Origin: Caldifarciminota bacterium
Lineage (GTDB): Bacteria > Hydrothermota > Hydrothermia > UBA1063 > CAJXJZ01
Direction: 5' to 3'
Length of the DNA stretch: 64,000 nucleotides
NCBI GenBank assembly: GCA_026986775.1
Contig: JALSNX010000003.1
Location: 124,001-188,000 of the forward strand
Shown piece after piece: positions 1 through 64,000 of the stretch (the stretch's first letter is position 1; every line of letters begins with the position of its first letter). The notes beneath the pieces are model-generated. The model ran no database searches. It had not been told where the DNA came from and saw only the letters and a list, made by a program, of their open reading frames with translations. The position numbers were made by a program, and so were the translations under genes.

Positions 1-1
1 A

Positions 2-64
2 GACCAGATAAAAGACCCTGACCTTATATATCCTGGTCAGGAACTTGTGATACCAAGAGACTAA
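2..64 (+). CDS. C-terminal end of a LysM-domain protein (5' truncated by window)
   Basis: Only the last 20 residues are inside the window. They read as the end of a LysM peptidoglycan-binding repeat: a D-P-D-L-I-Y-P-G-Q-E-L-x-I-P segment, the family's conserved 'P..I.PGQ.L.IP' ending. LysM domains bind N-acetylglucosamine-containing glycans in the cell wall. Nothing can be said about the rest of the protein. The stop is followed closely by a rho-independent terminator, so this gene ends the preceding transcription unit. Confidence 0.6.
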   Translation, partial: DQIKDPDLIYPGQELVIPRD

Positions 65-81
65 TTATTATTGGATGCTCT

Positions 82-124
82 AAATTCCCCCGTATGTTTT
101 AACCAGCATGCGGGGGAATTTTTG
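82..124 (+). terminator. Rho-independent terminator after the LysM gene
   Basis: A perfect 10-bp stem (positions 83-92 with 111-120, AATTCCCCCG/CGGGGGAATT) extends by a T-G wobble and three more pairs around a loop at 97-106. It runs directly into T residues at 119-123. It lies between the LysM gene stop and the phoH start, so phoH should have its own promoter, although no good -35/-10 pair is visible between the two. Confidence 0.85.
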
Positions 125-139
125 TAATCTATAAAGAGT

Positions 140-1111
140 ATGGATAACGAGAAAGCTTCAAGGGTAAAAATCCCTCTTGATGACGTTGATACAAAAAAGT
201 TTCTGGGAGTGAATGATAGAACTCTCAGATTTATTAAGGATAAAACAGGAGCAAGGGTCTGGCTGGAGGGTGATGACCTTTTTGCCGAGGGCAGTGAAAA
301 ACAGGTAGAGCTGGTAAGAAAACTTGTGGGTGTATTAAAAAGCATTCTTGTCCAACGCGGTTTTATCTCAGAAGATGATATCAGAGACATTTCAGAACTC
401 AATGAAGAAGAGGTATCAGAGCATACAAAGGAAGATATTTTTATTGATACCCCACGTAGAAGAGTGTATCCAAGGACTCCAAATCAGATAGAGTACATTA
501 AGGCTATTAGAATGTACGATATCGTTGTTGGGATAGGACCTGCCGGTACCGGTAAAACTTATCTTGCAGTTGCACTGGCACTTGAGTTTCTGAAGCGTGG
601 CAAGGTTGAAAAGATTATTCTCACACGTCCGGCAGTGGAAGCAGGGGAATCCCTTGGTTTTCTTCCCGGAGACCTTGAAGAAAAGATCAATCCGTATCTT
701 ACACCGCTATACGATGCTCTATACAGTATGATGGGCTATGAGAGGGTAAGGGCGCTTGTACAGAGGAGGATTCTTGAAATTGCACCTCTTGCTTATATGA
801 GGGGTAGGACCTTTCATGATTCCTTTGTTATTCTTGACGAAGCACAGAATACGAAGGCGGTTCAGATGAAAATGTTTCTCACAAGGCTTGGTTTGAGGTC
901 AAAACTTGTGCTTACTGGTGATATTACCCAGATAGACCTTCCAGATGAAGGGCATTCAGGGCTTGTAGAGATACAGAGAGTGCTCAGGGGGATAAAGGGC
1001 ATAAGGTTCGTCTATTTTGGAAAGGAAGATGTTATAAGACATAGACTTGTGAAGGATATTGTGGAGGCTTATGAAAAATTTCAATCTGAGAAGAACAAAA
1101 AAGTGGAATAG
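140..1111 (+). CDS. phoH: PhoH-like P-loop ATPase
   Basis: A 323-residue PhoH-family cytoplasmic ATPase/putative RNA helicase. Residues 1-100 form the small N-terminal KH-like part. The PhoH ATPase domain follows, with Walker A GPAGTGKT at 133-140 and Walker B FVILDEAQ at about 229-236. Length is typical. It is first in an operon with the 7TM-HD gene and ybeY, the standard bacterial order, where PhoH and YbeY are linked to rRNA/ribosome maintenance. The next gene overlaps its 3' end. The start at 140 has only a weak AAAGAG purine stretch upstream. Confidence 0.93.
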   Translation: MDNEKASRVKIPLDDVDTKKFLGVNDRTLRFIKDKTGARVWLEGDDLFAEGSEKQVELVRKLVGVLKSILVQRGFISEDDIRDISELNEEEVSEHTKEDIFIDTPRRRVYPRTPNQIEYIKAIRMYDIVVGIGPAGTGKTYLAVALALEFLKRGKVEKIILTRPAVEAGESLGFLPGDLEEKINPYLTPLYDALYSMMGYERVRALVQRRILEIAPLAYMRGRTFHDSFVILDEAQNTKAVQMKMFLTRLGLRSKLVLTGDITQIDLPDEGHSGLVEIQRVLRGIKGIRFVYFGKEDVIRHRLVKDIVEAYEKFQSEKNKKVE

Positions 1112-3104
1112 ATTACTCATAGTTTTACTGCATATAGTGCTACTTGTATTTTTTGCAGAGTACTTCTATCCTTACCGTAGTGAATACAAAATAAAGAGTC
1201 TGAAGGTGGGTGATGTCTCAAATACAGATATTATTGCTCCCTTTTCTTACTCAGTGAAAAAGAACAAAGAAGAGCTTGAAAGGGAAAGAAGACTTGCCAT
1301 GGCTCAGGTTTATCCCTATTACTCGTACGTGCCTGATATACTGGATACGCTCCTTATGGCTGTTGATTCAGCACAGAATACACCCATGGATATTAAAGAT
1401 GCAGCAAAGAGCTTTATCAAAAAGTATTACAGAAAATACAGGATTATCCCAACAAAGCGTGGCATTACCACTGATAGCGTAATACTAATATACAATCAAA
1501 AAGAAAGGCCTTATGCGGTCAGCAGGTTGAAAGACCTTGAAGAGGTACAGGATAATCTGAGTCAGGAGTCTTACTATTATTTTCCTACCGATGAGAGAAA
1601 GAGGAGGTATTTTTTAGATTTTGTGGGATCCCTCCTCAGGGAAAACTGTATTCCGCTCACGGAACTCACTGACAAAAAGAGAAAAGAGGCGGCCTCACAG
1701 GTATCCGAAACGAAACTACTTGTGGAAAGGGGAGATGTTATTGTAAGAAGGGGAGATACAATTACTCCTGAGAAGTACAACATCATTCAGGCAATGTATG
1801 AAACCGGCAGATTCAATTTTCAGGGGATGCTCTGGAAAAGACAGATAATTCGTATATTAATATTCACAGTGCTGGTTTTGAATCTTCTCTTCACACTTCT
1901 GGTATTCATTCCCGAGACGGTGTTTGAGCCTGATAAATTTGTTCCTCTTTATGTTGTATATCTCCTTGTACTTTTCACATATTCAGTTGTTATAAAGAGC
2001 AGTTTTAATCCGTACCTAACCCTTATTCCTTTTGCAGGTTTATTTCTCTCTATTATAGTTAACAGGGAATATTCAACTTTTGTGCTTTTCTTGCTCTCAA
2101 TGTTAATGGCTATTTATGCAGGTAGCAGGTTTAATATATTTATATATAATATGCTTGTTGGTTTCCTTGCAGCACTTTCTGCCCGTACCATAAAAACAAG
2201 GTTTGCTATATACTATGCTTTTGCTACAGTATTCGCTTCTGAAGCACTTTTAATAGTGCTGATGGCTTACAGTTTTAATGCAAGGCCCCATGTTGAAGCA
2301 AGTGCGCTTTTTACGGCGTCTTTCAGCAGTGCGTTGCTTTCTGTACTGCTTTTTATGGCAGTTTTGCCTATATATGAACGCGTATTTCGTGTCGCAACGG
2401 ATTTCTGGCTTATGGAACTATCAAACCTGAATCATCCTCTTTTAAAAAGACTTGCAGAGAAGGCCCCCGGTACTTTCACGCATTCTGTTTCTGTTGGAAA
2501 TCTTGCCTCTGTGGCGGCGGAGGCTATAGGATCCAATGCAGTTCTTGCAAGGGTTGCCTCCTATTATCATGATATCGGAAAAATGAAGCATCCTTCCTTT
2601 TTCATTGAGAACCAGACTGATGAAAATCCACATGATAGGTTATCACCGGAGATGAGTGCAAAGGTTATTATTGCCCATGTGCAGGATGGGGTAGAAATAG
2701 CGGAAAAGAACAGACTTCCACGAGAAATTGTAAGAATGATAGAAACGCATCATGGTACTTCACTCTTATTGCCATTTTATTCAAAGGCAAAGGAACAGGG
2801 TAAGGATGTAAAGGAAGAGGATTTCAGATATCCCGGGCCATTGCCTCGCACAAAAGAAGAATCTATTGTAATGCTTGCAGATAGTGTTGAAGCGGCTGTA
2901 AGGAGCCTTAAAGCCAGAGATGACAAAAGTGTAAAGGGGATGATTAAGAGCATCATAGACTATAAAATAGAGAGTGGTGAGCTAAAAGAATCCCTGCTGA
3001 CGCTCAGCGATATTGCCAGAATTGAAGATGCTTTTACAAAAATGGCTATTTCCATAGCACATACAAGAATAGAGTATCCCAGAAATGAAGGTAATAACAA
3101 ATAG
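1071..3104 (+). CDS. 7TM-HD family membrane phosphohydrolase (PgpH/YqfF-like, putative c-di-AMP phosphodiesterase)
   Basis: Start ATG 1071 was preferred over the in-frame TTG at 1059 because GGAGG lies at 1063-1067; it overlaps phoH by 41 bases. The 677-residue protein has an N-terminal membrane anchor (about 14-30), an extracellular 7TM-HED-like domain to about 250, seven membrane spans to about 445, and a cytoplasmic HD domain. Metal-binding H471 (in THSVSVGN) and H500-D501 (YYHDIGKMKHP) are visible. Characterised relatives hydrolyse cyclic di-AMP. The position between phoH and ybeY is the usual one for this family. Substrate is inferred from family. Confidence 0.9.
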   Translation: MKNFNLRRTKKWNRLLIVLLHIVLLVFFAEYFYPYRSEYKIKSLKVGDVSNTDIIAPFSYSVKKNKEELERERRLAMAQVYPYYSYVPDILDTLLMAVDSAQNTPMDIKDAAKSFIKKYYRKYRIIPTKRGITTDSVILIYNQKERPYAVSRLKDLEEVQDNLSQESYYYFPTDERKRRYFLDFVGSLLRENCIPLTELTDKKRKEAASQVSETKLLVERGDVIVRRGDTITPEKYNIIQAMYETGRFNFQGMLWKRQIIRILIFTVLVLNLLFTLLVFIPETVFEPDKFVPLYVVYLLVLFTYSVVIKSSFNPYLTLIPFAGLFLSIIVNREYSTFVLFLLSMLMAIYAGSRFNIFIYNMLVGFLAALSARTIKTRFAIYYAFATVFASEALLIVLMAYSFNARPHVEASALFTASFSSALLSVLLFMAVLPIYERVFRVATDFWLMELSNLNHPLLKRLAEKAPGTFTHSVSVGNLASVAAEAIGSNAVLARVASYYHDIGKMKHPSFFIENQTDENPHDRLSPEMSAKVIIAHVQDGVEIAEKNRLPREIVRMIETHHGTSLLLPFYSKAKEQGKDVKEEDFRYPGPLPRTKEESIVMLADSVEAAVRSLKARDDKSVKGMIKSIIDYKIESGELKESLLTLSDIARIEDAFTKMAISIAHTRIEYPRNEGNNK

Positions 3105-3489
3105 AACTGGATTAAAAAGAACGTTTATCAGTAAACTCAGAAAATTTATAACACAGCATTTTTCATCTCTTTCTGGCACTTTGGAGGTGGTTTTTGTAAG
3201 CGATTCCACCATGAGAAGGTATAACAGAAGATTTGCAGGTAAGGGAGGAACCACAGATGTACTTGCCTTTGATATGGGTAAAACGTATGTTATAATTATT
3301 TCAGTTGATACGGCCAGAAAGAATGCAATTTATTATGGTGAGAAATTTGAGGATGAACTTGTAAGATATGTTATCCACGGCATTCTGCATCTTATGGGTT
3401 TTGATCACAAGGTTGAACATAAAAATGACAGAATGCGAGATATGGAAGAAGAAAAAGTGAAAATATGGAAAACCTTTTATTACTCCTGA
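3085..3489 (+). CDS. ybeY: Endoribonuclease YbeY (rRNA maturation factor)
   Basis: 134 residues. The zinc motif H-G-x-L-H-L-x-G-x-D-H is complete: H98, H102 and H108. The upstream family segment N-R-R-F-x-x-K-x-x-T-T-D-V-L-A-F is also present. YbeY is a metal-dependent single-strand endoribonuclease acting in 16S rRNA 3'-end maturation and ribosome quality control. It overlaps the HD gene by 20 bases and the next gene by 25, so translation is probably coupled. Confidence 0.93.
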   Translation: MKVITNRTGLKRTFISKLRKFITQHFSSLSGTLEVVFVSDSTMRRYNRRFAGKGGTTDVLAFDMGKTYVIIISVDTARKNAIYYGEKFEDELVRYVIHGILHLMGFDHKVEHKNDRMRDMEEEKVKIWKTFYYS

Positions 3490-4607
3490 TTCTCCTTTTC
3501 CTTTCTTTTATATTTTCGGGGTATGAAACAGCTTTTTTCTCCATATCGGCAGGTCAGAGAGAAAGGCTTTCCATAAGGTATCCGTATCTTAATATTCAAA
3601 CACTTCAGGATGACAGGACAACTCTACTAAACGTAATACTACTTATGAATCTTCTGGTCAACACTCTTAATTCGTTTGTCTTCGCACGGATGATAGAGGG
3701 GATAGAAACATCATCGGGTATTTCTCCAGGACTTCTACTTTTATATCAGATAGGTGGATTTTTTATAGTGCTCCTTCTTTTTGGTGAGATAACCCCGAAA
3801 GTCATTGCAATAAGAGATCCTGCTTTTTTTCTCAAGAATTTCAGCATCTTTATTTATATGATATATCGTGTTGTCAGATGGGTTGTAAGGCCACTCTCAG
3901 TTTATTTCAAATGGGTGTCTTCAAGACTGTGGAAATGGGAAGTTTCTCCTGAGTCAACTCTTCTGGAACTTAAGACCCTTTTCCCTGATGTACCTGGAGT
4001 TTTCACCGGTATCAGTCTCTCAAGAGGTAATATAAGGAGATTTATAAGAGATAGAAAACATGTTGTCCATCTTGAAACCAACATGAGTGATAAAGACATG
4101 GATAAAGTTATAATTAAACAGCCTCATTCACTTTATCCAGTTCTTGAAAATATGGAGGTTGTTAAAATTGCCAATCTGCTGAAAAGCGATAGAGAACATA
4201 TTCATTTTGAGGAACCGGCTATTATTCCTGATACCATTACCATTCAGGAGTACTTAAGAGAAGTTGATGAGGAAATTAACGGTTTTAGAATTGTTGTGTC
4301 TGAATATGGTGATTATCTGGGCATTGCCACACTTGATGACCTTATCAGAGTATTATCACCAGAAACAAGTATTAAAAGCCTGGGTAAGAATGTTTATATA
4401 GTTGATGGCAGGGCATACATAGAGGAGATTGAGAGTAAGCTGGGAATTACCTTTGAAACAGAAAGCGATACTATTATGGGTTATATTATGGAAAAGACAG
4501 ATAGAATTCCTGAAGAAGGTGAAAGGATTGATATAGATGGTGTACGATTTGAAGTTCTGGCCAGAGAGGAGGGTGAGATAAAATTAGTCAGGATGGAAAT
4601 ACTATGA
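3465..4607 (+). CDS. CNNM/DUF21-CBS-CorC_HlyC membrane protein (putative magnesium/divalent cation transporter-like)
   Basis: 380 residues. An N-terminal CNNM (DUF21) transmembrane domain of about 150 residues begins at the first residue with the typical S-G-x-E-T-A-F-F-S segment. A CBS pair occupies about 205-295, with the second CBS ending in V-S-E-Y-G-D-Y-L-G-I-A-T-L-D-D-L-I. A CorC_HlyC-associated domain spans about 310-380. Family members are proposed Mg2+ or Co2+ efflux proteins, once called hemolysins. It overlaps ybeY; CBS proteins are common beside ybeY. A paralog follows directly. Confidence 0.85.
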   Translation: MENLLLLLILLFLSFIFSGYETAFFSISAGQRERLSIRYPYLNIQTLQDDRTTLLNVILLMNLLVNTLNSFVFARMIEGIETSSGISPGLLLLYQIGGFFIVLLLFGEITPKVIAIRDPAFFLKNFSIFIYMIYRVVRWVVRPLSVYFKWVSSRLWKWEVSPESTLLELKTLFPDVPGVFTGISLSRGNIRRFIRDRKHVVHLETNMSDKDMDKVIIKQPHSLYPVLENMEVVKIANLLKSDREHIHFEEPAIIPDTITIQEYLREVDEEINGFRIVVSEYGDYLGIATLDDLIRVLSPETSIKSLGKNVYIVDGRAYIEEIESKLGITFETESDTIMGYIMEKTDRIPEEGERIDIDGVRFEVLAREEGEIKLVRMEIL

Positions 4608-5761
4608 TGTATTTTATTCTCTTTGTCATTTCTGCTGTACTTGTGGCTCTTTACACATTTTTTGAAATGGCGTATCTTCTCACTTCCAAGACGAAACTCA
4701 AGAAAACCGGGCGGCTTTATGATTTTCTAAAAAGGCCTGAAAGAGTGATAATTACTGTTCTGATTGGAACTAATTTATGGGCTATTTCTGCATCCATGTT
4801 TTTTAGAAGGTTTATGGGAAGTAGTGGTGGTGAGAAGATACTTGAAGGAGGTCTTATTGTTACCTTAATACTCTTTATATTCTCCGAGATGTTGCCTAAA
4901 AATATTGCCACCTACTTACATGAAAGGTTTTTCAATGCTCTCTCACCCTTTATCTGGTTTACATACTCGTTGTTTTCACCGATTATTATTGTCATTGAGA
5001 AAATAACAAGGAGATTTTATAGAAATGATAGTGAGGTTAAAATGGACAGGGAAAGGGATGTCATGTCATATATTTCAGAATTGAGGAAGCAATTTCCAGA
5101 TAAGGCTATGGAAGCCTATGTTGATGTGGTTGAAGAGACTGTTAGATTCCTCTCAGCACAGGTTGTGGACTATTCAATGTATCTTGGCCAAATTAATTTT
5201 ATAGATCTGGACAATCCTGATCTTAAGGCTGCAAAGAATTATGATTTTTCTGTGGTTTATAAAGGTAATATAGACAATGTTGTGGGAATTCTTAAAGCCA
5301 AGTATATCTATTTGATAGAAAAAGGATATATGTCTTTAGAAGAGGCGCTTTACGAGCCCGTGTTTGTTCATGAATCACAGTCTGTGAGAAATGTTCTTGC
5401 CCGATTGAGCGAGAGTGGTCGTAAGGAGAGTATCGTGGTTGATGAGCATGGTAATATTAAGGGTGTATTTTCGGTGTGTTCCCTAAGAAGCGTTATACTT
5501 AATATTTCAAGAGGACATTTCATCACAGTGTGGGGGGAGGATAAACTTGAAAGACTTGCAAGGCTTTGTGGGGAGGTTAATACTTATAATGTGTCTCTGA
5601 CAGTACATGAGTTTCTGATGAGTAGATTTGGGAACAAATTAAGGCCTGGAAGCAGTATGACAATAGGAAGTTGCAAAATAACCGTACTTTCAATGAAAGG
5701 TGGGATCATAGGCAGGATTATAGTGGACACAAGGGGAGGAGATGATGGAACTGAATTTTGA
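4604..5761 (+). CDS. Second CNNM/DUF21-CBS protein, divergent paralog
   Basis: 385 residues. The N-terminal CNNM-type membrane domain starts with F-E-M-A-Y-L-L in place of the E-T-A-F-F of its neighbour. A degenerate CBS pair follows, with a recognisable second repeat (V-V-D-E-H-G-N-I-K-G-V-F-S). The C-terminal CorC_HlyC-like part is poorly conserved. The ATG shares bases with the previous stop (ATGA-type overlap), so the two are co-translated. It may form a heteromer with the upstream paralog; that is inference from the tandem arrangement. Confidence 0.75.
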   Translation: MMYFILFVISAVLVALYTFFEMAYLLTSKTKLKKTGRLYDFLKRPERVIITVLIGTNLWAISASMFFRRFMGSSGGEKILEGGLIVTLILFIFSEMLPKNIATYLHERFFNALSPFIWFTYSLFSPIIIVIEKITRRFYRNDSEVKMDRERDVMSYISELRKQFPDKAMEAYVDVVEETVRFLSAQVVDYSMYLGQINFIDLDNPDLKAAKNYDFSVVYKGNIDNVVGILKAKYIYLIEKGYMSLEEALYEPVFVHESQSVRNVLARLSESGRKESIVVDEHGNIKGVFSVCSLRSVILNISRGHFITVWGEDKLERLARLCGEVNTYNVSLTVHEFLMSRFGNKLRPGSSMTIGSCKITVLSMKGGIIGRIIVDTRGGDDGTEF

Positions 5762-6728
5762 TAAGAAAAAGGTTGTTGTTGCTGGAGACCTTATTCTTGA
5801 TGAGTATGTTGAAGGAAGAGTTCGTCGTATTTCTCCAGAGGCTCCTGTCCCTGTTGTGGAGCTCCTCAGTGAAGAGCATAAACCCGGTGGAGCTGCCAAT
5901 GTGGCGGTTTTATTGCGCTATCTTGGTGCTAACGTAAGCATTGCTGGTGTGGTGGGCAATGACGAAAGGGGAGATTTGCTTCTGGCACTTCTTGAAAAGG
6001 AGGGGGTTGACACATCCCTCGTAGTAAGGGAAAAGGATAGGCCAACCACTGTTAAAACCCGGGTAATCTCAAAAGCACATCATATAGTGAGACTGGACAG
6101 GGAGGTGACTTCTTTAATCTTAAAGGAGACTGAGCAAAAGGTTATCAATGCTATTCAACAGTATGCAGGAGAAGTTGATGCAGTCCTTGTTGAGGACTAT
6201 GATAAAGGTTTTATCACTCCCACCTTTATTAAAGAGTTAAAGAAACTAAAAGTTCCCATTTACGTAGACCCTAAAATAAAAAATATGCCATATTATACTG
6301 GTGTGAGATTGTTAAAGCCGAATCTCGGTGAATTTCTTGATGCGTCAGGAAACAGAAATATAGAAAGTGATGAAGAACTGTACGAAAGAGCATTTGAGTT
6401 TAAAATGGCCCAGAATGTAGAAATACTACTCGTTACCATGGGAGAGCGGGGAATGCTTATGATAGACAATGGTAGTGTTATAAAGATTCCTGCAATTAAG
6501 CGGGAGGTCTATGATGTTACAGGCGCAGGGGATATGGTGATATCAGCCTTTACTCTTTCAGAACTTTCTGGATATTCTCCACTGGATGCAGCCATTATTG
6601 CATCCATTGCTGCTGGTATAGAGGTCACAAGACTGGGAGCAACTCCTGTGTATCCAGAAGAAATAAAAGAAGTTTTAGCAGAAGAATACCATTTACTCAG
6701 GGAAAAAATAGAATGTCTCTCCTGTTAA
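5742..6728 (+). CDS. hldE1: D-glycero-beta-D-manno-heptose-7-phosphate kinase-like PfkB sugar kinase (HldE N-domain/RfaE1 type)
   Basis: 328 residues, PfkB/ribokinase family. The N-terminal V-A-G-D-L-I-L-D-E-Y with R-R-I-S-P-E-A-P-V-P and P-G-G-A-A-N-V-A is the specific RfaE1 pattern. The anion-hole/catalytic segment D-V-T-G-A-G-D sits at 258-264, with D264 the catalytic base. There is no C-terminal cytidylyltransferase domain, so it corresponds to a monofunctional kinase. Expected role: phosphorylating heptose-7-phosphate to the 1,7-bisphosphate for LPS-type heptose. ATG-ATG at the start follows GGAGG. It overlaps the CBS gene. Confidence 0.85.
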   Translation: MMELNFDKKKVVVAGDLILDEYVEGRVRRISPEAPVPVVELLSEEHKPGGAANVAVLLRYLGANVSIAGVVGNDERGDLLLALLEKEGVDTSLVVREKDRPTTVKTRVISKAHHIVRLDREVTSLILKETEQKVINAIQQYAGEVDAVLVEDYDKGFITPTFIKELKKLKVPIYVDPKIKNMPYYTGVRLLKPNLGEFLDASGNRNIESDEELYERAFEFKMAQNVEILLVTMGERGMLMIDNGSVIKIPAIKREVYDVTGAGDMVISAFTLSELSGYSPLDAAIIASIAAGIEVTRLGATPVYPEEIKEVLAEEYHLLREKIECLSC

Positions 6729-7090
6729 TCCTGATGACTTTTTTTCCGGTTAAAACCAGGCCACCGGATCCCCGTAAAGCAATGCTATATTCTGCTATTT
6801 TACCCGCAGGAGGACAGTTCTATAATGGTAATTATTTAAAAGGTATGGCCTTTGCAGGTCTTGAGCTATTCCTCCTTGGTTCTTCTTTTGTAAATTACAG
6901 AGAGTCGTTGAAATATACACAGTCTTCCATGGAGAGAGATTTCTATACAAAAGAGGCCTTTTCTTATGGTCTGTATTTCCTTGGCGTATATCTTTTTTCT
7001 ATTGCAGATGCCTATGTTTCTGCAAATTTTTATAAGGTTGAAGAGTATTTTTCGGTTAAAGGGGGCAAGAGGCGTGAAAAAGATAGGTAG
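6713..7090 (+). CDS. Small DUF5683-like membrane protein
   Basis: 125 residues. A short hydrophobic N-terminus looks like a signal peptide or anchor. Then comes P-D-P-R-K-A-M-L-Y-S-A-I-L-P-A-G-G-Q-F-Y-N, the signature of DUF5683-like envelope proteins, followed by two more membrane segments (about 45-60 and 85-103). No biochemical role is known. It overlaps both neighbours (hldE1 and thiE) by about 16 bases, so it belongs to the operon. Confidence 0.6.
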   Translation: MSLLLILMTFFPVKTRPPDPRKAMLYSAILPAGGQFYNGNYLKGMAFAGLELFLLGSSFVNYRESLKYTQSSMERDFYTKEAFSYGLYFLGVYLFSIADAYVSANFYKVEEYFSVKGGKRREKDR

Positions 7091-7691
7091 GCTTTATATT
7101 GTCAGTCCCGAACCTGAAGGTAGAATACCTGAACGCATTATTGAGGCTGCAAGGTGTGGTGCAGATATAGTTCAGATAAGGAGTAAGAAACTATACAAAA
7201 ATGACCTGATTACACTTGTTAGATATGTAAAAACCAAGATTCCTGAAGGTGTAATGCTGATTGTCAATGACTATCCGGAAGTTGCAATTATGTCAGGGGC
7301 AGATGGAATACACGGTGGCAAAGGGGATTTTGGATTTGAAGATATCCGTATATTCAAAGAGAAGTACAACCTCATTGTTGGAGTGAGTGTGTATGACTCT
7401 CTGAAAAGAGGAGAACTCGCTGAAAAATATGGTGCTGAATATGTAGCTTTTAGTTCTCCATTCCCCTCTCCATCTAAAGAAAAGGTGTTTACTTCAAAAG
7501 ATGTCATTGAGAAGGCTGTAAGTACCCTAAATCTTCCAGTGTTTGTTATTGGAGGGATAAATGATAGTAACATAGAAGAAGTTCTTGAATTGGGTGTTCA
7601 TGGAGTAGCGGTTCTCTCATATGCCTTTACGGAAGATACATGTGAGAGGGTCAAGAAACTTAAGGGTTTTATTGAAAGGTATGCTCGTTAG
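7074..7691 (+). CDS. thiE: Thiamine-phosphate synthase / TenI family protein
   Basis: 205 residues starting at GTG 7074, where the family fold begins (K-K-I-G-R-L-Y-I-V-S); the longer in-frame ORF upstream lies inside the previous gene and is not used. The TIM-barrel motifs of ThiE/TenI are present: the strand Q-I-R-S-K, V-N-D-Y-P-E-V-A, A-D-G-I-H, and the phosphate-binding V-I-G-G-I-N. Reaction for ThiE: joins HMP-pyrophosphate and HET-phosphate. The Q-I-R-x-K form fits either ThiE or the TenI branch (thiazole tautomerase), so the symbol is provisional. No other thiamine genes are nearby. Confidence 0.72.
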   Translation: MKKIGRLYIVSPEPEGRIPERIIEAARCGADIVQIRSKKLYKNDLITLVRYVKTKIPEGVMLIVNDYPEVAIMSGADGIHGGKGDFGFEDIRIFKEKYNLIVGVSVYDSLKRGELAEKYGAEYVAFSSPFPSPSKEKVFTSKDVIEKAVSTLNLPVFVIGGINDSNIEEVLELGVHGVAVLSYAFTEDTCERVKKLKGFIERYAR

Positions 7692-8403
7692 AAAGTTATT
7701 GAATTTTTTCAAAAAAGTGTTTGCCCTTTTCCTGTTTCTCTTTAATCCACGAAAGCAGGCTATAGAGCACAACCTTGAAAGACTCGGAGTTGAACATCAT
7801 AAGGGAAGGCTTGCATTTCAAACATATTACAATCTTTTCAATGCTTACCTCATGTTGCTTATATATACGCTCTTCAAAAAACGCCCACTTTTTACAATAT
7901 ATAATGAAGATTATCTGAAGACAGGGAAAATTTTTGTCAGTATTCATTATGGGCCGTGGGATCTGGCTCTGAGGCTTGTATATGAGAAATATCCTTTTGT
8001 TTCCGTTGTGGGTAAAAGGGATTTTTTGAATGTACTGAGAGAAAAGCAGGGTATCAGGCTTATATACTCCACTGATGGCTTCTTAAAAATCGCAGAGCTT
8101 GCAAAAAAGGAGAGAATGGCCATTATGCTTGACAGAACCTTTTATGAAAAGGGCATTTTTATCCCTGTGGGAAAATCAAAACTGAAAATTTCCAGAGCAG
8201 CTATTATGCTTGCCCGAAGAACCAAACAGGATATATTCTTTATAAGAACAGTGGGTAAAGATGATACTATAAGCCTCTATATTGAAAAAATACCTTGTGA
8301 CAGTTTTGAGAGTATGCTGAAGGGCGTCTCGGACATGATAAATAGAACTGTGCTTGATGACCCTTCCTGGTGGTTGAACTTTTTTACAACATGGAAAAAA
8401 TAA
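7681..8403 (+). CDS. Lysophospholipid/lauroyl acyltransferase family protein (HtrB/LpxL-like)
   Basis: 240 residues from ATG 7681, preceded by GAAAGG; it overlaps thiE by 11 bases. A hydrophobic N-terminus (about 8-20) anchors it at the inner membrane. The acyltransferase motif H-Y-G-P-W-D (HX4D) is in S-I-H-Y-G-P-W-D-L-A-L. LpxL/LpxM relatives are about 300 residues; this is short and divergent, so the acceptor (lipid A or another lipid) is uncertain. Presence with hldE1 in the same operon supports an outer-membrane lipid role. Confidence 0.7.
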   Translation: MLVRKLLNFFKKVFALFLFLFNPRKQAIEHNLERLGVEHHKGRLAFQTYYNLFNAYLMLLIYTLFKKRPLFTIYNEDYLKTGKIFVSIHYGPWDLALRLVYEKYPFVSVVGKRDFLNVLREKQGIRLIYSTDGFLKIAELAKKERMAIMLDRTFYEKGIFIPVGKSKLKISRAAIMLARRTKQDIFFIRTVGKDDTISLYIEKIPCDSFESMLKGVSDMINRTVLDDPSWWLNFFTTWKK

Positions 8404-8450
8404 AGGAACTTTTTAATCCAGAGCCAGATTTCACTTTAAAAACTTTACGT

Positions 8451-8479
8451 TTGACCGACCTTTCACTAACATTTATAAT
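8451..8479 (+). promoter_or_regulatory. Sigma70-type promoter for the disulfide oxidoreductase-tldD operon
   Basis: TTGACC at 8451-8456, a 17-bp spacer and a perfect TATAAT at 8474-8479. Transcription should start near 8486. This gives a leader of about 37 bases with AAGGAGG at 8511-8517 before ATG 8523. It is the clearest conventional, leadered promoter in the first part of the window. Confidence 0.85.
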
Positions 8480-8522
8480 CATTATATAACACAAACAACA
8501 AAAAGAAGTTAAGGAGGTACTT

Positions 8523-9173
8523 ATGGGACTCTTGAGAGAAGAGGATAAAGCACAAATAAAAGAAATGTTCAACTCAAGAATGAAAGACCCTGTTAATATT
8601 GAGTTTTTTACAGGGGCATCAGGTTGTGAATACTGTGCGGATACCTTGATGATATTAAAAGAGGTATCCGACCTTGATGATAGAATAAATCTTGTGGTGC
8701 ATGAGAAGGAAAAAGAGGAGCACCGGCTCGCCTTTTCTAAGTTTGAAATTGATAAGGTTCCGGCCCTTACAGTAACGAAAAACGGAACAGATTTTGGATT
8801 CAGATATTTCGGGATTCCATCCGGTTATGAATTCAGCACACTGCTGGAAGATATAATTCTTGTATCATCAGATAATCCCGAACTTTCTCAGGATACACTA
8901 TCCAAAATTTCAAATCTTCCAAAAGACATATTTATTTACGTTTTTATAACTCCAACATGTCCATACTGTCCGAGGGCGGCAATTTTATCACACAAACTTG
9001 CTTTTGCATCTGACAAAATAAAATCACACGTGATTGAGGCAATAGAATTTCCTGCGCTGTCTGACAGGTATGGTGTCTCTGCTGTACCTAAGATTGTGGC
9101 CAATGATAAAGTCCAGTTCGAGGGAGCCTTACCAGAAGAGGATTTTGTAGCAAGAATTTTAGAGGCTCTCTAA
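8523..9173 (+). CDS. Protein disulfide oxidoreductase (tandem thioredoxin/glutaredoxin fold)
   Basis: 216 residues with two thioredoxin-fold units. The first has C35-E-Y-C38 and cis-proline P80; the second has C146-P-Y-C149 and cis-proline P189. This arrangement is the PDO family of archaea and thermophilic bacteria, which form or shuffle cytoplasmic disulfides and accept electrons from a thioredoxin reductase. No signal peptide is seen. A strong promoter and AAGGAGG Shine-Dalgarno precede it. The tldD gene starts two bases after its stop. Confidence 0.88.
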   Translation: MGLLREEDKAQIKEMFNSRMKDPVNIEFFTGASGCEYCADTLMILKEVSDLDDRINLVVHEKEKEEHRLAFSKFEIDKVPALTVTKNGTDFGFRYFGIPSGYEFSTLLEDIILVSSDNPELSQDTLSKISNLPKDIFIYVFITPTCPYCPRAAILSHKLAFASDKIKSHVIEAIEFPALSDRYGVSAVPKIVANDKVQFEGALPEEDFVARILEAL

Positions 9174-9174
9174 T

Positions 9175-10542
9175 ATGAAAGAGATTCTGAGGGATGGTTT
9201 TTCAGGGTTTTCGGGAGAGTTTGCAGACCTGAGGTATGAGATAATCAGGTCCACTCAGATCGTGTTCAGAGGTAAAGACCTTGAGACTGCTACAAGGACT
9301 GTGGAGCAGGGAGGGGGTGTCAGGGTTTTTAATGCTGGCAGTGAAGGGTTTGCCACTTTTTCTCGCCCTGAAGATATTAAGAACGCCCTTGCAGAAGCTG
9401 AGAGACTTGCCCGTATTTCTAAGCCCAAGGAGGAAGTGCATCTTGCACGGGTTGAACCGGTAGTAAAAGACTTTTTACCAGACATAGTTAAAGACCCGAG
9501 AAAAATCTCACTGGAGGAAAAGGTAGAACTCATAAGAAGGTATAATGAAATAGCTTTGCAGGGAGGTGACAAGATCACTTCAACTACTGCAGTTTATAAG
9601 GATGACGAGGTTGAAAGATATTATATTTCCACAGATGGGACACTTGTTAGAGAGGTCAGGGTGTATGCAGGTATTGCTATTAGTGTAATTGCAGCTGATG
9701 GGAGTAATGTTCAGTCAGCGCATATAAGTTTTGGTGATCAGAGGGGTTATGATACAGTGTTAAATAGAGAAAGTGATGTGGAGGAGGCTATAAAGGACGC
9801 TCTTGACCTTCTTAATGCTGAAAAAGTTGATAAAGGAACCTATACAGTCATTCTTGACCCGGAAATTGCGGGTGTGTTCATTCATGAGGCTTTTGGTCAT
9901 CTTTCAGAGGCGGACCATGTTTACAGAAATGAAAAGTTAAAGGAAATAATGGTTCTTGGAAAGAGATTTGGACCGGATTTTCTCAATGTGGTTGATGATG
10001 GTTCGTTGAGGGGGGAGAGAGGGTATATTTCTATAGACGATGATGGTGTATTACCAGAGAGAACATACCTTATAAAAAATGGCAAACTCAATGCAAGGCT
10101 CCATTCCAGATTAACGGCATCGTTAATGAATGAAAAGCCAACCGGTAATTCGCGAGCACTCAATTTTCAGTACCCCGCAATAGTTAGAATGACAAACACT
10201 TTTATAGAGCCTCAGGATGCAACCTTTGAAGAGTTGCTTGATGGCGTGGAGCATGGTCTTTACGTTGTTGGAGCACTTGGTGGACAGACAGAACTTGAAA
10301 TGTTTACCTTTTCTTCAAAAAAAGCCTATGTCATTGAGAATGGTAAGATAGGTAAAATGGTAAGAGATGTGGTTTTAAGTGGCAATGTGTTTGAAACTCT
10401 TATGAACATAGATAAGATAGGGAATGACCTTAAACTGCATGGTGGTCTGGGAGGATGTGGCAAGGGCGGTCAGTATCCGCTTCCTGTCTCTCACGGTGCA
10501 CCGCATGTAAGAATTAAAAATGTGGTAATAGGGGGAAAGTGA
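9175..10542 (+). CDS. tldD: Metalloprotease TldD
   Basis: 455 residues. It has the TldD zinc motif H-E-A-F-G-H (HExxxH) at 237-242 followed by L-S-E-A-D-H. The C-terminal G-G-L-G-G-C-G-K-G-G-Q segment near residue 425 is also typical of TldD. TldD with TldE forms a heterodimeric protease that degrades unfolded peptides and processes some natural products such as microcin B17. tldE follows with a 4-base overlap, consistent with heterodimer assembly. Confidence 0.93.
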   Translation: MKEILRDGFSGFSGEFADLRYEIIRSTQIVFRGKDLETATRTVEQGGGVRVFNAGSEGFATFSRPEDIKNALAEAERLARISKPKEEVHLARVEPVVKDFLPDIVKDPRKISLEEKVELIRRYNEIALQGGDKITSTTAVYKDDEVERYYISTDGTLVREVRVYAGIAISVIAADGSNVQSAHISFGDQRGYDTVLNRESDVEEAIKDALDLLNAEKVDKGTYTVILDPEIAGVFIHEAFGHLSEADHVYRNEKLKEIMVLGKRFGPDFLNVVDDGSLRGERGYISIDDDGVLPERTYLIKNGKLNARLHSRLTASLMNEKPTGNSRALNFQYPAIVRMTNTFIEPQDATFEELLDGVEHGLYVVGALGGQTELEMFTFSSKKAYVIENGKIGKMVRDVVLSGNVFETLMNIDKIGNDLKLHGGLGGCGKGGQYPLPVSHGAPHVRIKNVVIGGK

Positions 10543-11837
10543 TGAAGAGGAAAATCCTTGATATTCTTGCAAAGAAGCACGTGAATAAATATGATGTTAT
10601 AATTGAGCGAAACAATGTTTATCCCATATCCTTTGAACAGAATGAGCTAAAGATTTTACAGAATAAAAATGTAACAGGAATAGGCCTAAGAATTTTTGAA
10701 AATAGCAGGGTGGGGTACTCCTATACAAATGATGTTACCACATTTGAGGACGTGGTTGATTTTGCCCGTGAATCTGCCCGTTATGGTAAGGAACTGGACC
10801 TTGATTTGCCTGAAGAATCTGAATTGCCTTCGCTTTCAATTTACAACGATATTCTGTGGGATGAAAGAGGCTGGGTAAACAAAGGGAAGGAAATTATAAG
10901 AAAGATAGAGAGCATTTCCCGTGATGTTAAAATAGATATAGATTTCACAAAGGCCATAATGGATGTTGAGCTGTTTAACTCAGAAGGGTTTTATGGACGC
11001 TACAAAAAAACTCTCTATGCATTTACCATATCAGGATTTGCAGTGCTGGATTCAGGATTCACCTTTGTGTTTGAGGTTGAAAGTTCAACCAGGCTTTTTT
11101 CTGATATAGACAGGGCTATTGATGAACTCCTTGAAAAACTTGATAGGGCACGCAGAGCGTCAAAGATAAAGTCGGGTAATATGCCGGTGATTTTTGCTCC
11201 ACTTTCCATGATGTCCCTTATAAGGTCCATATCATTGGGAGTGGATGCGGTAAATGTCAAAAGAGGCATCTCACCCTTAAAAGACAGGATAGGAGATAAG
11301 GTTCTTTCAGAAAAGATTACGATTCTTGATAATCCTTATGATTACGACCTGACAGGGGTGAAACCATTTGATGGAGAGGGTGTTCCTACCAGAATAACAA
11401 AAGTTATAGAGAATGGCGTGTTGAAGACTTATCTCCATAATCTTGAGACGGCCAGATATTTTGGTGTAAATCCCACAGGTAATTCTCAGAGGAATTACAA
11501 TACTATTCCCACTCCCGGGTTCAACAGTATGGTCATAGCTTGTGGCGAAAGGAGTTTACAGGATATAATAGAAGATATTGACTATGGACTTCTTGTGGAG
11601 GAGGTTATTGGAGGTGGTCAGTCTAATCTCTTAAGAGGTGATTATTCTGTTAATGTTGGTCTTGGTTTTCTAATTGAGAATGGAGAAGTAAAGGGTCGCG
11701 TAAGGGACACGATGATATCCGGAAATGTATATGAAGATTTCAATAGAGTTATAGAATTATCAAAGGAATCCAGAAAATTCATGCATCTTGAGATTCCATA
11801 CATCGCAGTGGATGGAGTAAGTGTAACCAGTAAATGA
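10539..11837 (+). CDS. tldE: TldE/PmbA-like partner of TldD
   Basis: 432 residues of the PmbA/TldE family. The HExxxH zinc motif of TldD is absent, as expected for the non-catalytic subunit. Conserved regions include G-I-G-L-R-I-F-E-N-S-R-V-G-Y near the N-terminus and P-T-G-N-S-Q-R-N in the middle, with C-terminal D-T-M-I-S-G-N-V-Y-E. ATG overlaps the tldD stop. It is expected to form the lid of the proteolytic chamber. Confidence 0.92.
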   Translation: MMKRKILDILAKKHVNKYDVIIERNNVYPISFEQNELKILQNKNVTGIGLRIFENSRVGYSYTNDVTTFEDVVDFARESARYGKELDLDLPEESELPSLSIYNDILWDERGWVNKGKEIIRKIESISRDVKIDIDFTKAIMDVELFNSEGFYGRYKKTLYAFTISGFAVLDSGFTFVFEVESSTRLFSDIDRAIDELLEKLDRARRASKIKSGNMPVIFAPLSMMSLIRSISLGVDAVNVKRGISPLKDRIGDKVLSEKITILDNPYDYDLTGVKPFDGEGVPTRITKVIENGVLKTYLHNLETARYFGVNPTGNSQRNYNTIPTPGFNSMVIACGERSLQDIIEDIDYGLLVEEVIGGGQSNLLRGDYSVNVGLGFLIENGEVKGRVRDTMISGNVYEDFNRVIELSKESRKFMHLEIPYIAVDGVSVTSK

Positions 11838-12274
11838 CTTTCGCTTTACTCTTAATCGCGGCTTCCTTTGAACTGGGACTTACTTTTCCCGCCGGTGGAC
11901 TTGAAAAGGAAGTTAATATTGGCGAGTATCTAAGAGTATCACACAGTATTATAGAACTGAAAAGTGTGGTTTTCTCTCCATATGTGAGATTTTCCCGTTA
12001 TCCCGGTATTACCAGCGCCCTTCCTGTTTACGATGGTAGTGCGGGAATGCTTGCAGGTTTTACAAAGAAGATTGCGGGAATTTCAGGGGAATTGGGGCTG
12101 GGATTTGGCGTTCTACAGTCTTCAAATAATATTGTGCACGTAGAGTCGTATTTTATAATGAAGAGGAGAATTATTAGGGATATCAATCTTGATCTGGCGG
12201 TATCTATACCCATTCTGTTTTTTGAAAATACCACAATATACAGCGTAAACATAGGGCTTCTCTGGGGTATATGA
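11834..12274 (+). CDS. Small hypothetical envelope protein (possible beta-barrel)
   Basis: Not recognised. 146 residues with a short hydrophobic start (about 1-12) that may be a signal peptide. Alternating hydrophobic/polar strands and an aromatic/hydrophobic C-terminus (S-V-N-I-G-L-L-W-G-I) resemble small outer-membrane barrels. It overlaps tldE and alr by 4 bases each, so it is a real operon member. No function is assigned. Confidence 0.6.
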   Translation: MTFALLLIAASFELGLTFPAGGLEKEVNIGEYLRVSHSIIELKSVVFSPYVRFSRYPGITSALPVYDGSAGMLAGFTKKIAGISGELGLGFGVLQSSNNIVHVESYFIMKRRIIRDINLDLAVSIPILFFENTTIYSVNIGLLWGI

Positions 12275-13365
12275 GTTTCAGCAAGATACTTCTTTCCCGT
12301 AGTGCACTTCAGTACAACATAAAAGTCATTTCATCACTTGCAGGCAGTAAAAGGATTATTTTTCCAGTGAAAGCAAACGCCTATGGTCATGGGCTTGAAG
12401 AAATCGTAAGGATGTCTGCCAGCATGGTGGACTGCTTTATGACAGCAACACTGGAAGAAGCAGTAAAAGTAAGGCAATTTGCACCTGAAAATGACATTTT
12501 CATAGACCTGCCCCTTATAAACGTGGATGATATCAGAGAGGCTATAGAAAGGGGTTTTGTAATAAATATAGCCACAACATATCAACTGCACTTACTGGAG
12601 AAGTTACCCCACGATATTCTTAAAGGGGTAAGGGTTCAAATAGAATTTGATACCGGAATGAACAGGACTGGATTTAAGTATGAAGACCTCAAAACGGTAA
12701 ATACCTTTTTTTCGAGACATCCGGAAATTAAAGTTGAAGGGGTTTTTACTCATTATGCCACAGGCCTTGATTACCCAGAAAGTTTAAGATCCCAGTATAA
12801 ACTTTTCAGGAAGATTTTAAGCAGGATACAATTCAGGTATTCCTTTATTCACTCGGAAAACAGTGCAGGGCTTTTGGCATTTAACTTTAGTGATATGGAT
12901 TATATCCGACCCGGTATCACACTTTATGGACTGAGACCCTCGGCACTTTACAGTATTTCCCTCCGACCTGTACTTTCATGGAAGTCTCAGGTTGTTGATG
13001 TAAAGTCAGTAAAGAAAGGAGAAGGCATAAGTTATGGTCTTACTTTTCGTGCTGAAAGAGATATAAAAATTGCCACTGTACCTGTAGGATATGGAGACGG
13101 ATACCCAAGAAGTCTTTCCAATAAAGGATATGTGATTATACGTGGTAAAAGGGTTAAAATTATAGGGACAATATGTATGAATCACCTTATGGTGAATGTC
13201 AGTGAAATAGAGGGAGTAAGCGTGGGTGACGAGGTTGTAATTTTAGGTGAAGCAGGTAATGATACAATTACTGCAGATGAAATTGCAAATCTTGCAGGAA
13301 CAATAAATTATGAGATTACCACAAGAATATCTCCGTTTATTCCCCGTATCATTGTGGAAACATAG
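12271..13365 (+). CDS. alr: Alanine racemase
   Basis: 364 residues, fold-type III PLP enzyme. The PLP lysine is K34 in V-K-A-N-A-Y-G-H-G. Other family motifs are F-D-T-G-M-N-R-T-G, H-S-E-N-S-A-G (usually H-x-A-N-S-A), R-P-G-I-T-L-Y-G and V-G-Y-G-D-G-Y-P-R. It converts L- to D-alanine for peptidoglycan. ATG overlaps the preceding stop by 4 bases. Confidence 0.93.
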   Translation: MSFSKILLSRSALQYNIKVISSLAGSKRIIFPVKANAYGHGLEEIVRMSASMVDCFMTATLEEAVKVRQFAPENDIFIDLPLINVDDIREAIERGFVINIATTYQLHLLEKLPHDILKGVRVQIEFDTGMNRTGFKYEDLKTVNTFFSRHPEIKVEGVFTHYATGLDYPESLRSQYKLFRKILSRIQFRYSFIHSENSAGLLAFNFSDMDYIRPGITLYGLRPSALYSISLRPVLSWKSQVVDVKSVKKGEGISYGLTFRAERDIKIATVPVGYGDGYPRSLSNKGYVIIRGKRVKIIGTICMNHLMVNVSEIEGVSVGDEVVILGEAGNDTITADEIANLAGTINYEITTRISPFIPRIIVET

Positions 13366-13374
13366 GAGGTTTTT

Positions 13375-13893
13375 ATGGATATTAAGGGAAAAGTCGTTGA
13401 AATACTTAACTATGCTATAAGGGTTGAAAAGGATGGGCTTATCACATACCTCAACGCAGCAAGAAAGGCAAAGGATATTGGCGTTAAAAATATGTTTATT
13501 TCTCTTACCAGAGATGAGTATCATCATATGGAGGTTCTTGAAAAAGAAAGGGATAGATTTTTAGCAGGGAAACCCTATGAACCTGTCACTCTTCCACATT
13601 CTGAAATAGAACAGCTTATTCCGCGGGTTAAGGAAGCAGAAAAAAAGCGTGGAGCCAAAGGAGAGCTTTCAGAAATTGAGGCCCTTAATGTGGCTTTGGA
13701 TCAGGAAAAACGCTCAAGAGACTATTATTATGAGAAAGCAAAAGAACTTCCTGAGGACTGCGAAGCCAGAAAGCTCCTTTTTGACCTTGCACACATGGAG
13801 CAAATGCATTATGACCTCATTCTTGCACAGCTGGACTATATAAAGGGTACAGGGTTCTGGTTTGATATGCCGGAGTTTACATTAGAGCTTTAG
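13375..13893 (+). CDS. Rubrerythrin-like ferritin-fold diiron protein
   Basis: 172 residues. Two helical halves carry the diiron ligands: E (V-E-K-D-G) and D-E-Y-H-H (ExxH) in the first, and a second pair around D-Q-E-K-R-S-R-D-Y-Y and H-M-E-Q-M-H. There is no rubredoxin domain (no CxxC pairs), so it is a rubrerythrin-like ferritin-like protein rather than a full rubrerythrin. The expected role is peroxide or iron handling in an anaerobe. TAGGAGG lies 6 bases before ATG 13375. Confidence 0.82.
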   Translation: MDIKGKVVEILNYAIRVEKDGLITYLNAARKAKDIGVKNMFISLTRDEYHHMEVLEKERDRFLAGKPYEPVTLPHSEIEQLIPRVKEAEKKRGAKGELSEIEALNVALDQEKRSRDYYYEKAKELPEDCEARKLLFDLAHMEQMHYDLILAQLDYIKGTGFWFDMPEFTLEL

Positions 13894-13896
13894 TTT

Positions 13897-14736
13897 ATGC
13901 CGCTTTTAGGGGCCCACCTGAGTATAAGAGGTGGTTTGAAAAATATAGAGAAGCAGTGTAAATACCTAAATTGTGCAACTTTTCAAATATTCTCAAAGAA
14001 TCAACTCAGGTGGTACGCGCCGCCTATAGAGGAAGATGACCTTTTAGAGTTCAAAAAATTTGTTGCAAAGGAGAACATATCAGCTTTTGTTATACATTCA
14101 TCCTATCTTATAAATATTGCATCCTCTAATGACCATCTGAGAAAAAAATCTATTAATGCCCTTGTGGATGAATTGCGTCGTGCTGAGATTTTAGGTGCAT
14201 CTGTTTTTGTACTTCATCCTGGGTCTCCCAGAAAGCCGGAAAAAGTGGTAACAGGTTTGAAAAGGGTAATAGATGCCCTGTGCAGGGCAATTGAGGAGTC
14301 CAACGTTAAGAAGGTAAAGATAGCAGTTGAAAATACAGCAGGTTCGGGTTATCTTCTTGGAAAAAATCTTCATGAACTTGTTTCTATTGTTGAAGGCGTG
14401 GAAAAGTGTGGTTATGAGATAGGAGTGTGTATTGACACTGCTCATGCTTTTCAAAGTGGTTATACACTTGATGACAGGTTTATAAACGACCTGTACAACC
14501 TTTTAGGGAGAAAAATACTTGTTGTTCATATAAACGATTCTCTGACTGAACAGGGCTCAAGAAAAGATAGACATGCCAATATAGGAAAGGGACATATTTC
14601 TCTTGATTTTTTTGAGAGCCTCGTAAATGACAACAGGCTCAGTGATATACCTTTCATACTTGAGACACCAGGGGGACTGGCAATGTTCAAAAAAGATATT
14701 GAAACACTGAGGAGTATGATAAATGAAAAAGTTTGA
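13897..14736 (+). CDS. nfo: Endonuclease IV (apurinic/apyrimidinic endonuclease)
   Basis: 279 residues, the typical Nfo length. Zinc ligand motifs are visible: V-I-H-S-S-Y near the N-terminus, F-V-L-H-P-G, V-E-N-T-A-G, C-I-D-T-A-H-A-F, H-I-N-D-S, D-R-H-A-N-I-G-K-G and I-L-E-T-P-G-G. It cleaves the backbone 5' of abasic sites in base-excision repair. It overlaps lpd by 14 bases. Confidence 0.94.
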   Translation: MPLLGAHLSIRGGLKNIEKQCKYLNCATFQIFSKNQLRWYAPPIEEDDLLEFKKFVAKENISAFVIHSSYLINIASSNDHLRKKSINALVDELRRAEILGASVFVLHPGSPRKPEKVVTGLKRVIDALCRAIEESNVKKVKIAVENTAGSGYLLGKNLHELVSIVEGVEKCGYEIGVCIDTAHAFQSGYTLDDRFINDLYNLLGRKILVVHINDSLTEQGSRKDRHANIGKGHISLDFFESLVNDNRLSDIPFILETPGGLAMFKKDIETLRSMINEKV

Positions 14737-16084
14737 AACATTGATAATAGGTGCGGGAGTTGGCGGTTATACCGCAGCTATAAGACTTGCGCAGAGTGGG
14801 AAAAAAGTGGCGATTGTTGAGAAGGAAAAGGCAGGTGGTGTGTGTTTGAATAAAGGGTGTATCCCTACGAAAGCTCTTCTGCATGCTGCTTCCATGTATC
14901 ACAGGGCTAAGAAGCAGGGTATCACAAGGAGCGGAATTGAATTTAAAGGTGCTGTTCTGCATATTGACCGATTGAGAAAATGGAAAAATTCAGTTTCCGA
15001 CAGACTTTCAAGAGGCTTAATGTTACTTTTTAAAGAGTATGGTATTGAATATATAAACGGTGTTGCAGAAGTTGAAGGTGGTATTGTCAGGATAGATGGT
15101 GAAACAGTAGAATACGACCATCTTATTCTTGCCACAGGGTCTTCTCCCAACATACCTTCTGTGTTTTCAAATCTAAGTTACTGGACGTCATACGAATGTC
15201 TTGAAGTACCGGAAATCCCTGAAAATCTCCTCGTTGTCGGTGGTGGGGTGATTGGTGTGGAACTTGCTTCTATTTATGCCATGTTCGGGAGCAAAGTAAC
15301 AATAGTTGAAGTTCTCTCTGATATACTGGCTTTTCTTGACAGGGACCTCAGAAAAGTTAAGGCAAAGGAACTAAAAAAACTTGGAGTGAGAATACATACA
15401 TCCGCTTCTTTTGAAAAATATGATAACGGGGTTGCAATTATTAGAAAAGGAGATGGAACTCTTATAGAGGTTCAGGCAGATAGAATACTTGTGGCTACGG
15501 GGAGAAAACCCAATATTGAGCTTGCAGGCGCACTTGGTATTGACATTAAAGACGGTTTTGTTGTGGTTAAAGATACCTATGAAACTTCTAAGGAGGGTAT
15601 TTTTGCTATAGGTGACCTTATAAAAGGTCCCATGCTTGCACACAGGGCTCACAGGGATGGGATAGGTGTGGCAGAGTATATTGCCTATGGTAGAAAACCC
15701 ATTGGAAATATTGTTCCTGCCATAGTCTATGGTGACATTTCGCTTGTGTCCATAGGAAAAAGCGAGGACGAGCTTATAAAGGATGGAATAAATTATCGTG
15801 CGGGAGTGTTTCCTTTGTCAGCCAATGGCAGGGCTTTGACAATGGAAAGTTCAGAAGGATTCTGCAAGATACTTGGTGATCCTGATACAGGTAAGATTTT
15901 TGGTATTCATATTGCTGGTTATGGGGTTGATGAAATGGCTGGTGAAATATCACTTGCAGTAAACAGTGGGTTAACTATTGAGTATATTGCAAATACTATT
16001 CATGCACATCCTACTCTCGGCGAGGCGCTTATGGAAGCAGCAGAAAACTTTTACAGGAAATCAATACATATTCCAAATAAATGA
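14723..16084 (+). CDS. lpdA: Dihydrolipoamide dehydrogenase (E3 family flavoprotein)
   Basis: 453 residues, class I pyridine nucleotide-disulfide oxidoreductase. FAD-binding G-A-G-V-G-G-Y at 10-16; redox disulfide C41-L-N-K-G-C46 in the lipoamide-dehydrogenase form G-G-V-C-L-N-K-G-C-I-P-T-K; NAD-binding G-G-G-V-I-G-V-E-L-A; C-terminal active-site H-A-H-P-T-x-x-E. No E1/E2 or glycine cleavage genes are nearby, so the partner complex is unknown. ATG overlaps nfo; its stop overlaps purN. Confidence 0.9.
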   Translation: MKKFETLIIGAGVGGYTAAIRLAQSGKKVAIVEKEKAGGVCLNKGCIPTKALLHAASMYHRAKKQGITRSGIEFKGAVLHIDRLRKWKNSVSDRLSRGLMLLFKEYGIEYINGVAEVEGGIVRIDGETVEYDHLILATGSSPNIPSVFSNLSYWTSYECLEVPEIPENLLVVGGGVIGVELASIYAMFGSKVTIVEVLSDILAFLDRDLRKVKAKELKKLGVRIHTSASFEKYDNGVAIIRKGDGTLIEVQADRILVATGRKPNIELAGALGIDIKDGFVVVKDTYETSKEGIFAIGDLIKGPMLAHRAHRDGIGVAEYIAYGRKPIGNIVPAIVYGDISLVSIGKSEDELIKDGINYRAGVFPLSANGRALTMESSEGFCKILGDPDTGKIFGIHIAGYGVDEMAGEISLAVNSGLTIEYIANTIHAHPTLGEALMEAAENFYRKSIHIPNK

Positions 16085-16671
16085 AAAGAATAGTTGTACT
16101 TGCCTCAGGTAATGGTTCTAATTTTGAATCTATTGTAAAAAAGACACGTGAATGGAAATTAAATATTGAGATAACAGCACTTATTACTGATAACAAAAAT
16201 GCTTTTGCTGTTAAGAGGGCAGGAAGATTGAAAGTTCCTGTGATAATTTTGCATTATGGAGACTTTGTTTCAAAAGATGAGTATAACCGAATATTGCTTG
16301 AAGAATTGAAAAGGTTATCTCCCCATCTTATAGTACTTGCCGGTTACATGAGAATACTTCCTCCCTTTATAGTAAATGAGTTTAGAAGAAAGATAATAAA
16401 CATCCATCCTTCACTGCTCCCGGCTTTTCCGGGGCTTAATGCTATCGAAAGGGCTTTCAGGGCTGGTGTAAAGTACACGGGTATAACAATTCACTATGTG
16501 GATGAGGGTGTGGACACAGGAGAAATAATAGAGCAGAGATGTATAAGGATAAGAGGTGGGGAGACACTCAGTTCTCTTGAAAAACGTATCCACAGACTTG
16601 AGCATTACTATTATCCCCGTGTGATAAAGGATCTCTTGACTGAGCAGAGCAGGTCTGATATAATAATATAG
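16081..16671 (+). CDS. purN: Phosphoribosylglycinamide formyltransferase
   Basis: 196 residues. It has the GART substrate loop A-S-G-N-G-S-N at 8-14 and the catalytic triad N107, H109 (I-N-I-H-P-S-L-L-P) and D145 (D-E-G-V-D-T-G). It transfers formyl from 10-formyl-THF to GAR in purine synthesis. ATG overlaps the lpd stop. The promoter of the next gene lies inside its last codons. Confidence 0.92.
   Translation: MKRIVVLASGNGSNFESIVKKTREWKLNIEITALITDNKNAFAVKRAGRLKVPVIILHYGDFVSKDEYNRILLEELKRLSPHLIVLAGYMRILPPFIVNEFRRKIINIHPSLLPAFPGLNAIERAFRAGVKYTGITIHYVDEGVDTGEIIEQRCIRIRGGETLSSLEKRIHRLEHYYYPRVIKDLLTEQSRSDIII
16636..16664 (+). promoter_or_regulatory. Promoter of the lipoprotein gene, inside the purN 3' end
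   Basis: TTGACT at 16636-16641, 17 bp, perfect TATAAT at 16659-16664. Transcription should begin near 16671, exactly at the end of purN. This gives a short leader with an AAGGAGG Shine-Dalgarno before ATG 16698. Confidence 0.8.
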
Positions 16672-16697
16672 ACTGTATAAAAACAAGGAGGTAGGAT

Positions 16698-17684
16698 ATG
16701 AAAAAATATCCTGTAATGCTAATCTTGGCACTTTTTGTTGTTAGTGCCTGTAATAAAAAGGAAGAAACTCCAGTGGAACAGAAACAAAAGACAGAGTCTA
16801 CTATAACAGGTGTTATTGATGAAGGAGAGAAGATTCAGAGTTCAAATGCTTTACAGGCTCTTGAGTCCATGCCGGATGGTGCACCTATAGAGAGCAGTTT
16901 TCCAGTTGAGACAACAGGTAAATCCACTTTTGCAGATATGGTTACAAGTCATATACCCTTCTTGAAGAGAAACATAGCAAAGTCGCCACTTGATTCTATA
17001 GCGGGTACTTGGGAATATGATGAATCTACAGATGAGTGGAATCATACAAGTAATGATCCTGCTGATGGTATAGTTCTTATCTGGAATTATCAGGATACCG
17101 CTGGAGTTAACCATCAGGCTCGATTTGAATTTAAAACACCTCAGTGGTATAACGATACGCTACTTGTTCGGTTTGATGCTGACCTTTATGTGGACAATCA
17201 AAAAGTTGCTTACACCCATTATGAACTTACTATACAGAATGACCTGTCCACGAGGTTGGTTCTAAATGGTGCTATAGTAGGGATTGTAGACTTTTCTATA
17301 GATATTTCAGCGGCAGATGGTCACAGCCTTGAAGATCTTGAAGATGATGATTTTTATGGCACTGTCCATATAAGTTTTAATGACCTTGAGGAAGGAACAT
17401 CATACGTGATTGATATTACAATAAATGAGGATGATTCTGGTTCTTTCAAACTTGTCATGAGTGATAATGGTGATCACTGGGAGTTTTATGCTACTGTTTC
17501 TGCACCTGATTCTGCCACAGGGGCACAGAGAGTTTCCGGTTACATTAAATATAACAATGAGGAAACAGCAAGAATAGAGGGTACACTTGTTGATGGAAAT
17601 TTCAGTGAAATATATGTTATATATGCAGATGGGACACGGGTTTCTCTTTCTGAATATCTCGCAGGAGTGGATATAGGAGATTGA
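16698..17684 (+). CDS. Lipoprotein of unknown function
   Basis: Not recognised. 328 residues. The N-terminus is a lipoprotein signal with lipobox V-S-A-C and C19 as the lipidated residue, then a K/E/Q-rich linker to about 45. The remainder is rich in beta strands, Asp and Thr (W-N-Y-Q-D-T-A-G-V, S-F-N-D-L-E-E-G-T-S), suggesting an extracellular beta-sandwich. It has its own promoter and terminator, so it is expressed as a single gene. AAGGAGG precedes the ATG. Confidence 0.7.
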   Translation: MKKYPVMLILALFVVSACNKKEETPVEQKQKTESTITGVIDEGEKIQSSNALQALESMPDGAPIESSFPVETTGKSTFADMVTSHIPFLKRNIAKSPLDSIAGTWEYDESTDEWNHTSNDPADGIVLIWNYQDTAGVNHQARFEFKTPQWYNDTLLVRFDADLYVDNQKVAYTHYELTIQNDLSTRLVLNGAIVGIVDFSIDISAADGHSLEDLEDDDFYGTVHISFNDLEEGTSYVIDITINEDDSGSFKLVMSDNGDHWEFYATVSAPDSATGAQRVSGYIKYNNEETARIEGTLVDGNFSEIYVIYADGTRVSLSEYLAGVDIGD

Positions 17685-17708
17685 AGAGGTTTTGAGTTTA
17701 AAATAATA

Positions 17709-17733
17709 GGCCGGGCTCTGTCCCGGCCTTTTT
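17709..17733 (+). terminator. Rho-independent terminator after the lipoprotein gene
   Basis: A 7-bp GC stem GGCCGGG (17709-17715) / CCCGGCC (17722-17728) with loop CTCTGT, followed by TTTTT at 17729-17733. Confidence 0.92.
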
Positions 17734-17738
17734 ATTAT

Positions 17739-17767
17739 TTGACCGTCCTTTTTTAAGAGATTATCCT
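17739..17767 (+). promoter_or_regulatory. Candidate promoter for the SurA-like operon
   Basis: TTGACC at 17739-17744, 17 bp, TATCCT at 17762-17767, immediately downstream of the terminator. Transcription near 17774 would leave a short leader containing AAGGAGG before ATG 17792. The -10 is imperfect. Confidence 0.6.
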
Positions 17768-17791
17768 TTATTGTAAAAATAAGGAGGAAGT

Positions 17792-18601
17792 ATGTTTAAA
17801 AAAGCACTACTTTTTGCCATGGCCTTTATGGTACTTGAAGGGTCAATGTGCAATAAAGAGGAAAATGTTGGTGGAACACCACTTGAAAAGATAGACGGTA
17901 TCACAATATATAAAGAGGATATAGAGGCCAATATGGCTCCTGGAGTTCAGTTAACTCCAAAAATGCAGGATTCAATGCTGAAGACCCTTGAAAAGCTGGT
18001 GGTACTTTATCTTGCTGCCAGGGATGAAGGGTTTACAAAGGATCCAGATATCATGAGAAAGGCCATCTGGGCAAAGAGAATGGCGATTATCAATGATTAT
18101 GTATACAGAAAAACTGCCGGTCTTTCCGTTTCTGATGCTGAAGTTAAGAAGTTTATTGAGGAGAAATCCAATCTTTTTGGCAAAAACGTAAGTTTTGATA
18201 TACTTTATATCTATGATACCACAAAAATGCCCGAGTATATAAGGTTGTTTAAAAGAAACAGTCAGTCCCCTAAACTCTTGAACTATCAAAAGTTAGGTCT
18301 TGTAAGGATTGAATCTCATGGTGACAATAATCTTGGATTCTGGGCCCTTAATTTTGGTGAGAACAATCCAATAACCCAGGCCCTTCTTAATCTTCCTGTA
18401 AGAGGGATATCTGAGCCAATAAATTTTGGTGGATTTTATGTAGTTTGCAAAAAGACAGGGGAGAAGGCTCAGAGTCTTGATGCTCCTGAGCTTAAAGAGT
18501 ATATAAGACAATACCTCCTTTCCCAGAAAAAGCAGGAGGTTATTGATAACATTTATAAGATGTACATAGGAAAATACAAGCCGGAGGTAACAGGACAATG
18601 A
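17792..18601 (+). CDS. SurA/PrsA-like chaperone lipoprotein (degenerate parvulin)
   Basis: 269 residues. The signal sequence ends at Cys20 (G-S-M-C), so it is probably a lipoprotein. A SurA-N-type helical region (residues 30-125, containing L-T-P-K-M-Q-D-S-M-L-K-T-L-E-K-L-V) is followed by a weak parvulin-like domain without the clear G-G-x-L-G-W motif; N-N-L-G-F-W-A-L stands in its place. It is expected in the periplasm helping fold exported proteins. It overlaps the following PpiC-type gene by 4 bases. Confidence 0.65.
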   Translation: MFKKALLFAMAFMVLEGSMCNKEENVGGTPLEKIDGITIYKEDIEANMAPGVQLTPKMQDSMLKTLEKLVVLYLAARDEGFTKDPDIMRKAIWAKRMAIINDYVYRKTAGLSVSDAEVKKFIEEKSNLFGKNVSFDILYIYDTTKMPEYIRLFKRNSQSPKLLNYQKLGLVRIESHGDNNLGFWALNFGENNPITQALLNLPVRGISEPINFGGFYVVCKKTGEKAQSLDAPELKEYIRQYLLSQKKQEVIDNIYKMYIGKYKPEVTGQ

Positions 18602-19866
18602 GAAGGGTGTTTTATGCCATTATACTGTCGTTGTTTATTTTTGAGGGTTTGAATGCTCAGACTCTATTTGAAGATTCATGTGTTGTTAGAGTGGGAAATG
18701 AGGTGATAACAGCAAAGGATATAAACGATAACTTAGAAACTTACAAATTGCAGTTTCCTGGTGTACCTGAAGATTCACTCAGGAAAGCCATACTTGAAGA
18801 ACTTATTAACAGAAAGCTCATCCTGGTGGCAGCCAGAAAAGATACATCTATCACAGTAACTGACGATGAGGTTGAAAAGGCATTGAATAACTGGATAGAG
18901 GGTCTTAAACAGCAATACGGTGAGAAGAAATTTCAGGAAGAGCTTAGTAAGGAGGGACTTACGCTTGCAAAGCTAAAGAGTATGAACAGAGAAAAAATGA
19001 GAGAAGAGCTACTTATACAGAAGTACCTGCAAAAGTATGTGGTTCCAAAATTAAACGTTACAGACGCTGATTTGAGAAAATTCTATACCCAGTACAAGGA
19101 TTCACTCAATAGGCCAGCAAGATACAAGATTGCCCAGATACTTGTAAAGTTTAAACCAACTTCAGAGGAGGATAAGGCTGTTTATAATAAGGCTCTTGCA
19201 GTATATAAAAAAATAAAAAAGGGTGAGCCATTTGAAAGTTTCCTCAGGCTTTCTGATGATGACCTTACAAGGGATAGAGGTGGAGACCTTGGGGTTGTAA
19301 ACATAAATCAGTTCTCTGATTCAGTAAAAAATGAACTTTCTGGTCTTGATGCGGGTGATGTGTCAAAGCCAGTGAGGGGAGAATTCGGATGGCATATTTT
19401 CAGGGTTGTTGAAAAGCAGGATAGTTTTTATCATCTTCAGCATATAATGTTCAAAATTACCCCTTCTGAAAAGGATAAAGAGAAGGCCAGAAAGAGAGTG
19501 AACAAAATAATGGCCGAACTTAAAAAGGGAACACCTTTTGAAACACTTGCTCAGGTTTATTCAGATGATAAGACTTCCAGGGAGCTTGGGGGGGACCTTG
19601 GTTGGGTCACTGAATACGATTTAAATCCTGCCACTCTGGATACTCTCAGAAGGATGAAAAAAGGAGAGGTTAAGGTTATTGAATCTCCTGTTGGTTATCA
19701 CATTATAAAACTTCAGGATATGGAAAAAGCCAGAAAATATACCTTTGATGAGGTTAAGGAAAATCTCAGACAATTGCTTTTACAGAGAAAGCAGCAGGAG
19801 GAGATACAGGCTCTTGTGGATTCGCTAAAAAAGAAGATTTATGTAGGAAAATGTGAGAGTAGATAA
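18598..19866 (+). CDS. Periplasmic peptidyl-prolyl isomerase, SurA/PpiC type with two parvulin domains
   Basis: 422 residues. A signal peptide (about 1-20, ending L-N-A-Q) is followed by a SurA_N chaperone domain (25-150) and two parvulin domains. The first carries R-G-G-D-L-G-V-V and E-F-G-W-H-I-F-R-V; the second carries L-G-G-D-L-G-W-V and P-V-G-Y-H-I-I-K-L. This is the SurA architecture: chaperoning outer-membrane proteins through the periplasm. Downstream of a SurA-like lipoprotein and upstream of a BamD-like gene, it fits an outer-membrane-protein biogenesis cluster. Confidence 0.85.
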   Translation: MRRVFYAIILSLFIFEGLNAQTLFEDSCVVRVGNEVITAKDINDNLETYKLQFPGVPEDSLRKAILEELINRKLILVAARKDTSITVTDDEVEKALNNWIEGLKQQYGEKKFQEELSKEGLTLAKLKSMNREKMREELLIQKYLQKYVVPKLNVTDADLRKFYTQYKDSLNRPARYKIAQILVKFKPTSEEDKAVYNKALAVYKKIKKGEPFESFLRLSDDDLTRDRGGDLGVVNINQFSDSVKNELSGLDAGDVSKPVRGEFGWHIFRVVEKQDSFYHLQHIMFKITPSEKDKEKARKRVNKIMAELKKGTPFETLAQVYSDDKTSRELGGDLGWVTEYDLNPATLDTLRRMKKGEVKVIESPVGYHIIKLQDMEKARKYTFDEVKENLRQLLLQRKQQEEIQALVDSLKKKIYVGKCESR

Positions 19867-20149
19867 GTTCCTTTCAAGAGTAGGTCTTGTAAGAAGAACT
19901 GAATTAAAGCAGGATAGAGTTGAAATAAGAATAAACGGAAAGGAAGTTAAACCTTCAAAAGATGTGAAAGTGGGAGATATAATTGAATTCATATCTCCCA
20001 CTTTGTTATTCAGGGTAGAGGTACTGAGATTACCTGAAAAGAAAGGTATTCCAGCAAAGATGCGAAGTTTTTATTATAGAGTAATTTATCGCAGCACAAA
20101 ACATAAGGAGATAAAATCAGAATTTATAAAATGGCTATTAGAAGATTAG
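19853..20149 (+). CDS. Small S4-domain RNA-binding protein
   Basis: 98 residues from GTG 19853. The N-terminal S4 fold reads M-R-V-D-K-F-L-S-R-V-G-L-V-R-R-T, followed by the I-N-G-K-E-V-K-P-S-K-D-V-K-V-G-D-I-I segment seen in YabO/RqcP and HslR-type S4 proteins. Such proteins bind rRNA, tRNA or stalled large ribosomal subunits. It overlaps both neighbours by 14-19 bases. An 11-bp perfect inverted repeat lies inside the gene at 19970-20001. Confidence 0.78.
   Translation: MRVDKFLSRVGLVRRTELKQDRVEIRINGKEVKPSKDVKVGDIIEFISPTLLFRVEVLRLPEKKGIPAKMRSFYYRVIYRSTKHKEIKSEFIKWLLED
19970..20001 (+). other. Intragenic 11-bp inverted repeat in the S4 gene
   Basis: GTGGGAGATAT at 19970-19980 pairs perfectly with ATATCTCCCAC at 19991-20001 around a 10-base loop, then TTTGTTATT follows. 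It looks like a terminator-type hairpin but sits in the coding sequence for V-G-D-I-I-E-F-I-S-P-T. It could be an attenuator or an autoregulatory RNA target, or could arise by chance from the codons. Confidence 0.5.
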
Positions 20150-21444
20150 TTTCCTTTGTTCTATTCGTGTCGCTTTCCTGTGCCTATTTCAATACTTTTT
20201 ATAATGCCAGGAGATATTTCAGAGAGGCAGAGGAACTTTACAGGGAGCATGGTACGAATTCACAGACCTTGAATAAATACAGAAAGGTCATTGAAAAGTG
20301 TTCCAAGGTGCTGGACCGATATCCCGAGTCTCGGTACGTTGATGATGCCCTTTACCTTATGGCCATTTCTTATATGCGGCTTGGTGAGAAACAGAAGGCA
20401 AGAAGAAAATTTGAGGAGCTATTCACATTTTATCCTGAAAGCAAGTACAGGAACAGGGCACTGCTTGATTATTCTGCGCTTCTTATTTCTCTGGGAGAAT
20501 ATGATAGCGCAAGAAGTGTCATAAGAAGGATAAAAAAAAGTAAGAAGGCTGATGTGAGGTTTGTGCTTGCACAACTTGCTTATAAAGAGGGCAATTATAT
20601 AGCACTTGTAAAAATGGGTAGAGAATTTCTCAGGAAAAGGAAGCTTGACGGAAAATCAAGAGAATTTCTAAATCTCGCTACTGATGCTGCCCTCAAAATA
20701 GATTCCCTTGATGCAGCTCAAGCTTTTCTATCTGCTCTCGGTAATTTAGATCTTTCTCCCGCTGAAAAATTTAAGGTAAACGTTCTGTACCTTGATTTTT
20801 TACTTAAGAGGAATCAACCTGATACAGCGTTGAAAATAATATCTTCTCTGAGATATCCACCTGAAAGCAATGAAAGTAGAGTCCTATCACTGTATAAATC
20901 AAGGTTTCTACTTATTAAAGGTGACACCTTACAGGCCAAGTCAACGCTTGAGGAGATTTTGAAAGCGAGACGTTCTGATAGTGTCAAAGTGATAGCCACA
21001 TATGAGCTTGCCAGGATCTTTGAAGAGGAAGACAACCTGCAGGTGGCAGATTCACTTTACAAGACAATAATGTTTTCTTCGTATACTCCAGTAGCAAAAA
21101 AAGCAAGACAGCGTGAAAATGTTATGAAAGATATTATAGCTCTTAAAGACAGCACAGACTGTTTCAGTCTGTCCAGAATGGCGGAACTTTATCTTTTTGA
21201 TCTAAGGAGAGTTAAATCTGCATGGAAAAAATATCGGGAAGTTTTCACAAAATGTGGTGGTGTTGAGAAAGAAAGAGCTCTGTATGCGTTACTTTATATT
21301 TCTCTTTTAGAAAAAGATACCACTAAGGCATTGAAAGTTATAGAAGAATATCCCTGTGATAGTATTTCTGACACATTGAAAGCTATGATTGAAGAGGGTC
21401 TTGATTTTGAGGTGCGATGTCAGAAGAACGATACATTGAAATGA
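20131..21444 (+). CDS. BamD-like TPR lipoprotein
   Basis: 437 residues. The signal ends in L-S-C with lipidated C17, followed by A-Y-F-N-T-F-Y-N-A-R-R-Y-F, the N-terminal pattern of outer-membrane TPR lipoproteins related to BamD/YfiO. TPR repeats begin by about residue 45 (V-L-D-R-Y-P-E-S-R-Y-V-D-D-A-L-Y-L) and continue through the protein, which is longer than classical BamD (about 250). The role is inferred: outer-membrane assembly, next to the SurA-like genes. Its 3' end overlaps the convergent HD-GYP gene by 62 bases. Confidence 0.72.
   Translation: MAIRRLVSFVLFVSLSCAYFNTFYNARRYFREAEELYREHGTNSQTLNKYRKVIEKCSKVLDRYPESRYVDDALYLMAISYMRLGEKQKARRKFEELFTFYPESKYRNRALLDYSALLISLGEYDSARSVIRRIKKSKKADVRFVLAQLAYKEGNYIALVKMGREFLRKRKLDGKSREFLNLATDAALKIDSLDAAQAFLSALGNLDLSPAEKFKVNVLYLDFLLKRNQPDTALKIISSLRYPPESNESRVLSLYKSRFLLIKGDTLQAKSTLEEILKARRSDSVKVIATYELARIFEEEDNLQVADSLYKTIMFSSYTPVAKKARQRENVMKDIIALKDSTDCFSLSRMAELYLFDLRRVKSAWKKYREVFTKCGGVEKERALYALLYISLLEKDTTKALKVIEEYPCDSISDTLKAMIEEGLDFEVRCQKNDTLK
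21154..21172 (+). other. Small intragenic hairpin in the BamD-like gene
   Basis: ACAGACTG (21154-21161), loop TTT, CAGTCTGT (21165-21172): a perfect 8-bp stem in coding sequence. There is no U tract, so it is not a terminator. Confidence 0.35.
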
Positions 21445-22561
21445 TCCTGTCGTACACCTGAACAAATGCCTGCACTACTGCAGGGTCAAAGTGTTTAGCT
21501 TTTTGGGATACAATAAATTTCAGTGCTTCCTCAGGTGGCCATGGTTCTTTGTATGGTCTTTTTGATACGAGCGCATCAAATACATCCGCGACTGCGACAA
21601 TTCGGGCCTCAACTGGTATATCTTCGCCCTTAAGACCTTCAGGGTAGCCTGTCCCATCGTATTTCTCATGATGATACAGTGCTATTCTTCTTGCCACTTT
21701 TAGCAACTCGGTATCAGCGTCTTTTAGAATTTCTGCCCCAATTGTTGTATGTGTTTTCATAATTTCAAACTCTTCCACTGTTAATTTCCCGGGCTTAAGA
21801 AGTATGCTGTCAGGTATAGCCACTTTGCCTATATCATGCATTGGGCTTGCATAAAGGATCAGTTCAGTAAAATCAGGGTCTTTTTTCAGGGCTTCTGCAA
21901 TGTACATGGATACATTGGACATTCTCTTTATATGCTCACCTGTTTCTCTGTCTTTAAATTCTGCTACCTTTGCAAGTCTATAGATTGTATCCAGTTGGGC
22001 CTTTTTAAGTTCATCAAGAAGAAGTGCATTTGATAGTGCAATGGCAGCCTGTGCGGCTGTGGCTCTTACAAGACGGAGGCCATCTTGTGTTAATGATTTT
22101 TCAGGAATATTAACAAGCTGTAGAACCCCTATCGTATCTCCATTTGGACTTTTGAGTGGGACAGCCAGAAGAGACTTTGTTTTATACCCGAGGGTTTCAT
22201 CAAGACTTCTATCGTATCTGAATCCAAGCTCTTCTATTTTGTCCATATTCTGAATGGCTATTATTTTGTCCCGTTTGACACATGCACCAACAACACTTGT
22301 GTCCCTTATTTCGAACCTTGACGTTTTAATTCTTTTTATGATAGACTCACGAGGAACGCGTTTTTCAAGAACCCTGTTTTTAAAAACCATGAAATTGAGA
22401 TAATTTCCCTTCTTTATGTAGAGCGATCCCCCTTCAGCACCTGTAAAATTCATCTCCTCTTCAACAATCCTCTCAAGCAATTTTTGTAAGTTCTTTTCAG
22501 AGGACAGAAGAAGCCCAATTTCCACCAGTCTTTCTAATATATCGCCTTTTTGAATATTCAT
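21383..22561 (-). CDS. GAF-HD-GYP cyclic-di-GMP phosphodiesterase-like protein
   Basis: 392 residues. A GAF sensor domain spans about 10-180, then a short helix, then an HD-GYP domain with metal ligands H242-D243 (M-H-D-I-G-K) and the signature H-H-E-K-Y-D-G-T-G-Y-P at 297-307. HD-GYP domains with intact motifs hydrolyse c-di-GMP. It starts one base into the stop of the polyprenyl sugar-phosphate transferase, so a link to exopolysaccharide regulation is likely. Its last 62 bases overlap the convergent BamD-like gene. Confidence 0.88.
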   Translation of the reverse strand: MNIQKGDILERLVEIGLLLSSEKNLQKLLERIVEEEMNFTGAEGGSLYIKKGNYLNFMVFKNRVLEKRVPRESIIKRIKTSRFEIRDTSVVGACVKRDKIIAIQNMDKIEELGFRYDRSLDETLGYKTKSLLAVPLKSPNGDTIGVLQLVNIPEKSLTQDGLRLVRATAAQAAIALSNALLLDELKKAQLDTIYRLAKVAEFKDRETGEHIKRMSNVSMYIAEALKKDPDFTELILYASPMHDIGKVAIPDSILLKPGKLTVEEFEIMKTHTTIGAEILKDADTELLKVARRIALYHHEKYDGTGYPEGLKGEDIPVEARIVAVADVFDALVSKRPYKEPWPPEEALKFIVSQKAKHFDPAVVQAFVQVYDRIISMYRSSDIAPQNQDPLQS

Positions 22562-23949
22562 TATGCGGCTCCCCTTCCAGTTAAAACTACAGATACAGTT
22601 TTAAGTATAATTTCAAGGTCAAGTTCAAGCGACCAGTTGAGGACATAAAATTCATCTAAAAGGAGGCGTGCATTGAAGTCAAGGTGACTTCTGCCTGAAA
22701 CTTGCCAGAGTCCAGTTATTCCTGGTAATACTTTTAGGAAGGCGTAGGACGTAAGGTCTTTTTTTAATTCATGTGGTAAATATGGACGTGGCCCTACAAG
22801 TGACATTTCACCTTTTAATATGTTAAATACCTGAGGGAACTCATCTATGCTCAACCTTCGTAGAATTTTACCCACTCTAGTGACGCGTGGGTCAGGGAAG
22901 TTAATGAGTTTCTTATACTGTTCCCACTCTTTTTTTGCTGAGGGATTTTGGGAAAGATAATCTTTTAGAATTTCACGTTCGTTCAGGTACATTGTACGAA
23001 ATTTGTAAATAGTGAATAATTTACCGTTTTTCCCTACTCGCTTCTGTTTAAATAATACGGGTCCCTTTGAATCAAGCTTTATCAAGATAGCAATTATTGG
23101 ATAAATAGGTAGCGTAAACAATATGAAAAAAAAAGCAAAAGTTCTATCCAGAATAATCTTAACATATTTATTGATTGGTATAAACAGATTGTAATTCAGC
23201 TTGATGGTAATGATTCCACCCATATTCCATGTGCTTATTCCCTGTGATCTCAGACCAAAGATATCTGTGGTTACAAGTAGTTCAATTCCATTATTCTCTG
23301 CAAATTCTATTATTTTTTCGCTGGTTAATTTCCCTGGAGCAAATATGATGATATCCAATTTTTCTTTATCATTGAGAGACTTTAAGGTTTCAAGGTCAAG
23401 GTCATCGAGTTTATATTTTATCTCAAAGATGTGTTGATATTTAGCAAGATTGTTTTCTATGATAAATAATTCTTTAGAGATACCTACAAGGACAATTTTG
23501 AAATGCCAAACTTTAAATATCTTGAGAATTTTACGTACAATCTTCCTTATAAAGATTATTACAATAGGAGACAACAACCATGATGTAAATATTATTGATC
23601 GTGGAAATCTGGGACGTACATCCAAAATATAAAAAACCATTAGCGATAAAATGAATGATATCGTGCTTCCTTTGAAAGCCCTTACAGCTTCCAATTCACT
23701 GCTTATTATATGATCGTAAAGTTCAAGGGAATAGAAAATAATCGGCCACAGGAATAGCAAAAAGATGTATTTTTTGTAAAGGTAAAGGGGATATAGAGGG
23801 GGCAGAGAACCCAAGATTGTGGTAAATACATTTATTCTCAAGAGGTATGCTAAATATAGGGAAAGCAAAATCGCCAGGATATCACCAATAGCAAGCAAAG
23901 TAATTGTGATAAATTTTATTAACGCCTTTCTCTTAATGGTTTCTTCCAT
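22561..23949 (-). CDS. Polyprenyl glycosylphosphotransferase (exopolysaccharide initiating sugar transferase)
   Basis: 462 residues. Four N-terminal membrane spans (about 10-135) are followed by a CoA-binding-like Rossmann region (150-240), a fifth membrane helix and the bacterial sugar-transferase domain. The domain carries K-G-P-V-L-F-K-Q-K-R-V-G, K-F-R-T-M, L-R-R-L-S-I-D-E-F-P-Q and V-G-P-R-P. It transfers a sugar-1-phosphate to undecaprenyl phosphate at the start of polysaccharide synthesis. It lies between a GT2 gene (31-base overlap) and the HD-GYP gene. Confidence 0.9.
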   Translation of the reverse strand: MEETIKRKALIKFITITLLAIGDILAILLSLYLAYLLRINVFTTILGSLPPLYPLYLYKKYIFLLFLWPIIFYSLELYDHIISSELEAVRAFKGSTISFILSLMVFYILDVRPRFPRSIIFTSWLLSPIVIIFIRKIVRKILKIFKVWHFKIVLVGISKELFIIENNLAKYQHIFEIKYKLDDLDLETLKSLNDKEKLDIIIFAPGKLTSEKIIEFAENNGIELLVTTDIFGLRSQGISTWNMGGIITIKLNYNLFIPINKYVKIILDRTFAFFFILFTLPIYPIIAILIKLDSKGPVLFKQKRVGKNGKLFTIYKFRTMYLNEREILKDYLSQNPSAKKEWEQYKKLINFPDPRVTRVGKILRRLSIDEFPQVFNILKGEMSLVGPRPYLPHELKKDLTSYAFLKVLPGITGLWQVSGRSHLDFNARLLLDEFYVLNWSLELDLEIILKTVSVVLTGRGAA

Positions 23950-24815
23950 GATATCTCAGGCCTATGAACATCTATTATGTCAATAAAAGCCACCAAAATA
24001 GTATAAAGCCCGAGAAGAAGTCCCACAAGTAAACCTGGTATATACCTGAGTTCATTCCATTTTTTGAAGTAGATGTAAACTGATTTGGCTTTTGAGTATC
24101 CGCTTTTGAATGGAACTTTTCTGCGTGTAGCTCCTGTAAAATGACAGATGTAAGTTTGTGCTGAGCATAGAATTTTATATCCATGGTCTCTTATACGTCT
24201 TGATAAATCAATATCTTCCATGAAAAGGAAGAATCTTGTATCAAATCCATTTAGATCATGTAGTATTTTGGATTTTAAAAGAACAAAAGTACCCGTGAAT
24301 GCTTCCACTTCAAATAGTGAATTTTCTTCTAATTTGTCACTATATCTATATGATTCACTGATTTGTTTGAATAATTTGAAACGTAAGAGAGGAGAGCGTC
24401 TTCCAGCTAATATATCACGTGGTTTAGTGAATCTCCGTGCAAGTATTTCCATTCCGTCAGGTGTCCTTGCCACTGTTGTTACAGCTCCAGTAGTATTATT
24501 TTCTAATATGTGAATCAATGTGTGAAGTGTAGATTTTTTTAATTCAGTATCAGGATTCTGAAGTAGAACGAAAGGTGTCTTCACATGCTCCATGGCAAGA
24601 TTTATTGCCCTTCCAAATCCCAGATTACGATGTGGTTTTAAAACCATTATTTTATCTGATATTTTGAAAAGGCTTGAATAATCTGTAATTCCAAAGTTAT
24701 CCACTACAATAATTCTGTCTATGAGTTCACCGTCGTATTTCAGGAGGCTTTTGATTGCTTTTTCTGTAAACTCAAGACTGTTATAATCTACTATAATTGA
24801 TGTGACTTTTGACAC
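23919..24815 (-). CDS. Glycosyltransferase family 2 (rhamnosyltransferase-like)
   Basis: 298 residues from GTG 24815. GT-A fold: V-D-Y-N-S at 9-13, V-V-D-N acidic turn, and L-Q-N-P-D-T-E (D-x-D equivalent). E-A-F-T-G-T-F and F-F-L-F-M-E-D-I-D-L are typical of rhamnosyltransferase-like GT2. A C-terminal hydrophobic segment (about 258-278) may anchor it. No Shine-Dalgarno is present; a promoter -10 ends 6 bases before GTG, so its mRNA is predicted to be leaderless. Confidence 0.88.
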   Translation of the reverse strand: MSKVTSIIVDYNSLEFTEKAIKSLLKYDGELIDRIIVVDNFGITDYSSLFKISDKIMVLKPHRNLGFGRAINLAMEHVKTPFVLLQNPDTELKKSTLHTLIHILENNTTGAVTTVARTPDGMEILARRFTKPRDILAGRRSPLLRFKLFKQISESYRYSDKLEENSLFEVEAFTGTFVLLKSKILHDLNGFDTRFFLFMEDIDLSRRIRDHGYKILCSAQTYICHFTGATRRKVPFKSGYSKAKSVYIYFKKWNELRYIPGLLVGLLLGLYTILVAFIDIIDVHRPEISWKKPLRERR

Positions 24816-24821
24816 CCTTAT

Positions 24822-24850
24822 ACTTTAAAACATACGTGGAAAACGGTCAA
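24822..24850 (-). promoter_or_regulatory. Promoter of the GT2 operon, leaderless start predicted
   Basis: On the minus strand: TTGACC (24850-24845), 17 bp, TAAAGT (24827-24822), then six bases ATAAGG and the GTG start at 24815. The expected transcription start falls on or next to the G of GTG. Confidence 0.75.
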
Positions 24851-24863
24851 ATACTTGGATTTC

Positions 24864-24892
24864 TTGACATTCCTATAATAGCGAACTATAAT
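24864..24892 (+). promoter_or_regulatory. Consensus promoter of the SdpI-like gene, leaderless start predicted
   Basis: A perfect TTGACA (24864-24869), 17 bp and perfect TATAAT (24887-24892), followed by six bases and ATG 24899. The transcription start should coincide with the start codon. It is divergent from, and 14 bp away from, the GT2 promoter. Confidence 0.85.
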
Positions 24893-24898
24893 ATTTGT

Positions 24899-25555
24899 AT
24901 GATGAGAAAAAACTACCCCGTGTACATAGGAATCTCCGTTATAATAGCCATGTTTATTATGGCAATCTATTTCTATCCTATAGTTCCAGAAAGGATAGCC
25001 ATCCATTTCAATGCGCATGGCATTGCGGACAGTTTTCTGGGAAAATTCTGGGGTTTATTTCTGCTTCCCCTATTTTCTGTCCTGCTTTTTGCCATCTTTA
25101 CTGTAATACCTATCATAGACCCTCTTGGTAAAAACATAAAAGAGTTCCGTTTCTATTATAATATGTTTGTAGCACTCTTCATGCTTTTCATGTTCTATAT
25201 AGAGCTTGTAATTATACTGTGGAACATTGGAATCAGACTGAATATAGTAAGATTTATAAGTGCCCCCATAGGTCTTATCTATATTTACCTTGGTGTGTTA
25301 TTGCTTAAGACAAAGAGAAACTGGTTTATTGGTGTGAGGACTCACTGGACGATAAGTAATGAAGATGTCTGGAATAGGACCAACGGACTTGCGGGAAGGT
25401 TTTTTATTGTAGACGGTGTTCTGGTTATGCTTTCTTTTATATATGGTAAGTTTATAATGTTTTTTATGGTCTGGATTGTTTTAGGGGGGATGCTTTTTGT
25501 GGTTATATATTCTTATGTTCTCTGGACAAAAATGAATAAGGAGGGGGAGTTATGA
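24899..25555 (+). CDS. SdpI-like DUF1648 membrane protein
   Basis: 218 residues from ATG 24899. A longer in-frame reading exists upstream, but it runs through the promoter and was rejected. The N-terminal DUF1648 pattern Y-P-I-V-P-E-R-I-A-I-H-F-N-A-H-G is followed by several membrane spans and an SdpI-type V-G-V-R-T-H-W-T-I-S-N-E-D-V-W segment. SdpI is the immunity/signalling protein for the SDP toxin in Bacillus; here no toxin gene is visible, so only the family is assigned. Two adjacent ATGs (24899, 24902) are possible. Confidence 0.78.
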   Translation: MMRKNYPVYIGISVIIAMFIMAIYFYPIVPERIAIHFNAHGIADSFLGKFWGLFLLPLFSVLLFAIFTVIPIIDPLGKNIKEFRFYYNMFVALFMLFMFYIELVIILWNIGIRLNIVRFISAPIGLIYIYLGVLLLKTKRNWFIGVRTHWTISNEDVWNRTNGLAGRFFIVDGVLVMLSFIYGKFIMFFMVWIVLGGMLFVVIYSYVLWTKMNKEGEL

Positions 25556-27993
25556 ATATGCTTGTTTTTGTGCTTTTTATCGTACAGACAGGTGGCAGTG
25601 TAATTGCAGATAAAATAGTCAACATGTCTGGGGGTTCTTATAAATATACAGTGGAAGAAAGGATACCTTTATACACTCCGGACTTTAGAGAGTTTGCTAC
25701 TTTGTATGTTTATACTTACAGGGATGATACCTTTTGCGTAATAACAGGTAACATGAAAAACGCACGACCTGTATATGAATTCGGACATGGTACTTACAGG
25801 TTCATGATGTATAGAAAAAAGTACGGTGGATACAGAAACAAAAGGGTGATTTATACCGGTTTCTCCACTTTCTTTATTTATGATGGAAATACATACTATG
25901 ACACAAGGTTCTTTAGACCCGCTAAAAAGGATTACGTTGTAAGACTATTTAATAGTAATATAAAACTCAGAGATTACAGCATCAAATGGAGTAAGTGGCT
26001 TGACAATACCTTGAAATTAGATGAGTATGCCATAATTGATAGTGTCCCCGCTTATTTGTGGTCTTATGGTTGTAGTCCTACAGCATCTGCCATGATTTTA
26101 GGCTACTGGGATAAAAGAGGGTATGGAAGGCTCGTAGATTATTATTTCAATCATTACGATGTTGTTCTGAGAGATACGGTTTTTAATGTGCCGAACGTTC
26201 AAAGAGAACTTGCAATTTACATGAATGCAGATACCATGACGGGCTATACGGATTGGGCACCCATTGCAACCGGTACAGAAGATTGTGCCAATATTGAAAA
26301 TGGCTATTCGTTTACTTCAGAGTGGATTTACGACACCATTGTATATGATACTGCTTGTTCTTACGATACAGCGTATATGTATTTAAAAGAAGAGATTGAT
26401 GCAAGAAGACCCGTCCACTGGGCAGTTGGAAACTATCTTGACCCATATGGGAGAATAATAGAACATTCCACATGTGCAATAGGCTATCAGGTAACAGGAG
26501 CTGATACATTTGTAATATTGCATAATACATGGGATTTTGGAACATGGGCCTGGCCACTATATACCTCTGATAGCACCTATATAGCGCTTTACAATGTAGT
26601 GCCCGCAGGAGCACAATCAGGTAATATAAACTTAGTAAAGGCACAGAGTTCCATTGTGAATAATTTACATTTTAAACTCAATATGATATTTGACGATCCT
26701 TCCTATGTCCACAGGGCAGAACTTTTGTATTCCACAGACAATGGAATTACGTGGAATGTACTCAAAAACATCGTGCCGGACACCATAGTTGTTATGCCTT
26801 TTGACTTTGGTGGAGCAGAAAAAGTACGGTTTATGGTCAAAACCTATAATACCAGCGGTGAGATTATATCTTCTGAATCAACTTTAAAGTCTGTAACTGT
26901 TATTTATCCTGAATCTGAAGATGGTCAGTTTGAGCCCGTTTCATTTGAAAGCGTTTTGCCTGAACCAAGAACAATAAATGTGCTTCTGGATACCATATAT
27001 CTGGGAACCACGTATGGAATAAACAGGATGGTTGACATGGATTCGGTGTTAGCCGAAGATACTGTTCTCGGTCGCCCGGTTTTTTCCTCTGCACAGCATG
27101 ACAGTTTTGTTATATATGGAGAGTACTCTGACGGTTTTTCAATATTTTCAGGTGATCTGGAGATTTACCATGATACAGCTTTAAGTTATGTAGTGGACGT
27201 CGCGATTTCTGATTCAATAGCATGTGTATTTGAAAGAAGCTCTGGTTTCAGACTTATACATTACATGGCTGGTTTTCAGCAGGATACTATATTATCTTCA
27301 GGTGCATTTTTTATGACAGGCGCCATATCAGGAAACTATGTGTATGTGGGCACACTCAGGCATGGGCTTCTTGTTTATGATATAAATTCAAATACTTTTG
27401 TTGATACAGTTGGAAGTGGGCGTGTCTATGATGTGGAAGTAAGCCCTGAAGATAGTCTACTTTACGTTCTGTATGTGGGATATTTCAAGGTCTATGATAT
27501 TTCCACACCACAGAATCCTCAACATCTGGATTCTGTGGCAATAAGTGGATGTACCCATATAAGGGCAAAAGGGAGAAATGTGTATGCCCTCAGGGGTACC
27601 GCAGGACTTGATATTTATACCTTTTCTCCCGGTGGATATATAAGGAGTACCCTGTGTAACATAGGTAGAACTCAGGATGTAGCTGTACTTGATTCCATAT
27701 TTTATATAACCACAGGCTATGGTCTTGTTGTAAAATTCGTCTATTCAGGGAGTGGTATTAAAGAGGTTGTGAAAAAAGAGATTTTCCAAGAGGATTATCA
27801 CCTTTTCTTGAATGCCAATATTCTAAAAATAGATCCAACCTTTTTTGGATTGTGCCGTATATACAGTATAGATGGTCGCATGATTCTAAAGAGAAAGGTG
27901 GAAAATGGCATACTTAATATAGGAGATTTACCCGCAGGGGCATATGTTGTGAGATACGGCAAGAATCATATCCATCTTATTAAAATCAATTGA
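25552..27993 (+). CDS. Secreted C39-like cysteine protease with C-terminal repeats and sorting-type domain
   Basis: 813 residues with a signal-like N-terminus. A peptidase C39-like domain spans about 155-360: catalytic C174 in S-Y-G-C-S-P-T-A-S-A-M and the His-containing E-H-S-T-C-A-I-G-Y with H-N-T-W-D downstream. The middle to C-terminal half (about 480-740) is a run of short beta repeats like LVIVD/propeller blades. The last 60 residues (I-Y-S-I-D-G-R-M-I ... L-P-A-G-A-Y-V-V-R) resemble type IX secretion A-type sorting domains. GGAGGGGG precedes the ATG; it overlaps the SdpI-like gene. Confidence 0.72.
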   Translation: MNMLVFVLFIVQTGGSVIADKIVNMSGGSYKYTVEERIPLYTPDFREFATLYVYTYRDDTFCVITGNMKNARPVYEFGHGTYRFMMYRKKYGGYRNKRVIYTGFSTFFIYDGNTYYDTRFFRPAKKDYVVRLFNSNIKLRDYSIKWSKWLDNTLKLDEYAIIDSVPAYLWSYGCSPTASAMILGYWDKRGYGRLVDYYFNHYDVVLRDTVFNVPNVQRELAIYMNADTMTGYTDWAPIATGTEDCANIENGYSFTSEWIYDTIVYDTACSYDTAYMYLKEEIDARRPVHWAVGNYLDPYGRIIEHSTCAIGYQVTGADTFVILHNTWDFGTWAWPLYTSDSTYIALYNVVPAGAQSGNINLVKAQSSIVNNLHFKLNMIFDDPSYVHRAELLYSTDNGITWNVLKNIVPDTIVVMPFDFGGAEKVRFMVKTYNTSGEIISSESTLKSVTVIYPESEDGQFEPVSFESVLPEPRTINVLLDTIYLGTTYGINRMVDMDSVLAEDTVLGRPVFSSAQHDSFVIYGEYSDGFSIFSGDLEIYHDTALSYVVDVAISDSIACVFERSSGFRLIHYMAGFQQDTILSSGAFFMTGAISGNYVYVGTLRHGLLVYDINSNTFVDTVGSGRVYDVEVSPEDSLLYVLYVGYFKVYDISTPQNPQHLDSVAISGCTHIRAKGRNVYALRGTAGLDIYTFSPGGYIRSTLCNIGRTQDVAVLDSIFYITTGYGLVVKFVYSGSGIKEVVKKEIFQEDYHLFLNANILKIDPTFFGLCRIYSIDGRMILKRKVENGILNIGDLPAGAYVVRYGKNHIHLIKIN

Positions 27994-28018
27994 CCATGCG
28001 GGTGTAATATTGTATAAT
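27990..28018 (+). promoter_or_regulatory. Promoter of tRNA-Asn
   Basis: TTGACC at 27990-27995, 17 bp, perfect TATAAT at 28013-28018, 14 bases before the mature 5' end of tRNA-Asn. The -35 overlaps the last codon of the C39-like gene. Confidence 0.85.
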
Positions 28019-28032
28019 ATATAATACAACGC

Positions 28033-28108
28033 TCCCCGGTAGCTCAACCGGTAGAGCACCTGACTGTTAATCAGGGGGTTGGGGGTTCGAAACCCTCCCG
28101 GGGAGCCA
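28033..28108 (+). tRNA. tRNA-Asn (GTT)
   Basis: A full cloverleaf: acceptor TCCCCGG/CCGGGGA, anticodon loop CTGTTAA with GTT at 28066-28068, T-loop TTCGAAA, discriminator G, and CCA encoded at 28106-28108. Stems are unusually GC-rich for this genome, which fits a thermophile. Confidence 0.96.
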
Positions 28109-28413
28109 GCTTATAAAATTTTGGAGACTTCCTGCTTTATTCCAGTCAGGTAAATTTCCACTGATTTTATGCTACTTCAATATATTTGAAGTATCTTCTT
28201 ATCTGGAAAATTTATCTGCAATTTTTGTTATAAGAGCCGGGCTCTCTGTCTTTAATTTAAAGGTTATCTGTATTTTTAGTTGGTCACCTTTAAACAGGAG
28301 AATATATGTGCAGGTAGTTCAATACAGAATGCGCACAAGGACTTGTTTTTACCGTGTTTTTGCTGTAATCTTGGTTTGTAAGACAGTATTGATATTGACA
28401 TTGGGGGTGATTT
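28109..28413 (+). other. Intergenic stretch between tRNA-Asn and a small membrane protein
   Basis: About 305 bases without a gene. It is AT-rich. I see no terminator directly after the tRNA and no supported ORF. The only candidate signal is a possible promoter at 28343-28371. Confidence 0.5.
28343..28371 (+). promoter_or_regulatory. Weak candidate promoter before the 28414 gene
   Basis: TTGTTT at 28343-28348, 17 bp, TAATCT at 28366-28371. A start near 28378 would give a leader of about 36 bases with GGGGGTGA before ATG 28414. Both hexamers are imperfect. Confidence 0.4.
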
Positions 28414-28785
28414 ATGAAATTAAATAAAATGGCTATAAGGTCCTTGCTTATAGTTGCTGTGGGGTTTATTGTGTTCGCTGGTATATCATCTCTGATGATG
28501 TGGAAGAGTTTTTCTAATAACAGGCAGGGGAGTGGCAGAAAGATTCTGGCAGATGCTGTAATTTTAAAGGTGAAGCGTACTGGACTTGTCGTTAAAAACC
28601 GTACAGAGCTAAAGCTGTTACTTGAAGTTTACCCTCATAATAATGAACCCTTTAAGATATGGGTGAAAGAAACTGTTTATTCTCCAGATGTTTATTTATA
28701 TGTGCAGGGTGCTAAACTCAAAGTTGTTTACAATTCAGAATCACCTCAAAAGATTTATCTTGCATCAGCACCTGTCCAAAAATAG
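28414..28785 (+). CDS. Small membrane-anchored protein (DUF3592-like)
   Basis: 123 residues. One N-terminal membrane helix (about 10-30), then a soluble strand-rich domain (A-D-A-V-I-L-K-V-K-R-T-G ... L-Y-V-Q-G-A-K-L-K-V-V-Y) resembling DUF3592-type domains. No function is known. GGGGGTGA lies upstream of ATG. It is followed by another small membrane protein in the same direction. Confidence 0.55.
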   Translation: MKLNKMAIRSLLIVAVGFIVFAGISSLMMWKSFSNNRQGSGRKILADAVILKVKRTGLVVKNRTELKLLLEVYPHNNEPFKIWVKETVYSPDVYLYVQGAKLKVVYNSESPQKIYLASAPVQK

Positions 28786-28814
28786 GATTATAAAATTTTA
28801 TCAGGAGGGATAGC

Positions 28815-29189
28815 ATGAGTGTGGATATTTTTCTTATAAAATTCTGGGGATGGTTGTTGGTTCTTTCAGGTGTTATTGTTTTAAGTGGACCTGCACTTGA
28901 AAACCTCGTAAAACTTTCGGAAAATGAGGCTTTTTCTGTAATATCAGGTTATATTGCACTTCTTATGGGTCTTTTTACAGTGCTTCTTACGCCAGGGTGT
29001 GGTACCGCAAGGCTGATCGTAGTTAAAATACTGGGCATTATCGCTCTCATAAAGGGTATTTCTCTTATGATGTTCGGGCAAAAGATAGGGAAAGTATTCA
29101 GACCTGTATTTTCAAGTATTCTGATTGTAAGGATTTTGCTTATTTTATCCATAATCTTTGGTGCATGGATGCTTATGGGAGTGTATTGA
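28815..29189 (+). CDS. Small four-helix membrane protein of unknown function
   Basis: 124 residues, almost entirely hydrophobic, with four predicted membrane helices (about 8-28, 40-58, 68-88, 98-120). Not recognised; size and topology resemble small DoxX- or DUF-type integral membrane proteins. AGGAGGG is correctly spaced before ATG 28815. Confidence 0.55.
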   Translation: MSVDIFLIKFWGWLLVLSGVIVLSGPALENLVKLSENEAFSVISGYIALLMGLFTVLLTPGCGTARLIVVKILGIIALIKGISLMMFGQKIGKVFRPVFSSILIVRILLILSIIFGAWMLMGVY

Positions 29190-29194
29190 TAACT

Positions 29195-29223
29195 TTGACC
29201 TTACGGGGTCCTGCGTTTAATAT
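29195..29223 (+). promoter_or_regulatory. Promoter before the GH114-like gene, leaderless start predicted
   Basis: TTGACC at 29195-29200, 17 bp, TAATAT at 29218-29223, then six bases and ATG 29230. This ATG opens a 14-residue signal-peptide-like frame, not the main reading frame of the gene. Confidence 0.7.
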
Positions 29224-29229
29224 TTTCTC

Positions 29230-29274
29230 ATGAAGTTTGGATGGGCTGTTATTATTTTGTTTTTATTAAAATGA
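29230..29274 (+). CDS. 14-residue signal-peptide-like ORF, probably the displaced N-terminus of the GH114-like protein
   Basis: Reads M-K-F-G-W-A-V-I-I-L-F-L-L-K then TGA. It starts at the expected transcription start of the upstream promoter. Its TGA overlaps the ATG of the main ORF (ATGA at 29271-29274). Adding one A to the AAAA run at 29268-29271 would join it in frame to M-R-E-F of the next ORF. It is either the broken-off signal peptide of that gene or a coupled leader peptide. Confidence 0.5.
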   Translation: MKFGWAVIILFLLK

Positions 29275-30149
29275 GAGAGTTCATTATGGCCATTGCACAT
29301 TATTCAAAAAGAATCAGGTCAGATTTTATAATAATTCCTCAGAATGGTGAAGAACTTGTTTTTGATAACGGTATGAATCCTGTGACGGGGTATTTAAACG
29401 CCATTTCCGGACTTGGAAAAGAGGAACTGTTTTACGGATATAATGGGATGAACACAAAAACTCCTGAATATTTAAGAGATGAGTGGATTGGATATCTTGA
29501 TTTTGCTAAAACACAGGGAAAAGCTATTCTTGTGACAGATTACTGCTATGACACAGTTTTAATAGACAGTTCTTATATGTTAAATAACCAGCAAGGATAT
29601 GTATCATTTGCTGCTGACTCAAGGGAACTTGACAGAGTACCTTCATATCCTACAGTACCTTTCAACATGAATGAAGACAGTGTGACCTCATTGAATAAAG
29701 CCAGGAATTTTCTTTATCTGATAAATCCAGAAAACTTTGCTACAAAAGAAGAATATCTCAACAGTCTTTCTCGGAAAGACTTTGACCTTTTGATTATTGA
29801 TGCCTTCTATCGGGGCAATATACTGACTTCAGAAGATTTAACACTCTTAAAACAAAAGAGCAACGGAGCAAGGAGACTTGTTATTGCTTATGTTAGCATA
29901 GGTGAGGCTGAGAATTATAGATATTACTGGAAGGATAACTGGTATAGCAATCCACCTTCCTATCTCTGTGAGGAAAATCCTGAATGGCCTGGAAATTATG
30001 CTGTAAAATACTGGGATAGTAGATGGCAGAGTATAATTTTCGGCAATGATTCATCGTATATCAAAAAGATCATAGATGCTGGATTTGATGGGGTATATCT
30101 TGATAAGGTGGACGAATACGAATATTTTGAGGAAAAAGGATGCCAATGA
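29271..30149 (+). CDS. MJ1477/TM1410-like putative glycoside hydrolase (GH114-related), N-terminus probably frameshifted
   Basis: 292 residues from ATG 29271. The start is by family alignment: M-R-E-F-I is the usual beginning of the conserved domain. Family features: F-I-I-I-P-Q-N-G-E-E-L, G-K-E-E-L-F-Y-G-Y, L-L-I-I-D-A-F-Y, I-A-Y-V-S-I-G-E-A-E and the C-terminal G-F-D-G-V-Y-L-D-K-V-D-E-Y-E-Y-F. The related GH114 enzymes cleave alpha-1,4-galactosaminidic bonds; this branch has no proven substrate. Homologs carry an export signal; here a signal-like peptide lies just upstream in another frame. Confidence 0.75.
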   Translation: MREFIMAIAHYSKRIRSDFIIIPQNGEELVFDNGMNPVTGYLNAISGLGKEELFYGYNGMNTKTPEYLRDEWIGYLDFAKTQGKAILVTDYCYDTVLIDSSYMLNNQQGYVSFAADSRELDRVPSYPTVPFNMNEDSVTSLNKARNFLYLINPENFATKEEYLNSLSRKDFDLLIIDAFYRGNILTSEDLTLLKQKSNGARRLVIAYVSIGEAENYRYYWKDNWYSNPPSYLCEENPEWPGNYAVKYWDSRWQSIIFGNDSSYIKKIIDAGFDGVYLDKVDEYEYFEEKGCQ

Positions 30150-30211
30150 AGCAATAACAATAAAGCCTTTGCTTCTCTGTTTTTCTGCTCGTTTATTCTA
30201 ATAGTCAGTCT

Positions 30212-30217
30212 TATAAT
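30212..30217 (+). promoter_or_regulatory. Candidate -10 element for the PPDK/PEPS regulator, leaderless start predicted
   Basis: A perfect TATAAT followed by six bases (AAAGTT) and ATG 30224. No Shine-Dalgarno is present. The -35 region at the usual distance (TCGTTT) is poor, so support comes mainly from the -10 and the 6-base gap shared with other starts in the window. Confidence 0.55.
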
Positions 30218-30223
30218 AAAGTT

Positions 30224-31042
30224 ATGGCACAGAAAGAACGGCATGTTTTCATAGTCTCAGATTCAACAGGTTCAACCTGTGAAATTGTTGTAAAGGCTGC
30301 ACTAACACAGTTTAAGACAACGGATGTTTATCTGCATAAGCACCCGAATGTAAGGAATGTGGAGGATATTATTCGGATTGCCGAGGAGGCACAAAAACAC
30401 AGAGGAGTTATTGCATTTACACTTGTTGTACCTGAACTCAGGAAGAAGATTCTTGAAGAAGGGTTGAAACGTGCAGTGCCCACCATTGATATATTGGGTC
30501 CTGTGCTCTCAAGACTGCAGGATCTGCTTGAGATTTCACCAATGGCAATTCCGGGACTTTTCAAACATCTTGATGAGGAATATTATAAACGCATAGAATG
30601 CATAGATTATGCTGTTAAACACGATGATGGGAGGAATATAAGGGATATAAAGGATGCGGATGTGGTTCTCGTCGGTGTATCAAGGGCTTCCAAGACACCA
30701 ATAAGTATATATCTCGCCTATAGAGGCTATAAAACTGCCAATGTTCCTGTTATTTACGGTATGCCATTGCCACGGGAACTGGATGATGTTGAAAAGAGCA
30801 GAGTGGTAGGACTCACTGTTGAACCTTATAGATTGCGACTTATTCGTCTATCAAGGGCTGAGAAATTGAAAATGCCAGAGAATGACCCGTATATTGAAAT
30901 GAATTCGCTTATGAATGAGGTGAGTTATGCTCTAAGGATATTTAAAGCGCGAGGATGGCATATTGTAGATGTAACTTCTAAGTCAATTGAGGAGGCTGCA
31001 ACAACCATAATGGAACTTGTAGGAAAAAAACAGAGGAAGTAG
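30224..31042 (+). CDS. Pyruvate,phosphate dikinase / PEP synthase regulatory protein (bifunctional kinase/pyrophosphorylase)
   Basis: 272 residues, full family length. N-terminal V-S-D-S-T-G-S-T and the P-loop G-V-S-R-A-S-K-T-P at 151-159 are diagnostic. These proteins inactivate PPDK or PEP synthase by ADP-dependent phosphorylation of a threonine and reactivate it by Pi-dependent dephosphorylation. Whether the target is PPDK or PEPS cannot be told here; neither is in the window. It converges on the ABC-F gene with a one-base gap. Confidence 0.9.
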   Translation: MAQKERHVFIVSDSTGSTCEIVVKAALTQFKTTDVYLHKHPNVRNVEDIIRIAEEAQKHRGVIAFTLVVPELRKKILEEGLKRAVPTIDILGPVLSRLQDLLEISPMAIPGLFKHLDEEYYKRIECIDYAVKHDDGRNIRDIKDADVVLVGVSRASKTPISIYLAYRGYKTANVPVIYGMPLPRELDDVEKSRVVGLTVEPYRLRLIRLSRAEKLKMPENDPYIEMNSLMNEVSYALRIFKARGWHIVDVTSKSIEEAATTIMELVGKKQRK

Positions 31043-31043
31043 A

Positions 31044-32954
31044 TTATTCAGAAACTATCTCTTTCAACTCTTTTTCAAGTTTTTCCATCTCAATGGTGAC
31101 TTCTTCCCATTTTCTGTAAAGGTCTTTAAGAGTGTTTTTAATTGTTTCGTATTCAGTATAGTCTTCATCTGTTAATTCCTCTGGATTTTCAAACTTTTTT
31201 AACATTTCTTTTTCTCTTTGCTCGTATTCTTCTATCATGCTTTCAAGTTTCTCAAGTTCATCTATCTTCCTTTCAATTTTGCGCCTCAGCCTGCGCTCCT
31301 TCTTCTTAAGTTCCTTGAAATGGAAATAATCATCCTTTGAATGTTGTTTCTCAGTGGTGATTCTCTGTGCGTACTGCTGTTCTTTACTTTTCTCTAATAA
31401 ACGTACAAAATCATCGTAATCACCGGTAAAATAACTAAGTTTTCCATCCTTTAGCAGGTAGTAGTGTGTTTTTATTTTCTCTGTAAAATACCTGTCGTGT
31501 GATACAAAGATTATACCGCCCCTGTAAGAAAGAAGCGCTCTTTCAAGTGCTTCTCTTGAGTAAAGGTCAAGGTGGTTTGTTACCTCATCAAGGATAAGTA
31601 AATCTCTTTGTTTTGAAAATAGAAGCATCAGACGAGTGCGTTGTTTTTCTCCGCCTGAAAGTTTGAAGAAAGGTGTTTCTATTTTTTCTTCTGATAAGTC
31701 AAAGGTAGCAAGCAGGGTAAAGAGTTCTTTATAGGTAATATTTTCTCGCTCTCTTAAAAGAAGTTCCCATGGTGTTATGTTTTCCTGAATTTCCTCTTCT
31801 TCAATCTGACTGTAATACCCTATCTCTATAGATGGATTTACATGCAGGGTTCCTTTTTGTGGTGTTAATTTACCTGCGAGTATGCGAAGGAGAGTGCTCT
31901 TACCAGACCCATTCTCTCCCAAAATAGCTATCTTTTCCCCCATTCGCACTATAAGGTTTACCCCGCAGAGCACCATGTTTTCACCGAAAGACATGTGTAT
32001 GTTTTCTGCCCTTAAGAGTTCAGTGGGAAGATGGTCCTTAGAATAGATTCTAAATTCAGGGTATTCTTCTATTTCTGGTTTTTCGGGTATTGCTATTCTT
32101 TCAAGCATTTTTTCTCTTGCTTTTGCCCTGCCGGCTGTTTTTTTGTCATATCTGTTCCTTTCTATGTAGCGTCGGTATCTTTGAATAAGTGCTATTGTTT
32201 CCTCGTATTTTTTTTGCGCAAGTCGCTCTTCCTCTTCTTTCATTTCTATAAACTTGCTGTAGGGTGCTGTATAGATTTTTAGTTTGCCTTTTTTAAGCTC
32301 ACCCGTGTGTGATGTAACTGCATCAAGCAGATATCTATCATGGGATACAATAATGTAGGAACCTTTGAACTCCTTTAAGTATTCTACAAGCCATGATATT
32401 CCTATGGCGTCAAGGTTATTGGTGGGCTCATCCAGGAGCAACACATCAGGTTCCATCAATAAAAGTTCAGCAAGTTTTATACGCTTCTGCCACCCGCCAG
32501 AAAATTCGCTTATCTTCTTCTCTCTGTCCTCTTCCGAAAACCCAAGTTTTTTCATAACCTTTGCAATTTTTGCATCATATTCATAACCACCATGAATCCG
32601 GTACTCATCAAGAAGTTTTGCGTATTTTATAGGGTCTTCATTTTCAGCCTTTTCCATGTCTTTCTCCAATTTAAAGAGGAGAGTGTTAGCCTTTCTGAGT
32701 GTTTCTATAAGGGTGGTATCACTCTCAAAAACCACATCTTTTTGCGGAAGATAACCTATTTTAATACCTTCCTGTACCACTATCTTTCCATCATCAGGTT
32801 TTAATATACCGGCTGTTATGGAGAGAAGTGTTGATTTTCCGGTTCCGTTCTTACCAACTATTCCAAGACGGGTATTTTTATCAATAAACAGATCAACCCC
32901 TTCAAGTATGCTCCTTGCTCCAAAACTCTTATATATACCGTAAAGCTGTATCAT
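31044..32954 (-). CDS. ABC-F family ATPase (ribosome-associated type)
   Basis: 636 residues, soluble, with two ABC domains. The first has G-K-N-G-T-G-K-S-T and F-S-G-G-W; the second has G-E-N-G-S-G-K-S-T and L-S-G-G-E-K-Q. A charged linker (about 240-320) holds the region of the P-site tRNA interaction motif, and a long basic/acidic coiled coil occupies the last 90 residues. No membrane spans. Uup/EttA/YdiF-type ABC-F proteins act on ribosomes. Its ATG overlaps the stop of the lamin-tail gene. Confidence 0.9.
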   Translation of the reverse strand: MIQLYGIYKSFGARSILEGVDLFIDKNTRLGIVGKNGTGKSTLLSITAGILKPDDGKIVVQEGIKIGYLPQKDVVFESDTTLIETLRKANTLLFKLEKDMEKAENEDPIKYAKLLDEYRIHGGYEYDAKIAKVMKKLGFSEEDREKKISEFSGGWQKRIKLAELLLMEPDVLLLDEPTNNLDAIGISWLVEYLKEFKGSYIIVSHDRYLLDAVTSHTGELKKGKLKIYTAPYSKFIEMKEEEERLAQKKYEETIALIQRYRRYIERNRYDKKTAGRAKAREKMLERIAIPEKPEIEEYPEFRIYSKDHLPTELLRAENIHMSFGENMVLCGVNLIVRMGEKIAILGENGSGKSTLLRILAGKLTPQKGTLHVNPSIEIGYYSQIEEEEIQENITPWELLLRERENITYKELFTLLATFDLSEEKIETPFFKLSGGEKQRTRLMLLFSKQRDLLILDEVTNHLDLYSREALERALLSYRGGIIFVSHDRYFTEKIKTHYYLLKDGKLSYFTGDYDDFVRLLEKSKEQQYAQRITTEKQHSKDDYFHFKELKKKERRLRRKIERKIDELEKLESMIEEYEQREKEMLKKFENPEELTDEDYTEYETIKNTLKDLYRKWEEVTIEMEKLEKELKEIVSE

Positions 32955-34573
32955 TCTTCTATTACAATCACTTCTTTCTGTTTAAATTTCTTTCCTTCAA
33001 TGTACATAACATAGGGGCCAGGGGGTAGTTTTCTGTTGTGAACATATCCATCCCATGACCACTCACCCATGGGGTTGTCTTCATAGTGTAACATACCGTA
33101 AGGTTTTCCATCAAAACTGAATAGATAGAATCTTACAGGTCCCTCATCTGCGATAAATGTAAAAATGATTTTTTCTCCAAGAGAGTATCTTAACGTGTGC
33201 TGGCTAAGAGAGACGCTGTTTCTTGTACCTTTAAATTCTGTATAAACGGAGTTTCTCCTGCCGGGTGTTCCGCCATTTACATCATTACAGGTTTTCCATG
33301 AGGATTTTTCGGAAGATGGAAGGTAAGGGTTGATTTTCTCAATACTTTTCCCATAGTATCCACCATAACCTGAGGTATAGTAAACTGAGTCCAGTAGAAC
33401 GCCATTTTCCGTGAGAAGATAGATGGTTTCGTATGAGTTATTTAGTGTTGGGAAACCTTTCACATAAACAAAGGGAACACCAGGAAATCTCCATGAAAAA
33501 AGAGAATCGCCGGTGATAACAATATATTCTTCTGGATTAAAGGTAATTTTCCCTGTGCTGTGAGAACATGAGCCAGAGCGGTCTTTTATTATGAAACCAG
33601 TGTTCAGGGTAATGTCTGATGCATTATAGAGTTCTACCCACTCAACTGTGTCATTGTACATAATTTCGTTTATCACTATTTGAGGAACCTCAACCGTTAA
33701 ATACATTTTAATGGTGTCATCTTCGGCATTTTCATCCAGGACATTGTGGAAAAATTCTAAAGATAATAGACCACGTTTTTGCGGTACAATACGTCCTGAA
33801 AGTGTTCTTGAAGAAAGAAAGTCCATGGGTCCAGGAATTAAAAAACGCTCTTCTTCACCTTCTTTTCTGACAGTAAGTATAAAATCGCCTATCTCTTCCC
33901 ATCCTTTATTGCTGAGATAAACCGTGTAAATAACGGTATCAAGAAGATGTGGCATAAATAGAGAGACCTTTACTGAATCAATAGATATATTTCTTTCAAA
34001 GCTGACAGAATTTCTATATCCGGGGGTACAGGAATCCGATAGTGCCCAGTTATCAGCAATATCCGGGTAAAAGGGATTGAGGCGTTCTACAGATACACCA
34101 TCAGGTGTTGAAAGAGGTAAGGAGTCCTCTGTATATGGCGTGCCGTAGGTATCCACTGTGTCATTTCTGTAAAGCAAAAACAGATTATCAGTCTGAGAGA
34201 GCCCGTTGCCTATATCCGTATCGTAAGTGGAAAGCAGGACGGTGTTTTTACCGAATTTGTATGGAGCAAAGTATTCTCCCTGGTGAAGATAGTCCCTATC
34301 AAGTATTACGGCATAAGAGTGTGGTGGAATAAAACGTGTGATTCTGCATGAGTCACAAAAATCGTAGATATAAGGATCAGGAAATGGAACAATACTGTCC
34401 TTCTCCATATTGTCCAGTATAAAATAACCGTCTATGCAAATTGTATCATCGGTCTCATTGTAAAGCTCAATATATTCATTTCGGTCGCCAGGTGAGTCTG
34501 TACCCGATTCTGGGCCATAAGGGTTATACATCACCTCATTTATTATCAGTGAGAATAAAACAACTATAAACAC
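32951..34573 (-). CDS. Secreted protein with two lamin-tail domains and a FlgD-like C-terminal Ig domain
   Basis: 540 residues from GTG 34573; a TGA six bases upstream in frame fixes the start. A short hydrophobic N-terminus leads straight into a lamin-tail domain (L-I-I-N-E-V-M-Y-N-P, N-E-Y-I-E-L-Y-N). A second follows near 310 (I-V-I-N-E-I-M-Y-N-D ... V-E-W-V-E-L-Y-N). The C-terminal 90 residues resemble a FlgD/T9SS-type Ig domain (F-S-F-D-G-K, L-P-P-G-P-Y-V-M-Y). Such proteins are extracellular; function unknown. No Shine-Dalgarno is seen. Confidence 0.72.
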   Translation of the reverse strand: MFIVVLFSLIINEVMYNPYGPESGTDSPGDRNEYIELYNETDDTICIDGYFILDNMEKDSIVPFPDPYIYDFCDSCRITRFIPPHSYAVILDRDYLHQGEYFAPYKFGKNTVLLSTYDTDIGNGLSQTDNLFLLYRNDTVDTYGTPYTEDSLPLSTPDGVSVERLNPFYPDIADNWALSDSCTPGYRNSVSFERNISIDSVKVSLFMPHLLDTVIYTVYLSNKGWEEIGDFILTVRKEGEEERFLIPGPMDFLSSRTLSGRIVPQKRGLLSLEFFHNVLDENAEDDTIKMYLTVEVPQIVINEIMYNDTVEWVELYNASDITLNTGFIIKDRSGSCSHSTGKITFNPEEYIVITGDSLFSWRFPGVPFVYVKGFPTLNNSYETIYLLTENGVLLDSVYYTSGYGGYYGKSIEKINPYLPSSEKSSWKTCNDVNGGTPGRRNSVYTEFKGTRNSVSLSQHTLRYSLGEKIIFTFIADEGPVRFYLFSFDGKPYGMLHYEDNPMGEWSWDGYVHNRKLPPGPYVMYIEGKKFKQKEVIVIEE

Positions 34574-34588
34574 GGTTCAAATTTTGCT

Positions 34589-34957
34589 TTATATAATCTT
34601 TAACTGCTCTCCCAGGTCTCCAACCACCGGCAGTTTTTTCCATTCACCCTGCACGGCATTTATTATACCCATAATGGAAATTACGAGAAATCCTATCCAG
34701 GCGAAAAAGTTGAGGATACCTGCAAGGTACTTTATAACAGGGATGAAGCTCAATACAATGTCCAGAAATATCCAGCCAGCTTCAAAAATAAGGATTGCAA
34801 TACCCTGTCTTATATGAAATTTCACATAGTCGTTGTCCGGTGCTACGAGTATTGGGACTATAACGAGTAACCCAAGATAAGAGAGCCAGGCTATCTGAGT
34901 TCCCTGTTTTACAGCTTCTTCTCTTGTTAATTCCTTTTTTTCTTCTTTTTCCTCCAT
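34589..34957 (-). CDS. DUF4870-like small membrane protein
   Basis: 122 residues. A charged N-terminus (E/K-rich, about 1-20), then L-S-Y-L-G-L-L-V-I-V-P and about three membrane helices, with the H-I-R-Q-G segment typical of DUF4870/Tic20-like proteins (F-H-I-R-Q-G-I-A-I-L). TAAAGGAGGG precedes the ATG. It lies in the hutU-to-ABC-F operon, 11 bases after the peptidase gene. Confidence 0.75.
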   Translation of the reverse strand: MEEKEEKKELTREEAVKQGTQIAWLSYLGLLVIVPILVAPDNDYVKFHIRQGIAILIFEAGWIFLDIVLSFIPVIKYLAGILNFFAWIGFLVISIMGIINAVQGEWKKLPVVGDLGEQLKII

Positions 34958-34968
34958 TTTTCCCTCCT

Positions 34969-36423
34969 TTAAGTGCGCAGAATGCCTTTGAAAGATTCTA
35001 TTAACGGCGCCATGTCAAATGGCCTTCCTGTAACTTTATCCAGCATTTCCTCTATCTGCCATCTTTTTCCTTCAAACCATAGTTCTTTCAGTAAATTGCC
35101 TGCTTTTTTATTAATAAACCATTTTTTGCCGAATTTTGTTCTCAAAAACTCGGAAAGCATTGCTTCTGCAAACCAGGCTCTCAAATAGTTTGCTGAATAA
35201 AACCCCATGTCAAGATCAAACAGGGCAAGTTCTTTCGGTATCTTTATAAAAAGAGCCTTTGTAAGATGTTCCCGATACATATCCTCGGATTTTTCTATGT
35301 TTTCTGTTTTGTGGAGGTCATATTCATACAGAAACTTCCCCACATATCTTCTTCCCAGAAATAGTCTCGCAAGCATTATATGCTTTATAAAATGGTCAAG
35401 GTCTTCTCCATATATGTCAAAATAATATTCAACGAAAACAGGATCGGTGAGAAGGTATTGAAATAAAAAGGCGTAAACTTCAGAAAGTCCCATGTCGCCC
35501 ATCGTCCTGTCTTCTATGCGTAATGTACATGATGTGTGGGCAAAATGTTGGGTGTGACCCATCTCATGGAGTGTTGTTTCGTAATCTCTGTAACCACCCT
35601 GCGGTAGAACACAGAGATATACATTGTTGGGAACTTCACATGGAGCACAGAAAGCACGAGGACTTTTTGTGGGTCTGACTTCAAGGTCAAGATGAACATT
35701 TTTCTGTTTCTCAATATCTATTCCCAAATTCAATAAAAATTCAGTTAAAAAGTCTTTAAGATATTTTGCCTTAAACTTGTTATCAAATTCTCTGGCTCTG
35801 AAGAAATATGGAGTGTCGTAAAGAGTGGCTGAATTAAGTGATATGTTCATCTTCAAGAGAAGATATTTATTCATGTTATGTGTGTATATCCTTTCAGTTT
35901 CCTTAAGAAAAAAGTAAAAGGCATCCCTGTAGTGGGAAAAATCAATGTTCTGTATTCTCTCCATAAATTCAAAGTATTTTCCATACGAAAACTTTACGAC
36001 TTCGGAATATACTCCTTTAAGATATTCTCTGTAGAGGGGTTCAAGCTCTTTTACAAACTCAATTTTTAGTTCGTGGAGTTTCTTTCTATCTTCACGGTTG
36101 TGCAGATTTTGAATTAATACCTGTAATTGGGAGAAGGTGATTTCCTGCTCGTTCAGGTAGAATCGTTTTTCAGACTTTTTTTTCGCTATACTTTCCAGTA
36201 TCTTTTTTGTTGCGTTGTTGAGATAGGAATTTATCAAAAATCCCCTGAGTTTTCTTTCCTCAGGGGGTATAGCATTGATGGTGTCTATTTCAAAAATATG
36301 AGCGTACTTTTTGTAGATCGGGGCAAGGTCTAAATGCTCTTTCTGCCCCGATCCATATTTATAATATTCACATGTAAGGTCACGAAGAAAGGACTCTATC
36401 TCCTCCCTGAGGTTATTTCCCAT
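34969..36423 (-). CDS. M3-like zinc metallopeptidase (oligopeptidase/carboxypeptidase type gluzincin)
   Basis: 484 residues, cytoplasmic. Zinc motif H286-E-M-G-H290, with the third ligand probably E315 in G-L-S-E-V-Y-A-F about 25 residues later, as in the M3/M32 oligopeptidases. The N-terminal 270 residues are helical, as in that fold. The exact subfamily is not certain. It overlaps the hutU end by 11 bases. Two strong hairpins (36316-36353 and 36241-36267) lie in its first 70 codons. Confidence 0.75.
36236..36267 (-). terminator. Terminator-like hairpin inside the 5' part of the peptidase gene
   Basis: Read on the minus strand: CCCCTGAG (36266-36259), 9-base loop, CTCAGGGG (36249-36242), then ATTTTTG. 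The stem is 8 bp and a wobble pair extends it; five Ts follow directly. It has the form of a rho-independent terminator but lies in coding sequence ([11 protein letters not shown]), so at most it would attenuate. Confidence 0.5.
36316..36353 (-). other. Intragenic 10-bp inverted repeat in the peptidase gene
   Basis: GATCGGGGCA (36316-36325) and TGCCCCGATC (36344-36353) pair perfectly around an 18-base loop. It is about 50 bases upstream, in the transcript, of the terminator-like hairpin. No known RNA family was recognised. Confidence 0.45.
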
Positions 36424-38071
36424 TGTTCTCCATAGGTATTACAAGACCGTGTTTCTTTGCAGTTTCTTTTGCTATTTCATAGCCAGCATCTGCATGTCTT
36501 ATTACACCTATACCGGGGTCATTTGTCAGCACTCTCTCAAGTTTCTTTTGAGCAAGGTCTGTCCCATCAGCCACAATGACCATTCCTGCGTGAAGTGAAT
36601 ACCCTATGCCAACACCGCCACCATGATGGAAGGAAACCCATGTCGCACCTGAAGCCACATTTAACATGGCGTTTAGAATGGGCCAGTCAGCTATTGCATC
36701 AGAACCATCTTTCATGGCCTCTGTTTCTCTGTAAGGTGAAGCAACAGAACCCGTATCATGATGGTCTCTTCCTATTACAATAGGTGCCTCAATCTCACCC
36801 TTTTTAACCATTTCATTTATAGCAAGACCGAATTCTGCTCTTTGACCCTGCCCAAGCCAGCATATTCTTGCCGGAAGTCCCTGCCATTTGACCTTTTTCT
36901 GGGCGAGTTCTATCCATTTTCTCAAGTGCTCATCTTCAGGAAAGAGTTCCAGAACCTTTTTATCGGTTTTGTAAATGTCCTCTGGATTTCCTGAGAGAGC
37001 AACCCATCTGAATGGACCAGAACCTTCTGCAAACAGGTCTCTTATAAATGCAGGTACGTATCCCTGAATATCAAAGGCGTTCTTAACACCATTGTCATAG
37101 GCAAGACGTCTGAGATTATTGCCGTATTCAAACGTAATTGCACCCTGTTTCTGCATTTGTAACATGGCTTCAACATGTTTTGCAGCAGATTCCCCGACCC
37201 TTTTAATATAATCTTCAGGGTTTTTCTTCCTCAGTTCATCGGCTTCTTCTACGGTAAGTCCTGCTGGAATGTATCCATTTAAGGGGTCATGTGCTGCAAC
37301 CTGGTCAGTAAGCACATCCGGAATAAAACCACGTCTTACCAGTTCTGGATGCACCTCTGCCGCGTTTCCAAGAAGCCCGATGGAAAGTGGTTTACCCTCT
37401 TTTTTAGCTTCTTCAGCCATTTTTAAAGCTTCGTCAAGGTTATCTGTCCATGTATCAAGGTAGCCTGTCTTAATTCTTCTTTCTATAGCCCATGGATTTA
37501 CTTCTACTGCAATCATAACACCATCGTTAAGGGTTGCAGCCAGCGGTTGTGCTCCTCCCATCTCACCCAATCCTGCGGTAAGCACTATTTTACCTTTAAG
37601 AGAACCACCAAAATACTTTTTCGCAGCAGCAAAGAATGTTTCATAGGTTCCCTGAAGTATTCCCTGTGTGCCAATATAAATCCATGAACCTGCAGTCATC
37701 TGCCCATAAATGATAAGCCCGCGTTCTTCAAGTTCTCTGAAGTATTCCCAGTTAGCCCATTTGGGTACCAGATTACTATTGGCAATAAGCACTCTTGGTG
37801 CCCATTCATGCGTTTTGAAAACACCAACAGGCTTTCCAGACTGCACTATGAGTGTCTCATCAAGTTCAAGTTCCTTTAATGTGTTAACTATGGCATCAAA
37901 GGCTTCCCATGATCTTGCAGCTCTGCCGGTTCCTCCATAAACTATGAGGTTTGCAGGGTCTTTTGCAACCTCGGGGTCGAGGTTGTTCATAATCATTCTC
38001 ATGGGTGCTTCTGTCTGCCATGATTTGGCAGTTAACTTTGTGCCACGAGGTGCTTTTACAACTCTTGTCAT
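36413..38071 (-). CDS. hutU: Urocanate hydratase
   Basis: 552 residues, full family length. NAD-binding G-L-G-E-M-G-G-A-Q region near 170, active-site region R-D-H-H-D-T-G-S-V and the C-terminal [12 protein letters not shown] are all typical. It converts urocanate to imidazolonepropionate in histidine breakdown. No hutH, hutI or formiminotransferase gene is in the window. GGGGGT precedes the ATG, and a good promoter lies upstream. Confidence 0.95.
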
Positions 38072-38104
38072 TCTATACCCCCTGTGTCTTTTTTAGTTAA
38101 GTGT

Positions 38105-38133
38105 ATTATATCGCATAACATATAGTGGTTCAA
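38105..38133 (-). promoter_or_regulatory. Promoter of the hutU operon
   Basis: On the minus strand: TTGAAC (38133-38128), 17 bp, perfect TATAAT (38110-38105). Transcription should start near 38098, leaving a short leader with GGGGGT before ATG 38071. It is divergent to the promoter at 38153. Confidence 0.78.
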
Positions 38134-38152
38134 CCGAAAAGCCGTCATTTGT

Positions 38153-38181
38153 TTGGATTTCCAGAGTTGCACACTTAAAAT
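38153..38181 (+). promoter_or_regulatory. Promoter of the giant TPR gene, leaderless start predicted
   Basis: TTGGAT at 38153-38158, 17 bp, TAAAAT at 38176-38181, then seven bases and ATG 38189. The TTG of the -35 also opens a longer reading frame; that start was rejected because ATG 38189 begins a proper signal peptide. Confidence 0.65.
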
Positions 38182-38188
38182 TATAAAC

Positions 38189-41038
38189 ATGAGTGGGTTA
38201 TTTCTGGCACTTGCAATTTTTACGCAGGTAAGCATCCTTGATTTACCAAGGCACTATGCAAAGCAGGGAGACATAGAAAGTGCCATCAGAGCCTATTCTG
38301 AGATTTATCGGACCTCTCTGGATTCTGTTATAAAGTATCAGGCTCTCTATGAGCAGGCACTTTTATATCTTGAAAAACATGATACCATATCAGCAATTTC
38401 CAATCTATATAAGCTATCCCAGAGATTTATGCCAGATTCCATTGCTGAAAATGTTTTCAAGTTGCTTTTTAAACTTGACAGGTCAAGACTGGGAAACAAC
38501 GCAGTGAAATTTGCGCATCTTTATCCATCTGTGTCAGAGAGAGAGAGGTTGCTTGTGAACATATTGAGGAAGCTTGAGGAACGAGGTGATACTACACATT
38601 ATCTTGAAGTTTTACGAATACTTGCTTCTGACTATGGTAGAAAGTATAGGAAAAAACTATCAGCCTTTATTTACGAAAATGATATGGAAGACAAAGTTTT
38701 CCCTGACCTTTTTGATGTAAATTCTGAGGCTCCATACTATTATTACATACACAAAGGTGATACATTTGATGCTTTTTATACTCTTTTTGGTAGAAGGGAT
38801 GCCCAAAGCCGCAGGCTCAGATTGAAAATACTTTATGACCTTGGTGCTTATGATGCATGTTTAAGGATGATAGGACGTAGAGAAAATGATTATGATCTTG
38901 TGAAGATGAAGGTTCTTTCTGCTGTAAAAAAGAGAATGCGTGCGGATTCAATTGTCAGTCTTGTAAAATCCTATAAAACAAACGGAAAACTCTACAGAAA
39001 GATACTCAGCCTCCTTGATACACTTAGAGATTATGGACTTTTAAGGGCCTTGTTGAAAAAGAACCCAGAAGGGGCTTTACTCAATGCTCAGGGTGCAAGC
39101 AGTGGGCTTAGAGATACAGTGTTTTTTAATCTTGCCAAGTGGCTTTCTGTTAAGGGATATTATGGGTTTGCAAAAGCACTTATAGACGGAGTGGAAAATT
39201 ACTACCCCATGGATACGCTTCTTATGTGGAAGGATTACCTGCAAAAGAAGCGCAAAATGCCACAGGATATTTTGCTTGAACGTAGTGATATTATAGGCAA
39301 AGTTAAAGAACTTTTTGATAATGGCTATTATGCTGAGCTTGTACAGTATGCTAAGGGAAGAGAGCTACCGAAACAACTCGTGCCCTATATAACTGAATCA
39401 CTTTATATGCTCTGGAAACTTTATGGAAGAAGGGGATACTTAAAAGGCGCTTTTAAACTTGCCGAGAAATATAGGGAACTTATCCCACGTGATATATATT
39501 TCAGAATAGTGTATGACTATGATCCGAGAGAGTTTGATATAGAAAGATACAACTATAGAGATTTGACACCTTTTGAATCATATTTGCTCTTTTATCTTTT
39601 GAAAGCTCAGAACAAAGTTAAGCTGATTAAGGATTTCAAAGGAGAGAAAACCACAATGTTTCTTTACTATCTTGCTCTTGGAAATCCTGATTCAGCATTG
39701 TTTTTTATACCTGAAAATCAATTGTTTTATGGAATGTTCTTAAAAGAGTTTTCCCCGAAAAAAACAGAGGATTCTCTTAAAGTGTTCAATTATTTTAAGA
39801 GTGTAAAACTTGATTACATGAAATCTCCGGCAAAATTCATTGTAAAAACACTCATTGAATATGCTCTGTCTTTAAAAGACTATCTGGCTGCAGATTCATT
39901 ACTGAGAAGATACGAGGAGTATTATGGTAAGGACAGATACTGGGCCTATTCAAAGGCCAGATGGCATTATACCCTTGGAGATTACAGGGAATCTCTCGTT
40001 TATTCTCTGTTTTATGGAGATGCGGGTATGCAGGCTGTGACAGCGGCGTCTCTCTTAAAGCTTGGAAGAATACAGTTTGTCAATGACCTGAGACTTGACG
40101 AGTATGACCTCAATTTGTTGTATTTAAAAACAGGAGCACTTTCAAAGGTTAATGTTGCACTTTTAGATAGAGGCGATGCCCTCTCATATTTGAATGAGTT
40201 AACAAAAAGCAGGATTGATAAGAGTACATTGAAAAATGTTTTGAGTATAATGCTAAAGAAGAATGTTATTGATTCCATGACCTTCAATGTTTATGGTATT
40301 TTCTACGGTTTTGTCAATAGAGATAGCGTATATCTTAATGCGTATGCAAAGTCTTTCCTGAAGTACCTTACAGTAAAGACCCTTATGAGAAAGAATCTTC
40401 TTGATTCAGCACTTTTGGTTATAGGTAATCCTGAGAGTGATGTGGATAGTTTTAAATATCATCTGTATTTTAAAAAGGGCACAATAATGTATTTAAAACA
40501 CAGGTATAAAAAGGCTTATGAGTATTACAGAAAGGCTGAGGGGCTTAAATCTCTGAAAGATGCTGCCATGTTCAACGCTTACCTTTCCTCCAAAAGAGCC
40601 AGCTTAAAAGAGAATACTTTGAAATCTCTGACGCATTATATAGAGAATTGCATAAGATGTGAAAAACTCCCGGATGCATATATTTCCCTGGGTTTTAATC
40701 TTATTGAGGCAGGACGTTCTGATTCTGCTATAAGTGTGATGAGAAATGTTGAAGGTTATCTTAATAGTGGACAGGAAGCTGAGTTAAAATACTGGCTGGG
40801 TACGGCCTATATGCAGGATTCACTCTTTAAAAATGCAGCAGGCTACTTTTTGCGTGTTTATAAATTCCATCAAAAAGATGGACAGTGGGGTGACACAGGT
40901 GGTTTAAATGCAGCAAGGCTCTGTTATGTACTTGGACTTAAAAATAAAGCGAAAAAGATATATACAGCAATTATAAAGAAGCGAAAGAACGATGCTCTTG
41001 CTGAAGAAGCAAAGAAAGAAATATCCATACTGAAATGA
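38189..41038 (+). CDS. Large TPR-repeat exported protein of unknown function
   Basis: 949 residues from ATG 38189. Signal peptide at the N-terminus (M-S-G-L-F-L-A-L-A-I-F-T-Q-V), followed by helical repeats along nearly the whole length. TPR-like units are clearest at the ends, e.g. G-D-I-E-S-A-I-R-A-Y-S-E-I-Y near 30 and a K-K-A-Y-E-Y-Y-R-K-A-E unit near 780. It is probably a periplasmic or surface scaffold. The next gene overlaps by 4 bases (ATGA). Confidence 0.65.
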   Translation: MSGLFLALAIFTQVSILDLPRHYAKQGDIESAIRAYSEIYRTSLDSVIKYQALYEQALLYLEKHDTISAISNLYKLSQRFMPDSIAENVFKLLFKLDRSRLGNNAVKFAHLYPSVSERERLLVNILRKLEERGDTTHYLEVLRILASDYGRKYRKKLSAFIYENDMEDKVFPDLFDVNSEAPYYYYIHKGDTFDAFYTLFGRRDAQSRRLRLKILYDLGAYDACLRMIGRRENDYDLVKMKVLSAVKKRMRADSIVSLVKSYKTNGKLYRKILSLLDTLRDYGLLRALLKKNPEGALLNAQGASSGLRDTVFFNLAKWLSVKGYYGFAKALIDGVENYYPMDTLLMWKDYLQKKRKMPQDILLERSDIIGKVKELFDNGYYAELVQYAKGRELPKQLVPYITESLYMLWKLYGRRGYLKGAFKLAEKYRELIPRDIYFRIVYDYDPREFDIERYNYRDLTPFESYLLFYLLKAQNKVKLIKDFKGEKTTMFLYYLALGNPDSALFFIPENQLFYGMFLKEFSPKKTEDSLKVFNYFKSVKLDYMKSPAKFIVKTLIEYALSLKDYLAADSLLRRYEEYYGKDRYWAYSKARWHYTLGDYRESLVYSLFYGDAGMQAVTAASLLKLGRIQFVNDLRLDEYDLNLLYLKTGALSKVNVALLDRGDALSYLNELTKSRIDKSTLKNVLSIMLKKNVIDSMTFNVYGIFYGFVNRDSVYLNAYAKSFLKYLTVKTLMRKNLLDSALLVIGNPESDVDSFKYHLYFKKGTIMYLKHRYKKAYEYYRKAEGLKSLKDAAMFNAYLSSKRASLKENTLKSLTHYIENCIRCEKLPDAYISLGFNLIEAGRSDSAISVMRNVEGYLNSGQEAELKYWLGTAYMQDSLFKNAAGYFLRVYKFHQKDGQWGDTGGLNAARLCYVLGLKNKAKKIYTAIIKKRKNDALAEEAKKEISILK

Positions 41039-43032
41039 GGCTCTTTCTCTTCCTGTACGCTTTATACAGACTTTCAACCGTATATTCTGGAAGTGTAAAC
41101 AAAATATTAAGTGAAGATAGCAACCTGTATGTTTCTACTCCCTATAGAATTTACAGGAATAAAATAGATTTCCTGGACTTTACCAGTGTAGTTCAGGATC
41201 TTTATGTAAAGGGCGACACAGTTATAGTCTTAAATAGAGGATTGGGTACCTTCAATACTTATACTGACGTCTATGTCAATGGTAAACACATAAAACATTT
41301 TAACCCCGTATCCGGAGGAAAATATGTGGAGAAAGGTAGAGACTTTTATCTTGTAGCAACTGATTTTAATATCAGTGTGGGGAATGAGCAGGGCCATTTT
41401 TACAGTTTTAACATTTACTCCGGTCATGTTTTTTGTGACACTATGATTGCTGGATATATAGGGCTTTCAAATGATTTTGCGGTTTTTAAACCGGTTTTTA
41501 TCCGGGATTCGGTCTTTATGGACACAGTCTTTTCGCAAACCGGTGTACCGTTCCAGAGGGATTTTTTCTATGATGATTCTGCATTGTACTTCATAGGTTA
41601 TGATGGAAATCTATATGAACTCTCCTGTGAAGATGGTTTGCCTTCCTTAAAAAGACTTTTTACTGGACGAGATGGTTCATTTCATTTTGGTAGTGTGGTG
41701 AGTGTCCCGGGTGGGGGTCTGAGGTTTTATCTATCTACCTTTGATCGCACCTATGTTTATAAGGATACGGTAGGAAATAATCTTTCATTAATTGATTCTT
41801 TAGACTTCATAGCCCTTGATTTTGTTTTAATTGCTGATACCCTCTATGCACGGTCAACAGACGGTAGTGTTTGCAGGGTACGCAACAGAAAACTGATACC
41901 TGAATTGGGTTATCCTGCAACTTTATATGGTTTAAGATTGGATTCGGATTATATTTTTCTGAAGAATGGATATTTTCCTGCAGTTTTAGATATAAAAGAT
42001 CCAGTCAATCCATCATTTATGATACTGGACACATTAATGGTTAAGGATTTCCTGTATAATGACACGATGTTTGTATATCTTACCGCTGCCGATAGCTTAT
42101 TTTTAGAGAGGAATGGTGTTGTATGTTTTATTGACGATAGTGTTTCTTCGGGAATGGTAATCTCAGGAAAATATCTTTACTATAAAAAAGACAGCAGAGT
42201 GGTAGCCTTCAACCTTGAAGAGTGCACTGAATCTGCTTATCTGGAACTTGTGGATGAAAACATATTTAAATTTAAAGTTTACCAAAATAATCTGTACGTT
42301 GTTTCATTGGATTCCTCAGACAGATATTTACGTATCAGAAAAATGGACACGTTGCTCGGAGTTCTTAACATTTATGAGATTTATGGTGGGGGAGCCTATA
42401 TTTCCCCGGTAAATCCAGATTTTGCAGGGAATTTTATGTTTATTCCTTATATCAGGCAGGGATTGAATGAGTACAGAATATCCGTATTAGATATTGAAAA
42501 TAATGTATTTACCTCAGAATTTCAGGGACATGGAGGCATTAAAGGTATAAAGGCAATTTCTCAGGATACAGTTTTTATTCTTGAAAGGCCTTACGGAATG
42601 ATTGATGTGAGGCTTGGGATTGTTGATTTTGGTGATAGCACCTTCTCTGAGAGTGAGTATGTGGGAATAGGAGGGGGAAACAGTGCCATCTTGTCTGATG
42701 GAAGGTTCCTGTTTGTGTATACAGAAGGAAAGCTTGATATATTCCTTATTCCGGATATTCCTGTAAAATACGGAATACCCTATGTTTTCATGCGAAATAT
42801 AATAACGCAGAGAAGAATAAATATTTATTCCCTGTACAATACACCAGAAAATGTGCTACTTGAGATTTATAATGTTGCCGGTAGAAAGGTGTTTTACAGA
42901 TGGATGACCATGTTCCCGGGCGATAATCATATTTATCTGGATAATTTAAGCCATGATGGTTTGTTTATTTTAAGGCTCAAAACTACTGCTCCTCAGAAAG
43001 AATATACATTTAAATTCATCTACAAGAGGTAG
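41035..43032 (+). CDS. Secreted beta-propeller-like protein with C-terminal sorting-type domain
   Basis: 665 residues. A signal-like start (L-F-L-F-L-Y-A-L-Y) is followed by many short beta units resembling propeller blades (repeated D-T-V/L-Y motifs), with no enzymatic motif. The last 75 residues (N-V-L-L-E-I-Y-N-V-A-G-R-K-V-F ... G-L-F-I-L-R-L) look like a type IX secretion A-type sorting domain. It is coupled to the TPR gene upstream and followed two bases later by a flippase-like gene. Confidence 0.6.
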   Translation: MRLFLFLYALYRLSTVYSGSVNKILSEDSNLYVSTPYRIYRNKIDFLDFTSVVQDLYVKGDTVIVLNRGLGTFNTYTDVYVNGKHIKHFNPVSGGKYVEKGRDFYLVATDFNISVGNEQGHFYSFNIYSGHVFCDTMIAGYIGLSNDFAVFKPVFIRDSVFMDTVFSQTGVPFQRDFFYDDSALYFIGYDGNLYELSCEDGLPSLKRLFTGRDGSFHFGSVVSVPGGGLRFYLSTFDRTYVYKDTVGNNLSLIDSLDFIALDFVLIADTLYARSTDGSVCRVRNRKLIPELGYPATLYGLRLDSDYIFLKNGYFPAVLDIKDPVNPSFMILDTLMVKDFLYNDTMFVYLTAADSLFLERNGVVCFIDDSVSSGMVISGKYLYYKKDSRVVAFNLEECTESAYLELVDENIFKFKVYQNNLYVVSLDSSDRYLRIRKMDTLLGVLNIYEIYGGGAYISPVNPDFAGNFMFIPYIRQGLNEYRISVLDIENNVFTSEFQGHGGIKGIKAISQDTVFILERPYGMIDVRLGIVDFGDSTFSESEYVGIGGGNSAILSDGRFLFVYTEGKLDIFLIPDIPVKYGIPYVFMRNIITQRRINIYSLYNTPENVLLEIYNVAGRKVFYRWMTMFPGDNHIYLDNLSHDGLFILRLKTTAPQKEYTFKFIYKR

Positions 43033-43034
43033 GT

Positions 43035-43994
43035 GTGGAACATTTCAGGGTAAATAAAAAGATAATTGGCTGGGGAATTTTTATTCTCATATTGATTGGA
43101 ATAATATTTTTCTATTTTACTCTGAGCAAAAAAGGACTGAGAGTGCTTATTAGAGTAAATCCATGTTATCTTTTTATACTTTTTGTGCTATGGTTTCTGT
43201 ATATCCTTTTTGATTCTGTGAAATTTTCTATTCTTTCCCATATTGGCGAAAATCGGATAAGTGTAAAAACCGCCTTTGAAACAATTGTAATAGGCATATT
43301 TCTCGCAGCCATAACACCGTTCCAGATGAGCGGTTTACCTGTTCAGATTTATTATCTTTACAGAAAAAACATCAATGTTGGAGAGGCCACATCATATATT
43401 CTGCTTCGTGGTATGGTGACATTTACTGGTATTCTTACACTCGCACTTCCATATTCTTATATCTTTAGAAATACATTTCAGGGTATTATGAGAGGCATAT
43501 ATTTATACGCCATTTTCGTTATATCCATGATATCACTGGTATATTTACTCGTTATTTTTGCTCCGAATATTCTTAAAAAAATTATAAAGGGTAAAAGCTT
43601 TGAAGAATTTATGATTTTGAGATTGGTACTATTGAATGCATTAGAAAAAAGAGGAAAAAGAAGGTATCTCTTATATGCATTTCTTTCCACGTTATTATCC
43701 CTTGCTTTTCTTGGCCTTATTCCGTATATGGTTCAGATTGCTATAGGGATCAGGAAATTCACTTTATTTGAGTCTATTGGTTATCAGATGATAGTGGTAT
43801 CATCTTTGCTCTTTTCTCCAACCCCTGGTGGTAGTGGCATTGCAGAGACTGCAGGCAGTTTTATCTTTTTAGGAAATCTGTCCAGTGTTTATGTCTTCCC
43901 TTTTATAGTGCTCTGGAGATTCTTTACATTTTATCTTTCCGCAATCATAGGCGGTCTTATTTTCATCAGAGAGGGCAAAAAACTATTAAAATAA
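43035..43994 (+). CDS. LPG-synthase TM / flippase-like integral membrane protein (UPF0104 family)
   Basis: 319 residues from GTG 43035 with an AGGTAGG Shine-Dalgarno. About eight membrane helices. F-E-T-I-V-I-G-I-F-L-A-A-I-T-P-F-Q-M-S-G near 85-105 and the S-P-T-P-G-G-S-G-I-A-E motif near 260 are diagnostic for the AglD/MprF-flippase-like family. Members move or modify lipids, or are of unknown substrate. It ends at a bidirectional terminator. Confidence 0.82.
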   Translation: MEHFRVNKKIIGWGIFILILIGIIFFYFTLSKKGLRVLIRVNPCYLFILFVLWFLYILFDSVKFSILSHIGENRISVKTAFETIVIGIFLAAITPFQMSGLPVQIYYLYRKNINVGEATSYILLRGMVTFTGILTLALPYSYIFRNTFQGIMRGIYLYAIFVISMISLVYLLVIFAPNILKKIIKGKSFEEFMILRLVLLNALEKRGKRRYLLYAFLSTLLSLAFLGLIPYMVQIAIGIRKFTLFESIGYQMIVVSSLLFSPTPGGSGIAETAGSFIFLGNLSSVYVFPFIVLWRFFTFYLSAIIGGLIFIREGKKLLK

Positions 43995-44018
43995 AAGGTG
44001 TCCGTATGGACACCTTTT
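43993..44018. terminator. Bidirectional terminator between the flippase gene and fabF
   Basis: AAAAGGTGTCC (43993-44003) pairs perfectly with GGACACCTTTT (44008-44018) around GTAT: an 11-bp stem with a tetraloop and A/T-rich flanks on both sides. It serves both convergent genes. Confidence 0.9.
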
Positions 44019-44045
44019 CAATATTCAAACCTCTATTCTTATTAT

Positions 44046-45287
44046 TTAGCCTTCAAACTTTTTGACTATGACCGTTGCGTTGTGTCCCCCAAAGCCAAAG
44101 GAATTGGACATTCCAGCCCTTATTTTTACTTCCCTTGGACCCTCTGGAACATAATCAAGGTCGCAGTCCGGGTCCTTATATTCATAATTTCTCGTAGGAT
44201 GAACAACGTCGTTTTTCACTGATAGAGTAAGTATAATAAACTCTGCAGCTCCAGTGGCTCCCAGCATATGACCTGTCATTGATTTGGTGGAGTTAACAGG
44301 TATTTTATACGCTCTGTCTCCAAGTGCCCGTTTTATTGCTATTGTTTCAAATTTGTCGTTTAATTTTGTGGATGTGCCATGGGCGTTTATGTAGTCTATC
44401 TCATCAGGAGACATGCCTGCGTCTTTCATTGCAAGCATCATGGACATGTATGCCCCTTCACCTTCCGGTGCAGGCTGTGTTATATGATAGGCATCAGCAG
44501 TTGCTCCATACCCTACAATCTCGCCATAAATTTCTGCCCCGCGTTTCTTTGCGTGCTCCAATTCTTCAAGTATTATAATGCTTGCCCCTTCTGCCATGAC
44601 AAAGCCGTCCCTCTGTGCATCAAATGGCCTTGATGCTTTTTCAGGTTCGTCATTGCGGGTGGAAAGGGCTTTCATATTGGAGAATCCAGCAAGAGCAAGG
44701 GGTGTAAATGGTGCTTCTGCCCCTCCCGTTATGATAACATCAGCATATCCATGACGTATTTTATGAAAAGATTCTCCTATTGCATGGGTTGAAGATGCAC
44801 AGGCAGACACTATTGCAAAGTTGGGCCCCTTAAATCCATATTTCATAGATACAAGACCTGCGGCCATATCTGCAATCATCATGGGAACCAGAAAAGGACT
44901 AACTCTTCTTGGACCTTTGTTTGCAAGCACCCTGAATTCATTCTCAAGTGTTATAACACCACCAATGCCTGATGCAATCATCACTCCAACCCGTTCCTTA
45001 TCAAGCTCTGGGTAATCTAAAAGTCCAGAATCTTCAATAGCCTCAACAGTAGCATAGAGAGCATAGAGTGAAAAAAGGTCCTTTCTCTTTAACTCTCTCT
45101 GATCAAGCCTTTTTTCAGGTTTGAAATCCCGTACGAGTCCACCTATTTTGGAACCAAAACCCTCTGTGTCAAATCTATCTATTTTTGTTATCCCATTTAC
45201 GCCTTTTAAAGCGTTTTCAAAGAATTCGGGGACACTTTGACCTATAGGATTTACAGTACCCAGACCTGTGATAACTACCCTTCTCAT
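44046..45287 (-). CDS. fabF: 3-oxoacyl-ACP synthase II
   Basis: 413 residues. Catalytic C163 (S-A-C-A-S-S-T-H-A), H303 (N-A-H-G-T-S-T) and H340 (S-T-K-S-M-T-G-H-M-L-G-A-T-G-A) form the KAS I/II Cys-His-His triad. It elongates acyl-ACP in type II fatty acid synthesis. It starts 13 bases after the acpP stop; no Shine-Dalgarno is seen in that AT-rich gap. Confidence 0.95.
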   Translation of the reverse strand: MRRVVITGLGTVNPIGQSVPEFFENALKGVNGITKIDRFDTEGFGSKIGGLVRDFKPEKRLDQRELKRKDLFSLYALYATVEAIEDSGLLDYPELDKERVGVMIASGIGGVITLENEFRVLANKGPRRVSPFLVPMMIADMAAGLVSMKYGFKGPNFAIVSACASSTHAIGESFHKIRHGYADVIITGGAEAPFTPLALAGFSNMKALSTRNDEPEKASRPFDAQRDGFVMAEGASIIILEELEHAKKRGAEIYGEIVGYGATADAYHITQPAPEGEGAYMSMMLAMKDAGMSPDEIDYINAHGTSTKLNDKFETIAIKRALGDRAYKIPVNSTKSMTGHMLGATGAAEFIILTLSVKNDVVHPTRNYEYKDPDCDLDYVPEGPREVKIRAGMSNSFGFGGHNATVIVKKFEG

Positions 45288-45299
45288 AAATCAATTAAA

Positions 45300-45551
45300 T
45301 TATTTCTTTTCTTCTAATTTTTTTAATATATAGTATTGAGCATCACTAACTGTTCTTATCTTTTCTGCATCCTCATCGGGAATTTCAATATTGAATTTCT
45401 CTTCAATGGCCATTACCAGTTCCACTACATCAAGTGAATCTGCACCGAGGTCTTCCTGAAATCTCGCTTCTGGTTTTATCTGGTCTTCTGCCACATTGAG
45501 CTTTTCCATTATGATTTCTTTGAGTATTTCGAATACCTTATCTTTATCCAT
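45300..45551 (-). CDS. acpP: Acyl carrier protein
   Basis: 83 residues, acidic, four-helix type. The phosphopantetheine attachment serine is S39 in [18 protein letters not shown] precedes the ATG. It lies between tRNA-Leu and fabF and is probably co-transcribed with both. Confidence 0.96.
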
Positions 45552-45575
45552 GACTTTCCTCCTTTTTCGTTTTTA

Positions 45576-45661
45576 TGCCGAGGGCGGGATTCGAACCCGC
45601 ACGGGATTTTAGCCCCACTGGGTCCTGAACCCAGCGCGTCTGCCAATTCCGCCACCTCGGC
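45576..45661 (-). tRNA. tRNA-Leu (CAG)
   Basis: A class II tRNA with a long variable arm: acceptor GCCGAGG/CCTCGGC, anticodon loop TTCAGGA (CAG), T-loop TTCGAAT, discriminator A. CCA is not encoded, unlike tRNA-Asn in this window. Its own promoter lies upstream and acpP follows with no terminator between. Confidence 0.94.
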
Positions 45662-45675
45662 ACGTAAGCTTTTCT

Positions 45676-45704
45676 AATATAAAGGAGATACCGTGTTAAA
45701 TCAA
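45676..45704 (-). promoter_or_regulatory. Promoter of tRNA-Leu (and probably acpP-fabF)
   Basis: On the minus strand: TTGATT (45704-45699), 17 bp, TATATT (45681-45676), 14 bases before the tRNA 5' end, the same distance as for tRNA-Asn. Confidence 0.72.
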
Positions 45705-45737
45705 ATTTTACACTTTATGCTCCTGATATAGCCTCGT

Positions 45738-46916
45738 TCAGATTATCCCGTTTTTCCTTAGATTTTCAATTTCTAATTGATTGTATCCGATTTCCTTGAG
45801 TATTTCTTCTGTATGCTCTCCAAGAAGAGGGGGGTGTCTGTAAATAGGAAATGTCTTACCATCCATGTGAATGGGATTTGTAAATAGCCGTATTTTCCCT
45901 GCCGTAGGGTGTGATATTTCCTCAACAAAGTGTCTCTCTATCACATAATGGTCTTCAAAAGCCTCTTTAACGTTTCTTACTGGACCTGCGGGAATACTGG
46001 CTTTTTTGAGGGTTGTTATCCAGTAATCTCGTTCCTTTTCAGCAAAAGTTTTCTCCAGTATAGGAATAAGTATTTCTCTGTGTTTAAGTCTTTCAGGGTT
46101 TGTTTTAAACCGTGGGTCTTCTGCCAGCTCCGGTTTACCGATAACCTCACAAAGTCTTTTGAATTGTTCATCATTTCCCACGGCTACGATAAAATAATCG
46201 TCTTTTGCTTTAAAGGCCTGATAGGGCACAATATTCGGGTGCTGATTCCCATAGCGCTGGGGTATTTGCCCACCAATCAAATAATTTGCTGCGACATTTG
46301 CCAGAGAAGCCATGGAACATTCAAGGAGAGAATTATCAATCTTCGCACCTTTTTTGGTGATATCCCTTCTCCTCAGAGCTGATAATATTGCTATTACAGT
46401 GTAAAGTGCAGTAAAAATATCGCATATTGCAACCCCTACCTTCATAGGGGGGCCGTCTTTTTCGCCTGTGATGCTCATAAATCCTGAGAGTCCCTGTATA
46501 AGGACATCATAACCCGGTTCGTTGTTTCTAAAACTGTCAAGACCAAAGCCGGTTATTGAAGCCCATATTATATCTGACTTGATACTCCTGACATCTTCGT
46601 ATTCAAGTTTGAGCTTACGTAGAGTTTCCGGCAGAAAGTTTAAAATCAACACATCACTTCTTTCTATCAATTTTACAAGTATGTCATAGCCCCTTTTAAG
46701 ATCAAGGGTAATGCTCCTTTTATTTCTATTACATGACATGTAATATGCACTTTCTCCTCCCCTGAATGGAGGGCCCCAGTATCTTGTTTCATCACCTTTT
46801 TTGGGTCTTTCTACCTTTATAACGTCGGCGCCAAGGTCCGCCAGGATCATTGAAGCCGTGGGGCCTGCAAGTACCCTTGAAAGGTCAAGTACCCTGATTC
46901 CACTAAGAGGTTTCAT
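45738..46916 (-). CDS. CaiB/BaiF family (class III) CoA-transferase
   Basis: 392 residues. N-terminal R-V-L-D-L-S-R-V-L-A-G-P and A-D-V-I-K-V-E-R-P are typical, as is Y-D-V-L-I-Q-G-L-S-G-F-M and the catalytic-Asp region G-V-A-I-C-D-I-F-T-A-L. Family members move CoA between acids as formyl-CoA, succinyl-CoA or carnitine CoA-transferases; the substrates are not deducible. No Shine-Dalgarno is present; TATGAT ends 6 bases before the ATG, so a leaderless start is possible. Confidence 0.86.
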   Translation of the reverse strand: MKPLSGIRVLDLSRVLAGPTASMILADLGADVIKVERPKKGDETRYWGPPFRGGESAYYMSCNRNKRSITLDLKRGYDILVKLIERSDVLILNFLPETLRKLKLEYEDVRSIKSDIIWASITGFGLDSFRNNEPGYDVLIQGLSGFMSITGEKDGPPMKVGVAICDIFTALYTVIAILSALRRRDITKKGAKIDNSLLECSMASLANVAANYLIGGQIPQRYGNQHPNIVPYQAFKAKDDYFIVAVGNDEQFKRLCEVIGKPELAEDPRFKTNPERLKHREILIPILEKTFAEKERDYWITTLKKASIPAGPVRNVKEAFEDHYVIERHFVEEISHPTAGKIRLFTNPIHMDGKTFPIYRHPPLLGEHTEEILKEIGYNQLEIENLRKNGII

Positions 46917-46922
46917 GCTTCT

Positions 46923-46928
46923 ATCATA
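46923..46928 (-). promoter_or_regulatory. Candidate -10 for the CoA-transferase gene, leaderless start possible
   Basis: Minus-strand TATGAT, then six bases (AGAAGC) and ATG 46916. The -35 is weak (TTTTTC). It is supported mainly by the same -10 to ATG spacing as elsewhere. Confidence 0.4.
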
Positions 46929-46952
46929 AAGCTTTAAATTCGGAAGAAAAAA

Positions 46953-46981
46953 TTTACAGGACGCATGGGAGGAGTTAAAAT
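46953..46981 (+). promoter_or_regulatory. Promoter of the mannose-1-phosphate guanylyltransferase gene
   Basis: TTTACA at 46953-46958, 17 bp, TAAAAT at 46976-46981. The expected start near 46988 leaves a leader of under 20 bases containing GGAGGTG (46992-46998) before ATG 47005. Confidence 0.65.
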
Positions 46982-47004
46982 TCTATTAAATGGAGGTGGA
47001 GCGT

Positions 47005-48021
47005 ATGAAAAAGCTTGCAGTTATTATGGCAGGTGGTAAGGGAGAAAGGTTCTGGCCATTATCAAGAGAAAAACATCCAAAACAGTTTTTAAGGATAAAA
47101 GGTGATAAGGAGCTTATAGAGGCAACAGTTGACAGGGTGAGTCCTCTTTTTGACCATATACTCATTGTCACCACAAGAAAGCTTGAGGATAAGGTAAGAG
47201 AAAGGTTCCATAATGTTTCAATAATAGCAGAACCCGTGGGAAAGAATACAGGGCCCTGTGCAGCTTTGGCCACAAAGTTTGCCAAAGAGAATGGTTTCAA
47301 ATTGGTTGGTGTTTTCCCCGCAGACCATTTTATTGAAAATATTGATGGGTTCAATCAGAATGTTCGGGATGCCCTATTTATGGCAGAGAGAGGTTTTATA
47401 TCCACCATAGGAATAAGGCCCACCCGTCCTGATACAGGTTTTGGCTATATAGAAAGAGGTGATTTAATAGAAGATGGTGTTTTCAAGGTTGTGAAATTTC
47501 ATGAAAAACCGGAACTTGATAAAGCAAAGATGTATCTGGAGAGTGGCAGGTTTTACTGGAACGCCGGGATGTTTTTCTGGAAAACTGACGTATTCTTTGA
47601 GGAACTTGCTCGTTATGCACCTTCGCTAATGGAACCACTGAAGGTGCATTCCGTAAATGAAATAGATAGGATATATGAAAAGATGCCCTCTATTTCTATT
47701 GATTATGCTTTACTGGAAAAGACTACAAAAACCGTTGTAGTAGAAAGCAAATTTTTCTGGGAAGACCTTGGCTCCTATATTGCACTTGAAAGGGTTATAG
47801 AAAAGATAGATAAAAATGTAATAATCGGAGAAAGCGTTCAACTGGATGCTGAAGGTAATATTTTAATTTCAAAAGGAGGTCTTGTGGCAGTACTTGGATT
47901 AAAAGACATGGTGGTTGTTCATACTGAAGATGTTACGCTTGTTCTCCCCAAAAACAGGGTTCAGGAAGTAAAGAGAATAGTTAAAAAGCTGAGAGATATG
48001 GGTAAGACAGAGTATCTGTGA
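47005..48021 (+). CDS. manC: Mannose-1-phosphate guanylyltransferase
   Basis: 338 residues from ATG 47005. The in-frame ATG at 46990 was rejected because GGAGGTG lies between the two and the family begins K-K-L-A-V-I-M-A-G-G. The nucleotidyltransferase loop M-A-G-G-K-G-E-R-F-W-P-L-S and F-P-A-D-H-F are conserved, as is Y-W-N-A-G-M-F-F-W-K. It makes GDP-mannose from mannose-1-phosphate and GTP for glycan synthesis. Only the short GMP-transferase form is present, with no C-terminal isomerase. It overlaps recX. Confidence 0.9.
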   Translation: MKKLAVIMAGGKGERFWPLSREKHPKQFLRIKGDKELIEATVDRVSPLFDHILIVTTRKLEDKVRERFHNVSIIAEPVGKNTGPCAALATKFAKENGFKLVGVFPADHFIENIDGFNQNVRDALFMAERGFISTIGIRPTRPDTGFGYIERGDLIEDGVFKVVKFHEKPELDKAKMYLESGRFYWNAGMFFWKTDVFFEELARYAPSLMEPLKVHSVNEIDRIYEKMPSISIDYALLEKTTKTVVVESKFFWEDLGSYIALERVIEKIDKNVIIGESVQLDAEGNILISKGGLVAVLGLKDMVVVHTEDVTLVLPKNRVQEVKRIVKKLRDMGKTEYL

Positions 48022-48446
48022 AGAACTTTCGGGCTTATGCTTTAAGACTTATCAGTATAAGGGCGAGGAGTGAATTTGAACTCAGACGCAGATTGAGTGA
48101 AAAAGGTGCCTCGTCAGAACAGATTGAGGAAATAATAACTTCTTTTAAAGAGGCTGGCTTGCTTGACGATGCGGAATTTGCTTGTGATTTTGTAAGAAGT
48201 AAAACAATACGTCACTGGTCATGGTTCAGAATTGAATATACACTGAAATTAGAATTCAAAATTGCAGATGAGATAATAGAAAAAGCAAAAAAGTGTTATG
48301 ACGAAGATGAGGTGATGAAATATTATATTAAGAAATTCATCAAAAAAACCGATGATTATGCGTATATAAGGAAGTATCTGTATTCCAGGGGCTTTACCAG
48401 AGAGTTTATAAATAAAGTACTGGACGCTTTAACTGCTCAATCATGA
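48018..48446 (+). CDS. recX: RecX family regulatory protein
   Basis: 142 residues from GTG 48018. Three-helix RecX repeats: A-L-R-L-I-S-I-R-A-R-S-E-F-E-L-R-R-R-L, L-L-D-D-A-E-F-A-C-D-F-V and Y-L-Y-S-R-G-F-T-R-E-F-I-N. RecX modulates RecA filaments. Here it sits after manC rather than recA. Its last bases overlap the convergent GGDEF gene. Confidence 0.82.
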   Translation: MKNFRAYALRLISIRARSEFELRRRLSEKGASSEQIEEIITSFKEAGLLDDAEFACDFVRSKTIRHWSWFRIEYTLKLEFKIADEIIEKAKKCYDEDEVMKYYIKKFIKKTDDYAYIRKYLYSRGFTREFINKVLDALTAQS

Positions 48447-49540
48447 TCGTTGTTTTCACCAAATTCGTGAAAAGTACTTTCAGTATCTTCCCATAGTATT
48501 ACAGTTCTATTTTTACCGAGTTTTTTAGCGATATACAGCTTTTTATCTGCCTCTCTCATGAGTTCTGTAGCCGTATATGCCACAAAGAAATAGCTGCCAC
48601 CTATGCTGACAGTAGTGTTTGTATTTTTCTCTACCTCTTTTCTTATTCTCTCAGCAATTCTATAGGCACCTTCTTCATCGGTGTTTTTTAGAATTACAGT
48701 AAATTCATCACCTCCGTATCTGTATACACCGTCCGTATCTCTAATATTTCTTTTGATGATATAAACGAGTTCCTTGAGTACCTTATCACCTTCAAGATGT
48801 CCTAATGTATCGTTTACGTGTTTGAAATTGTCTACATCTATAATTAGAAGTACAAATCCAGTTTTGTGGACCATACATTCCTTTCTTACATGTTCTATAT
48901 CATCATAAAACTTTCTCAGGTTAAATGCGCCTGTAAGAGGGTCTTTTATAGATTCTTCATAGAACCGGTGGTATCTTTTTTTTATGTGTGCGGATAACTC
49001 TGAGAGCTCTTCACAGACCCGGTCAAATTCGTCCACTCCTGTTTTCTTTGTGCAATTTACCTCATCCTCGTTTTGAAGTTTTCTAATAGCATATTCTATG
49101 CGGTTTATGCCATGGATAAACAGCTTTTTTACTGAAAAATTCACGGTTACAATAAGAAAAGTAATTGTGAATAACAGAAGAATAATTCTGCTTATATAGA
49201 AAGGAATATAGGAAGGTTTAATGCCTTTTGAAAGAAGGGTGGCCACATAGTAGAATGAACCATTTCCTGCCCTGATTATAGTGTATTTCCCTTCAGCCAA
49301 TCTAAGGTGTATTGTATCAGGGTCGGAATGCCCTATGGTATTCAGGTTAATGGTGTCATAAATATTCAGAAATTCCCTACTGGTGTTTTTGTGATTTTTA
49401 TGAATTAGAATAAGTAGAGAATCCAACTTTTTGTACACTCCAATGAACTTTAGATTTGTATAATGATTTATGTGACCGACAAAATAATAAGATAACATTT
49501 CGGTATCTCTTTCGGGATTCAATTTCTGTATAAATTTCAC
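48437..49540 (-). CDS. Diguanylate cyclase (GGDEF), main part of a frameshifted membrane gene
   Basis: 367 residues as read from GTG 49540. An extracytoplasmic region (1-125) is followed by one membrane helix (about 137-155), a HAMP-like linker and a GGDEF domain with an intact Y-R-Y-G-G-D-E-F and an upstream R-D-T-D inhibitory (RxxD) site. It makes c-di-GMP from two GTP. The GTG is probably not a real start: reading upstream in frame gives F-F-I-Q-R-H-E-F-V-K. The missing N-terminal helix lies just upstream in the +1 frame at 49545-49766. Confidence 0.82.
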   Translation of the reverse strand: MKFIQKLNPERDTEMLSYYFVGHINHYTNLKFIGVYKKLDSLLILIHKNHKNTSREFLNIYDTINLNTIGHSDPDTIHLRLAEGKYTIIRAGNGSFYYVATLLSKGIKPSYIPFYISRIILLLFTITFLIVTVNFSVKKLFIHGINRIEYAIRKLQNEDEVNCTKKTGVDEFDRVCEELSELSAHIKKRYHRFYEESIKDPLTGAFNLRKFYDDIEHVRKECMVHKTGFVLLIIDVDNFKHVNDTLGHLEGDKVLKELVYIIKRNIRDTDGVYRYGGDEFTVILKNTDEEGAYRIAERIRKEVEKNTNTTVSIGGSYFFVAYTATELMREADKKLYIAKKLGKNRTVILWEDTESTFHEFGENNDHD

Positions 49541-49544
49541 AAAT

Positions 49545-49766
49545 TCATGTCTCTGAATGAAAAATTTGATTTTCCTTTCGGTGTATGGAGGAATGTAAAA
49601 AATCTCCTATACCTGCAAGAATTCCTGCTATGACTAAAAATAAAACAAGATAATACAATACAATCTTTTTAATGCGCACCTCCACCACCTCACCCTCAAG
49701 TTCTGCATTCTCAAGTATATTACCATATAAAAGGTTTGTCAAGTCAGGAATTTTATCTAATTTCAA
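49545..49766 (-). pseudogene. N-terminal fragment of the GGDEF gene, separated by a frameshift
   Basis: 73 residues starting at TTG 49766 (no ATG is available and a TAG lies three codons upstream). It has a charged cytoplasmic stretch and one membrane helix (I-K-K-I-V-L-Y-Y-L-V-L-F-L-V-I-A-G-I), then H-R-K-E-N-Q-I-F. Inserting one T into the ATTTTTC run (plus-strand 49560-49564) joins it in frame with the GGDEF ORF. Alone it has no recognisable function. The exact start remains uncertain. Confidence 0.6.
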
Positions 49767-49894
49767 CGTTCTCTATGCTGCTACAGTTTAGCAACAACAG
49801 AGTTTTGAGTAAATGCATGGTTTTACTTAATTGATATGAAAGGTGTTGAAATATAAACACAACTGTAATAAATACGGCTTCTGGCTAAGAAATC

Positions 49895-49923
49895 TTGCAT
49901 TTTTACATACTCTGCATTAAAAT
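49895..49923 (+). promoter_or_regulatory. Promoter of the prepilin peptidase gene, leaderless start predicted
   Basis: TTGCAT at 49895-49900, 17 bp, TAAAAT at 49918-49923, then six bases (CTTAAC) and ATG 49930. No Shine-Dalgarno is present. Confidence 0.68.
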
Positions 49924-49929
49924 CTTAAC

Positions 49930-50682
49930 ATGCAGGCTTTTTATGCCATATTTATTGTTTTGCTGGGGCTTGCAATTGGGAGCTTTCTGAATGTATGTAT
50001 ATACCGTATTCCTGAAGGTATGTCCATACTGCATCCTCCCTCGCACTGTCCTTACTGTGGAAGGAGAATAAGGTTTTATGACAACATTCCTCTTGTATCA
50101 TATATAATACTTGGTGGGAAATGTAGGTACTGTAAACACCGCATTCCATTTCGCTATTTCCTTGTGGAGCTTTTAACAGGAGTACTTTTTTTTCTGGCTT
50201 ATTTGAGATTTGGATTAACATTTGAACTTATAAGAATGCTGGTTTTTATAACGTTTGCTTCATGTGTTGCCTTTATAGATGCAGAGAAAATGCTTGTGCC
50301 TGATAAGGTCACTTTTCCAGCTATTTTTCTGGGAGTTGTTCTTGCGCTATATCCCGGGGGTTTCAGTTTAGTAAATGGTTTGATTGGTGCAGTTTTTGGT
50401 GGAGTCATAATGCTTGTATTCAGGGTTGGTGGAAAGCTTGTATTTAAACGTGAGGCATTAGGGGATGGTGATATTGTCATTATGATAATGATAGGGATTT
50501 TCACCGGTCCTCTGGGTGTATTTGTATCAATTCTTTTCGGTTCTCTTTTAGGTAGTATCGTTGGAATTTTCCTTATTTTAAAGAACAAAACTGACATTTT
50601 GCCCTTTGGTCCTTTCTTAATAGCAGGCTCGTTTATATATATTTATTTGATTCAGTTTACAAAATACTTGACAATTGGTTAA
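49930..50682 (+). CDS. pilD: Prepilin peptidase / N-methyltransferase
   Basis: 250 residues, polytopic. N-terminal methyltransferase part with two CxxC pairs (C-P-Y-C and C-R-Y-C) and P-L-V-S-Y. The A24 aspartic protease domain follows, with D-A-E-K-M-L-V-P-D and the G-D-G-D motif (A-L-G-D-G-D-I-V). It cleaves the leader of type IV prepilins and methylates the new N-terminus. It heads the pilus locus; the next promoter overlaps its 3' end. Confidence 0.93.
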   Translation: MQAFYAIFIVLLGLAIGSFLNVCIYRIPEGMSILHPPSHCPYCGRRIRFYDNIPLVSYIILGGKCRYCKHRIPFRYFLVELLTGVLFFLAYLRFGLTFELIRMLVFITFASCVAFIDAEKMLVPDKVTFPAIFLGVVLALYPGGFSLVNGLIGAVFGGVIMLVFRVGGKLVFKREALGDGDIVIMIMIGIFTGPLGVFVSILFGSLLGSIVGIFLILKNKTDILPFGPFLIAGSFIYIYLIQFTKYLTIG

Positions 50683-50696
50683 ACTTGTGTTATTAT
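50668..50696 (+). promoter_or_regulatory. Promoter of the pilMN-pilQ operon, leaderless start predicted
   Basis: A perfect TTGACA at 50668-50673, 17 bp, TATTAT at 50691-50696, then seven bases and ATG 50704. It overlaps the end of pilD. There is no Shine-Dalgarno before the first gene; the downstream genes have one. Confidence 0.78.
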
Positions 50697-50703
50697 ATAC
50701 GAC

Positions 50704-52365
50704 ATGGCAGATGATTTAAATATAAAAAATATAAAAAAGAAGAGGAGTGAGGCCTTACGTTTTCTTGGAAAAGGCAAGATAGATAAGGCCATAGAGGTAT
50801 ATGAGGATATTCTGAAAGTCAAGGAGGACCCCGATATTTACAATTCCGTGGGTGACCTCTATGTGAGAAAGCAGAATATATCCAGAGCCATTGAAGCGTA
50901 TGAGAAGGCCTTTAAGTTATACAAGGAGATAGAATTTCTGGATAATGCTGTTGCTGTTATAAGGAAGATACTTAAATACGAGAAAGACCGAAAAGACCTC
51001 TATCTTGAACTGGCAGACCTCTATACAGAATTGGGAAATCAGGATGCAGCACTTGATGCCCTGGAGAGTGTAATCACTGAAGACCTTGATCCATCAATGC
51101 TTGAACGTGCTTTTGCCATTATTACACAACTTGCTGAAAAGGTTCAGGAAGATGAGTCCAGTGTACGAAGGTTTGAAAGACTGTTTATAAAACTGCAGGA
51201 GATATCAGAAAGGTTTGGTGAGATTTCCCTTGAAAGCGGTATGGGGATGGATATGGGCATGGGGGATGAGGATATTTTTGCGTCAGAGCCGTCTCAGGAA
51301 GAGAGTGTTGAAGAGGAAGGTCTGGTATTGGAAGATACAGGGGAAGAGGTTGAAACCGGCGTTTCTGAAGCTCAGACGGAAGGTCCTTCTACACCACCTG
51401 GTCTATCAGAATCACATGAAGAAGGATTTATTTTAGAGGAGGAAGAAAAGGAAGAAACTGCCGAAGTAGAGTCTGCTACTCAGGAAGCGGAAGAACCTGC
51501 TGCTTTTGTGGAGGAGGAAGAAATAAGGCCGGTTCCCGGGCTGAAGAAGTATGATGATATTTATGAAGCGCCAGAGGCTTCCACTGAAGACCTTGTTTTT
51601 GACGCGGAGGAACCGGAGGAAGAGCCTGTTATTTCCGATTTTCAGGAACCACAGGAAGAGGAAATAAGCGAGTTAGAGACCAAAGAAGATGAGTTTACAC
51701 CTGAGAGTGGCGAAGAAATAATAGAAGGGGCTGTTGAGACTGAAGAACCGGTAATCTCAGAGCCACCTGAAGTTACCACAGAGACCGAGGAGCAAAAGGT
51801 AAAAACAACGGATAAGGGTAAAACAATGCCCACAGAGGAGATTATTGCCACTAAACCCGTAGAAAGACAGAAACCTCCTACCACCACAAAACATCCCGAA
51901 ATAGAAAGTAAGTACTATGAAGAATTTAAGGATATTGTTCTGACTTTTATTGAAGAAATGGGTGAGGCCAATATTGATGAGCTTTATGATTTTGAGCATC
52001 CTTTTGAAACAGCCATGACATTATACAGAATGGATCTTTTTGATGCTGCCATTGATGAGTTTCAGCTTGCCATGAGAGATAGTGAATACAGGCTCAGGGC
52101 TATGGAGATGATAGGCAGGATTTTCTTTGAATTGAATAACTACGAGATGGCAATCAAAATGCTTGAGAAAGCCCTTGACGAAGGTGGATATGAGGAGCAT
52201 GAGTATGTTGGTATCAGATATTATCTCGGTAAGGCATACGAAGCTATGGGACTTGAGGATAAGGCTCTTGAACATTACGAACAACTTTATCTGATTGATA
52301 GAAACTATAGAGATGTCAGTGAAAGAATAGATGCCTTGAGGCTTAAAAGGGTAAAAAGTTTTTAG
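50704..52365 (+). CDS. Acidic TPR protein heading the pilus operon
   Basis: 553 residues, no signal peptide, so cytoplasmic. TPR repeats at 10-150 (G-K-I-D-K-A-I-E-V-Y-E-D-I-L, I-S-R-A-I-E-A-Y-E-K-A-F), then an extremely Glu-rich, low-complexity linker (about 180-400), then C-terminal TPRs (about 410-545, N-Y-E-M-A-I-K-M-L-E-K-A). A scaffold-like architecture, loosely comparable to FimV-type pilus proteins, but no homology is claimed. It is followed nine bases later by the MshEN-AAA+ gene. Confidence 0.7.
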   Translation: MADDLNIKNIKKKRSEALRFLGKGKIDKAIEVYEDILKVKEDPDIYNSVGDLYVRKQNISRAIEAYEKAFKLYKEIEFLDNAVAVIRKILKYEKDRKDLYLELADLYTELGNQDAALDALESVITEDLDPSMLERAFAIITQLAEKVQEDESSVRRFERLFIKLQEISERFGEISLESGMGMDMGMGDEDIFASEPSQEESVEEEGLVLEDTGEEVETGVSEAQTEGPSTPPGLSESHEEGFILEEEEKEETAEVESATQEAEEPAAFVEEEEIRPVPGLKKYDDIYEAPEASTEDLVFDAEEPEEEPVISDFQEPQEEEISELETKEDEFTPESGEEIIEGAVETEEPVISEPPEVTTETEEQKVKTTDKGKTMPTEEIIATKPVERQKPPTTTKHPEIESKYYEEFKDIVLTFIEEMGEANIDELYDFEHPFETAMTLYRMDLFDAAIDEFQLAMRDSEYRLRAMEMIGRIFFELNNYEMAIKMLEKALDEGGYEEHEYVGIRYYLGKAYEAMGLEDKALEHYEQLYLIDRNYRDVSERIDALRLKRVKSF

Positions 52366-52374
52366 GAGGGTTAT

Positions 52375-53595
52375 ATGGCTGAACTTGAGAAAGTAAAGAG
52401 AAAAACATTTGCAGATATACTTGTAGATGAGGGTATAGTACCTCAGGAGATAATGAAAAAAGCCCTGAAAGAGCAGTGGAGTGAAGGAATACCTATAGAG
52501 CTTTACCTCATTAATAAGGGTTATGTTAATGAGGATACTCTTATATCAGTTTTAACAAAAAAGTTCCCTCTGAAATATGTGGACCTGTCTGTTATTCAAC
52601 CTGACCCTGAGGCTGTGGACCATATTCCTTACAGAATAGCCAAGAAGTATGTTTTAATACCACTCAGGAAAAGTGGCAGGTCTCTTGCAGTTGTTATGGG
52701 CAACCCTTTGAACAGGGAGATGGTTAGTGAGCTTAAAAAAGTTACAGACCTTAAGATAATTCCGTTTGTTGGAAGGATTTCCGAGATTCTGGATTATATA
52801 GAGACGTATTATTCAGAAGAAATCAGGAAAGAAGAAGAAATAGGAGCGCCGGCTGCTTATGGCAAGCTGAAAGGTGAGGTTGGGCTTACACTTCAGAGTA
52901 ATATGAACTTTGATAATTTTGAAGTGAGTTCCTGCAATGAAGTCGCCTTTTCTTTTGCCAAAAGCTTTGCAGAAACACGAGGCGTGGAAAATACGAGGTT
53001 GTTTATCTTTGGAAAGGAAGGTTATGGCAAGACACATCTTATAAATGCTGTTGGAAACTATATCCTTGAGCATGAGACCTTCAGGGGAGTTTTGTATACT
53101 GATGCTCTTAAGTTTATGGACCTCCTCAGTGCAGCTAAAAGCGACAAAGACCTCAGGAAATTCAGGCTATCACATGTTGAGACGGATGTATTCCTGTTTG
53201 ATGACCTTGACCTTTTGATGGGACATGATTATGCCCAGAATCAGCTTCTCTATATCCTGATGGAGTTACATGTACAGGAGAAGCAGTTTATCTTTACAAG
53301 TAGTGTGCCACTTAAAGAACTATCCGGTATGAATAAAAAGCTAATTTCAATTATAGAGAGTTCCATTGTAGCGCCAATAGAGCCACCAGACAAAGAATTA
53401 AAGATGAAGATACTTGAAAAAAAGCTTGCAAATTTGAAGCTCCATTCCAAGATTCTGGATCTCATACAGGAAGGAGCAGAGGATAACCTGAGGATTTTAA
53501 ATGCAATTATTAATGAGGTTATAACTTTATCGCGTATGGGCAAAGAGATTGATGTTAGCGTGATAAAGTCAATATTAAAAACCTATAGAGGATAA
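52375..53595 (+). CDS. MshEN (GspE/PilB N-terminal) domain fused to a DnaA-like AAA+ ATPase
   Basis: 406 residues. Residues 1-145 form a T2SSE_N/MshEN domain: two copies of the L-x-x-x-G-x-x-x-x-x-x-L-x-x-A/V-L pattern (F-A-D-I-L-V-D-E-G-I-V, I-E-L-Y-L-I-N-K-G-Y-V), then a ferredoxin-like part. Residues 180-406 form a DnaA/Hda-type AAA+ module: Walker A G-K-E-G-Y-G-K-T, Walker B F-L-F-D-D-L-D, sensor F-T-S-S-V-P-L and a lid, but no DNA-binding domain IV. The PilB secretion ATPase domain is absent. The usual MshEN R-L-G c-di-GMP residues are replaced (T-F-A, I-P-I). AGGAGGG precedes ATG. Confidence 0.78.
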   Translation: MAELEKVKRKTFADILVDEGIVPQEIMKKALKEQWSEGIPIELYLINKGYVNEDTLISVLTKKFPLKYVDLSVIQPDPEAVDHIPYRIAKKYVLIPLRKSGRSLAVVMGNPLNREMVSELKKVTDLKIIPFVGRISEILDYIETYYSEEIRKEEEIGAPAAYGKLKGEVGLTLQSNMNFDNFEVSSCNEVAFSFAKSFAETRGVENTRLFIFGKEGYGKTHLINAVGNYILEHETFRGVLYTDALKFMDLLSAAKSDKDLRKFRLSHVETDVFLFDDLDLLMGHDYAQNQLLYILMELHVQEKQFIFTSSVPLKELSGMNKKLISIIESSIVAPIEPPDKELKMKILEKKLANLKLHSKILDLIQEGAEDNLRILNAIINEVITLSRMGKEIDVSVIKSILKTYRG

Positions 53596-53609
53596 AAAAG
53601 GGGGTTATT

Positions 53610-55274
53610 ATGAGCCTTACCGATTTGTTAAAGGGCCTGAAAAAAGCCGGGGGTGGGAATAACGTTATAAGCATTGATATAGGTTCCAGTTCGTTGAAAC
53701 TTGTACAGGTTGAGAGAAGGGGAAAGAAATACGTTGTTAAGGGTCTTACAACCGAGAAACTTCCACCTGAACTTATTGTCGGTAAGGAAATAATGGACCG
53801 TCAGGAGGTAATAATAAAGATTCAGGAAGCAGTCAAGAAGCTTGGAACCGATGTGCAGTCAGCGGCCATTAACGTTGCCGGACAGGACGTAATCGTGAGA
53901 AAAATAACTGTCCCCAAACAGAAAAAGAAAGAGGAACTGGATGAGTCAATACTCTGGAAAATAAGAGAAGAGCTGAATGTTGACCCTGCAGATGTAACAT
54001 GGGGATATTTTATTCTGGGCGATTCTGCTACAGCAGGGTCAGTGGACGTCTTTCTTGCTGCTGCCAAATTGGAAGTAATCTATGGTCTTTTAGACCTTGT
54101 TCGTGCAGCAGGACTTGAGCCCTTTGCCATCAACGTTGATCCTGTTTCTCTTTACAATACACTGAAATACAATGGGTATCTTGAGGAAGATAAGACGATA
54201 GGGCTTGTGCATATAGGTTACGAAAACACAGTACTTGTTATTATCAAGGGTGGTAAGATTCTGCTGTCTCGTGAGATGCATGTTTCTACGAAAACTTATG
54301 TTGAATCAATTTCCAGATTCCTTGATTTACCGCGTGAGGTTGCTGAGGAAGTTATGTACAAAGGCCCCGGTAATAAAGTGGAGGAAGAGGCTTTCAGGGA
54401 TACGATAGAATCTCTCAATGACAGATTTGTAGGTAATTTAGAGAGAAACTTTCAGGGAATCCTTCCTGAGGGCGGAAGTGTTGATAAATGGATTTTGAGT
54501 GGAGGTGGAGCATATATAGCAGGACTTCCTGAATATATCAAGGATAAATTTGACGGTGAGGTGGAAATACTTGACCCATTCAGAGAACTTGAGTATGAGG
54601 CGGAGGAAGGCTTTGGAGACATGCCTGCCATATATTCTGTTGCTATAGGTCTTGCAATTTCCTATTTTGAAAAGGAAACCTCAATCAATATTTTACCGCC
54701 TGAAGAGCTTGAAGTAATAGAGGAGATTTCTCTTGTACCGCATATTGTGCTGTCAGCAGTGATATTAATAGTCTTTCTTTTGATAATGGGGGTTGTAAGT
54801 ATTTTTCAATCCCGTAAAATAGTCAAACTGGAGAGCGAGAAAAAGGCTTTAATAGAGCAAAAGGTGGTGTTACAGAGGAAAGCAAACGAGATACGTGGTA
54901 TTAAGAAACAAATAGAAGAGGTAAGAGGTAAAATAGAGGTTATTAAAAACCTGTCTCGTGACAGGGCCAGATATGTTCAGATAATGGATGAAATAAACAG
55001 ATTAATCCCATATGATACATGGCTCCTTGGAGTTTCTGAAAGAGGTTCCGACAAACTTGAGCTTGAAGGAGAGACAGGTTCAAATTTGATCCTTGCCCAG
55101 TTCATGAAGAGATTGCTTTCGTCACCACTTATCAGTGATGTTCAGTTAATAGAATCAAGGGTTGATAAAATTGAAGAGCGAAAGGTTGCAAGATTTAAAC
55201 TTTCAATAACTTTAAGCCCTGTCCTTTTTGCAAAGGCAGAAGGACAAAATGAAAGAAAACAAGGAGGTAGGTGA
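53610..55274 (+). CDS. PilM-PilN fusion, type IV pilus inner-membrane platform
   Basis: 554 residues. Residues 1-355 are PilM, an actin-like ATPase (I-S-I-D-I-G-S-S-S-L-K, A-A-I-N-V-A-G, W-I-L-S-G-G-G-A-Y). Then comes PilN: the PilM-binding motif S-I-N-I-L-P-P at about 364-370, a membrane helix (about 388-407), a coiled coil (410-450) and the periplasmic PilN fold. In characterised systems PilM and PilN are separate proteins that bind through this motif; here they are one chain. It overlaps the next gene by 4 bases. Confidence 0.88.
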   Translation: MSLTDLLKGLKKAGGGNNVISIDIGSSSLKLVQVERRGKKYVVKGLTTEKLPPELIVGKEIMDRQEVIIKIQEAVKKLGTDVQSAAINVAGQDVIVRKITVPKQKKKEELDESILWKIREELNVDPADVTWGYFILGDSATAGSVDVFLAAAKLEVIYGLLDLVRAAGLEPFAINVDPVSLYNTLKYNGYLEEDKTIGLVHIGYENTVLVIIKGGKILLSREMHVSTKTYVESISRFLDLPREVAEEVMYKGPGNKVEEEAFRDTIESLNDRFVGNLERNFQGILPEGGSVDKWILSGGGAYIAGLPEYIKDKFDGEVEILDPFRELEYEAEEGFGDMPAIYSVAIGLAISYFEKETSINILPPEELEVIEEISLVPHIVLSAVILIVFLLIMGVVSIFQSRKIVKLESEKKALIEQKVVLQRKANEIRGIKKQIEEVRGKIEVIKNLSRDRARYVQIMDEINRLIPYDTWLLGVSERGSDKLELEGETGSNLILAQFMKRLLSSPLISDVQLIESRVDKIEERKVARFKLSITLSPVLFAKAEGQNERKQGGR

Positions 55275-55792
55275 TGAGGTTTTTAAATGTGCTCCCAATA
55301 GTTGTATTTGGAGCTGTCTTTGCTCTTTCAGGGTGTAGTGAAGAGAGTCATACTGCTGAAGTATATGGAACTGTTTACTGGGAAGAAGCTCACATAATTA
55401 CAGATTCGATTGACACTACAAAGCAGGATACAATATTTTATCTAAATCCCGCTCCAAATGTTCAGGTTTATCTGGAGCAGGACCAGTCTTCAGATATTCC
55501 ATATCAGGGTGAAGACCTTTATACTACCACCGATAATAATGGTGAGTACTCTTTTACCGTTTATCTTGGCCGGAATTATGATGCAAATGACTATATGTTT
55601 GATGAACTGCATATGTGTGATGTGAGACTTTATTATTTGTGGACACCGAATGGTAAGTATAAACTTCATGAAGGTGATACAGCCTATATAGCAGGACAGC
55701 TCTCAACAGAGGTTACGGGTTTTACCATAAAGTCAGGTGAAAGAGTGAAAGCCCCTGACGTAGTAGTTGGTAATGTATACTTTAGACAATAA
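55271..55792 (+). CDS. Pilus-operon lipoprotein with a carboxypeptidase-regulatory-like (Ig) fold
   Basis: 173 residues. Lipobox L-S-G-C with lipidated C22, then a single beta-sandwich: V-Y-G-T-V-Y-W near 32, P-A-P-N-V-Q-V-Y-L near 60, T-D-N-N-G-E-Y-S-F-T-V near 87, typical of CarboxypepD_reg/SdrD-like repeats. Such a lipoprotein is not part of the standard pilMNOPQ order. AAGGAGGTAGGTG precedes ATG. Could tether or shield PilO/PilP, or be a pilotin; that is inference. Confidence 0.7.
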   Translation: MMRFLNVLPIVVFGAVFALSGCSEESHTAEVYGTVYWEEAHIITDSIDTTKQDTIFYLNPAPNVQVYLEQDQSSDIPYQGEDLYTTTDNNGEYSFTVYLGRNYDANDYMFDELHMCDVRLYYLWTPNGKYKLHEGDTAYIAGQLSTEVTGFTIKSGERVKAPDVVVGNVYFRQ

Positions 55793-55812
55793 GTTACTAC
55801 AAAGGGGGAGAT

Positions 55813-56421
55813 ATGAAATTTATAAAAAGTCCTAAGTTTATCTGGGGGATAGCCATAATTATCTATATAATAATTGGCTATCTCTATATTAACGGTATTT
55901 ACGCTGGAAAAGCCAGGAAACTCAAAAGTTTAGAGAGGGAAATAAGAAACGAACGTCAGACTGTTGCTCAACTTACCCTTGAAGTCAAGGATTACGATAA
56001 AATTATGGCAGAAAAAGATTCTCTGCTTGCACTCTGGGAAGAGACAAAGAAACATTTACCTTCCAGGCCTCAGCCTGATGAATGGTTAAGAGAGATTGCG
56101 GGTATGGCCATGAGCAGTGGAATAGAAATTGAATCTTACAAACCTATGCCACCCTCACAGTATGATCTTTATAAAGATTATCCTATAAAAATCACAGTAA
56201 GCAGCGGCTATCATGATCTGGGGACGTTTGTAAGTCTTATATCCAACGCTGACCGGCTGATGAAAATCAGAAACCTCACAATAAAGAATAAACCAAGCAA
56301 GGATGATCCCACCCAGACGGTTGAGGCGATTTTTGAGATTTCTAATTATGTTTACAGCCCCGCTCCTCCTCCGACCAACCAAAATAAGAAAACTATCCAA
56401 AACAGAAGGAGGAGAAGATGA
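55813..56421 (+). CDS. pilO: PilO-like type IV pilus assembly protein
   Basis: 202 residues. N-terminal membrane helix (about 10-30), coiled coil (33-80), then the PilO ferredoxin-like domain (L-P-S-R-P-Q-P-D-E-W-L, I-K-I-T-V-S-S-G-Y-H-D-L-G-T-F-V). It pairs with PilN in the alignment complex. A GGGGGAG Shine-Dalgarno lies before ATG, and the gene overlaps pilP by 4 bases. Confidence 0.88.
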   Translation: MKFIKSPKFIWGIAIIIYIIIGYLYINGIYAGKARKLKSLEREIRNERQTVAQLTLEVKDYDKIMAEKDSLLALWEETKKHLPSRPQPDEWLREIAGMAMSSGIEIESYKPMPPSQYDLYKDYPIKITVSSGYHDLGTFVSLISNADRLMKIRNLTIKNKPSKDDPTQTVEAIFEISNYVYSPAPPPTNQNKKTIQNRRRRR

Positions 56422-57233
56422 AAAAAATAGTGCTGAGTATTTTAATACCCGTATTTCTTATTGCAAAAATAAGTGAACTTAAAACCCTCACGATTTCAAC
56501 GGGTAATAATTATGTGGAAATAGAACTTGCATTCACATCAACCCCTGCAAATATTCATGATTTTATGTTGAAAAACCCTGCACGTGTAGTGGTTGATGCT
56601 GAAGGAACCAGGTATGCTCTTGGTTCAAATATATTTCCTGTGAATCAGGGTGCTGTTTTAAGGGTCAGAGGTAGCCAGTTCAAGACTGAACCCATGGTGG
56701 CAAGGGTTGTGGTGGACCTTAAAAAAGCTGTCAAATATGAAGTTATACGCGATGAAAATTCCGTAAAAGTGAAGGTTTATACAGAGCCAGCCAGTGTGGG
56801 ATATAAAAAGACAGTTAAAAGTACCTCTAAAGGCTCTCTCAAAACTACAAAAGGAAACACAATGACAGTACAGAAGAAAACAACAAAATCTATAGCATCT
56901 TCTCAGTCAGTAATATCTGTAGGCGCAAAATTCTTTTACAATTCCAGGGGCAGAAGAGACCCGTTTAAGCCTATAGCTGAGACATCAACAAAACAGGATA
57001 CTCTGCTTGATGTTGCCAAAGCAAAACTTATAGGAATCATACAGGATTCTACCGGTTATGTGGCTCTTGTTGAAGATAAAAATGGAAATGGCTTTATATT
57101 GAGAAGAGGTGATAGAGTAAAAAGAGGAAGGGTTGTAAGAGTAACGAAGGATATGGCAGTTTTTGCCATATCTGATTTTGGATTTACAAGAACTGTAATT
57201 TTAAAACTTGAAAAGGAGGAGGTATCCAAATGA
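56418..57233 (+). CDS. pilP: AMIN-PilP fusion, pilus alignment protein
   Basis: 271 residues. Signal-like N-terminus, AMIN domain (about 20-125: A-N-I-H-D-F-M-L-K-N-P-A-R-V-V-V-D), a Lys/Thr/Ser-rich linker, and a PilP C-terminal domain (R-R-D-P-F-K-P-I, A-K-L-I-G-I-I, Y-V-A-L-V-E-D, R-R-G-D-R-V). AMIN normally sits on PilQ and anchors it to peptidoglycan; PilP is normally separate and lipidated. No lipobox cysteine is seen. It overlaps pilQ by 4 bases. Confidence 0.82.
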   Translation: MKKIVLSILIPVFLIAKISELKTLTISTGNNYVEIELAFTSTPANIHDFMLKNPARVVVDAEGTRYALGSNIFPVNQGAVLRVRGSQFKTEPMVARVVVDLKKAVKYEVIRDENSVKVKVYTEPASVGYKKTVKSTSKGSLKTTKGNTMTVQKKTTKSIASSQSVISVGAKFFYNSRGRRDPFKPIAETSTKQDTLLDVAKAKLIGIIQDSTGYVALVEDKNGNGFILRRGDRVKRGRVVRVTKDMAVFAISDFGFTRTVILKLEKEEVSK

Positions 57234-58504
57234 AATTTTTTAGAGTGATGAGCATATTTTTGGTGGCGGGTACCCTTTTAGCAGCTGAAAAAACAATAAG
57301 CCTTGATGTACAGAATGCTGATATAAGAACTGTGCTCAGGGCTTTTTCCAGGGTGGCAGAAGTTAATATTGTAGCAACGCCAAACGTAAAGGGCACTGTG
57401 ACATTCTCTGTTAAAAATGTACCCTGGAAGGAAGCATTTAAATCATTACTGGATGCTTATTCACTGGCGTATACAGAGCAGAAAAACATAATTACAGTAA
57501 TGACACAGGATGAATATTCCAAGGTAAGAGATGTCTCTGGCCTTGAGATGAAAATTTTCCGAATTAAGTACCTCAAGGCATCTGATGTTGCCCCTGTAGT
57601 AGAGGGATTGCTTTCATCAAGGGGGAAGATGAAAGTGGAGGCATCTACAAACTCTCTGGTTATAACAGACCTTCCGGATAATATATATAAGATTGAAAAT
57701 TTCCTTTCCGGAATGGATAAGCCGGCTCGCCAGGTTCAGATACAGGTTAAGGTTGTGGAAGTTGATTATGATGCTGCGAGGTCCCTTGGAATTAATTGGG
57801 TTGTTGCTAAAAACCATCCTACAGATAGAGTAGGAGTTCGTCTTTCCAATGACGCTTCTATTGCTGGGGCCAAGACCAACTTATCCATTGGAACAATAAT
57901 AAATGGAATATCTATAGACAATGTTTTGCAGGCACTTGAAAATGAAAGTAAGGCAAATATTATATCTGCACCTTCTATAATGGTAGCAGATAATAATAAA
58001 GCTAAAATCGTCTCAGGAAAGAAGGTTCCCGTTGTTACCAAGGATATTTCTGGGAACACTGTAGTTCAGTTCTTTGATGCTGCCATTAAACTTGAGGTCA
58101 CTCCTCATATTACTCCCGATGGCAATATAGCAATGGAACTTCATCCACAGGTTAGTGATATAGCCGGTTATTCTCCTTCCGGTCAGCCGATAATCAGTAA
58201 TCAGGAAGCTGAGACCAAATTGACAATAAAGGATGGGGAAACAATAGTACTTGGTGGTGTAGTAAAAGAAACCAAACGCAGGGGCAATGCAGGTTTTCCT
58301 TTTTTGAGGAAGATCCCTGTGCTCAATCTTCTATTCTCCAATAACGAAAAGGCATCTTCCAAGGTGGAACTTATGGTGTTTGTTACGCCAAGAATAGTGG
58401 GTGACGAAGCTATGAACAGCATGGAAGAATCTAATAAAATGGAACCATCTACATCAAAAACTGAAAATACTGTTGCCCCTGAGGTTAAAGAGAGTAAAGA
58501 GTAG
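57230..58504 (+). CDS. pilQ: PilQ-like secretin (short, without AMIN)
   Basis: 424 residues. Signal peptide (1-19), STN/N0 domain (25-95: N-A-D-I-R-T-V-L-R-A-F-S), one N1/NolW repeat (105-170), and a secretin domain (about 175-395: G-I-N-W-V ... V-P-V-V ... V-T-P-H-I-T-P-D-G ... G-G-V-V-K-E-T). A Glu/Ser-rich tail follows. It forms the outer-membrane pilus pore. Typical PilQ is 600-750 residues with AMIN domains; here AMIN is on the upstream protein. Confidence 0.92.
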   Translation: MKFFRVMSIFLVAGTLLAAEKTISLDVQNADIRTVLRAFSRVAEVNIVATPNVKGTVTFSVKNVPWKEAFKSLLDAYSLAYTEQKNIITVMTQDEYSKVRDVSGLEMKIFRIKYLKASDVAPVVEGLLSSRGKMKVEASTNSLVITDLPDNIYKIENFLSGMDKPARQVQIQVKVVEVDYDAARSLGINWVVAKNHPTDRVGVRLSNDASIAGAKTNLSIGTIINGISIDNVLQALENESKANIISAPSIMVADNNKAKIVSGKKVPVVTKDISGNTVVQFFDAAIKLEVTPHITPDGNIAMELHPQVSDIAGYSPSGQPIISNQEAETKLTIKDGETIVLGGVVKETKRRGNAGFPFLRKIPVLNLLFSNNEKASSKVELMVFVTPRIVGDEAMNSMEESNKMEPSTSKTENTVAPEVKESKE

Positions 58505-58524
58505 TACGTTTTTAATACAGGTAC

Positions 58525-58552
58525 TTGACAAAACGCGGAAAGGGTATATAAT
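58525..58552 (+). promoter_or_regulatory. Promoter of the minor pilin-PilY1 operon
   Basis: A perfect TTGACA at 58525-58530, 16 bp, perfect TATAAT at 58547-58552. The transcript should start near 58559 and carry a leader of about 68 bases with two strong Shine-Dalgarno sites before the first pilin. Confidence 0.85.
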
Positions 58553-58564
58553 AATAAATAGGTG

Positions 58565-58604
58565 AAAGGAGGTGATGCATATGAGGGTGATAGGAGATAT
58601 GTAA
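58565..58604 (+). promoter_or_regulatory. Leader with a 12-base anti-SD match and a 7-codon ORF
   Basis: AAAGGAGGTGAT at 58565-58576 is complementary over 12 bases to the common bacterial 16S rRNA 3' end. Six bases after GGTG, ATG 58581 opens M-R-V-I-G-D-M then TAA (58602-58604). A nearer ATG at 58575 is in the same frame. The pilin has its own AAGGAGGTG Shine-Dalgarno at 58613-58621. It may be a leader peptide or ribosome-standby site. Confidence 0.5.
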
Positions 58605-58626
58605 AAACAGTCAAGGAGGTGAAAAT

Positions 58627-59184
58627 ATGAATGTCTTACTTTATATCTCATCAACAAAAAGTAATAAAAATGACCGTAAAGGTTTTACGATAATTGAATT
58701 GCTTATTGTATTGTTCCTAATAGTAGTTGTAGGAGGTATTGGTTATCTATCTTTAGGTAAGCAATTAGCAAGAGAAAAACTACTCTCTGAAGGTTTTGCT
58801 CTGGCAAACGATTTTAATAATGTAAAGAACAGTGCAATGTTACAGGGAATACGATATGCCCTTAAAGTCACCTCCAGTAATACATATGAAATTGCATTTT
58901 ATGATAGTTTGGGGGTGAGAAAGGTTTTAAGAACATCTAAACTGTCGAATGGTAGATTTGGAGTCATATCCGGTATAAGTTCCTGTCCAGATGGGTCCGC
59001 AGCAGATGTTTCAGACGGAGTGTCCTTTCCTGATAACGAAATAGTATTTTTACCCATTGGTGTTCCACTCTCCTCTGGTTGTGCGATAATAACGAGAAAT
59101 CCCTATGCTGTAGCTGTATCAGTGAATCCATCAGGCCAGATAGAAACATTTGTTTATATAAAGGGTAGTTGGGTGAAAAAATAA
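58627..59184 (+). CDS. Type IV prepilin-like protein (FimT/GspH-like minor pilin)
   Basis: 185 residues. A 19-residue leader ends R-K-G, with the cleavage site before F-T-I-I-E-L-L (E5 present) and a hydrophobic helix. The rest is a small globular pilin head. PilD should process it. It is first in a group of four class III leader proteins followed by PilY1, the usual fimT/pilV/pilW/pilX/pilY1 order. Confidence 0.88.
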   Translation: MNVLLYISSTKSNKNDRKGFTIIELLIVLFLIVVVGGIGYLSLGKQLAREKLLSEGFALANDFNNVKNSAMLQGIRYALKVTSSNTYEIAFYDSLGVRKVLRTSKLSNGRFGVISGISSCPDGSAADVSDGVSFPDNEIVFLPIGVPLSSGCAIITRNPYAVAVSVNPSGQIETFVYIKGSWVKK

Positions 59185-59207
59185 TAAAATAAAAGGTGGT
59201 GAAATTT

Positions 59208-59651
59208 ATGATAAATAATTGTTTTATATCTGAGAAAGTGAGAAAAGGGTTTACTATAGTGGAGATACTTGTGGCCATGTTTCTTTTATCTATAGTTATA
59301 TCATTGCCGCTTACAGACCTTTTTATCAGAACAAATTTAAGAGTGAGGAGAATGCAAACAGCATTGCAGGCAGAAAGGGATCTTCTGGAGAGGATACGTG
59401 TTGCGCCTTATAACAGTCCTTATTTACAGGATGATGGTGCAGGTGCAGATCTTAATGATATGAGTAATCCAGACTATTTTGTGGATTCAACAATAGTGTA
59501 TGGGATGAAAATGCGTCGATATTACAATGTCCAGGATGATGCCCCGTCACCTGGAATGAAAACAATAAAAGTATTCGTATTATGGCAGGGTATGCGAGAT
59601 ACTGCCACACATGTACTCAGTGCTGTAACTATTAAAAATGCGAGGTGGTAG
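59208..59651 (+). CDS. PilV-like minor pilin
   Basis: 147 residues from ATG 59208; AAAGGTGGTG at 59190-59199 decides against the GTG at 59196. The leader ends in R-K-G, then F-T-I-V-E-I-L-V-A-M with E5. The C-terminal half (Y-Y-N-V-Q-D-D ... K-T-I-K-V-F-V-L-W-Q-G) is typical of PilV-like priming pilins. Confidence 0.85.
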   Translation: MINNCFISEKVRKGFTIVEILVAMFLLSIVISLPLTDLFIRTNLRVRRMQTALQAERDLLERIRVAPYNSPYLQDDGAGADLNDMSNPDYFVDSTIVYGMKMRRYYNVQDDAPSPGMKTIKVFVLWQGMRDTATHVLSAVTIKNARW

Positions 59652-59653
59652 AT

Positions 59654-60562
59654 ATGTATAAATCAAATAGAAAGGGTTTTACTTTAATTGAATTGGTTGT
59701 GGGGCTTGGTCTGGTAAGTATATTTGCACTTGCGGCTATGAGCTTTCTTTTATCACAGTTCAGGGTCAATACCACTCAGTCCCAAATTTCCCATGCTCAG
59801 ACAAGCATAGAAGCGACTATGAATCTTATAAGATGGGATATTATGATGGCTGGTTTTGGTACTCAGGATGCAATTATACCGCATTCAGGAGGAAGCAGTG
59901 ATGATACCAGACCTGAGCCAGATATGCTTGAGGTGGTAACCTATAATTCGCCAGTGGGTGGAAATGGACACTGGGGGTATCTTACAGAGAGAGCAGATGC
60001 TTCAGCAGATATTGTGGTGAGAAGATGGCAGAATAACGTGTTCAGTAACATTGCTGTAGGTGATAGTGTTGTGCTTTTTGATATTAACAAGGTACTGGTT
60101 GCGGAAGGGAGGGTTGTTAACGTTCAGGTTATATCAGGAAATGAAATGAGAGTTAGACTTAACCAGCAGATTAGTGCAAAGAAGGGAACGTTGATATTCG
60201 CCTTGCCGCAAGATGGCAGAACCCATATAACTTACAGCATTGTTAATGGCAATCTTTTTAGAAACAATGTTATGCTACAGGAAAATGTTGAGGATTTGCA
60301 GGTTTCTTACTGGATTGATTCAAATGAGAATGGAGTTGAAGATGCTGGCGAATGGGTACCTAACTTTACTTCAGATGACATACGCAACTTAAGACTTATT
60401 CGTGTTAGTGTTGTCAAATTATCAGGTCCAGATGTAAGGCACAATGAGCAGGGTCAGAGATACACAGTGGAAGATGATATTTATACTGTACCGGCGCAGA
60501 GTGCTAACTTCAGACGACATATATATACAATTGTGGTTAAACCAAGGAATCTGGGGGTGTAA
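59654..60562 (+). CDS. PilW-like minor pilin
   Basis: 302 residues from ATG 59654, preceded by GAGGTGG; the GTG at 59645 is part of this site. Leader K-S-N-R-K-G, then F-T-L-I-E-L-V-V-G-L with E5. The large C-terminal head contains W-D-I-M-M-A-G-F-G-T and I-V-V-K-P-R-N, as in PilW proteins. It overlaps nothing downstream; PilX follows after 3 bases. Confidence 0.87.
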   Translation: MYKSNRKGFTLIELVVGLGLVSIFALAAMSFLLSQFRVNTTQSQISHAQTSIEATMNLIRWDIMMAGFGTQDAIIPHSGGSSDDTRPEPDMLEVVTYNSPVGGNGHWGYLTERADASADIVVRRWQNNVFSNIAVGDSVVLFDINKVLVAEGRVVNVQVISGNEMRVRLNQQISAKKGTLIFALPQDGRTHITYSIVNGNLFRNNVMLQENVEDLQVSYWIDSNENGVEDAGEWVPNFTSDDIRNLRLIRVSVVKLSGPDVRHNEQGQRYTVEDDIYTVPAQSANFRRHIYTIVVKPRNLGV

Positions 60563-60565
60563 ATA

Positions 60566-61015
60566 ATGAAAACAAGAAGAAAAGGAGTAGCCTTAATTAC
60601 TGCCATTCTGGTTATGGCTTTTGTCCTTGCCATGGCAGCGGCAGCAATGTTTTTGAGCGTCCGTAGTCTGAGAGTATCAGGTGCATTTTCACGGTACGAA
60701 GGAGGTCTGTCAGCTGCTGATGGAGGGCTTGCCTTCGGTATTAATGAGGCAATAGCCTCTATTACAGAAGCCAGAATGCCACAGGAACAGAGTGTCAGTT
60801 TATCGGGTTATTCTATAAGTGTTATTCCTGATTTTATTGGAGTATTCTTTAATGCGGGAGGTTCAATAGAGTTTGCATCTGGATATGAAGGTCTTGGTAA
60901 GGCATCAGCTACAAGTGGAGCAAGTGCCTTTTTTAGGATAAATTCTGTAGCATCAAGAGGTAATGATAGAGTGTCTGTTGAGGCGGTGTATGTGCATTCG
61001 CCTCAGGCACACTAA
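60566..61015 (+). CDS. PilX-like minor pilin
   Basis: 149 residues. Short leader R-R-K-G, then V-A-L-I-T-A-I-L-V-M-A. Glu5 is replaced by Thr, as is usual for PilX/GspK-type tip pilins. The region after the helix (R-V-S-G-A-F-S-R-Y-E-G-G-L-S-A-A-D-G-G-L) matches the PilX N-terminal domain. Its head is short. Confidence 0.82.
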   Translation: MKTRRKGVALITAILVMAFVLAMAAAAMFLSVRSLRVSGAFSRYEGGLSAADGGLAFGINEAIASITEARMPQEQSVSLSGYSISVIPDFIGVFFNAGGSIEFASGYEGLGKASATSGASAFFRINSVASRGNDRVSVEAVYVHSPQAH

Positions 61016-61032
61016 AAAGGAGGTGTTTTACT

Positions 61033-64000
61033 ATGTATAAATTCCATAAAGTATCAATAATACTGCTGGTACTCTTTACGAGTACCTCTGCAGTATGGGG
61101 GGCTAATGCCCCTCCATGTAAGTACCCGCCATTTCTGGGGAAGAGCGCTGTAATTCCGCCACACATAATAACAGTAATAGACTATTCAGGTAGTATGTCA
61201 TGGTTGCCCCATGGTTTCCCCAGTTCTTATCATTCAAATTATCCCTACTCAGGCCCATTCAAAAGAAACAAGTATTATAAATACAACAATTCAGCAGGAT
61301 ACTTTGAGCCTGTTGGAGATTGGACGAGTGGTTTGCCAGAAGTAGATCCGCAAAAAAAATGGATCAGGGGGAATATACTAAATATGTCAACCTATCTTAT
61401 AAGAATCACTATTCTTAAACTGGTCATGCAGGGAGATGAAGATTATATAGTTTCTGGACCAGATGCAAACGGTGATGTGGTTGTGGATATTATCAAACGA
61501 AATGTATCTACTGCGTATTACTGGTGGGAAGGTTCTACAGCATATAGACTTGTTATAGATTACATAAACGGCACAGACAGAAGGGATGGATTTGAGAATA
61601 ATCCAAGCATAGGTGGGCAGGTTCGTATTAGAAAGCAAAGAAAAAGAAGGAGACATTGGAGAACAGTAGAAACATGGGTTGATTATCAACCTGCAAGGTT
61701 AAAGAAAAATTACCTTGACACGAGAGGTGTTTTTGCAGAAGTACAGGATAAGGATGCAGATGGCTTGGTTGACCCGGACGCTCCATCATGGAGTGTTATT
61801 ACATATCAGGGTAGTAGTGCTAATTTGAGAAGAAGAAAAACACGTGATATATCAAGTCTAAAAAGTTCGTTAAACGAAACTTATGCCCATGGATTGACTC
61901 CCACGCGCTATGGTGTTGAAAATGCTATTAATGTAATTGAATATAGTTCCCAGAATCCTTCTACCGATATATTTTATGAATATGTGAATGGTATTCCAAT
62001 GGGCCTCTGGTGTAAGCGAGTGTATGTATTGCTTCTTACTGATGGTGACTGGAATAAAGGTGGAGACCCTCTGCCTTATGTGTACTCTTCAAGAATTAAT
62101 GACCAGAGAGGTGATCTTCCGCATAACCAGCATCTTAACTACTTCACCATGTATACATTTGGCAGTGGAGGCGGAAAAAATTCTCAAAGATGGATTGCAC
62201 TCTATGGTGGCTTTAAAGATGTAGACAATAATAAAAAGCCGGGTTCTTATGGATCCTCCCTCCCTGATTCAAGGGATGATGACTTTTACTGCAGGTCACA
62301 ACCCATTGACAGAGATGAATGGGATAATGACGCAAATTGCTTACCGGATCAGTATTATGAGGTTTATACTGCAAAAGACATGAAGGATGCATTTTCTGCA
62401 ATTATGGAAAAAATCAAGGTTGGTGTGGCTTCAGCGTCTGCAGCCCCCACCACTCCAGTTACATCAAAGGGAACTGGAATGATATTCCAGGCCGTATTTA
62501 TGCCAACCTATAAAGACACAGCAACCGGAGAAGACAGGTACTGGCTTGGTGAAATAAGAGAACTTTTTGTTGACCATCATGGGAACATTAGAGAGGACAG
62601 TGACAATGACAGGAAATTGAACCTTAAGAATGATAGGGTGGTGACATACTACTTTGATCCCAATGAACATATTGTTAAAGTGGCTACATATCAGGATGTG
62701 AATGGGAATGGAATTATAGATTCTTCAGAACTTTCAACAGAGGCCACAAAGAGTATCTTCAGGCTTAATTCTATATGGAATGCATCCACGTGGCTTAATA
62801 GTGTTTCACCGACACAAAGAAGAATATACTACCTTGATGACGGTACTCACCTTAAGCCTTTTGTATCCAGTGAAGCGGATGTTCTTGCGCCTTTGTTTGG
62901 AATGAATTCTCGTAGGGCAGATTCACTTATCAATTACATACGAGGGGTTGATTATTCAGATATATACAGGAAGAGAAGTATTAACGGGATTGTATGGAAA
63001 CTTGCGGATATTATTCACTCAACTCCAACTTATCTTGCCTCTCCCATGGAGAGATATGACATACTTTATGGCGATGAGTCTTACAGGGAATATTACAGGC
63101 AATATAAAGACAAGCGTGGTGTGTTGTTTGTAGGCGCAAATGACGGTATGCTTCACTGTTTTAATGCAGGTGTCTTCAAGGAATTAGATGGAAAATATAC
63201 TATAGGACAGGTTTTGAACAATTATTATGGTTCATATCAACTTGGCGAGGAAATGTGGAGTATTATCCCTCACAATCTTTTACCTCATTTGAGATGGCTC
63301 TGGAAAAAAGACTATGAAGTTTGTCACGTGTATTATGTTGATGGAAAGCCTAAATTGACAGACCTTAAGATATTTCCAAATGATAAGACTCATCCGGAAG
63401 GATGGGGTACGGTCCTTGCAGTTGGATTTAACTTTGGAGGTGATACCATAACTGCAGATGGTACCACATACAGGTCTGCTTATCTTGTTCTTGATGTTAC
63501 TGACCCTGCTCATCCTGTTCCGATGTTGGAGTTCACTAAGCCAGATCTTGGCTTTACTACAACATATCCAGCTTTTGCAAGAGTTGACTCAACATGGTTT
63601 ATGCTTGTGGGCTCAGGTCCAAATAAGTTAAGTGGTGAGTCAGATCAATCGGCAAGTTTCTATGTGATTAGGGAAGATGGAACAGACTATAAATTTGATG
63701 GATTTGATAATAATTATAATGCCTTTGTTGGAAGCCCTGTGTCAGTTGATATAAATCTTGATTATGATGTGGATTATATTTACTTTGGTGTGAACTACCA
63801 GACCTCAGGTGGGCAGTGGCGTGGTCAGCTTTACAGGCTTGATACAAATGGTGATGCTAATCCAAATAACTGGTCTTTATTCAAAGTTATTGAAGTCCCC
63901 GCTCCTATTACGGCTCCACCCTCTGTGTCAGTTGATGAAAAAGGAAGAAGATGGGTCTTCTTTGGAACAGGCAAATACTTTGGTGCACTTGATGCAGTAG
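61033..64000 (+). CDS. PilY1-like pilus tip adhesin (3' truncated by window)
   Basis: At least 989 residues, open to the window end. Start ATG 61033 after AAGGAGGTG. Signal peptide (1-24), a von Willebrand A region with MIDAS D-Y-S-G-S-M-S at about 53-59 and V-L-L-L-T-D-G-D-W near 335, a Ca2+-loop-like D-V-N-G-N-G-I-I-D-S-S-E near 555, and the start of the PilC/PilY1 beta-propeller (V-L-F-V-G-A-N-D-G-M-L-H-C-F-N near 700). PilY1 caps the pilus and controls extension and adhesion. It lies directly after the minor pilins. Confidence 0.9.
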   Translation, partial: MYKFHKVSIILLVLFTSTSAVWGANAPPCKYPPFLGKSAVIPPHIITVIDYSGSMSWLPHGFPSSYHSNYPYSGPFKRNKYYKYNNSAGYFEPVGDWTSGLPEVDPQKKWIRGNILNMSTYLIRITILKLVMQGDEDYIVSGPDANGDVVVDIIKRNVSTAYYWWEGSTAYRLVIDYINGTDRRDGFENNPSIGGQVRIRKQRKRRRHWRTVETWVDYQPARLKKNYLDTRGVFAEVQDKDADGLVDPDAPSWSVITYQGSSANLRRRKTRDISSLKSSLNETYAHGLTPTRYGVENAINVIEYSSQNPSTDIFYEYVNGIPMGLWCKRVYVLLLTDGDWNKGGDPLPYVYSSRINDQRGDLPHNQHLNYFTMYTFGSGGGKNSQRWIALYGGFKDVDNNKKPGSYGSSLPDSRDDDFYCRSQPIDRDEWDNDANCLPDQYYEVYTAKDMKDAFSAIMEKIKVGVASASAAPTTPVTSKGTGMIFQAVFMPTYKDTATGEDRYWLGEIRELFVDHHGNIREDSDNDRKLNLKNDRVVTYYFDPNEHIVKVATYQDVNGNGIIDSSELSTEATKSIFRLNSIWNASTWLNSVSPTQRRIYYLDDGTHLKPFVSSEADVLAPLFGMNSRRADSLINYIRGVDYSDIYRKRSINGIVWKLADIIHSTPTYLASPMERYDILYGDESYREYYRQYKDKRGVLFVGANDGMLHCFNAGVFKELDGKYTIGQVLNNYYGSYQLGEEMWSIIPHNLLPHLRWLWKKDYEVCHVYYVDGKPKLTDLKIFPNDKTHPEGWGTVLAVGFNFGGDTITADGTTYRSAYLVLDVTDPAHPVPMLEFTKPDLGFTTTYPAFARVDSTWFMLVGSGPNKLSGESDQSASFYVIREDGTDYKFDGFDNNYNAFVGSPVSVDINLDYDVDYIYFGVNYQTSGGQWRGQLYRLDTNGDANPNNWSLFKVIEVPAPITAPPSVSVDEKGRRWVFFGTGKYFGALDAV

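Follow-up and report, generated by a model that had tools for sequence, protein, structure and literature searches.

In type II secretion systems, the ND1 subdomain of the secretion ATPase EpsE/GspE binds EpsL/GspL, the homologue of PilM (EpsE-EpsL, 2BH1; GspE-GspL, 4PHT), and the same ND1 contact has been proposed for PilB and PilM (PMC8389850, PMC11656802). Accessory ATPases of type IV pili are already known and, by analogy, the described system whose operon logic comes closest to that of the gene presented here is the pair MshM and MshN of the MSHA pilus, in which an accessory AAA ATPase likewise stands beside TPR, stator and secretin genes, although MshM belongs to another AAA class and, going by its description in the literature, has no MshEN domain. 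V. cholerae deleted for mshM or mshN, the AAA ATPase and TPR genes of its MSHA operon, was no less piliated (PMC4624765), and such an accessory might thus be dispensable. Two other systems share one trait each with the present protein. NfrB also joins MshEN to an unrelated catalytic module, but it is a membrane glycosyltransferase with c-di-GMP as its described activator. The PilB regulators PilZ-FimX of Xanthomonas are also accessory proteins acting on the motor or stator via the PilB N-domain; they bind that N-domain, whereas the present protein carries its own.

The protein is encoded in a window of 64,000 nucleotides (the whole stretch of DNA analysed) and consists of the following parts:

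52375..53595, + strand: MshEN-AAA(DnaA) fusion gene, 406 aa (Pfam, NCBIfam, AlphaFold2, Foldseek, relatives, ribosome-binding site)
52405..52566, + strand: ND0 helical subdomain, residues 11-64, with two degenerate c-di-GMP motifs (alignment, motif test)
52567..52821, + strand: ND1 subdomain, residues 65-149, the PilM-type contact part in T2SS homologues (Pfam MshEN 66-150; interface by homology, PMC8389850)
52822..52890, + strand: flexible, fast-changing linker, residues 150-172 (pLDDT <50 at 150-167; 18% mean pairwise identity)
52891..53580, + strand: DnaA domain-III-type AAA+ module, residues 173-402 (Pfam, NCBIfam, solved relatives, Foldseek)

The gene starts with an ATG and has a strong ribosome-binding site just before it TAGGAGGG. 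Pfam assigns residues 66-150 to MshEN (E=2.2e-16) and residues 173-330 to Bac_DnaA (E=7.1e-28), both well over the gathering score, and it did not find the T2SSE catalytic domain PF00437 in the protein. The NCBIfam PilB model TIGR02538 covers residues 12-157 (E=3e-17), and the DnaA model TIGR00362 aligns residues 169-403 with its positions 100-337 of 437, where the match stops at the end of the protein, so that the C-terminal DnaA-box-binding domain IV is missing; a separate DnaA-sized match lies elsewhere in the same genome. No transmembrane or peptidoglycan-binding part was found in the protein. In the AlphaFold2 model (mean pLDDT 84.4), a disordered stretch at 150-167 joins two folded modules. 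By Foldseek, its C-terminal half resembles DnaA domain III (2z4r and 8bv3, TM 0.89-0.90 by target) and its N-terminal half the N-domains of MshE/PilF (5htl, 0.69; 9g1w, 0.79); the solved relatives are DnaA chains for the former and PilB/PilF/MshE N-domains for the latter. These results bear out the initial annotation, in which a MshEN N-domain was proposed to be fused to a DnaA-type AAA+ module without a DNA-binding domain, and the mismatch of the N-terminal half to T2SSE_N that would have spoken against it did not occur. The likeness of the N-domain stands with its limits moved from the first 145 residues to about 11-150, and the ATP motifs named there are present with their exact forms given below.

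Like PilB, MshE and GspE, the fusion protein has N-terminal ND0 and ND1, a flexible linker and a C-terminal ATPase module, and its gene belongs to a pilus operon; unlike them, it has a DnaA-type AAA+ instead of a T2SSE module, lacks ND2, has lost the c-di-GMP motif and coexists with a real PilB. It shares the AAA+ fold, the Walker motifs and the sensor-2 Arg with DnaA (domain III) and Hda, but it differs from DnaA by a MshEN domain in place of domain I, by the lack of domain IV and by its place in a pilus operon, and from both in the window lineage by the loss of the arginine finger and the sensor-1 Asp. Among the fusions, ND1 is the best-conserved region (mean pairwise identity 40%), followed by ND0 (37%), AAA+ (33%) and the linker (18%).

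The surrounding genes, in the order pilD, TPR, fusion, pilM-pilN, small ORF, pilO, AMIN/pilP, pilQ, minor pilins and PilY1-like, include:

49930..50682, + strand: PilD prepilin peptidase (Pfam)
50704..52365, + strand: TPR protein of 553 aa, 9 bases before the fusion gene (Pfam; neighbour in 25/27 other genomes)
53610..55274, + strand: fused PilM-PilN, 14 bases downstream of the fusion gene (Pfam; neighbour in 28/28 contexts)
55271-55792: small ORF, 173 aa, with a lipoprotein-like start, between pilMN and pilO (weak carboxypeptidase-regulatory-like match only)
55813..56421, + strand: PilO (Pfam)
56418..57233, + strand: AMIN/PilP-like protein (Pfam)
57230..58504, + strand: PilQ-type secretin (Pfam)

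The place between a TPR gene and PilM-PilN, described earlier for the window, also holds across relatives: a fused pilM-pilN lies directly downstream of the fusion gene in all 28 contexts (the window and 27 genomes), with a gap of at most 20 bases or an overlap in 23 of them, and a TPR gene precedes it in 26. Since its position next to pil genes is kept from lineage to lineage, the gene counts as a member of a type IV pilus operon. The two exceptions are the f34 genomes L041 and L042, where the TPR gene is missing and mnmE precedes the fusion instead, so a partnership with the TPR protein is not essential. The fusion is absent from the 13 WOR-3 pilus clusters of other types that were read, in which pilM and pilN are split or the fused pilMN is a distant one. 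Additionally, the small ORF is kept in many relatives, and a divergent GGDEF diguanylate cyclase gene (48437-49540, - strand) adjoins the operon, although the c-di-GMP motif is missing from both PilB and the fusion.

Candidate phylum WOR-3, an uncultured phylum to which the window belongs, was searched in 147 genomes; 30 of them, in 14 genera and 10 families (f1-f5, f32-f35 and f37), have full-length orthologues, and three further WOR-3 genomes of f10 and f11 have diverged forms; the WOR-3 relatives are 26-92% identical. An assembly artefact unique to one genome, which had been named as grounds for discarding the fusion, is rejected by this recurrence in 30 genomes, as are a frameshift and a chance join. 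No fusion was found in samples of 193 genomes from the phylum of an Omnitrophica genome, 297 from that of an Acidobacteriota genome, 296 from that of a Nitrospirae genome and 19 of one further bacterial group, weak negatives given that the larger groups are represented by the best 6-9 candidates per genome and that the centres of the samples exclude the nearest WOR-3 relatives. The phylum of a 'Hydromicrobium' MAG gave one match in 297 genomes, on the 8.5-kb contig L122, which has an operon of WOR-3 type (fusion, pilMN, pilO, pilP, pilQ) and an AAA+ module that nests inside WOR-3 family f32; its presence in a Candidatus Hydromicrobium MAG of another phylum is most likely a binning error. The matches listed in a scan of genome contigs were mainly true DnaA genes, and the candidates L127 and L138 were rejected as ordinary DnaA. 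With long-branch rows left out, the AAA+ modules of the fusions fall into a single clade distinct from WOR-3 DnaA (SH-aLRT 99); this clade is not recovered when those rows are included. Within the genus of the window, dN over the whole fusion gene is 0.04-0.10 and the MshEN part evolves more slowly than the rest, while dS is saturated, so that dN/dS mostly remains without a ratio. The most diverged form, L056, gave a predicted structure of pLDDT 42, which was set aside. The f11 fusions (L054:7628-9010 and L055:7209-8729) have an extra C-terminal region without a Pfam match, and their AAA+ is strongly diverged.

The expected secretion ATPase had also been thought to be replaced by the DnaA-type module, which is right for the domain order of the protein and wrong for the pilus motor. 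Another locus (C4) of the same genome encodes a PilB of normal build (MshEN and T2SSE), a second, PilT-like T2SSE ATPase and PilC; T2SSE ATPases are present in all 34 genomes checked, and replacement of the motor is thus rejected. In f37 (L049) and f11, pilB, pilT and the fusion gene even share one cluster. The f37 PilB (L049:2161-3735, 524 aa) starts at ND1, without ND0, and PilB frames of about this length occur in two related genomes. Moreover, stand-alone MshEN proteins of 144-167 aa occur in f37 (L049:8541-9032, L046:4243-4746 and L047:5642-6076), their genes flanked by a TPR gene on either side and belonging to the cluster that holds the fusion.

The AAA+ active site is marked by three elements:

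53011..53037, + strand: Walker A GKEGYGKTH, residues 213-221 (K219 invariant in 29 sequences)
53188..53211, + strand: Walker B VFLFDDLD, residues 272-279 (D276 invariant in 29 sequences)
53326..53355, + strand: box VII remnant, residues 318-327, with the arginine finger changed to I326 (comparison with DnaAs)

Nucleotide binding seems to be kept under constraint in the fusions, going by the invariance of K219 and D276. The arginine finger, which is Arg in 100% of 51 DnaAs, is Ile (I326) in the window lineage, and the sensor-1 Asp, upstream of the box VII remnant, is S310 in the window protein; we take the roles of these finger and sensor residues to be those of E. coli DnaA. The finger is also lost in f2, f5 and part of f3, and the Arg is kept in f4 and L012. 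The Arg that 98% of DnaAs have at the position corresponding to 268 here is missing from 30 of 31 fusions. On the other hand, the fusions of f32-f35 and f37 keep the sensor-1 SD, the box VII RLxSRF and the sensor-2 Arg, and these finger-bearing forms may form ATP-dependent oligomers. DnaA-style oligomer-coupled hydrolysis thus seems not to be under constraint in the window lineage, and the remodelling ATPase suggested at first is doubtful for the window protein because its own lineage lacks both the finger and the sensor-1 Asp; for the relatives that keep both it is possible.

We consider it reasonably likely that the fusion is an accessory ATP switch on the PilM stator that regulates the access of motors or the state of the stator, and switching or tuning the pilus machine is probably its job. 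It would be an accessory ATPase dedicated to a single WOR-3 kind of type IV pilus. The ND1 face of its MshEN domain would dock, as in PilB, on the cytoplasmic PilM domain of PilM-PilN, a contact that we infer by analogy; once docked, the fusion could serve as an ATP-dependent switch, competing with the motors PilB/PilT, recruiting them or gating them, or alternatively it could set the state of the PilM ring. The neighbouring TPR protein probably takes part where it is present. In the window lineage, in which ATP would be bound, the loss of the DnaA arginine finger suggests a slow or non-hydrolysing switch rather than a ring motor. The best conservation falling on ND1, the PilB-like flexible linker and the constant tie to pilMN all speak for this docked reading. 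A fuller version of the same switch is put forward tentatively, as somewhat short of an even chance: as a new class of type IV pilus regulator, a DnaA-type AAA+ would have been recruited once into a pilus operon and placed, through a copy of the motor's docking domain, in the PilM socket, where its nucleotide state would gate extension or retraction, and the parts for hydrolysis would have been lost repeatedly later.

The alternative that survives best, though unlikely, is that the fusion is a secretin or machine-assembly ATPase, a counterpart of MshM/ExeA with a TPR partner of MshN or TadD type. The WOR-3 operon does join TPR, AAA+ and pilMNOPQ, much as the MSHA operon pairs the ExeA-like AAA ATPase MshM with the TPR protein MshN (PMC4624765), which has TadD homology (PMC6668835). 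However, the AAA+ here is of DnaA type, not ExeA type, nothing in the fusion would span the membrane or bind peptidoglycan, and the constant neighbour is pilMN, the TPR gene being missing in two genomes. It is quite improbable that the protein is an Hda-like regulator whose AAA+ pairs with DnaA and links the state of the pilus or surface to the initiation of replication. In sequence and fold the AAA+ resembles DnaA and Hda most closely, and f32-f35 and f37 keep the arginine finger required for Hda-type inactivation; yet the window lineage has Ile for the finger and Ser for the sensor-1 Asp, Arg 268 is gone from nearly all fusions, every copy whose context was read sits in a pilus operon, and the linker, in the sequences read by eye, shows no clamp-binding motif like that of Hda. 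The fusion scores 54 bits with the curated Hda model TIGR03420 against a cut-off of 194.8.

A c-di-GMP sensor relaying its signal to the pilus is very improbable. MshEN is a known c-di-GMP receptor domain, the GGDEF gene (48437-49540) stands beside the operon, and two relatives, L013 and L056, score just at the cut-off of NF053729, the NCBIfam model of the c-di-GMP motif. Against this, the window protein scores 31.4, under that cut-off of 38, and the two 24-residue RLG motifs, published as RLGxx(LVI)(LVI)xxG(LVI)(LVI)xxxxLxxxLxxQ together with a relaxed form (Wang et al.; PMC5013675), occur in neither form in any of 29 fusions, which agrees with the initial annotation that the RLG residues are changed; neither form was found in the genome's own PilB. 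Additionally, the Gly position of motif II is an invariant Glu (E42) in the fusions, and even Thermus PilF GSPII-A, in which one motif is good and the other degenerate, does not bind c-di-GMP (PMC11731258). Judged from these residues, binding by the window protein is therefore unlikely, and c-di-GMP is probably not its ligand. Single-stranded DNA can be a ligand of DnaA-type AAA+ modules, and there are type IV pili that import DNA, but a role in handling single-stranded DNA for pilus-borne uptake is scarcely credible given that domain IV is absent, several DnaA-conserved positions are lost and no competence genes were noticed among the conserved neighbours.

No description of the architecture MshEN plus DnaA-type AAA+ was found in the open-access literature, in agreement with the initial remark that no such system is described, and it is in this architecture, undescribed in open-access text, that the fusion departs from the accessory ATPases already known. 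If the switch on the PilM stator is correct, the AAA+ fold of a replication initiator would have been recruited into a cell-surface machine, and a second ATPase could address the pilus stator through the motor's own docking domain; motor exchange at the PilM socket could then be tested by means of a natural decoy or gate. Within the family, active sites range in steps from DnaA-like and intact to lacking the arginine finger, which offers a model for the change from AAA+ module to switch.
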